Notes under the pieces: model-generated
Told to the model about the DNA's origin: nothing
What the model saw: only the letters and a program-made list of their open reading frames with translations
Database searches by the model: none
Position numbers and translations under genes: made by a program
Origin: a virus
Reading direction: 5' to 3' (one strand)
DNA: 27,362 nucleotides
IMG/VR virus record: IMGVR_UViG_3300020182_002139
Coordinates: 1-27,362 of that record
In this document: one piece after another, positions 1-27,362 of the stretch
Layout of the letters: the number at the start of each line of letters is the position of its first letter
How positions within the stretch are numbered: position 1 is the first letter of the stretch

Positions 1-95
1 GCTTGTGGTGTTACCGTGTGGAAGTACGTGAAACACAAAGCAACATGGCCTTTAGAGAAGGACATAGGGAATGGAATGAAGATTTATTTGCATAA
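1..95 (+). CDS. C-terminal end of an unidentified protein (partial)
   Basis: The third frame is open from the window edge to TAA at 93-95 and ends in the residues REWNEDLFA. An AAGGA ribosome-binding site overlaps this stop and serves the ATG at 105, which is the stop/Shine-Dalgarno/start layout used elsewhere in the window. The first frame is also open, to a TAG at 109-111, so the frame is not certain. I do not recognise the family. Confidence 0.4.
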   Translation, partial: LWCYRVEVRETQSNMAFREGHREWNEDLFA

Positions 96-104
96 GGACA
101 TCCT

Positions 105-740
105 ATGTTAGAAACAATATGCGAAACAATGGTCAGTGCATACCACAAGAACTGGATTACCAGTCGTGATGGTAATGTAAGTATTCGTCACCATGACCGA
201 GATCACTTTTACATCACACCAAGTGGTATTCGTAAGCAGACAATGCAACCTGAGTTGTTTAAGAAGATCCAGATCATGCATCAGCCTGTGAATAGATGGA
301 GTTGGACTGAACTTGAATACACTGACATCAGTAAGAATCTTACACCCAGTGGAGAGATTCCTCTGCACTTTGGTTTGCAACGACAAATGGGTCAACACAA
401 GGACGACGTTCGTGTAGTGATGCACTTCCATCCTACCTATTGCGTTGCTGCCATGCATGCCGGTATTGAGTTGGATAAACTTGTTAAGAACTTTCCAGAG
501 TTGGGTCGTTACACCAAAGTGGCTCCAAACGTTCCTGATGTTGCACCAATCAGTCAAGAGTTAGCAGATGAGACAATTGCAAGATTAGATGTTGACCACG
601 ATGGCAATATTGCACACGATATTATTGGCATCAAAGGGCATGGAGTCGTCAGTATTGACACCAGTCCCTGGCGTGCATTTGAACACATTGAACGATTAGA
701 ACACATTTGCCAAATTGTGTTGGCATCAGGAATTAAGTAA
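105..740 (+). CDS. Class II aldolase/adducin-family protein
   Basis: This 211-residue protein has the landmarks of the zinc-dependent class II aldolase/adducin fold (fuculose/ribulose-phosphate aldolases, methylthioribulose-phosphate dehydratase). The phosphate-site loop DGNVSIR is at 22-28 and TPSG at 38-41. The probable catalytic glutamate is E84 in SGEIPLH. The zinc ligands are probably H107 and H109 (MHFHPTY) and H179 (KGHGV). The length is normal for the family. The substrate cannot be read from sequence; family members cleave or dehydrate phosphorylated sugars. The start is supported by AAGGA about seven bases upstream. It precedes a one-carbon/purine operon but is separated from it by about 590 bases and a promoter, so a shared pathway is not shown. 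Confidence 0.85.
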   Translation: MLETICETMVSAYHKNWITSRDGNVSIRHHDRDHFYITPSGIRKQTMQPELFKKIQIMHQPVNRWSWTELEYTDISKNLTPSGEIPLHFGLQRQMGQHKDDVRVVMHFHPTYCVAAMHAGIELDKLVKNFPELGRYTKVAPNVPDVAPISQELADETIARLDVDHDGNIAHDIIGIKGHGVVSIDTSPWRAFEHIERLEHICQIVLASGIK

Positions 741-742
741 AT

Positions 743-1034
743 GTAAAAATATCTAATACTAGGAAAATACTTAACTCTTTAAGAGACAAATCAGAACCCC
801 ATTTGGTCGAGGCAGCTCGACTCGCTAAAATCCTGCCGAGGTAAAGCTCGTTGCCGGTGGAGTAGCGTGTTCACCCCTTTGCGAAAGCAAACATCTCCTA
901 AACACTATAACACTAGGAACGAGGTTATAGATAGCATCCGCTATGTCAGTGCAGGTAAGGAAAAGACTAGAGTCCTTGGAGATGCATTTAAAATACCTGT
1001 TTCCAAAGTCTATGGCTGGATGCGACTCACATGA
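743..1034 (+). pseudogene. Split helix-turn-helix-like coding trace with internal hairpins
   Basis: This is most of the gap between the aldolase and glyA. Two coding-like segments lie in different frames. Segment A (743-841, then TAA) ends HLVEAARLAKILPR. Segment B (909-1031, then TGA) ends AFKIPVSKVYGWMRLT, which resembles the recognition part of a helix-turn-helix. Both begin with NTR followed by a similar stretch (KILNSLR and NEVIDSIR), so they may be diverged repeats. Segment A lacks ATG, GTG or TTG after the upstream stop. The 67 bases between them hold a GAAA-tetraloop hairpin (TTTGC/GCAAA, 878-891), and GTCGAG/CTCGAC (806-821) can pair within segment A. The last codon of A and the third of B are both AGG. 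Decay is the simplest reading; programmed bypassing or a structured RNA are alternatives. Confidence 0.35.
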
Positions 1035-1045
1035 AGTTATCCAAA

Positions 1046-1079
1046 AGTTAGATGGAACCTGTGAAGGTTCCGTCTGACT
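1046..1079 (+). other. 14-bp hairpin in the aldolase-glyA gap
   Basis: The arms 1046-1059 and 1066-1079 pair over 14 base pairs, with two G-U wobbles and a six-base loop. No U tract follows on the + strand, so it is not a standard intrinsic terminator. It could be a processing site or the end of a small RNA. Confidence 0.5.
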
Positions 1080-1128
1080 GAAAAGATCTACATGAAATTA
1101 AGTTAATAGTAATCATAAGAAAACAAAA

Positions 1129-1173
1129 AACGATATGGCGTTTAGCCATATCGTTGTTTCGTGTAAACGAAAC
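1129..1173. other. Two adjacent hairpins upstream of the glyA promoter
   Basis: Hairpin one pairs 1129-1139 with 1145-1155 (11 bp, loop GTTTA). An A-rich run lies on its left, so on the minus strand it has the shape of an intrinsic terminator ending in a T-rich tail. Hairpin two pairs 1156-1162 with 1167-1173 around a GTAA (GNRA) tetraloop. Together they insulate the promoter at 1182 from upstream transcription. No minus-strand gene is visible that would need a terminator here, so the function is uncertain. Confidence 0.5.
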
Positions 1174-1181
1174 GCTAACAG

Positions 1182-1210
1182 TTGACAATGATTTAATCAG
1201 ACAGTATACT
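1182..1210 (+). promoter_or_regulatory. Sigma70-type promoter for the glyA-guaC-dadA operon
   Basis: TTGACA (1182-1187) and TATACT (1205-1210) are separated by 17 bases, a near-consensus host sigma70 promoter. The predicted start near 1217 gives a leader of about 80 bases before the short ORF at 1296 and about 118 before glyA. Confidence 0.7.
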
Positions 1211-1295
1211 AGTGGAATACTAATTCTCAAACAGAACAACAAGTACATATATACAGTATGTCAAAAATAAATCAACAAGGAAACAATAGATTAAA

Positions 1296-1334
1296 ATGAA
1301 AAAACTATTAGTAACTATGGGTTCTAAAGGCTAA
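1296..1334 (+). CDS. 12-codon leader ORF abutting glyA
   Basis: ATG at 1296 is preceded by AAGGAAA with suitable spacing. It encodes MKKLLVTMGSKG and ends with TAA at 1332-1334, directly before the glyA ATG at 1335. This arrangement suggests translational coupling. It has no run of repeated regulatory codons like classical attenuator peptides. It could also be the remnant of an N-terminus replaced by the present glyA start. Confidence 0.4.
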   Translation: MKKLLVTMGSKG

Positions 1335-2483
1335 ATGATGATTGATCCATGTATACAAGAAATTGTCGCGGCGGAAGCCGCACGACAAGTATCAACCATT
1401 GAGTTGATCGCCAGTGAAAACTTTACCAGTGATGCTGTAATGGAACTGTGCGGCAGTTTGCTTACCAACAAGTATGCCGAAGGATTGCCTGGCAAACGTT
1501 ACTACAACGGATGTGAAGAAGTAGACAAGGTAGAACTACTGGCTATTGACTATGCTACCCAACTGTTTGGCTGCAACTATGCAAACGTTCAACCACACTC
1601 GGGTGCCAATGCTAACCTTGCTGTGTTCAAAGCATTTTTGAAGCCAGGTGATCTTATTGTAGGCATGGATCTGGCATCAGGTGGTCACCTGAGCCACGGT
1701 GCCAAAGTAAACGTGTCTGGTGCGTGGTTTGATACAGAATCATACGGAGTTGACGATTGTGGTTTTATTGACTACAAAGCAGTTGCCAAATTGGTTTTGT
1801 TTAATCGTCCCAAGATGTTGATTGCTGGTGCAAGCGCATACAGTCAGCTTATTGATTGGGAACGCATGCGTGAGATTGCTGATAGTGTTGGTGCTATCTT
1901 ACTTGCAGACATCAGCCACTACTCGGGGTTGATTGCTGGCGGCGAGTATCCCAGTCCTTTCCCTCACGCTCACGTAGCAACTACTACTACACACAAGACT
2001 CTGCGTGGACCACGTGGTGGTATGATTCTTTGGAATGACGAAGACATCAGCAAGAAGATTAATGGTGCAGTATTCCCAGGAACACAAGGCGGCCCGTTGA
2101 TGCATATTATTGCCGCAAAGGCACAGTGTTTCTATGAAGCGTTACAACCTGAATTTAAGATGTATGCCAAACGTATCAAGATCAATGCTCATGCCATGGC
2201 GCAAACTTTCTTGGATAATGATGTTGATATCGTATCTAGTGGAACACAATGCCACATGATGACAATAGACTTACGTAAAGAAAAGTATAGTGGTAGAGAG
2301 TTTGCTGACCTATTAGAAAAAAATGGAATTACTGCAAATAAAAATGGTGTGCCTGGTGATACTCGTGGTTTTGTTGAAACCTCTGGAGTCCGGATTGGTG
2401 TTGCCGCAGAAACTACCCGAGGTCATGACGAACGTTGGTTTAAGAACCTTGCGCTTCAGATGATATACTTACTGAGAGATTAA
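1335..2483 (+). CDS. glyA: Serine hydroxymethyltransferase
   Basis: This 382-residue PLP enzyme interconverts serine plus tetrahydrofolate with glycine plus 5,10-methylene-tetrahydrofolate. The N-terminal ELIASENF (23-30), NKYAEGLPGKRYYNG (45-59) and QPHSGANAN (86-94) blocks are diagnostic. The PLP-binding lysine is K221 in TTTTHKTLRGPRGG. The substrate carboxylate arginine is probably R353 in TSGVRIG. It is about 30 residues shorter than the usual 415-420, mainly at the C-terminus. Start choice: ATG ATG at 1335/1338 directly follows the leader ORF stop. The stop abuts guaC, so both are on one transcript. In a phage it would supply one-carbon units for dTMP or purine synthesis, or feed SAM metabolism with the downstream metK (inference). 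Confidence 0.95.
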   Translation: MMIDPCIQEIVAAEAARQVSTIELIASENFTSDAVMELCGSLLTNKYAEGLPGKRYYNGCEEVDKVELLAIDYATQLFGCNYANVQPHSGANANLAVFKAFLKPGDLIVGMDLASGGHLSHGAKVNVSGAWFDTESYGVDDCGFIDYKAVAKLVLFNRPKMLIAGASAYSQLIDWERMREIADSVGAILLADISHYSGLIAGGEYPSPFPHAHVATTTTHKTLRGPRGGMILWNDEDISKKINGAVFPGTQGGPLMHIIAAKAQCFYEALQPEFKMYAKRIKINAHAMAQTFLDNDVDIVSSGTQCHMMTIDLRKEKYSGREFADLLEKNGITANKNGVPGDTRGFVETSGVRIGVAAETTRGHDERWFKNLALQMIYLLRD

Positions 2484-3497
2484 ATGAGAATCGAAGACGA
2501 AATAAAATTGGATTTCAAAGACGTATTGATTCGTCCCAAACGCAGTACACTGTCAAGTCGCAAAGAAGTTGATTTAACTAGAACGTACAAGTTCAAACAC
2601 AGCCGAGCAGACTGGACTGGGGTGCCTGTTATGGCAGCCAACATGGACGGTGTTGGTACACTCGAGATGGCAGCGGCTTTGCAACAGCACAACATGTTTA
2701 CTTGTACAGTAAAGTCATACGACGAGGGTGATTTTGGCGGCATTGATATTGACTTTGACAATTTTGCGGTAAGTACTGGTACAAGCAGTGGAGATTTTAA
2801 TAAATTAAAGCGTATTTTTGCCGTTTACCCAGAGCTTAAATTTATTTGCATTGATGTAGCCAATGGTTACCAGGAAATTTTTGCAGATTACGTAGCCCGT
2901 GTTCGTGAAGAATTCCCTACAAAAACTATTATTGCGGGCAACGTAGTCACTGCTGATATGACACAGGAGTTGATTTTACGTGGAGCCGATATTGTTAAAG
3001 TGGGCATTGGTCCTGGTAGCGTTTGTACTACTCGCGTGCAGACTGGTGTGGGTTATCCACAACTTACTGCAATCATCGAGTGTGCGGATGCAGCTCATGG
3101 CCTCGGCGCACATATTATCGGTGATGGTGGTTGCACTTGCCCTGGCGATGTCGCTAAGGCTTTCGGAGCTGGTGCTGATTTTGTTATGCTCGGGGGGATG
3201 TTAGCCGGGCACGACCAAGGTGGTGGTACTGTAGAGGATGGTAAGATCACATTCTACGGCATGAGTAGTGACACTGCCATGGACAAACACAGTGGCGGAG
3301 TTGCTAGTTATCGTTCAAGCGAAGGCAGGACCGTTACTGTTCCATACAAAGGCACAGTAGAAAACACAGTGCTAGACTTGCTTGGCGGATTACGTAGTTC
3401 ATGCACTTATGTTGGTGCACCAAGTTTAAAACAACTCAGCAAATGCACAACCTTTATCCGTGTCAACAGACAAATCAACGATGTGTTTATAAAATGA
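2484..3497 (+). CDS. guaC: GMP reductase
   Basis: This 337-residue TIM-barrel protein follows E. coli GuaC closely: N-terminal [25 protein letters not shown] (51-59), STGTSSGDF, and the catalytic loop [11 protein letters not shown] with C181. It then has [18 protein letters not shown] and [11 protein letters not shown]. It lacks the CBS domains typical of IMP dehydrogenase and has the length expected of GuaC. The reaction is NADPH-dependent deamination of GMP to IMP, so it would draw guanine nucleotides back to the IMP branch point. It begins at the base after the glyA stop and overlaps the next start by ATGA, giving a translationally coupled three-gene operon. Confidence 0.93.
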
Positions 3498-4678
3498 AAA
3501 AGAAAATTGTAGTAGTGGGTGCTGGTATCAGCGGGTTGTTGGCAGCATATTATCTGGCCAAATCTGGACACAAGGTAACAGTTTACGAACAAGAACGTTA
3601 TCCAGCCATGCGCACCAGTTTTGCCAATGGTGGACAGGTAAGTGTCAGCAACAGCGAAGTGTGGACCACGTGGGGCAACGTGTTCAAAGGCATCAAATGG
3701 ATGTTTACAAAAGATGCTCCACTATTGATTCGCCCTACTTTTGAGTGGGCAAAGATTCGCTGGATGGCCAAGTTCATGTGGAACACTGTTACTGGCAAAT
3801 ACGCAAGGAACACAGCAGAAACTATCCAATTGGGCATGCGCTCACGTGATTTGTACAAAGACATCATTGCCGAAGAAGGGCTAGAGTTTGACCAAAGTTT
3901 CAAAGGTATACTACATTTTTACAAGGATGCGCATTATCTGGCAAATGCTCGTTCTGTAAAAGATTTATACGAAGCCAATGGTTGTCAGTGGGATATATTG
4001 GATCCGCACCAAGTGCACTTGGCAGAACCCAGTCTCAGGAATGACGGTTCAGTGCTGGGTGGTGCTTGGACCGAAGATGATTGGATGGGAGACATTCACA
4101 AGTTCTGTAATGAGCTAACTGCTGTTCTGAAAAACAAGTATGGTGTGAAATTTTCATTTGGTAACACAATACTTGATGCAAAGAATTTGGACTACTATGA
4201 CGCAATTGTGATCAGCAGTGGTGTGGGCAGTACTGCACTTGCTAAAACAGTAGGCGATACAATTGATGTATATCCAGTCAAGGGATATAGCATTACTGTT
4301 AACTTGGATGACGAAAGTTACAAACATGCACCCAAGACAAGTTTGTTGGATGATCAAGAAAAGATTGTGACCAGTACATTGGGAAGACGATTCCGTGTTG
4401 CAGGTACTGCTGAACTAACAGGCGAGAACTACGATATACGCCGTGATAGAATTGAACCATTATTGGAATGGGTACATACAAACTTTCCCAAAATCAACAC
4501 ACATGATTATTCAAGTTGGGCGTGTTTGCGGCCAATGACTCCCAACATGATGCCTGTTGTAAAACAAAGCAAAAATAATCCCAAAGTGTTTTATCATACC
4601 GGACACGGGCATTTGGGTTGGACGCTGAGTCCTGCTACAGCAGTACAGTTAACCACATTGATTGACAAAGTAATTTAA
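3494..4678 (+). CDS. dadA: FAD-dependent D-amino-acid dehydrogenase-like oxidoreductase
   Basis: This protein of 394 residues belongs to the DAO/DadA family. The N-terminus [20 protein letters not shown] is the dinucleotide-binding GxGxxG fold and is followed by [16 protein letters not shown] matches the DadA signature near residue 40. The C-terminal block [15 protein letters not shown] followed by [14 protein letters not shown] is the conserved FAD/substrate end. The ATG at 3494 overlaps the guaC TGA, and the reading frame's upstream extension inside guaC is rejected. DadA oxidatively deaminates D-amino acids (D-alanine best known) to keto acids and passes electrons to quinones. Sarcosine or glycine oxidases share this fold, so the substrate is not certain; the glyA neighbour makes a glycine or sarcosine link conceivable. 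Confidence 0.85.
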
Positions 4679-4690
4679 TACGTGTAAAAT
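4662..4690 (+). promoter_or_regulatory. Sigma70-type promoter giving a predicted leaderless mRNA
   Basis: TTGACA (4662-4667) and TAAAAT (4685-4690) are 17 bases apart. The ATG of the glycosyltransferase is at 4697, seven bases after the last base of the -10 element, so transcription should begin at or next to the start codon. There is no room for a Shine-Dalgarno. The -35 lies in the end of the preceding gene. Confidence 0.7.
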
Positions 4691-4696
4691 ATCACT

Positions 4697-5521
4697 ATGA
4701 GTGAATACAAAATATCATTGCTGTTGCCCACCAGAGGCAGAACAACTGCATTGCGGCGTAGTATATTAAGCACCATCAACTGTGCCAACAACATTGACTC
4801 ATTTCAAATTATGATTGGGTTTGATAATGATGATACAGACACTATCGATTACTTTGTAAAAGAACTACAACCAGAACTGGATGAGCTTGGTGCTAATTAT
4901 CAAGCTCATGTGTTTTCACCAATGGGTTACATTCGATTAAACGAATACGTAAATGGCTTGGCCAAACATTCCAACGCTGATTGGTTGGTGTTTTGGAATG
5001 ACGACGCTGTTATGGAAACTGCAGGATGGGATACTGTAATTGCCAGCCACACTGGCGAATTTAAAGTGTTGGCGTTTCATACACATAACGATCATCCTTA
5101 TAGTATTTTTCCTATTGTACCAAAGGAATGGTTTGAATTGTTTGGTTATCTAAGCCCGCATCAAATAAGCGATGCTTGGATTAGCCAACAAGCATACTGC
5201 CTTGATATCTGGGAACGCATCGATGTTGATGTGACACATGATAGATTTGATTTGACTGGCAACAACAAAGATGAGATATTTGAAAAACGCCCCATGCTAG
5301 AAGGCAATCCTTCTGATCCCCGTGACTTTCACAATAAAATATGGCACACAAGGCGGATAGAAGACTTGAACAAGTTGGCTGCATACATGGAGTCAAGAGG
5401 ATTGAGCATTGAGTTTGTTAAAGCAATATTTTCAGGTAAACAAGATCCATGGGAAAAATTAAAAGCCAATGACGTAAACAACCACATGTCCCAATGGCGA
5501 CCAGACTGGGCTAAAAAATAA
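4697..5521 (+). CDS. Family 2-like glycosyltransferase
   Basis: A 274-residue protein with a GT-A-type N-terminus: ISLLLPTRGRTTALRRSI near residue 6, an acidic MIGFDNDDTD segment, and a DxD-like FWNDDA motif about 100 residues in, expected to bind a metal-nucleotide-sugar. The later DAWISQQAYC segment fits an acceptor-side region of such enzymes. It would transfer a sugar to phage DNA, a virion protein or host surface glycan; the acceptor is unknown. It begins at a promoter with no visible ribosome-binding site and ends in a TAATG overlap with the following methyltransferase, suggesting joint action on one modification. Confidence 0.7.
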   Translation: MSEYKISLLLPTRGRTTALRRSILSTINCANNIDSFQIMIGFDNDDTDTIDYFVKELQPELDELGANYQAHVFSPMGYIRLNEYVNGLAKHSNADWLVFWNDDAVMETAGWDTVIASHTGEFKVLAFHTHNDHPYSIFPIVPKEWFELFGYLSPHQISDAWISQQAYCLDIWERIDVDVTHDRFDLTGNNKDEIFEKRPMLEGNPSDPRDFHNKIWHTRRIEDLNKLAAYMESRGLSIEFVKAIFSGKQDPWEKLKANDVNNHMSQWRPDWAKK

Positions 5522-6300
5522 TGACATTAAGTTTAGAAGAACGTATTAAACAATACTGGGACAACCAACCGTGTAATATCAGACACAGCGGCAATGAAAT
5601 TGGCAGTTTGGAATTCTTCAAAGAAGTGTCTGCTCGCAGATTTCAAGTGGAACCACACATTCCGGAGTTTGCTGGATTTCATTTATGGCAAGGTCAACAA
5701 GTGTTGGAAATTGGTCCCGGAATTGGGTCAGATGCAGCAGAGTTTGCACGACATGGTGCTGATTACTACGGCATAGATTACAGTAAAGAAAGTGTTGACC
5801 TTGCTCGCAAAAGATTTGACGTAGAAGAGTTGTCAGGCAATTTCTATTGCGGTGATGCCAGCGACGAAGCAATGTACAAGGATTTACCAAAGTTTGATTT
5901 GGTTTACAGTTATGGTGTCATACATCATTTCCCTGCTATTGATAGTATCATCAACAATGTGTATGATTGTCTTAAACCTGGAGGCGAATTCCGTTTTATG
6001 GTGTATGCAAAAGACAGTTGGAAACAAGCAATGATCAACAAAGGACTTGATCAATACGAAGCACAAGCAGGATGCCCTTATGCCAAAAGCTACACCAAAG
6101 ATGATATTGACACCCTGTTGTTTGAGCAATTTAGAGTCGAAAGATTGCGCCAGGATCACTGTTTTATGTACAATGTAGAAGCATACAAACAAGGCAGGTA
6201 CGAACTTGAACCCTGGTTCGAAGCAATGCCCGTTCCGATGCGCGAAGCAGTCAGAGAATATCTGGGTTGGCATTTGTTGGTCAAAGCAAGGAAAATATAA
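5521..6300 (+). CDS. Class I SAM-dependent methyltransferase
   Basis: A 259-residue Rossmann methyltransferase of the Methyltransf_11/UbiE type. Motif I VLEIGPGIGSDAAEFA is near residue 60, the acidic motif II end YYGIDYSKES follows, and FDLVYSYGVIHHF is the motif IV/post-I region typical of small-molecule or sugar methylation. Its start overlaps the stop of the glycosyltransferase by one base (TAATG). It could methylate the transferred sugar or a surface glycan. The SAM synthetase gene downstream would provide cofactor. The substrate is not predictable. Confidence 0.85.
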   Translation: MTLSLEERIKQYWDNQPCNIRHSGNEIGSLEFFKEVSARRFQVEPHIPEFAGFHLWQGQQVLEIGPGIGSDAAEFARHGADYYGIDYSKESVDLARKRFDVEELSGNFYCGDASDEAMYKDLPKFDLVYSYGVIHHFPAIDSIINNVYDCLKPGGEFRFMVYAKDSWKQAMINKGLDQYEAQAGCPYAKSYTKDDIDTLLFEQFRVERLRQDHCFMYNVEAYKQGRYELEPWFEAMPVPMREAVREYLGWHLLVKARKI

Positions 6301-6303
6301 TTT

Positions 6304-6693
6304 ATGACAACAGACCCTTACGCAGGATTGGTAGGTAGTACAATCACATTGGACGATATCACAGTCGATGTAACGTCAATGGCTGATGCATTAGTATCAA
6401 CCTCTAGCATGTCAGATATGTATACTATAGCAAATAACGATATATTTTCTTGTGCCGACATATCACACCACGGAATTGAAATGCACAAAGATGCCGACAT
6501 CACGGTTGGCGGGAAAAGTATGCGGGAGTTTATGAATTTGGTTGAACAACGTCTTGCTATCCTAACACCAAACAAAGAATTAGAATCAGAATGGGCCGAG
6601 TTGAAAGAACTTGGTGAACGGTATCGTGCCATGGAGCAGGATCTGCTGGAGAAAGCCAAGTCCTGGGACATACTCAAAACAAGGAACACATAA
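6304..6693 (+). CDS. Conserved phage-type hypothetical with C-terminal coiled coil
   Basis: A 129-residue protein with a beta-rich, Thr/Ser/Asp-rich first half, the segment DITVGGKSMREFMNLVEQRL (about 73-92), then a charged helical tail rich in Glu, Leu and Lys that should form a coiled coil. I recall similar small proteins with a GGKS(L/M)REFM segment and coiled-coil tail in T4-like marine phages, but no function is known to me. It is translationally coupled to the next gene (TAATG overlap at 6693). Confidence 0.75.
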   Translation: MTTDPYAGLVGSTITLDDITVDVTSMADALVSTSSMSDMYTIANNDIFSCADISHHGIEMHKDADITVGGKSMREFMNLVEQRLAILTPNKELESEWAELKELGERYRAMEQDLLEKAKSWDILKTRNT

Positions 6694-7313
6694 TGGGAAC
6701 ATATTACCGTAACATAACAAAATTTATCGACACAATCGACAACGGCGCATGGGTTGAAATTGGTGTTGATCGCGGCGAAGGAAGTACTAAGTTTTTTGCT
6801 GATTTATGCGAAGAACGTGGTGTAGACTTTTACGGAGTAGATGTTGATGCAGACCAGATTGATCGTGCTGCCAGCAACTTGATGGTTGACAATGTACTGC
6901 CAGATCATGTAAAATTAGTACAAGGCAAGGGTGAACAGTTTTTAGAAAACTTGGATCCCGAAGTCAAAGTATCGTTGGCATATCTTGACAACTTTGATTG
7001 GGACTACTGGCTTGGCGGCGCCGAAGAAGCGTTTGTAGCAGGAGTGAAGCAAAAGTATAGAGATTTGATGAGCATTGAAATGACCAACCTAAATAGTCAG
7101 CAAACACACCTGTTGCAGGCAATTTTGTTGATGCGTAGGATGACCAGCAACAGTATTATCATATGTGATGACACATGGTATCATCCTCAAGAAGGCGTGT
7201 TTATTGGCAAGTGCTCGGCTGCCATCCCGTTTTTGATGTTGCAAGGGTATCGTCATTTGCACAATGATGGCTACAGACAAAACAGTGGTGCAATTTTTGG
7301 AAGATTTAAGTAA
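6693..7313 (+). CDS. Class I methyltransferase-like protein
   Basis: A 206-residue protein with a Rossmann-type N-terminus: WVEIGVDRGEGSTKFFADL near residue 20 resembles motif I, and FYGVDVDADQIDRA supplies the acidic residue expected to hold the SAM ribose. LAYLDNFDWDYW and SIIICDDTWYHP are the later strands; the order resembles the Methyltransf_24 group (CmcI/macrocin O-methyltransferase-like). The motif I glycine pattern is looser than in the upstream methyltransferase, so catalytic activity is less certain. It overlaps the preceding gene by one base. Confidence 0.6.
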   Translation: MGTYYRNITKFIDTIDNGAWVEIGVDRGEGSTKFFADLCEERGVDFYGVDVDADQIDRAASNLMVDNVLPDHVKLVQGKGEQFLENLDPEVKVSLAYLDNFDWDYWLGGAEEAFVAGVKQKYRDLMSIEMTNLNSQQTHLLQAILLMRRMTSNSIIICDDTWYHPQEGVFIGKCSAAIPFLMLQGYRHLHNDGYRQNSGAIFGRFK

Positions 7314-7322
7314 GGTACAACA

Positions 7323-8273
7323 ATGACTATAAATATATTTGTAGGCGATAATGACGAATCATTGGCAAAACATGCCACTGCGTTTGATCCGTTGGCTTTT
7401 TTGATCACCACTAAAAATTACAAGCTATTTCTTAATACAACTTATACATCTGACATAACTGTATACACATCGTTTTCAGACTTACCAAAAATAGACAACG
7501 ATAATGCAGTGTTGTTTGAAGTTTTGGATAAAGCAGATTATATTTTTTATAGGCCTCCGGCAAAATGGAGTAACGACTTTAACAAATTTAGTTGGAATTC
7601 AAACAAACGCATAACCGAATGGTTTTTATATTGTGTCAATTTTGAAAAAAATAATGTTAACAACTTAGATTTAACAGAATATCAAAATAGCAAATATCTA
7701 GAATTAACTAATAAACGCAACTCAGAGTCACCGGTACTATGGATAAGTGGATGTAGTGTTTCTCACGGGGTTGGAGTTAAAGAATCCGAAAAGTACGGCG
7801 AACTATTGTCGTCTGAAATGACTTTACCGGTGACCTATTTGACAAAGAGTAGCAGTAGTCTTAAATGGCAGTCCGATCAAATTTTAAGGTCAAACATACA
7901 AAAAGACGATATACTGGTATGGGGGTTAACGCAAGAAGTTAGGACTGTTAAAGTAGAAAACGGCAATGTATTACAAGAACAGCATCCAGACACAAGGCTT
8001 TCTGAAATTCGTCTGTATGATGCAGTTACGTCTATATATCAGGTTGCAAATTTTTGTAAGAAAATACAATGTCATTTGTTATTACTGCCAGTGATATCAT
8101 CTGAAACATTGAATTTATTTCTAACTCAGTTAGACGAGTATGTACATATTCCCTACAGGACAAAATTTTTAGATTACGGGTCTGATGGGTCCCATCCAGG
8201 TGCACAAACACACAAGTGGTATGCAAAATACATACTTGATAAAATATCAACATTAAATTTACACAAGGAATAA
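7323..8273 (+). CDS. SGNH/GDSL-hydrolase-like protein
   Basis: A 316-residue protein. The second half carries SGNH landmarks: block I as WISGCSVSHGVG (139-151), where S145 or S147 would be the nucleophile, and a C-terminal block DGSHPGAQTHKWYA with D288 and H291 as the remaining catalytic pair. A long N-terminal part of about 135 residues is unassigned. SGNH enzymes deacylate or esterify lipids and glycans. Among glycosyltransferase and methyltransferase genes, a polysaccharide O-acyl esterase role is plausible but inferred. The gene is visibly more A+T rich than its neighbours, suggesting separate acquisition. Confidence 0.6.
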   Translation: MTINIFVGDNDESLAKHATAFDPLAFLITTKNYKLFLNTTYTSDITVYTSFSDLPKIDNDNAVLFEVLDKADYIFYRPPAKWSNDFNKFSWNSNKRITEWFLYCVNFEKNNVNNLDLTEYQNSKYLELTNKRNSESPVLWISGCSVSHGVGVKESEKYGELLSSEMTLPVTYLTKSSSSLKWQSDQILRSNIQKDDILVWGLTQEVRTVKVENGNVLQEQHPDTRLSEIRLYDAVTSIYQVANFCKKIQCHLLLLPVISSETLNLFLTQLDEYVHIPYRTKFLDYGSDGSHPGAQTHKWYAKYILDKISTLNLHKE

Positions 8274-8274
8274 C

Positions 8275-9150
8275 ATGTTTGGAACAAACGAGATTATTGG
8301 CAAGAAATATTTTAAAGACGCACAACAAAACACCTTGATGGTGACCAGTATGTTCTTTACACTACAAGGTGAAGGTCCCTATGCTGGCATGCCTGCACTG
8401 TTCATTCGTCTGGCAAAATGCAACTTGGATTGCAGTTTTTGTGACACATTCTTTGATGATGGTGACACATTTACCTATGCAGAACTAGAGACCAAGGTAT
8501 ACGATACTATTCGTGACTTTTGGGTCAGCAAAGGCAAGCCTGTGCCCGAGTGGGCAGTACGTGGACGCAATGATTATCCAGGTGTTGTGTTGGTAATGAC
8601 AGGCGGTGAGCCACTATTACAAGACAACATCACAGGCTGGATGCAACGACAACTCACACACTACAAAGCAGTACAGGTTGAAAGCAATGGCGTGCCTGAA
8701 ACACTAGTACCAGAAGGTGTTACACTGGTATGTAGTCCCAAGTGCATTGAAAAGAACGGCAAGCCCGTCAAGTATCTTGCACCAAGCAAAACTATCTTAC
8801 AACGTGCAGACTGTTTGAAGTTTGTGGTCAGTGCAGACCCAGAGTCGCCATACAGCACAGTTCCAGATTGGGCATTTGAATGGAAACGCAACAATCCCAA
8901 CAAGGAAGTTTACTGTAGTCCTATGAACATCTACAACAATTTCCCACAGCGGATCAAACTACTTCGTGCAGAAAAAGGCACAATTACTATGGCAGAGCGT
9001 AGTACTGTGGATGAAGTGATTAGTTTCTGGGAACCAGGTCTATTAGACTTAAAAGCAAATCAGGCCAATCACGAATACGTGGGGCAGTTCTGTATTGAGA
9101 ACGGCTTTAAACTAAACTTACAACAACACCTGTACGCAAGTTTAGCATAG
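8275..9150 (+). CDS. queE: 7-carboxy-7-deazaguanine synthase (radical SAM)
   Basis: A 291-residue radical SAM protein. FFTLQGEGPYAGMPALFIRL (27-46) is the QueE signature before the cluster motif. The iron-sulfur ligands are C49, C53 and C56 (CNLDCSFCDT). VLVMTGGEPLLQ holds the SAM-binding GGEP. It is longer than the usual 210-240 residues, with extra sequence between the cluster and GGEP and in the later half. QueE converts 6-carboxy-tetrahydropterin to 7-carboxy-7-deazaguanine in preQ0/queuosine synthesis. Several phages use this pathway to put deazaguanine into DNA. QueC, QueD and FolE are not in the window, so partner enzymes must be elsewhere or from the host. Confidence 0.92.
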   Translation: MFGTNEIIGKKYFKDAQQNTLMVTSMFFTLQGEGPYAGMPALFIRLAKCNLDCSFCDTFFDDGDTFTYAELETKVYDTIRDFWVSKGKPVPEWAVRGRNDYPGVVLVMTGGEPLLQDNITGWMQRQLTHYKAVQVESNGVPETLVPEGVTLVCSPKCIEKNGKPVKYLAPSKTILQRADCLKFVVSADPESPYSTVPDWAFEWKRNNPNKEVYCSPMNIYNNFPQRIKLLRAEKGTITMAERSTVDEVISFWEPGLLDLKANQANHEYVGQFCIENGFKLNLQQHLYASLA

Positions 9151-9165
9151 GTTAGTTAAGTAACT

Positions 9166-9411
9166 ATGCCACTGGATAATTCGTTTGATACCGTGCAGAT
9201 TAACTGGAGATTGCTCAGGGTCACAAAATGGAAGTTAAAGTTGTGCTGGTGGCCGCAAACTTGTTCCTTAACTGGCATGAAACTCTGGGGTAAACAGGCA
9301 TACTACGGTGAGTACTACGGTGGATACGTAACGTATCCAGACATGGATCCAGACATGGAACACTACTGGATTGAACGTAACGAGTTTATTATATGGCAAC
9401 TGAAGAAGTAA
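9166..9411 (+). CDS. Small hypothetical protein
   Basis: An 81-residue aromatic-rich ORF (many Trp and Tyr, with GEYYGGYVTYPDMDPDMEHY near residue 50). Its position between queE and metK and the absence of any competing frame favour a real gene. The ATG at 9166 has no strong ribosome-binding site. No family recognised. Confidence 0.55.
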   Translation: MPLDNSFDTVQINWRLLRVTKWKLKLCWWPQTCSLTGMKLWGKQAYYGEYYGGYVTYPDMDPDMEHYWIERNEFIIWQLKK

Positions 9412-9439
9412 GAGTAAAGTAATAAAATAAAGGAAATCA

Positions 9440-10531
9440 ATGACATATCTATTTACAAGCGAATCAGTATCAGAAGGACACCCAGACAAAGTAGCAGATG
9501 CTATCAGTGATGCAGTATTAGATCTTGTCATGAGTAAAGAAGATCCTTCTCTGCGGTGTGCATGTGAAACTCTTGTCACTACAAATCGAGTGGTGCTGGC
9601 CGGAGAGTACAAAGGCATACTACACAACCAAGAAGTTGACAGTGCAGTACGAAAAGTCATTAAGGACATTGGTTACGAGCAAGATGGATTCCATTGGAAC
9701 AATGTAGAAATTACAAACTTGTTACACGGACAAAGTGCAGACATTGCATTGGGCACAGACACCTTTGGTGCAGGTGATCAGGGGTTGATGTTTGGTTACG
9801 CTACAAAAGAAACTGCTAACTACATGCCCAGTGCAATTTATTGGAGCCATTGCATTGTCGAAGAGCTAACCAAAGTTCGCAAGCAAGGTTCTACAGTGCT
9901 CGGTCCTGATGCCAAAAGTCAAGTGACATTTGAATACAACGATGACGGCAAGCCCGTGCGTATTGCCAAAGTTGTTTGCTCAACTCAACATAGCGAAGAT
10001 GCAGATATCAAATTTGTAAGAGAGTTTGTTGAGCGCATTATTCGAGAAGTTTTGCCAGCGCACTATGTCGACAGTGCTACAGAGTTCCACATCAATCCCA
10101 CTGGACGTTTTGTAGTTGGTGGGCCAGATGGTGACTGTGGGTTAACAGGACGCAAGATTATTGTTGACACATACGGCGGCTCAAGTCCGCATGGCGGCGG
10201 CGCATTTAGTGGCAAAGATCCCACCAAAGTAGATCGCAGTGCCGCCTACTTGACACGTTGGATTGCTAAAAACATTGTGGCAAGTGGCCGTGCAGATTGG
10301 GCCACTGTTCAAATCAGCTATGCTATTGGTATGAAAGATCCGATGAGCTTTTACATTGAAAGTAATGGTGACAGTAGACAGCTAACCAAGACAGTTGAAA
10401 ACTTAGTTGACATGACACCAAAAGGTATTATTGATAGATTTGAGCTGTTCCGTCCTATCTACAGTAGCACAACCAACTATGGACACTTTGGCAAGGATTA
10501 TTTGCCATGGGAAAAGATTGATTTATTCTAG
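9440..10531 (+). CDS. metK: S-adenosylmethionine synthetase
   Basis: A 363-residue protein with all three MetK landmarks: FTSESVSEGHPDKVAD with H14, D16 and K17 in the ATP site, the hexapeptide GAGDQG at 110-115, and the glycine-rich P-loop-like GGGAFSGKDPTKVDRSAAY in the later half. It is about 20 residues shorter than E. coli MetK, mostly at the ends. It makes SAM from methionine and ATP. AAAGGAAA upstream fixes the start at 9440. SAM users in the window are two methyltransferase-like proteins and QueE, so the gene probably boosts cofactor supply during infection. Confidence 0.95.
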   Translation: MTYLFTSESVSEGHPDKVADAISDAVLDLVMSKEDPSLRCACETLVTTNRVVLAGEYKGILHNQEVDSAVRKVIKDIGYEQDGFHWNNVEITNLLHGQSADIALGTDTFGAGDQGLMFGYATKETANYMPSAIYWSHCIVEELTKVRKQGSTVLGPDAKSQVTFEYNDDGKPVRIAKVVCSTQHSEDADIKFVREFVERIIREVLPAHYVDSATEFHINPTGRFVVGGPDGDCGLTGRKIIVDTYGGSSPHGGGAFSGKDPTKVDRSAAYLTRWIAKNIVASGRADWATVQISYAIGMKDPMSFYIESNGDSRQLTKTVENLVDMTPKGIIDRFELFRPIYSSTTNYGHFGKDYLPWEKIDLF

Positions 10532-10540
10532 GAGAATGTA

Positions 10541-10933
10541 ATGGGATTGTTTGACGTATTTAAAAAGAAACCACCACCAGTAGTGGCCAAAGAGCCCAAG
10601 GCAGAAAAGCCCAAAGCACCAGTCAAAACTGAAAAAGAAATTGCCACAGATAAAGGAGAACCGTGGGTTGCTATTTTGAGCATGGACATTGATCCCGAAA
10701 ATCTGCATCAAGGTGCTTTTGAATTGGATTGGAATGACAAGTTTGTTGCCAACTTGGTACGAGCAGGATACCAAGGTAGACCAGACGATAAAGACTCAGA
10801 CATTGTAGATCGATGGTTTCAGAATGTTTGCCGGCATGTGGTCATGGAGACATGGGAACAAGAAATGGCTAATAATCCCGCTCGTGTTGTCAAACAACGC
10901 GACATCGGCGACGGTAGAACAGAAGTGTCCTAA
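10541..10933 (+). CDS. Conserved phage-type hypothetical protein
   Basis: A 130-residue protein beginning MGLFDVFKKK, followed by a low-complexity Pro/Lys/Ala/Glu linker (about 10-38) and a compact domain starting GEPWVAILSMDIDPEN. An AGGAG site lies nine bases upstream. I recall similar short proteins in T4-like cyanophages but know of no function. Confidence 0.75.
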   Translation: MGLFDVFKKKPPPVVAKEPKAEKPKAPVKTEKEIATDKGEPWVAILSMDIDPENLHQGAFELDWNDKFVANLVRAGYQGRPDDKDSDIVDRWFQNVCRHVVMETWEQEMANNPARVVKQRDIGDGRTEVS

Positions 10934-10973
10934 TGATACTTGTTATTTCTTTTTACAGTTTAGGAGAACTTTT

Positions 10974-11675
10974 ATCATACTATATGTAAACGGCGACAGC
11001 CATACCGCGGCTGCCGAAGCGGTCAACCCACATGCGTTTGCAATGGATGATGCTCAATTGTTTTATATGGGTCGTGCTCCGCATCCAGAAAATTTTGCAG
11101 TCAGTTGGGCCAAACGTCTAGGTGATGCATTAAGAGCAGGCATTCATTGCGATGCCGAAAGTGCCAGTAGCAATACACGAATAATAAGAACAACTAGAAA
11201 ATGGTTAGAAAAGATACGCAACTTAGACGAAGTGTTGATGGTTATCCAATGGAGTACATGGGAACGTGAAGAATGGCTAATTGATGATGTTTACTATCAG
11301 ATTGGTGCTAGTGGCATGGATGATATTCCAGAGGAACATAAACAACGCTATAAAGAATTTGTAGTTAATGTAGATTGGGAGCAAAAAACTCTACAAGCAC
11401 ACAACGATATTTGGCAACTGCATAACGAATTAGAAGATTTGGGTGTTAACCACATTTTTTTCAACGGCAACAACGATTTCAGCAGTATCAAAGAACGTCG
11501 GGACTGGGGCACCAGTTATATTGACCCGTATGATCCAGCTGGTACTTATAATGCCCGAATAAGAGCAAAAGGTATCCAAACAGTCATGTCCAATTCGTGG
11601 CATTTTGGCAAGGACGGCCATAGTTTTTGGAATCGTTTTATGTTGCAATATATCAATACAAACAACAAAGTATGA
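10974..11675 (+). CDS. SGNH-hydrolase-like protein with a non-canonical start
   Basis: About 233 residues. Block I is VNGDSHTAAAEA near residue 5, with S9 as likely nucleophile, and a C-terminal FGKDGHSFWNRFM gives the D..H pair, so an SGNH-type fold is likely. Start: AGGAGA at 10962-10967 lies just upstream, but the in-frame codons before the conserved VNGDSH are ACT, TTT, ATC, ATA, CTA and TAT, with no ATG, GTG or TTG. ATC (10974) or ATA (10977) at normal spacing is the best candidate. A start far upstream at 10824 would bury about 110 bases inside the preceding gene and is less likely. It ends in an ATGA overlap with the next gene. Confidence 0.6.
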   Translation: MILYVNGDSHTAAAEAVNPHAFAMDDAQLFYMGRAPHPENFAVSWAKRLGDALRAGIHCDAESASSNTRIIRTTRKWLEKIRNLDEVLMVIQWSTWEREEWLIDDVYYQIGASGMDDIPEEHKQRYKEFVVNVDWEQKTLQAHNDIWQLHNELEDLGVNHIFFNGNNDFSSIKERRDWGTSYIDPYDPAGTYNARIRAKGIQTVMSNSWHFGKDGHSFWNRFMLQYINTNNKV

Positions 11676-12310
11676 AAATTCTTCTTCTATGTTACTGGGG
11701 CGGAGCAGGCGGCAAATTTATTGCTAATTGCCTTTCATTTAGTCACAAAGTAGCATTTGCAAATTTTGAAATAGCTAAAAATATTTTAAAAAATAAAGAG
11801 TTGTTAGAAAAATCAGTATTAGATACTATCCCAATGAGAAAAAATTCTAGTCAATGGCAAGAGTATGAACAAGGATGCTGGCAATTATTTGGCCCAGGGA
11901 TATACCATGCAAAAAAACTAAGTGATAATGGATTTAATGATCTTGAACAATTAGGCGATGTATGGCTACCTTTAATGGCCCACAATGACGAACAGATTAC
12001 ACGTTATTCCGAACTGTTCAAAGACCATAATATGTTTAAAGTTTTAATAGACGCTGATATAGCATTTATTGATCTTGCTGTTACAATTAAAATGCCACAT
12101 AAGAATAAAGAAACACACCTTGGACGATATCCTGGTTGGATTGATGAAATGAAATTGTTAAATTTTGATTTAGTAATAGATAATTGGAATCCGTTAATAC
12201 CTAAAAATCACTCAAATATAGTTAATTTAGCAAAATATCTTGGTGTTGATTTTGATATGTCATTGGCAAAAAAATATACAGAAAAATATATAAATTTTCA
12301 TATCAATTGA
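11672..12310 (+). CDS. Hypothetical protein with P-loop-like N-terminus
   Basis: 212 residues. The N-terminus MKILLLCYWGGAGGKFIANC looks like a beta strand followed by a glycine-rich phosphate-binding loop, as in sulfotransferase- or kinase-like folds, though it is not a strict Walker A. The rest is Lys/Asn/Ile-rich, with FDLVIDNWNPL near 170. The ATG at 11672 overlaps the previous TGA; the longer in-frame start at 11627 lies within the upstream gene. Marked A+T richness from about 11750 to 12300 suggests a different origin from its neighbours. Confidence 0.55.
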   Translation: MKILLLCYWGGAGGKFIANCLSFSHKVAFANFEIAKNILKNKELLEKSVLDTIPMRKNSSQWQEYEQGCWQLFGPGIYHAKKLSDNGFNDLEQLGDVWLPLMAHNDEQITRYSELFKDHNMFKVLIDADIAFIDLAVTIKMPHKNKETHLGRYPGWIDEMKLLNFDLVIDNWNPLIPKNHSNIVNLAKYLGVDFDMSLAKKYTEKYINFHIN

Positions 12311-12335
12311 CATCTATTATTATTTCTGCTATAAT
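12307..12335 (+). promoter_or_regulatory. Consensus sigma70 promoter giving a predicted leaderless mRNA
   Basis: TTGACA (12307-12312), 17 bases, TATAAT (12330-12335): a perfect consensus. The exonuclease ATG is at 12342, seven bases after the -10, so the A of the start codon is the expected transcription start. The same geometry is found at 4662-4697. Confidence 0.8.
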
Positions 12336-12341
12336 TAGACT

Positions 12342-13349
12342 ATGAAATATGTACTAATCGACACAGCCAATATGTTTTTTCGTGCCAGGCACACAGCTTT
12401 TCGTGCCAGCGATCCGTGGGAAAAAGTTGGGGTAGCATTACACACAACACTGATGAGTGCCAACAAGGTGGTCAAGCGTTTTGAAGCAGATCATGTTGTT
12501 TTTGCTTTGGAAGGTCGTAGCTGGCGTAAAGACCACTATAAACCTTACAAAGCCAACCGTACAGCGGCCCGGGCAGCTCTTACAGAAGCAGAAGCTGATG
12601 AAGATAAGATGTTCTGGGAAACGTATGACAATTTGACTAAATACTTGTCAGAACGAACCAACTGTAGTGTGCTCAGATGCCCCACTGCCGAAGGCGATGA
12701 CATTATTGCCCGTTGGATCAACTTGCATCCCCAAGACGAACATATTATTATCAGCAGTGACACGGACTTTGTTCAGTTACTTGCATCTAATGTAAAACAA
12801 TACAATGGAATCACAGACGAACTTATTACCATGGAAGGCATTTTTGATGCCAAAGGCAAACCTGTGATTGATAAGAAAACCAAGGAACCTAAAAAGATTC
12901 CAGATCCAGCCTGGTTGTTGTTTGAAAAGTGCATGCGTGGCGATACCAGTGACAATGTGTTTAGTGCATTTCCTGGAGTGCGTACCAAAGGTACCAAGAA
13001 CAAAGTTGGTCTTACAGAAGCATTCGAAGATCGTAACACAAAAGGTTACAACTGGAACAACATGATGTTGCAAAGGTGGACTGATCATAATGGCGACGAA
13101 CACCGTGTGCTTGACGATTACGAGCGTAATCGTGAATTGATTGATCTTACACACCAGCCACAAGACATCAAAGACACAGTGGATCTGGCCATCATTGAAC
13201 AAGTTTCACACAAAGATATTGGACAAGTGGGCGTACGGTTTATGCAATTTTGCGGCAAGTACGAACTGAATAGATGTAGCGACAATGCCGACAGCTTTGG
13301 TCGCTGGATGAATGAAACATACAAAGGAGTATTAAATGTTAGTGGCTAA
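12342..13349 (+). CDS. 5'-3' exonuclease / RNase H, FEN family
   Basis: A 335-residue member of the T4 RNase H/T5 D15/Pol I 5'-nuclease family. Metal-site residues are D7 in YVLIDTANMFF, the arch K/R-rich KPYKANR (67-73), AEGDDIIAR with E117, D119 and D120, SSDTDFVQL with D140 and D142, and GDTSDN with D201 and D204. It would remove RNA primers and 5' flaps during phage DNA replication. It is placed directly on a consensus promoter with essentially no 5' UTR, implying leaderless translation. It overlaps the next gene by 14 bases. Confidence 0.9.
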   Translation: MKYVLIDTANMFFRARHTAFRASDPWEKVGVALHTTLMSANKVVKRFEADHVVFALEGRSWRKDHYKPYKANRTAARAALTEAEADEDKMFWETYDNLTKYLSERTNCSVLRCPTAEGDDIIARWINLHPQDEHIIISSDTDFVQLLASNVKQYNGITDELITMEGIFDAKGKPVIDKKTKEPKKIPDPAWLLFEKCMRGDTSDNVFSAFPGVRTKGTKNKVGLTEAFEDRNTKGYNWNNMMLQRWTDHNGDEHRVLDDYERNRELIDLTHQPQDIKDTVDLAIIEQVSHKDIGQVGVRFMQFCGKYELNRCSDNADSFGRWMNETYKGVLNVSG

Positions 13350-13773
13350 AGTAGTAGCTGATAAGCAGTACTGGATCTTACAAGATGAAGATCAAAAGGT
13401 TGGCAACATTGAAGCATGGGACGGCGGGTATCAAGTTCGCATCCATGATCAAGTAAAACAATTTAAAACAATTCGACTGGCGGCACGTGAGGCCAACATC
13501 ACATTTGAAAAGAAACCGCTCAGGTCCAAACCTGACAACAGTATGGTACACGGTTTTCCTGTTGTAGGAAGATCATATAATCCTGTATGGGACGTGACGC
13601 ATCGGTTGCCATTGTATACCAAGAATAGAAAAAGCAAGTCTTGGTTTGCCGCAGGTTGGTATTCGGTCAAGCGCGGACGCAAGTGGCGAGTGGTACAGGA
13701 TCCAAAATTGATTGCACTGCAACGTTATCCATATCAAGGCCCATTTTATAACAAAGACGAAGTAACAGTATGA
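13336..13773 (+). CDS. Conserved phage-type hypothetical protein
   Basis: A 145-residue basic protein containing VHGFPVVGRSYNPVWDV (about 71-87), LPLYTKNRKSKSWFAAGWY (about 91-109) and a C-terminal LIALQRYPYQGPFYNKDE. I recall this pattern in uncharacterised proteins of T4-like marine phages. AAAGGAG lies just before the ATG at 13336. Function unknown. Confidence 0.8.
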   Translation: MLVAKVVADKQYWILQDEDQKVGNIEAWDGGYQVRIHDQVKQFKTIRLAAREANITFEKKPLRSKPDNSMVHGFPVVGRSYNPVWDVTHRLPLYTKNRKSKSWFAAGWYSVKRGRKWRVVQDPKLIALQRYPYQGPFYNKDEVTV

Positions 13774-14138
13774 CATCACCATTTCGCGACCAAGAAAAAT
13801 TTATGAACGCTTGTGATCAAACCACAAGTGACTATAACAAAGATCAATACAACATGTATATTGGGCTAATACAAGAAGAACACGACGAACTACAAGAGGC
13901 CATTAACGCCAACGATCGTGTTGAACAACTAGACGCATTGATTGACATTCTTGTTGTGACCATTGGTGCTATCCATAGCGCTGGCTTTGATGCCGAAGGT
14001 GCGTGGAAGGAAGTTATGTCAACAAACTTTGCCAAGATTGATCGAGAAACCGGCAAGGTTCGCAAACGTGAAGATGGCAAGGTGCTCAAACCACTAGGGT
14101 GGACTGCTCCAGAACTTACTCCATTCTTAACAAAATGA
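13770..14138 (+). CDS. MazG-like nucleotide pyrophosphohydrolase
   Basis: A 122-residue all-alpha protein of the MazG/phosphoribosyl-ATP pyrophosphohydrolase-like class. The metal-binding E-E-x-x-E is EEHDE and the later D-x-x-D is in LDALIDILVVTIGA. The C-terminal KIDRETGKVRKREDGKV and PLGW match phage members. It probably hydrolyses non-canonical or excess nucleoside triphosphates to monophosphates. It overlaps both neighbours by four bases (ATGA), so it is co-translated in the replication/nucleotide block. Confidence 0.85.
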   Translation: MTSPFRDQEKFMNACDQTTSDYNKDQYNMYIGLIQEEHDELQEAINANDRVEQLDALIDILVVTIGAIHSAGFDAEGAWKEVMSTNFAKIDRETGKVRKREDGKVLKPLGWTAPELTPFLTK

Positions 14139-14344
14139 GTATCCATATTCAAAAATTCATTGAGCGTGTACAAGGCTTTGAAGCACGAGCAACCAAAGAC
14201 TTTACTATGCCAATGAAGGATGCCAAAGATCTACATGCAGACATTACCAAATTGCTGTTGACTTTGCACAATTTGCGAGAAGTCGCTGTAAACGCACAAC
14301 AAAACGATAAAATTACTGTAGAAGTCGAAGGTGGGTCGTTCTAA
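14135..14344 (+). CDS. Small helical hypothetical protein
   Basis: 69 residues starting at ATG 14135, which overlaps the MazG-like stop. The longer in-frame start at 14099 is rejected because it lies in the upstream gene. It is mostly alpha-helical, charged, and ends in TVEVEGGSF. No function known. Confidence 0.75.
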   Translation: MSIHIQKFIERVQGFEARATKDFTMPMKDAKDLHADITKLLLTLHNLREVAVNAQQNDKITVEVEGGSF

Positions 14345-14345
14345 T

Positions 14346-14381
14346 AACTCCCTATATTTGTCATAAATAAATGTAGGAGTT
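14346..14381 (+). promoter_or_regulatory. Hairpin with a T4-like late promoter motif in its loop
   Basis: AACTCC and TATATTT (14346-14359) pair with AAATGTA and GGAGTT (14369-14381), with one bulged C. The loop carries CATAAATA (14362-14369), matching the NATAAATA late-promoter motif of T4-like phages, 18 bases before the ATG at 14388. The TAGGAG Shine-Dalgarno is inside the 3' arm, so read-through RNA would fold the ribosome-binding site away while late transcripts starting within the loop region would leave it free. Confidence 0.5.
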
Positions 14382-14387
14382 TAATGA

Positions 14388-14681
14388 ATGTCACGACCCA
14401 AACCAAAAGTTCTACTAGAACTAACCAACAAGTCAACTTACAAAACAGAACAGGTATTGTCGTCGGACGGGGTGTGGGCTGTATTTTTTGACGGTGGCCC
14501 TATCAATCTCAAAACCAGCAACATGCTGGTCCAGCATCCCGGGCCCAAATACAAGAAAGTGTCGTTCTCAAATCCAGGACATGCACACAATCTTTCCAAG
14601 AAGCTGAACACACAGTTCAAAACTGACAAATTCACAGTGGTGTTGTTACAGCAAGGCAACACAGTTACATCGAGTAACTAG
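14388..14681 (+). CDS. Conserved phage-type hypothetical protein
   Basis: A 97-residue basic protein (SRPKPKVLLELTNKSTYKTE at the N-terminus; NPGHAHNLSKKLN near 62). Start chosen at 14388: TAGGAG is at good spacing, and the ATG four bases earlier is in another frame that closes after about 35 codons. Probably a late gene, given the upstream CATAAATA. Confidence 0.75.
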   Translation: MSRPKPKVLLELTNKSTYKTEQVLSSDGVWAVFFDGGPINLKTSNMLVQHPGPKYKKVSFSNPGHAHNLSKKLNTQFKTDKFTVVLLQQGNTVTSSN

Positions 14682-15043
14682 TGCGTGACAAATTAAAATT
14701 AACTGAAGCATTGGTAGCAGAGCTGCCGGAACAGTTTGAAGAGTCAGTGGAATCTGCATTACGATCTTGGTGGGCAAATATTCGCAAGACCGGCGGCATG
14801 CGATTGAGCGAACACGGGTATTATGTTTTTAGTCGTGTGTTGGACATAGCACATTACGGAATTGATATTAACCCCTCACCGGGTAATCGTCGTATTGTTC
14901 TTACGCTGGATCGCAAACTTCAAACTCCTTACTACATTGAACTTGTAAAACGTATACCTGTTCGTGTGTATATGTTTGGTAGCCGCGAAGCAGTGGCAGC
15001 ACAGTTGTATGGTGATCTGGAAAAGTTCTTGAAAAATTATTGA
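14681..15043 (+). CDS. Hypothetical protein (GTG start)
   Basis: 120 residues starting at GTG 14681, one base inside the preceding TAG. It has an N-terminal helical region with SALRSWWANIRKTGGMRLSE (about 25-44), then alternating strands. Seems co-translated with the upstream gene. No family recognised. Confidence 0.7.
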   Translation: MRDKLKLTEALVAELPEQFEESVESALRSWWANIRKTGGMRLSEHGYYVFSRVLDIAHYGIDINPSPGNRRIVLTLDRKLQTPYYIELVKRIPVRVYMFGSREAVAAQLYGDLEKFLKNY

Positions 15044-15055
15044 TTAAGTAACAGC

Positions 15056-15709
15056 ATGAAAGATATTTTAAAGACAGCACTAGGCTCCACGTATTGCATG
15101 TTTTATAATCCTGCAATACCTGCATCAAGTTTGACACCTGTGCAGACACTTGACGGAGCGTGCCACGTTGTAAATCAACAACTGGAAATCAATGGCACCA
15201 ATTTATTAACTTGGGCAGCAAGTAAACAAGACGAAATTGCAAGATTACTATGGGTCAATCTTTTTTATCAAAATTTAGATCAAGAACCCATTCGTAAACC
15301 CATATTGGTACACAAACACAACAATCAATTATTGGTTGATTGCGGCGACACTCGATTAATGGCATTGCAATTGAAGACATTGACTGCCACAGTTGGTGTT
15401 GTCATCACATGCTTGGCAGCCGAATCAGCACAATACAGCACATGGCAGCCGATAGCCTGTGACATGGATTTGATAACAGCGACTAATTTTGGTTTGAACA
15501 ATACTACAATTTTGGTCACTGCCACTGCACCCGATGCCGACTATGCAGTTGAATGGATGGAAATAGGTGATCAATCAACTGCTCATCATCTTCATAATAT
15601 CGATCATAGGATAGAAATGATGCAACGATACTTGGATACTCAACCAACTGACTTTCAGTTCAGTGTCAATTGGGCACGGACGCCTATTGACTGGGAAATG
15701 TTTTTTTAG
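15056..15709 (+). CDS. Hypothetical protein, possible ParB/sulfiredoxin-like fold
   Basis: 217 residues. The central part, KPILVHKHNNQLLVDCGDTR then LMALQL (about 81-106), has the strand-turn-helix pattern of ParB N-terminal/sulfiredoxin-like domains, in which a D/E-x-G-x-x-R segment binds nucleotide or DNA. The remainder does not match anything I know. It precedes two glycosyltransferase-like genes; the gap to the next gene is three bases. Confidence 0.5.
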   Translation: MKDILKTALGSTYCMFYNPAIPASSLTPVQTLDGACHVVNQQLEINGTNLLTWAASKQDEIARLLWVNLFYQNLDQEPIRKPILVHKHNNQLLVDCGDTRLMALQLKTLTATVGVVITCLAAESAQYSTWQPIACDMDLITATNFGLNNTTILVTATAPDADYAVEWMEIGDQSTAHHLHNIDHRIEMMQRYLDTQPTDFQFSVNWARTPIDWEMFF

Positions 15710-15712
15710 TTT

Positions 15713-16645
15713 ATGTTTGATCCAAAAAAAGTTATACACGAACAAACCTGGTGTTTTCAAGACAAAGAAAATACAATTAATCAACAACTTGCTCTTGCCG
15801 TCAAGAATCGTAAAGACATATCTTGGAGATTGGTCGACAGTGTGTTTATGCATGAACCTGGTGCCTGGACAAATGATATAGTTGTAACTGACAATATACC
15901 GCTGACACCGATCAAAGGGAAGTTGTTGTCTGTTGTTCCAGAGTTTTGGCACATCAACAAATATACTCCAGTTTACACCAACAAACAACCCGCCTTTGCT
16001 TACAATTGTTTTATGAATCGTATCAGCGGAGATCGATCACAACTATTTTATGAACTGGTAAGAAGAAATTTGTTATCACACGGATTGGTCAGTTTCAATT
16101 GTTTACGTAACGGCACATTGTCCACTGACTCTATAGAACTCAGAAAAGAAAATTATGATTGGCAATATCAAGAAGCCAACCTGGAAAGATATAATCAAGA
16201 ACATCAAGCCAGTTGCAATGTAATTCCATATAATAATATTGAGAATTACAAAGGACTCGAATCTTGTATAATTGATTCAAACATCAGTGTAGTACTTGAA
16301 ACCTATATCAGTGACAGCCATATTACCTTTAGTGAAAAATTGTTTAGAGTGTTACAGATGCCCAGACCGTGGTTGTTGTATTGTAGCCCGCAGTCGATAA
16401 AATACTTGAAACAATACGGGTTTGATGTACTTGACGACTATGTTGATCACAGTTATGATCAAATTGTAGATCATCAAAAGCGATTAATTAGCATTGTTGA
16501 CCAATTAGAGTCGTTTGTTGGGCGTGTATATAGCAATGTTGACTATGCTAGATTTGATCAGGCAGCAATGCATAATCGTAATCTATTATGCGAGTTTGAA
16601 AAAGCATGGCCCAAAAAGTTTGAAAATATTTTAAAACAACTATGA
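15713..16645 (+). CDS. Glycosyltransferase-like protein (paralogue 1)
   Basis: 310 residues. The C-terminal third (SVVLETYISDSHITFSEKLF, then KYLKQYGFDVLDDYVDHSYD) is shared with the proteins at 16642 and 20121. The conserved core ET...(T/S)EK followed by a switch to a G/P-rich strand and a YGFD.(F/L) block resembles the nucleotide-sugar half of exostosin or fucosyltransferase-like GT-B enzymes. The N-terminal half is divergent. It ends in an ATGA overlap with its paralogue. Confidence 0.55.
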   Translation: MFDPKKVIHEQTWCFQDKENTINQQLALAVKNRKDISWRLVDSVFMHEPGAWTNDIVVTDNIPLTPIKGKLLSVVPEFWHINKYTPVYTNKQPAFAYNCFMNRISGDRSQLFYELVRRNLLSHGLVSFNCLRNGTLSTDSIELRKENYDWQYQEANLERYNQEHQASCNVIPYNNIENYKGLESCIIDSNISVVLETYISDSHITFSEKLFRVLQMPRPWLLYCSPQSIKYLKQYGFDVLDDYVDHSYDQIVDHQKRLISIVDQLESFVGRVYSNVDYARFDQAAMHNRNLLCEFEKAWPKKFENILKQL

Positions 16646-17643
16646 TTAGAATACACGGACCTTCGTATGTTTACAATGGACAAGTTTTACATAAACCGGA
16701 AACAATATTTGTTCAAGATCATCATTACAACGAAAACGATCGCTGTTTTTATGTAAAAGAATTATTAGATAACAGTATGTGTAATCCACACGACCATACA
16801 TTAATAATGGATCATGTATTGCAGCACGACGACGAATTAAAAGATTATAACATTTTACGTTACCCAAGTTTCCTTGGTAACCAAGTACAATTATTCATTA
16901 ATCAGAACATTATACCAGAATGGAGTAACCGTAAACAATGTTTTAATTTTATGATTAATAAGCCAAGATTTCACAGAGAGTTCTTGTTGGTATTGATTGA
17001 ACATTTTAAATTGACCAACTACAACTATACATTGTGCTGGAAAAAGCCTGCCATATCAACATCCACATTGTCAGCATTGACTGAAAAATATAAACAATTA
17101 ATATTAGACACACCTATAACAATTGATACAAAAAACTTTTTACTGGGGCAAGAGAACTTGCTGGATCGCGGATTGCAATATAAGCATGTTCAAAATTCCG
17201 AAAACTATCAAAAGTTTTTACAGAAAGAAGTGTTCGAACCCACGTGCATAAGTGTTGTTACAGAACCTGCTTTCTTTGAAAAAGAAACTATAATAACAGA
17301 AAAAACTTTAATGAGTATATACAGTGGCACATTGCCAATTTGGGTAGGCGGTTGGCGTTGTGCTGATATCATGCGCGAGTATGGGTTCGATGTGTTTGAT
17401 GACATTATTGATCATAGTTACCAAAATATGGAGGATCCATTTGATCGTTGCTACTATGCTGTTGAACGCAATCTTGACGTATTAAAGGACTTTGATCGTG
17501 CCAACAACTTTGTCCAAAGTAATCGTGGACGGTTTGAACACAATTTGCAACTGTTAAAAGACAATGTGTTCCAAAAGGAAGTTGATCAAATAAACAAAAA
17601 ACAGTTGACGAATAATACAAAGACTGTTATAATTAACACTTAG
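16642..17643 (+). CDS. Glycosyltransferase-like protein (paralogue 2)
   Basis: 333 residues. Shared core: SVVTEPAFFEKETIITEKTL followed by LPIWVGGWRCADIMREYGFD and FDDIIDHSYQN. The TEKT-x(9-12)-P-I-x-V-G arrangement resembles exostosin-like and family 10 glycosyltransferases. It is A+T rich in the first half. The promoter for the downstream tRNA array (17605-17633) lies within its last 40 bases. Confidence 0.6.
   Translation: MIRIHGPSYVYNGQVLHKPETIFVQDHHYNENDRCFYVKELLDNSMCNPHDHTLIMDHVLQHDDELKDYNILRYPSFLGNQVQLFINQNIIPEWSNRKQCFNFMINKPRFHREFLLVLIEHFKLTNYNYTLCWKKPAISTSTLSALTEKYKQLILDTPITIDTKNFLLGQENLLDRGLQYKHVQNSENYQKFLQKEVFEPTCISVVTEPAFFEKETIITEKTLMSIYSGTLPIWVGGWRCADIMREYGFDVFDDIIDHSYQNMEDPFDRCYYAVERNLDVLKDFDRANNFVQSNRGRFEHNLQLLKDNVFQKEVDQINKKQLTNNTKTVIINT
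17605..17633 (+). promoter_or_regulatory. Sigma70 promoter for the tRNA array
   Basis: TTGACG (17605-17610), 17-base spacer, TATAAT (17628-17633). The predicted start near 17640 lies 59 bases before the mature 5' end of tRNA-Glu. The hexamers overlap the end of the preceding coding sequence. Confidence 0.7.
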
Positions 17644-17698
17644 CAACAAACGATAGAGTAGTTGTTGACACGCTCTTTAACACAGTCAAGAACTATAT

Positions 17699-17774
17699 GG
17701 TCCTATCGTCTAGAGGCCTAGGACACCACCCTTTCACGGTGGTTACAGGGGTTCGAATCCCCTTAGGACTACCA
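17699..17774 (+). tRNA. tRNA-Glu (TTC)
   Basis: 76 bases with the anticodon in CCTTTCA, a good D-arm (GTCTAGAGGCCTAGGAC), T-arm AGGGG/CCCCT and encoded CCA. The acceptor stem GGTCCTA/TAGGACT closes with a G1-U72 wobble in place of the usual G-C. The CCA tail forms the first bases of the structured element that follows. Confidence 0.95.
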
Positions 17775-17888
17775 TATATAAGCCAATTGAGTTTGACTCG
17801 CAAAGTTGAATGGGGTGTTGAAGTTGAGAGGACCGGCCGGACTGCTTATACACATATACACCGAGATACCAGTTGGCTTATATATGGT
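17771..17888 (+). repeat. 118-base structured element, copy A
   Basis: A perfect 16-bp inverted repeat bounds the element (17771-17786 with 17873-17888). Inside is a 6-bp hairpin, TTGACT / AGTTGA with loop CGCAA (17792-17808), a possible GGTGT/ACACC stem, and the palindrome CCGGCCGG (17833-17840). Copy B at 18296 is identical in length and very similar. All but one of the differences fall in, and preserve, self-complementary positions. The first four bases are the ACCA of tRNA-Glu. It may be a structured RNA processed with the tRNAs or a small non-coding mobile element. No known Rfam family comes to mind. Confidence 0.7.
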
Positions 17889-17896
17889 ACAAATTT

Positions 17897-17971
17897 CTGG
17901 CGTTAGTTCAACGGATAGAACATAGAGCTTCTACCTCTAGAATGTGGGTTCGATTCCTGCACGCCGGACCA
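17897..17971 (+). tRNA. tRNA-Arg (TCT)
   Basis: 75 bases. Acceptor CTGGCGT/ACGCCGG, anticodon arm TAGAG-CTTCTAC-CTCTA giving TCT (reads AGA), TTCGATT T-loop and encoded CCA. AGA is used frequently in the A+T-rich genes of this window. Confidence 0.93.
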
Positions 17972-18295
17972 GGTTATAGCGAGTCTATCCAGTCCAAAGC
18001 GGATTGGTAATTGTTGAACCATTTCATTTTTAAACGATTGCTATATATGTCGTTGACAAAAATGTAACAGGTGTTATACTCACTTAGTGACACGTGAATA
18101 TGTAAATGCCCGCTACTGCTGACCAGATCAGTTGTATGCATATAAATATTTAGTTGTTGACAAATCCCATGCAAGTGCATAAGGTTCGGTTATTGCCTTA
18201 AAAATAACTCACGCCTCGCAACGTGTACGGCAATGCAGAAGCCGGTTAAAGACAAGGGTTGTTCCTGTCGAAGAAGCACTAATTTGGTTACAGTG
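17972..18295 (+). other. Long tRNA-array spacer with promoter-like and folded segments
   Basis: 324 bases without a convincing gene. It contains a 7-bp hairpin right after tRNA-Arg (CCAGTCC/GGATTGG, 17989-18007), a sigma70-type promoter (separate entry), TATAAATA at 18141-18148 resembling a late promoter, and a folded part from about 18190: ATTGCC with GGCAAT enclosing CACG/CGTG. The segment ends in ACCA, as a tRNA would, immediately before element copy B, but I cannot fold a tRNA in it. A 68-residue minus-strand frame covers 17974-18180, ending MKWFNNYQSALDWIDSL, without a good ribosome-binding site. Confidence 0.5.
18053..18080 (+). promoter_or_regulatory. Internal sigma70-type promoter in the tRNA array
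   Basis: TTGACA (18053-18058), 16-base spacer, TATACT (18075-18080), about 210 bases upstream of element copy B and 340 upstream of tRNA-Tyr. It would give the distal tRNAs their own transcript. Confidence 0.6.
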
Positions 18296-18413
18296 ACCAT
18301 ATATAAGCCAATTGAGTCTGACCCGCAAGGTTGGATGGGGTGTTGAAGTTGAGAGGACCTGCAGGACTGCTCATACACATATACACCGAGATACCAGTTG
18401 GCTTATATATGGT
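18296..18413 (+). repeat. 118-base structured element, copy B
   Basis: Same 16-bp inverted ends as copy A (18296-18311 with 18398-18413) and the same length. In the inner hairpin CTGACC / GGTTGG (loop CGCAA) two T-A pairs of copy A are now C-G pairs. The central palindrome CCGGCCGG is now CCTGCAGG, again both halves changed together. A single unpaired T-to-C difference follows in ACTGCTT/ACTGCTC. Seven differences in 118 bases, six of them in three compensating pairs, point to selection on structure. It sits just upstream of tRNA-Tyr. Confidence 0.7.
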
Positions 18414-18421
18414 AAGAATTT

Positions 18422-18507
18422 GGACAGGTGGGCGAGTGGTTAATGCCAACAGACTGTAAATCTGTCACCTAACGGTTACGAAGGTTCGAATCCTTCCTTG
18501 TCCACCA
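18422..18507 (+). tRNA. tRNA-Tyr (GTA)
   Basis: 86 bases with a long variable arm as expected for bacterial Tyr. Anticodon arm ACAGA-CTGTAAA-TCTGT gives GTA. Acceptor GGACAGG/CTTGTCC, T-loop TTCGAAT, encoded CCA. Confidence 0.95.
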
Positions 18508-18684
18508 GAACGTTCTGCTTTGTTCGCAGATACTATGACCCGTAGGATGAGAAGTGGGGTGACTCCCAAGGGTGGTACTACTCTTACCGAAGTAGCGTTA
18601 GCAACACGAGAGCGGTCCCGGTCGGGAAGCGGGTAGAAGGAGCGTATGCTCTATAATTACCGCCGCGGGACGTCAGAGCTTTTA
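18508..18684 (+). ncRNA. Structured spacer between tRNA-Tyr and tRNA-Asp (candidate ncRNA)
   Basis: 177 bases with several nested helices and no ORF support. TCTGC/GCAGA hairpin follows tRNA-Tyr. GTCCCG near 18614 can pair with CGGGAC near 18666, enclosing GGTA/TACC and GGAGC/GCTCT around a GTAT loop. The segment ends in GAGCTTTT just before tRNA-Asp. Not a match to RNase P, 6S or tRNA patterns that I know. The boundaries are those of the flanking tRNAs. Confidence 0.4.
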
Positions 18685-18759
18685 GGTCCGATAGTATATC
18701 GGTTAGTATACCGGCCTGTCACGCCGGTGAGACGGGTTCGATTCCCGTTCGGACCGCCA
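18685..18759 (+). tRNA. tRNA-Asp (GTC)
   Basis: 75 bases. Acceptor GGTCCGA/TCGGACC, discriminator G, encoded CCA. Anticodon loop CTGTCAC gives GTC. T-arm GACGG-GTTCGATT-CCCGT is regular. Confidence 0.95.
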
Positions 18760-19034
18760 ATAAAACCCGGATTACACTTTTACGTTAATAAAGTGCGTTA
18801 TTGCCGATACGATAGAGGCACGGTGCATTGGATCTACCGCAAGGCAGTTAAGGCGACTTGAGAAATCACAAAGGCGGGGTCGCTTGCCCGTCTAAATGGA
18901 AAAGGCAGCGCGGACAGAGTAACAGCTCAGTCTAGGGCTCCTGTGGTGGGAGTGGCTAGACACTATTCTAAAACACATTACTAAGAGTCCAGGTTCAGAG
19001 CGTGGCATAGTGTGTTTCAGAATAGAAAGAATAA
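18760..19034 (+). ncRNA. Structured spacer with two long hairpins (candidate ncRNA)
   Basis: 275 bases between tRNA-Asp and tRNA-Ile2. CACTTT/AAAGTG forms a small hairpin near its start. GTCTAG (18930-18935) pairs with CTAGAC (18956-18961) over an inner CTCC/GGAG helix. The strongest structure is 18963-18980 with 19008-19025: 18 paired positions broken only by one A-C mismatch and containing one G-U wobble, around a 27-base loop. These are too long and regular for tRNA leader sequence. Candidate small RNA, RNase III processing site or part of a precursor scaffold; not assignable to a known family. Confidence 0.5.
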
Positions 19035-19111
19035 GCGCCCGTAGCTCAGTTGGTTAGAGCAGTCGACTCATAATCGATTGGTCAGGGGTTCGAGTCCCTT
19101 CAGGCGCACCA
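19035..19111 (+). tRNA. tRNA with CAT anticodon, probably Ile2
   Basis: 77 bases. Anticodon loop CTCATAA gives CAT. The CGACTCATAATCG arm followed by TTGGTC resembles bacterial tRNA-Ile2, whose C34 is converted to lysidine by TilS so that it reads AUA, more than elongator or initiator Met. Acceptor GCGCCCG/CAGGCGC has a C-A mismatch at pair 6-67. Encoded CCA. AUA codons are present in many genes of the window, which favours Ile2. Confidence 0.85.
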
Positions 19112-19126
19112 TAAAAAAGTAACAAT

Positions 19127-19279
19127 ATGCCCATGTACGAAACAACTGTTAGAACACCCACCGGTGAAGAAAAGAAACGAGTCTACGCAGATACCCCGCA
19201 AGAGGCCAAACGACTTCTTGAACAACTACACGGCGGCCCAAGAGCAGTTCCGTACATTCCGCACGTAGTACCAAGTTAA
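19127..19279 (+). CDS. Small 50-residue protein inside the tRNA array
   Basis: ATG at 19127 opens a 50-codon frame: MPMYETTVRTPTGEEKKR, an amphipathic helix QEAKRLLEQLHG, and a proline-rich tail. Codon choice looks like that of neighbouring genes and the gap between tRNA-Ile2 and tRNA-Asn fits it exactly. No clear ribosome-binding site and no known family. Confidence 0.6.
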   Translation: MPMYETTVRTPTGEEKKRVYADTPQEAKRLLEQLHGGPRAVPYIPHVVPS

Positions 19280-19317
19280 TTTAAACAGCACAAAAAGTCA
19301 GTATAAGTAAAACATAT

Positions 19318-19393
19318 TCCTCGATAGCTCAGTTGGTAGAGCAACAGACTGTTAATCTGTGGGTCACACGTTCGAGCCGTGTTCGAGGAGCCA
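19318..19393 (+). tRNA. tRNA-Asn (GTT)
   Basis: 76 bases. Acceptor TCCTCGA/TCGAGGA, discriminator G, encoded CCA. Anticodon arm ACAGA-CTGTTAA-TCTGT gives GTT. Confidence 0.95.
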
Positions 19394-19401
19394 AATTTTT
19401 A

Positions 19402-19486
19402 GGGGATATGGCGTAATTGGTAGCCGCACTAGATTTAGGTTCTAGCGTTGAGAGACGTGTCAGTTCGAGTCTGACTATCCCCACCA
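19402..19486 (+). tRNA. tRNA-Leu (TAG)
   Basis: 85 bases with a class II variable arm. Acceptor GGGGATA/TATCCCC, anticodon arm CTAGA-TTTAGGT-TCTAG gives TAG (reads CUA and related codons), encoded CCA. Only eight bases separate it from tRNA-Asn. Confidence 0.95.
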
Positions 19487-19498
19487 AACAAATAATAT

Positions 19499-19990
19499 AT
19501 GAAACCCATTGATGTTGAAGCAGTAAAAAAATTTATTGATGCACAAAGTATTGACACTCGAATTTATTTGGGTTGCGATAGCGAACGTGTAAAACTTCAC
19601 AACGGTTGGTGGGCCGATTATACACTGGCTGTAGTTGTGCACATCAATGGCAACAGCGGATGTAAAATATTTGGCGAAGTACAGCGGGACCGCGATTACG
19701 ATCAACGTATTGGACGTCCTGCACTGCGTTTGATGAACGAAGTGTACAAAGTTTCTGACCTGTATCGTAAACTGAGTGATGTGCTGACAAATAGACTGGT
19801 AGAAGTACATTTGGATATCAATCCAGATGAGCGGCATGGTTCTAATTGTGTAATTGCGCAGGCAATTGGATATATAAAAGGAACGTGTAATGTTACTCCA
19901 TCTGTTAAACCTTATGCATTTGCTGCCAGTTATGCCGCAGATCGTTTCAAAGGATTAGCAGGTGCAAGACTTAGATCTGTTAATAGTTAA
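19499..19990 (+). CDS. RNase H-like protein, DUF458/YkuK family
   Basis: 163 residues. IYLGCDSERV (22-31) is the first acidic strand of an RNase H-like fold. VEVHLDINPDERHGSN near 100 and the C-terminal VKPYAFAASYAADRF are hallmarks of the DUF458 family (B. subtilis YkuK, described as a predicted RNase H-like nuclease). Its location between tRNA-Leu and tRNA-Ser suggests, but does not show, a role on tRNA or structured RNA. Start at 19499 twelve bases after the tRNA; no clear Shine-Dalgarno. Confidence 0.75.
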   Translation: MKPIDVEAVKKFIDAQSIDTRIYLGCDSERVKLHNGWWADYTLAVVVHINGNSGCKIFGEVQRDRDYDQRIGRPALRLMNEVYKVSDLYRKLSDVLTNRLVEVHLDINPDERHGSNCVIAQAIGYIKGTCNVTPSVKPYAFAASYAADRFKGLAGARLRSVNS

Positions 19991-19995
19991 TTTTA

Positions 19996-20083
19996 GGAAG
20001 TGTGGCTGAGCGGCTTAAGGCAGCGGTTTACTAAACCGTCGACTCGTAAGGGTCCGTGGGTTCGAATCCTACCACTTCCGCCA
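19996..20083 (+). tRNA. tRNA-Ser with an ACT anticodon
   Basis: 88 bases with a long variable arm. Acceptor GGAAGTG/CACTTCC, discriminator G, encoded CCA. With a seven-base loop the anticodon arm is GCGGT-TTACTAA-ACCGT, giving ACT, which would pair with AGU serine codons. Bacterial genomes normally use GCT here, so A34 is unusual. An alternative five-base loop (CGGTT/AACCG) is less canonical. Confidence 0.88.
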
Positions 20084-20120
20084 ATGGGCAATAACCAAAT
20101 TTACAATACAATCTTTCAGC

Positions 20121-21206
20121 ATGTCTGTTCCTAGTAATAATTTATACAATTTTGTCGCGCAGGTCTTAGAAAACAAGTTCTTGGTCAGATACTTCTATCC
20201 TTGGGGCGAAAAAGCATTTCAGAACATAATAGATCACGAAGAAGACTGTCCTCTTGATTGGGACGCTAGACAAACTATAAGGTATACCGAAGTTCCAGTG
20301 ATATTATGTAATGATCAAGAACCATTGGACTTTGACTTGTACAATGATGATTGTTTACTAGAACAGCTCGATCATACATTTTCTTACAAAAAAGAGATAA
20401 TCCGGCACCTGGCTCAAAGTGTTAAAAATCTCAATCTTAGATGGATTCAACCTGCCCACAAAGCAAATCATTGGGTGTTATTACATAGTGAACTGAATTC
20501 TCCTCAGGTGACACAATACGAATCAACAGGTTTGTTCAAAGGTGCATATTGGTGGAGTCACGCAGTAATAGCTCTTGATTGGTATCGCTTTGCTCGTTAT
20601 GACGCCAGACTCACAGACACCAGTCAACCTATAAAAGCAAACTTTTTGGTATATGCCAGAGGCACAACAGGCAAACGTGCATACAGAAAGTTTTTTCTTG
20701 AACAATTGCAACACATCAACAGTGTACAACTAGGCAGTATTGATCCAACAGTTGCTGTCACAAGCGACAGCAGTGCCACTTACAACCCGCAAGACTTTGC
20801 ACAAACACGGTGTAGCATAGTGTTGGAGACTGTGTACGACCAACGTATACACTTGACTGAAAAGACATTGCGTCCACTAGCATGCGGACATCCTTTTATG
20901 ATATTAAACGGTCCGGGTGCATTAGAAACCATACGCAGTTACGGATTCAAAACATTCCATCCTTACATAGACGAGAGTTATGATAGCGAACCAGATCCCA
21001 AAAAACGTATGGACAAAGTGTTGGCAGAGATGCATAGAATCAATGGTTCAAGTGAAAAATATCAAAAGTTTATTTGGGATGGGTGTGCTGAAATAGCATC
21101 TTACAATAAGCAGTTGTTCTTTGATGACAAGTTTATCTGGCGTGTAAAAACAGAACTAATACGCAATGTGCATGCCGTAAGCGAATTTTTATACATAGAC
21201 AAATGA
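20121..21206 (+). CDS. Glycosyltransferase-like protein (paralogue 3)
   Basis: 361 residues. Shares with the two proteins upstream of the tRNA array the core SIVLETVYDQRIHLTEKTLR, then GHPFMILNGPGALETIRSYG and FHPYIDESYD. The TEKT-x(n)-P-F-x-I-x-x-x-G pattern resembles the donor-binding half of exostosin/fucosyltransferase-like enzymes. The N-terminal half is different, presumably for another acceptor. Predicted to decorate a surface glycan or virion component. It lies 37 bases after tRNA-Ser. Confidence 0.6.
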   Translation: MSVPSNNLYNFVAQVLENKFLVRYFYPWGEKAFQNIIDHEEDCPLDWDARQTIRYTEVPVILCNDQEPLDFDLYNDDCLLEQLDHTFSYKKEIIRHLAQSVKNLNLRWIQPAHKANHWVLLHSELNSPQVTQYESTGLFKGAYWWSHAVIALDWYRFARYDARLTDTSQPIKANFLVYARGTTGKRAYRKFFLEQLQHINSVQLGSIDPTVAVTSDSSATYNPQDFAQTRCSIVLETVYDQRIHLTEKTLRPLACGHPFMILNGPGALETIRSYGFKTFHPYIDESYDSEPDPKKRMDKVLAEMHRINGSSEKYQKFIWDGCAEIASYNKQLFFDDKFIWRVKTELIRNVHAVSEFLYIDK

Positions 21207-21236
21207 ATTAAATATTCGTAAAGATTACACAACATA

Positions 21237-21364
21237 GATAAATAGATTCGCAGGGCCGTTCCAGACCCGGGGATAAAAATGACGCTTAGTGGAATCTACC
21301 ACTTTTATTGTGTGACACACATAACGCCTCCCCTGATTGAGTTTATTTCTCTAAGCGCTAACAA
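21237..21364 (+). promoter_or_regulatory. Late-promoter-like motif and folded leader before the desaturase
   Basis: GATAAATA (21237-21244) is followed by about 115 bases with several helices: CAGGG (21251-21255) with CCCTG (21331-21335), AGTGG/CCACT (21288-21303) and TGTGT/ACACA (21309-21321). This could be a structured 5' leader, a small RNA, or a terminator-like end for the upstream gene. An ATG at 21279 opens only 30 codons. No known riboswitch pattern recognised. Confidence 0.45.
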
Positions 21365-22174
21365 GTGTTGACAAGCACTGATTTATATAATGTTATCGGA
21401 GAAACCAAATTGAGCGACCACTTTAAAAAAATCATCATACCACTGCATATACTATCTTTGCTGTGTATACCTTATTTTTCAACAGATTATATCATACCAT
21501 TCCTGGTAGGATGGGTGTTGATATCTGGATTTGGTATTGCTATAGGACAACACAGATACTTTTGTCATAATTCATTTAAGACATATAAAATTTTCCATAT
21601 TTTACTTGGCTGGCTCGCTTGTCTAGGATCACAAGGATCAACTATATTTTGGAACGCAGTGCATACTAACCATCACGGAGAAGCTGATACAAAAAATGAT
21701 GCACACTCTCCGGCTGCTGGAGCATGGAATGCATACTGGGGATGGATATTAAATCTTGATCCAAAGAACGTTCCAATGAAATACAGCAAGCGATTAATTA
21801 AAGATTCCTACCAAAAATGGTTACATCAACATTATTATAAAGTGGTGTGGGGCAGTGTAGCAATATTTGCATTACTTAATTTCCTTGTGGTAGGTGATAT
21901 GTATCTAACCTTGTATGGCATGATATTGCCAATGACTTGGTCGACCCACCAAGAACCAATAATAAACATTCTCGGCCACATCAATAATATTGGATACAGA
22001 AACTACGATACGCAAGATAACAGCACAAACAGCAGGTTACTTGCAATGTTGACTTTTGGACAATGTTACCATAACAATCATCACGCCAAACCATCCCGAT
22101 ATAACTTTGGGGCAAACTGGACAGAATTTGATCCAGCCGTGCCATTGATAATGTTAATTAAAAAGAATTCATAA
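21365..22174 (+). CDS. Membrane fatty-acid (acyl-CoA/acyl-lipid) desaturase
   Basis: A 269-residue integral-membrane di-iron desaturase. The three histidine boxes are present: HRYFCH (HX4H), HTNHH and a C-terminal HNNHHAKP. Hydrophobic segments flank them (for example ILSLLCIPYFSTDYIIPFLV and a second pair before the last box). These enzymes insert a double bond, usually delta-9, into acyl chains using O2 and an electron carrier. Start is uncertain: GTG at 21365 lacks a Shine-Dalgarno, whereas TTG at 21410 has GGAG eight bases upstream and would give 254 residues. It heads a lipid cassette with an acyl-CoA dehydrogenase and a thioesterase. Confidence 0.88.
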   Translation: MLTSTDLYNVIGETKLSDHFKKIIIPLHILSLLCIPYFSTDYIIPFLVGWVLISGFGIAIGQHRYFCHNSFKTYKIFHILLGWLACLGSQGSTIFWNAVHTNHHGEADTKNDAHSPAAGAWNAYWGWILNLDPKNVPMKYSKRLIKDSYQKWLHQHYYKVVWGSVAIFALLNFLVVGDMYLTLYGMILPMTWSTHQEPIINILGHINNIGYRNYDTQDNSTNSRLLAMLTFGQCYHNNHHAKPSRYNFGANWTEFDPAVPLIMLIKKNS

Positions 22175-22231
22175 AGCATAATATTAAAGCAGACAGTGTG
22201 TTACACGCAAAATATTGGAGAAAATAGAAAA

Positions 22232-23248
22232 ATGCACGATTTAGTAAAAACAGTATCAGAGTATGTTGATAACGTATTAATTCCAAATGAGAATAAAATC
22301 CCAGCAGATTACTTTGATGAATTTGTCAGGATGGGATTTTTTAGGATTGGCCACAGTGAGCAATACGGCGGATTAGGTTTGTCATTAAGAGATCAGATAC
22401 TCATTCAAATGCAATTTGGCCGCACAAAGTTAGGGTTCCGTAATCAGTTCAGTACAACTACAACACTCGCATCCGGATTGCTTGATCAATTTGGCGAAGC
22501 AGAATTGTTAGAGCAAATCAATAACGGTACTGTTATTTCAATGGCATATACCGAACCTGGAAAGACGTCGTCGACAACATATGAACGTGTTGACGACAAT
22601 AGTTGGAAGATCAATGGATCAAAAATGTACATTAGTAATTCACCCCTTGCTACATGGTTTATTGTGTTTGCAAGCGGCACTTTTTTTCTTGTCCACAAAG
22701 ATCAAGTCAAGGTTGGTAACGCACACCTCAAAATGGGGCAAGAAGAAAATCCTGTAGCCGATGTGTATTTTGACAATTCAATCTCAACCAAAATGTTAGG
22801 ACAGGAAGGCCGTGCATTGCCACTTGCCGAAGGTGCATTTACTCGTGGTAGGTTAATTGTCACTGCGGTAGCAGTTGGGATGTCTATACGTATGTGTGAC
22901 GAAATGGTAGCGTATGCCAAAGCAAGAAACGTATTTCAGCATCAGTTAGTGCAAGGACTTATTGCTGATAGTGTTGCTAAAACCTATGCAGCAAAAGCAA
23001 TGGTAATTGAAGCCGCAACTAACTTCTCTCCGCTATCCTCGAGTGCAGCTAAGTTGTTTTGCACCAATGCTGCTTGCCAAGTAGCAGACAATGCTGTACA
23101 GGTTCTAGGTGGGTACGGTTTTATGAAAGGCCATATAATTGAGCAATTTTATCGTGACGTTAGAGTCATGAGGTTGTACGAAGGCACGGATGAAATACAA
23201 AAATTAAACATTGCAAAACATTTCAAAGAAGGAATACTAAATGAGTAA
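22232..23248 (+). CDS. Acyl-CoA dehydrogenase family protein
   Basis: 338 residues from ATG 22232; an in-frame GTG at 22196 is less likely because GGAG lies between the two. Landmarks: EQYGGLGLSL, the first ACAD signature region as SMAYTEPGKTSSTTYE, and the C-terminal VLGGYGFMKGHIIEQFYRD. The last is followed by LYEGTDEIQ, whose Glu (about 317) is the usual catalytic base. It is somewhat shorter than the 380 typical of bacterial ACADs. The family introduces an alpha-beta double bond in acyl-CoA using FAD. Here it may act on carrier-bound substrates with the neighbouring desaturase and thioesterase. It overlaps the next gene by eight bases. Confidence 0.88.
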   Translation: MHDLVKTVSEYVDNVLIPNENKIPADYFDEFVRMGFFRIGHSEQYGGLGLSLRDQILIQMQFGRTKLGFRNQFSTTTTLASGLLDQFGEAELLEQINNGTVISMAYTEPGKTSSTTYERVDDNSWKINGSKMYISNSPLATWFIVFASGTFFLVHKDQVKVGNAHLKMGQEENPVADVYFDNSISTKMLGQEGRALPLAEGAFTRGRLIVTAVAVGMSIRMCDEMVAYAKARNVFQHQLVQGLIADSVAKTYAAKAMVIEAATNFSPLSSSAAKLFCTNAACQVADNAVQVLGGYGFMKGHIIEQFYRDVRVMRLYEGTDEIQKLNIAKHFKEGILNE

Positions 23249-23699
23249 TATACCAGACGGTTTCAAACCAATTACATCAAGCCACCCGTTTGGTGCAATG
23301 GTGGGACCGTTGTACCACAAACAAATAGGCGATGGGCCAGACGATTGGGTTAGGGGATTTTTAGTAGAGAAGAAACATTGTAACCGTATTGGGTTTTGTC
23401 ATGCAGGAATGCTTAGTTTTTTTGGAGACGTTATCCTTGGACAAAGTTTTTGGAATCACGGACACGGGCCATGTGTAACCATGCAGATTGACAATCATCA
23501 CATCTGGCCGGTACGACACGGTGATTGGATTCAAGGAAATAGCAAAATTGTTAAGTTAGAAGGCGATGTAGAGAATCATAAAGGAATTGTACATATCGAA
23601 GCACACTCGTTTGTAGGGAATCATAAAGTTATGATAAATCACGGGGTCCACAGACAAATTAACAGGAGAAGTGGTGCATGGGAGGATTTTCCAAAATAA
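23241..23699 (+). CDS. Hotdog-fold thioesterase (PaaI/4HBT-like)
   Basis: 152 residues. The active-site helix pattern is CNRIGFCHAGMLSFFGD (47-63), matching the N..G..H.GM...F.D arrangement of PaaI-type thioesterases. TMQIDNHHIWPVRHGDWI gives the following strands. It likely hydrolyses acyl-CoA or acyl-carrier thioesters. It is translationally coupled to the acyl-CoA dehydrogenase, so the two probably act on the same acyl substrate. Its final codons lie at the start of a 40-bp tandem duplication. Confidence 0.8.
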   Translation: MSNIPDGFKPITSSHPFGAMVGPLYHKQIGDGPDDWVRGFLVEKKHCNRIGFCHAGMLSFFGDVILGQSFWNHGHGPCVTMQIDNHHIWPVRHGDWIQGNSKIVKLEGDVENHKGIVHIEAHSFVGNHKVMINHGVHRQINRRSGAWEDFPK

Positions 23700-23773
23700 G
23701 GAGACACAATGGATAGTATTAGCAGAATTGAAAAAATAAGGAGACACAATGGATAGTATTAGCAGAATTGAAA
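23693..23773 (+). repeat. 40-bp tandem duplication of a translation start region
   Basis: Sequence repeats with a period of exactly 40 bases without a mismatch: a stop-proximal AAAATAAGGAG, the spacer ACACA, ATGGATAGTATT and AGCAGAATTGAA occur twice. The first copy keeps its AAGGAG site and an ATG at 23709, but 40 is not a multiple of three, so that frame ends after 15 codons. The second copy starts the working gene at 23749. The perfect identity indicates a very recent event or an assembly artefact. Confidence 0.9.
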
Positions 23774-24483
23774 TGCATGAAAAGCTGGGTACCTGGCACT
23801 TTGATTACAACTCAACAGAACAAGACTATGAAGTATTTGGCAAGGTAAACGCACCAGATGAATGGTGGGATGCAGCCCTACGAGAAGCACTAAGCAAAGC
23901 GGAATTCTTTCCAGCTGACTATGCTTCGATGATTCCAGTTATTAACGACGAAGATGAATCGTACGGCAACATTGGTAAGATGAGTTTGATTCACGATCTG
24001 CGTCAAATCAACGCCAAGCCGGATGACTTGTGGTGGGAACGTTTCACTATCAATGACACGTTTATGTTTTGGAAGCTGGGCAAAGTTCTCAAGCTAAAAG
24101 AGTTTGAAGTTCGTGTGACTCGGCAGCAACCACAGGACGGAGTGTATCTACACATTGACCACCCACGTAATCAGATTTACTCAAAGCCAAACACAGACTA
24201 CACAGACATTGAAGATGCGTTTGATGACAAGAACTACAAAAAGTTCATCATTCCAGTGCATGACTTTAAGCCAGAGCACGTGATGATCTGGGGCAACTCA
24301 CCTGTGCAGCCGCTAAAGCGTGGCGAGATCTTTAGCTGGAAGGCAGGTGTGCCGCACTTTACTACTAACTTTGACACAGGGTATCGCTACGCAGTTATGG
24401 TGCACGGCGTTTATGATTCGGAGTTCTTCCAGGAAACATTCAACTACCCAGAGACTATAAACTATACGGAGTTTGGGATATGA
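23749..24483 (+). CDS. 2-oxoglutarate/Fe(II) oxygenase-like protein
   Basis: 244 residues. The facial triad is visible as H135 and D137 in VYLHIDHP and H203 in VPHFTTN. R213 in GYRYAVMVHG is at the position expected for 2-oxoglutarate binding. The preceding VRVTRQQPQDG and the beta-strand pattern fit the double-stranded beta-helix. It would hydroxylate a protein, peptide or metabolite; the substrate is unknown. It forms a tight group with the next genes (ATGA overlap at 24480). The first start copy at 23709 is non-productive because of the duplication. Confidence 0.7.
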   Translation: MDSISRIEMHEKLGTWHFDYNSTEQDYEVFGKVNAPDEWWDAALREALSKAEFFPADYASMIPVINDEDESYGNIGKMSLIHDLRQINAKPDDLWWERFTINDTFMFWKLGKVLKLKEFEVRVTRQQPQDGVYLHIDHPRNQIYSKPNTDYTDIEDAFDDKNYKKFIIPVHDFKPEHVMIWGNSPVQPLKRGEIFSWKAGVPHFTTNFDTGYRYAVMVHGVYDSEFFQETFNYPETINYTEFGI

Positions 24484-24728
24484 GAATTGCACTTGAAATT
24501 GGCGACGTGTACACAGATTTGCTGGCAAACTTTCGGAGTGCAAAAAACTACAAGGTAACAATGAATCACGATTGGAAGTGGGGCCACATTGTTCAGATTA
24601 ACCAGACCGTGTTGGTGAAATACAAGGCCGGAACAATGTATGAATACGCAGAAAAGCCTGTTATCAATGTTTCACACATGGGCGTAATGGATGGTACTGC
24701 ACTAGACATTACTGTAGAAAGATGCTGA
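24480..24728 (+). CDS. Small hypothetical protein
   Basis: 82 residues, beta-rich (IALEIGDVYTDLL, HIVQINQTVLVKYKAGTM, ALDITVERC). It overlaps both neighbours by a few bases, so it is co-translated with the oxygenase and the PP-loop ATPase. It could be an accessory or substrate of these enzymes, but nothing in the sequence proves this. Confidence 0.7.
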   Translation: MRIALEIGDVYTDLLANFRSAKNYKVTMNHDWKWGHIVQINQTVLVKYKAGTMYEYAEKPVINVSHMGVMDGTALDITVERC

Positions 24729-25819
24729 TAAACACCTCCGACGATATGTACTGGAAGGTAGACAACAAGGTTTTCTACAATAAAATTCTTGCAATAGCTG
24801 AGTCAAAAAGTACTAAGAAGCCAATTCAGTTTCACTTCTACGACAACCATCTAAATAAAAACTGGGAAGACTTAACAGGAATTCTTAGTTGGGATGATAT
24901 ACTAAAGCAGCGATGTCTTGAGCTTCGCGAAAAGCATAGCTACATTCGGTTATGGTACAGCGGCGGGCGCGACAGTCATCTAATTCTCAAAGCATTTACA
25001 GACAACAATATTGTTGTAGACGAAGTTACAGTCCTGGACTACAACTACAAGGATGCTGAATACAAACACATCATCAAGTATCTCAAAAAGAACAAGCACC
25101 TGTATCCTACAGTTAAGAAGATAACCAGTGTGCAGTTCGACCTGAATATGATGCAGACCGTGTTTGCAAAGAACTGGGAGACAAGCGCAAGAGCAACTAA
25201 CTGGCTACCAATTCCACCAATCAGCGAGATCTGCAATCACAACTTTAAGCACGGCTGCAACGTAACGGGTATTGAAAAGCCGCGGGTATATTTTGATAAC
25301 GGTAAAATCTACTCAACTATGTATGACGTTACAGTGCTTTCATGGATTGGCTGCGATAACCACGAGCCGTTCTATGTTAGCAATAACGTGCCTATCTACC
25401 AGTATCAGACCTGGCATCTTGTTCACTACTTAAAGAACAACCCTGAGATTATAGCAATGTCTGACAGCGACCTGAACAAAAACTTGTTCGCGGCGCCTGC
25501 AAACCTGCTAGACTTTACAAGTTTGTACTACAAAGCTGCAGAGGGAGCATTGCGCACTGAATATGCTGATCTGATTATGGGTGTTCCGTATGCTAAGAAG
25601 GCATTCTCAGACGGATTAAAGTCCATGCAGTATTTGGATATCGAACGATGCTGGGAAGATCATTATCCAGAAATATACAAAAGCTTCAACAACGGGATTA
25701 TAAATGTAACAGAAGATCATCGAGAATATTTTCGTGAGGATAACGTAACTGTTCCAACTGCAATCTCAAGCAAAATGAGGTACATCGATGAAAAAGTCTA
25801 CCTACCCGGATGTGCATAA
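24722..25819 (+). CDS. PP-loop (N-type) ATP pyrophosphatase-like protein
   Basis: 365 residues. The PP-loop signature YSGGRDSHL (79-87) lies at the end of a hydrophobic strand (YIRLWYSGG), as in asparagine synthetase, PAPS reductase and tRNA-modifying enzymes. These adenylate a substrate and release pyrophosphate. The first 70 residues and the C-terminal half are unassigned. Not QueC-like in its loop (QueC has SGGLDS) and lacks the usual glutaminase domain of AsnB. Together with the oxygenase it may form a modification system. The frame of a 51-residue protein begins inside its end. Confidence 0.7.
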   Translation: MLINTSDDMYWKVDNKVFYNKILAIAESKSTKKPIQFHFYDNHLNKNWEDLTGILSWDDILKQRCLELREKHSYIRLWYSGGRDSHLILKAFTDNNIVVDEVTVLDYNYKDAEYKHIIKYLKKNKHLYPTVKKITSVQFDLNMMQTVFAKNWETSARATNWLPIPPISEICNHNFKHGCNVTGIEKPRVYFDNGKIYSTMYDVTVLSWIGCDNHEPFYVSNNVPIYQYQTWHLVHYLKNNPEIIAMSDSDLNKNLFAAPANLLDFTSLYYKAAEGALRTEYADLIMGVPYAKKAFSDGLKSMQYLDIERCWEDHYPEIYKSFNNGIINVTEDHREYFREDNVTVPTAISSKMRYIDEKVYLPGCA

Positions 25820-25943
25820 GAATTTTATCAACAGGGCATTGTTAAGCACAGGCGCAGGGTTAGATGAATATTTTCAGGACAACGATGTACTGAAGAGATT
25901 TAAACCAACATCATCAGATAGATACTTTGTAGCTGACAGATAA
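25788..25943 (+). CDS. Small protein overlapping the PP-loop gene end
   Basis: 51 residues from ATG 25788 (MKKSTYPDVHKNFINRAL..., ending RYFVADR), overlapping the preceding stop by 32 bases. The frame continues without interruption to TAA 25941-25943, filling the space to the next gene. Basic and partly helical. No ribosome-binding site distinct from the upstream coding sequence; translation is probably coupled. Confidence 0.6.
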   Translation: MKKSTYPDVHKNFINRALLSTGAGLDEYFQDNDVLKRFKPTSSDRYFVADR

Positions 25944-25946
25944 ATA
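25939..25946 (+). promoter_or_regulatory. Late-promoter-like GATAAATA upstream of the tmRNA region
   Basis: GATAAATA matches the NATAAATA late motif of T4-like phages. It ends four bases before the ATG at 25951, so it would start an almost leaderless mRNA, or the precursor of the permuted tmRNA. It overlaps the stop codon of the upstream small gene. Confidence 0.4.
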
Positions 25947-25950
25947 TTCA

Positions 25951-26139
25951 ATGTACCCAGAGCCTCAAAAACCCACTAGTTGCTGTGGCAGAGGTTGTGA
26001 GCATTGTGTGTGGATCAGTTATTTTGAAGCACACAATCGTTGGTTGGAATTGTATAAAAAAGATAGTTGTAATCCCTTCGAAGAGAAGGAATCCAAGACG
26101 GGGGTGCAAATCCCCCCACCTCCACCAAAAGGAAATTAG
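25951..26139 (+). CDS. Cysteine-rich oxidoreductase-like small protein
   Basis: 62 residues. The N-terminal 35 (EPQKPTSCCGRGCEHCVW and ISYFEAHNRW) match the oxidoreductase-like N-terminal domain (Pfam PF09791 as I recall it), with four cysteines C11, C12, C16 and C19. The last 20-25 codons run through the acceptor piece of the tmRNA gene, whose T arm is read as GVQIPPPPPKGN. Either coding and RNA functions overlap, or the coding region was originally shorter. A function in metal or redox binding is inferred from the cysteines only. Confidence 0.65.
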   Translation: MYPEPQKPTSCCGRGCEHCVWISYFEAHNRWLELYKKDSCNPFEEKESKTGVQIPPPPPKGN

Positions 26140-26168
26140 TATGATTAAACTGTTAACAAAGGGGCAAC

Positions 26169-26285
26169 ATGAAGAACCCCTTAGTACGAGAATTAAGTAA
26201 GTGGATGTTTAAAGCATATATTGTTTGGAGCATATGTGCTGACATTGCGTTACTTGGTGGTTTAATTTATCTAGTGTTCTTTTGA
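26169..26285 (+). CDS. One-helix membrane microprotein in the tmRNA intervening segment
   Basis: 38 residues starting MKNPLVRELSKWMFKAY, then a hydrophobic helix with the end LGGLIYLVFF. It has a positive N-terminal side and a single membrane span, as in phage lysis-associated or toxin-like microproteins. TGA at 26283-26285 lies one base before the mature tmRNA 5' end. A short frame of 19 codons at 26141 with an AAGGAAA site overlaps it and may couple its translation. Its own ribosome-binding site (GGGGCAAC) is poor. Confidence 0.5.
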   Translation: MKNPLVRELSKWMFKAYIVWSICADIALLGGLIYLVFF

Positions 26286-26371
26286 TGGGGGTGCACCAGT
26301 ATCGATTGGGTTAGATATCAGAGACGGCAACTCAGTAGGCGATGACTGTAAATCAAGCAAAACTCGTAAAT

Positions 26372-26461
26372 GCAACCGCAAATACAAAAGGTAGCGTAAC
26401 TGTCAGTGGCAAGAACATCAAGTTCTCACGTCGCGGCCAGGAAGCTGTACTAGCCTAATAG
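26372..26461 (+). other. tmRNA proteolysis-tag reading frame
   Basis: The resume codon is GCA at 26378 (or in-frame GCA at 26372). From 26378 the tag is 26 residues: ANTKGSVTVSG, then KNIKFSRRGQEAVLA, followed by two stops, TAA and TAG. The NI-x-FSR portion and small hydrophobic end recall the marine cyanobacterial tag pattern ANxIVxFSRxxAPVAA, as I remember it, with an 11-residue insertion before it. The C-terminal VLA differs from the common LAA/VAA degron. Confidence 0.65.
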
Positions 26462-26503
26462 CTAGACCCGGGGCAGGACTTGCCTTGTCAAATAAACAAC
26501 CAG

Positions 26504-26527
26504 AACCCGCTTCGGCGGGTTTCTTTT
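26504..26527 (+). terminator. Intrinsic terminator of the tmRNA
   Basis: AACCCGC (26504-26510), TTCG loop, GCGGGTT (26515-26521), then TCTTTT. The stem and UUCG tetraloop are nearly identical to the terminator after the peroxiredoxin gene. Confidence 0.9.
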
Positions 26528-26665
26528 GGCCAATGGAAATACCAATTGATGCCATAGGAAAATACAATAAAAAACAATGAAATAATAGTAGATTTCTATA
26601 GTAAATACTGTTACAATAACATATCAGTAGAAACACTGAGTCTGATCATTTCAAGGAGTAAATCA

Positions 26666-27202
26666 ATGAATCAAGGTATTACGGTCCCAAGTGTGACATT
26701 TAAAACACGAGTCCGCGATGACAGCATCGGCGGCGACAATCCATTCAAGTGGCAAGACTTGACCACAGACGAGATCTTTAAGAACCGTCGTGTTGTGGTG
26801 TTCAGTTTGCCGGGAGCATTTACACCAACGTGCTCAACATACCAAGTGCCAGGCTTTGAACAGCACCACGACGAAATTTGTGCCAAAGGCATAGACGACA
26901 TCTATGTGTTGAGTGTAAACGACACATTTGTCATGCGTAAATGGATGTTGGATCAACAGGTTGAAAAACTAAAGTTCATCCCAGACGGGTCTGGTACATT
27001 TACTCGTCAATTGGGTATGTTGGTGGACAAGGACAATCTAGGGTTTGGCATGCGTAGTTGGCGTTATGCCATGATTGTGTACAATGGTGTGATTGAGCAG
27101 TTCTTTGAAGAGCCAGGCCGCTGTGACAATTCTACAGTGGACCCATACGGCGTTTCAAGTCCTGAAACTGTGTTGGAATACTTGAATCGACACGAAAAGT
27201 AA
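26666..27202 (+). CDS. Peroxiredoxin, Prx5-like (AhpC/TSA superfamily)
   Basis: 178 residues. The peroxidatic cysteine is C56 in PGAFTPTCS, with T53 completing the active-site T..C. The C-terminal MRSWRYAMIVYNGVIEQFFE is the beta-strand region of Prx5/type II peroxiredoxins. C73 and another Cys near 153 are candidate resolving residues. It reduces peroxides with thiol donors such as glutathione or thioredoxin. AAGGAG eight bases before ATG 26666 sets the start. A possible weak -10, TACAAT, lies near 26610. It is a monocistronic unit with its own terminator. Protection from oxidative stress in infected cells is the likely role. Confidence 0.92.
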   Translation: MNQGITVPSVTFKTRVRDDSIGGDNPFKWQDLTTDEIFKNRRVVVFSLPGAFTPTCSTYQVPGFEQHHDEICAKGIDDIYVLSVNDTFVMRKWMLDQQVEKLKFIPDGSGTFTRQLGMLVDKDNLGFGMRSWRYAMIVYNGVIEQFFEEPGRCDNSTVDPYGVSSPETVLEYLNRHEK

Positions 27203-27224
27203 AGATTACTTAGCAGTTTAACAC

Positions 27225-27250
27225 AAACCCGCTTCGGCGGGTTTTCTTTT
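27225..27250. terminator. Intrinsic terminator between convergent genes
   Basis: AAACCCGC (27225-27232), TTCG loop, GCGGGTTT (27237-27244) and a T-rich tail TTTTCTTTT to 27250 on the + strand. On the minus strand the stem is followed by TGTGTT, so it may also stop the convergent desaturase transcript, less efficiently. Confidence 0.9.
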
Positions 27251-27362
27251 ATGTGCGTAGTCTTGCTAGACCTACAAATTCAAAAATTTTGAACCACATC
27301 CAACCAATGTCAAACTCCCAAGCTCGTCTGCTTAGTTTTGGGTTAGCAGGAGCATCGTGATG
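27249..27362 (-). CDS. C-terminal end of a second fatty-acid desaturase (partial)
   Basis: The minus strand is open from the window edge to TAA at 27249-27251. Its 37 residues begin HHDAPANPKLSRRAWEFD and continue GWMWFKIFEFVGLARLRT. This is the typical end of delta-9 acyl-lipid/acyl-CoA desaturases: the last two histidines of box 3, then WEFD, a tryptophan-rich amphipathic helix and GLA. It is the only well-supported minus-strand gene in the window and faces the peroxiredoxin gene across a shared terminator. It is distinct from the desaturase at 21365, whose C-terminus differs. Confidence 0.8.
   Translation of the reverse strand, partial: HHDAPANPKLSRRAWEFDIGWMWFKIFEFVGLARLRT

Follow-up and report, generated by a model that had tools for sequence, protein, structure and literature searches.

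A duplicated 118-nt RNA element in a jumbo-phage tRNA array and its possible self-pairing through palindromic loops

Introduction

GOLLD and ROOL, two RNAs encoded near phage tRNA islands, recently proved to be multimers made of RNA only, of unknown purpose. The present locus raises a related question. The virus record IMGVR_UViG_3300020182_002139 of IMG/VR, analysed over a stretch of 27,362 nucleotides (the window), contains an array of eight tRNA genes in which a unit of 118 nt with inverted ends occurs twice. It may be asked whether this unit is an RNA in its own right, a signal for tRNA processing, a mobile element or a binding site on the DNA. An earlier note, made from the letters of this DNA, proposed an undescribed structured RNA or a tRNA-linked mobile element, with a palindrome serving either loop-loop dimerisation or protein binding.

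The window is a jumbo-phage fragment, and its 5'-3' exonuclease shows 53% identity to that of the Pseudomonas jumbo phage PA5oct.

The twin elements and their differences

The two copies, A and B (Table 1), start 525 nt apart and form a 118-nt repeat at 94% identity, for which chance is excluded; the count of two covers the 27-kb fragment in the record rather than the whole phage genome. The inverted arms, ACCATATATAAGCCAA and TTGGCTTATATATGGT, match perfectly over 16 bp, which bears out the coordinates and the arms given in the earlier note. The closing stem, P1, extends past these 16 bp to a length of 19 bp, through a U-G wobble at position 17 followed by U-A and G-C pairs. The first base of copy A is the discriminator (A73) of tRNA-Glu, and the initial ACCA of this copy is therefore the end of the tRNA. 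Copy B also begins with ACCA, without a predicted tRNA upstream, and the duplicated unit carried its own 8-nt leader. The ACCA start of both copies had been noticed before, and the anchoring on a tRNA CCA has turned out to be far more general than was then visible, as described below.

The copies differ at 7 of the 118 sites. Sites 23/39 and 28/34, which pair within the inner hairpin P2, carry C-G in copy B but U-A in copy A, while sites 65 and 68 change the palindrome of the apical loop from CCTGCAGG in B to CCGGCCGG in A. At site 77, a G-C pair is replaced by a G-U wobble when A is compared with B. The paired nature of the differences in P2 and in both halves of the palindrome, reported in the earlier note, is thereby confirmed.

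Table 1. Positions of the RNA elements, tRNA genes and promoter-like sites in the window
Feature	Position	Strand	Remark
Sigma-70-like promoter TTGACG-17-TATAAT	17605..17633	+	Precedes the array; consensus match only
tRNA-Glu(UUC)	17699..17774	+	CCA is the base of P1 of copy A
118-nt element, copy A	17771..17888	+	CM match of 142 bits (sequence used to build the model)
P1 5' arm, copy A	17771..17789	+	Opens with ACCA, the last 4 bases of tRNA-Glu
P2 hairpin, copy A	17791..17811	+	8 bp, loop CGCAA; pairs 23/39 and 28/34 changed on both sides relative to B
Apical palindrome CCGGCCGG, copy A	17833..17840	+	Predicted kissing sequence
P1 3' arm, copy A	17870..17888	+	
tRNA-Arg(UCU)	17897..17971	+	8 nt past copy A
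Sigma-70-like promoter TTGACA-16-TATACT	18053..18080	+	Precedes copy B; consensus match only
118-nt element, copy B	18296..18413	+	CM match of 146.9 bits (sequence used to build the model)
P1 5' arm, copy B	18296..18314	+	
P2 hairpin, copy B	18316..18336	+	
Apical palindrome CCTGCAGG, copy B	18358..18365	+	
P1 3' arm, copy B	18395..18413	+	
tRNA-Tyr(GUA)	18422..18507	+	8 nt past copy B
Related hairpin element with AACACATTA / TAGTGTGTT box	18963..19025	+	Cargo found in several other contigs

The fold and a third copy

Folding of the plus-strand RNA gives z-scores of -4.8 for copy A and -5.4 for copy B, with none of 200 shuffled sequences equally stable. The values for the minus strand are weaker (-3.2 and -4.2), and the wobble changes also favour the plus strand.

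When 2.9 million IMG/VR contigs were scanned, a third copy was found on a different contig (G001, positions 1507-1624), located 7 nt upstream of a tRNA-Tyr gene, much as copy B is placed 8 nt upstream of one. The G001 contig and the window have little DNA in common beyond tRNA genes and one further RNA. The third copy differs from B by seven changes, every one of which falls at a paired position and preserves the pair; three give rise to wobble pairs in P1 and four are found in P2. The earlier note had proposed that additional copies would show whether substitutions preserve pairing, and in G001 no pair is broken. At 23/39 and 28/34, the C-G pair of copy B is matched by U-A in copy A and by U·G in G001. 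This pattern suggests selection on the RNA, and the acceptance of G·U favours an RNA over a terminal repeat of DNA.

All 39 of the 39 pairs are kept in the three copies, compared with 29-37% in controls with slid partners. Transitions often keep pairing (the chance of keeping all pairs with single transitions is P 0.04 for copy A and 0.22 for G001), and shuffling of the 3' letters is uninformative with three rows, so that the three-copy evidence alone is good, not overwhelming. Four further patterns run against IMG/VR returned only G001 and chance matches, the latter including L079-L081, L082/L083 and L322-L326. A weak covariance-model match in L029 (E 0.26) covers the interior only, without the outer P1, and was likewise set aside as chance.

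The twins have no blastn match in INPHARED or PLSDB. Rfam 15 yields no match to the element at the gathering score or at E<=5, and neither ARAGORN nor Rfam places a tRNA or tmRNA over it. The conclusion that the 118-nt element is a structured RNA is well supported by the pair-preserving changes and their wobble intermediates, and the RNA is apparently undescribed, as the earlier note had supposed.

K124, a family with palindromic apical loops

A family of RNAs of ~124 nt, named K124, was found among CCA-anchored elements that follow tRNA-Glu (e.g. L261:7641-7765) and has members in at least 120 IMG/VR stretches. Double-sided changes occur in 23 of its 37 pairs (60 aligned members). The palindrome in its apical loop reaches 8 nt or more in 30 of 37 distinct loops and 6 nt in the other 7, whereas 2.8 of 37 shuffled sequences attain 8 nt, the distinct loops being not fully independent, as the contigs may be related. 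About 17 different palindromes are present, with inner tetranucleotides GGCC, TGCA, AGCT, TCGA, GATC, ACGT and AATT, and both palindromes of the twins are among them. Neighbouring bases are unable to pair inside a single hairpin, so changes that keep the palindrome suggest that one molecule pairs with another. This line of argument has also been applied to OLE and GOLLD, together with their solved structures (PMC12286853).

K124 resembles the twins in its length, in a closing stem of 17-20 bp that often starts from CCA and in the palindromic apical loop. It also prefers the same slots, those of copy A (after Glu) and of copy B and G001 (before Tyr): where a tRNA lies directly upstream, it is tRNA-Glu in 30 of 35 cases, and a tRNA-Tyr lies directly downstream in 13. 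The twins, correspondingly, combine a closing stem with a palindromic apical loop in a Glu or Tyr slot. The difference resides in the interior, where K124 has the motifs GTAAGC, ATAAAC, GTTGA and GCAWATAGTGC. The K124 model matches the twins with 13 bits (E 0.3) through P1 only, equally on both strands, and does not recognise their interior; what is claimed is therefore the same working principle, not membership.

K124 has no Rfam family at the gathering score, Rfam 15 holds nothing similar to it or to the 118-nt RNA, and a K124 member has no match in INPHARED. Among 84,980 bacterial and archaeal (GTDB) genomes, 8 pattern hits were obtained, approximately the number expected by chance, and none was confirmed by the model. 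The family was found on viral contigs only. It was not found in ten more phage records, nine of them longer than 200 kb, which indicates that it is not universal.

Stems anchored on tRNA CCA ends

Starting from a conserved stretch 3' of tRNA-Asp, 72 contigs were obtained; almost all of them have tRNA arrays, and several exceed 200 kb. Their spacers contain hairpins in which a AACACATTA...TAGTGTGTT box is conserved (the AACAC-box class), with variable outer stems and interiors so diverse that 117 cargos fall into 83 families. In related uncultured jumbo phages, stems that start at CCA are present in 107 of 646 tRNA spacers of 40-400 nt, compared with ~1.3 expected, and about half of these 107, copy A among them, lack the AACAC box. 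Where the elements are adjacent to a tRNA, the box lies exactly 6 nt past the CCA in 63 of 70. The outer stem of the class shows strong covariation, position 3 being paired in 98% of cases against 49% expected.

Copy A shares with this class a closing stem of ~19 bp from CCA, the U-G at position 17 and an enclosed cargo, while the class is distinguished by its box, the usual A-C mismatch outside it and unrelated short cargos. The twins have GCCAATTG / CAGTTGGC in the part of the stem where the box would be. The 118-nt covariance model finds an AACAC-box element in L165 via P1 alone (E 0.003), and this match, together with the CCA anchoring, indicates that the twins share the closing-stem geometry of the class, minus the box. 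Palindromes in AACAC-box cargos are not above the level of shuffled sequences. Nothing similar to the CCA-anchored cassettes is found in Rfam 15. The cultured jumbo phages PA5oct and XacN1 have no CCA-anchored stem in 13 spacers, which indicates that the feature is a property of particular lineages.

Several details of the AACAC-box class are of separate interest. Position 2, the second pair outside the box, is mismatched in 75% of cases, mostly as A-C or C-A, between pairs that covary, and this fixed mismatch may be a recognition feature. Some cargos (L005:1389-1504, L064, L090, L098, L131) contain a T-arm-like GGTTCGANTCC and are tRNA-like without a normal tRNA end; they are possible decoys. 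In L053, L087, L125 and L126, hairpins of this type are located at the junction of a CCA end and a 5' acceptor strand (CTGGTCCACCA..GGGCCAG). A permuted tmRNA is present in the same locus in L053 and L087, where the hairpin may be its intervening segment.

Other RNAs and genes of the window

A ~200-nt RNA follows tRNA-Asp in the window (18762-18961) and is represented by ~80 loci in phage tRNA arrays. Its alifold consensus contains 45 pairs, 20 of them with double-sided changes (24 full-length unique sequences), and no match was found in Rfam or INPHARED. The 27-nt cargo of the neighbouring hairpin of the AACAC-box type (Table 1) recurs in identical or near-identical form within at least three outer stems and next to different genes (L063, L087, L107, L146, L160 and others); the hairpin has no match in INPHARED. 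The spacer between tRNA-Tyr and tRNA-Asp (18508-18684) is conserved and structured, with 43 matching loci, the best at ~70-77% identity, and no match in Rfam. A permuted tmRNA is located at 26010-26490 (RF04321, 115 bits).

Metabolic genes at 9440-10531, 2484-3497 and 22196-23248 of the window and at ~3600-4500 of L005 encode S-adenosylmethionine synthetase, an IMPDH-like protein and acyl-CoA dehydrogenase. The G001 contig encodes a membrane protein that resembles TctA, as judged solely by visual inspection.

Proposed self-pairing and alternative explanations

The 118-nt element would be a small non-coding jumbo-phage RNA that is cotranscribed with the neighbouring tRNAs. Sigma-70-like sites precede the array and copy B (Table 1), but such sites show no excess in the region (5 found, 5.6 expected in shuffled sequences). 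Its ends would be joined by the 19-bp P1, starting in copy A on the CCA of tRNA-Glu, and P1 is predicted to enclose the hairpin P2 and an arm, P3-P4, in a junction fold, with the 8-nt palindrome as the apical loop of the arm. The element would be freed by cleavage at or close to P1 as the tRNAs mature, and two molecules of the same copy could then pair through their palindromes in a symmetric kissing loop. After the duplication, structure and self-complementarity would have been kept while the palindrome changed, leaving each copy to pair with its own kind.

The predicted duplex energies are -17.3 for A-A, -14.3 for B-B and -4.9 for A-B. Self-pairing is thus favoured over the mixed pair, and the duplication would yield two non-crossing homodimers. 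The CC/GG ends of the palindrome are able to close a 4-nt loop, partly hiding it. As the 118-nt type is represented by just three copies with two palindromes, the kissing argument leans on the analogy with K124, in which ~17 palindromes occupy the same apical loop; this lends strong indirect support to the loop-loop dimerisation suggested in the earlier note, and the dimerisation of the twins is to that extent inferred. The full proposal, namely a structured RNA that is cotranscribed, released and self-paired by a symmetric kissing loop, with twins that no longer pair with each other, is given an even chance of being correct. A role of the dimer as a GOLLD- or ROOL-like homo-oligomer, or as a decoy, is a guess.

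It might instead be supposed that P1 is simply a double-stranded substrate for processing, for example by the host RNase III, which separates the tRNAs and encloses an interior without function. The CCA-anchored stems with their fixed spacing, the length of P1 (~19-20 bp) and the great diversity of the interiors would suit such a spacer. Interiors are nevertheless conserved and covarying in P2 of the twins and in K124, the apical palindromes are kept, and most adjacent tRNA pairs have no such stem, which is therefore not required for processing; this explanation is considered unlikely. A cis-regulatory RNA, an attenuator or riboswitch acting on downstream tRNAs or genes, appears very improbable. 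It would be consistent with the promoter-like site 216 nt upstream of copy B, but the genes that follow are tRNAs, the element overlaps no terminator-like site and no Rfam riboswitch matches it.

The twins could also be a miniature mobile element, the inverted ends of which are recognised by a trans-acting transposase or recombinase and which hops between RNA ends. The element-wise duplication of the unit with its 8-nt leader and the terminal inverted repeats agree with this part of the earlier note, as do the AACAC-box hairpin of the window, identical over 67 nt in L063 between differing flanks, and the recurrence of its cargo within different outer stems elsewhere. The exchange of cargos would also be explained by homologous recombination between tRNA arrays or within them, combined with selection on the stem at the RNA level. 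The flanks (GGACT/ACAAA and CAGTG/AAGAA, by inspection) contain no target-site duplication, no transposase is present among the window genes tested (both contigs being fragments), the 118-nt type was found on two contigs only, and the changes in the outer arms are compensatory and include wobbles, as expected for RNA stems. Transposition of the element has no direct support, and its mobility is regarded as quite improbable. As for the protein-binding site of the earlier note, taken here as a DNA site for a dimeric protein instead of an RNA kissing loop, perfect palindromes are indeed typical of DNA bound by dimers. The sequence specificity of a single protein would hardly accommodate the ~17 palindromes that share one position in K124, where the RNA arm that bears them at its apex covaries. 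The protein-binding proposal has accordingly become the weaker of the two, and the DNA-site reading is considered very unlikely.

The proposed self-pairing RNA may be an instance of a wider arrangement, in which uncultured jumbo phages carry a large repertoire of small-RNA cassettes on tRNA CCA ends and a subset, including the twins and K124, forms homodimers. The palindrome would be free to vary if self-complementary and paralogues would not cross, which would amount to a code of RNA self-recognition; this generalisation is put forward tentatively. In giant phages, the tRNA arrays are densely filled with RNAs built on tRNA ends, most of them unannotated, which bears on phage tRNA processing and on what else the arrays deliver in infection. 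At ~118-126 nt and with one predicted contact each, the twins and K124 are small enough to be synthesised and tested, and the natural variants of the palindrome are ready-made compensatory mutants.

Comparison with known RNAs

The NEMIS of Neisseria are short inverted-repeat elements of bacterial genomes, which are transcribed together with genes and cleaved within the stem, and the tRNA cluster of phage T4 contains extra stable RNAs. The twins would resemble the former as cotranscribed inverted-repeat units cleaved in the stem and the latter as extra RNAs in a phage tRNA cluster. The literature searched, in which subscription journals were thinly covered, contains no description of the 118-nt RNA, K124 or the CCA-anchored cassettes. 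The 118-nt RNA is one of many small RNAs that begin on tRNA ends in uncultured giant phages, and this large set, too, is apparently undescribed.

ROOL, an RNA-only homo-oligomer (PMC12286853), is similar in being a phage or prophage RNA located near tRNA islands. It has its own sequence and structure and assembles into an 8-mer nanocage, and no Rfam match for such an RNA is present in the window.

GOLLD (RF02032) forms homo-oligomers via symmetric kissing loops (PMC12286853). Like the twins in their array, it is a phage RNA without a known role found beside or around tRNA genes, and the same Rfam search detected it in related arrays, of the kind that hold the AACAC-box elements. The GOLLD covariance model does not match the 118-nt element at the gathering score or at E<=5, and the region upstream of copy B, considered as a GOLLD homolog, was rejected for want of an Rfam match. 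The two RNAs also differ in scale: the Rfam model of GOLLD has 416 positions and the RNA, often longer than 800 nt, makes many contacts, while the 118-nt element has one palindrome and a CCA-anchored stem.
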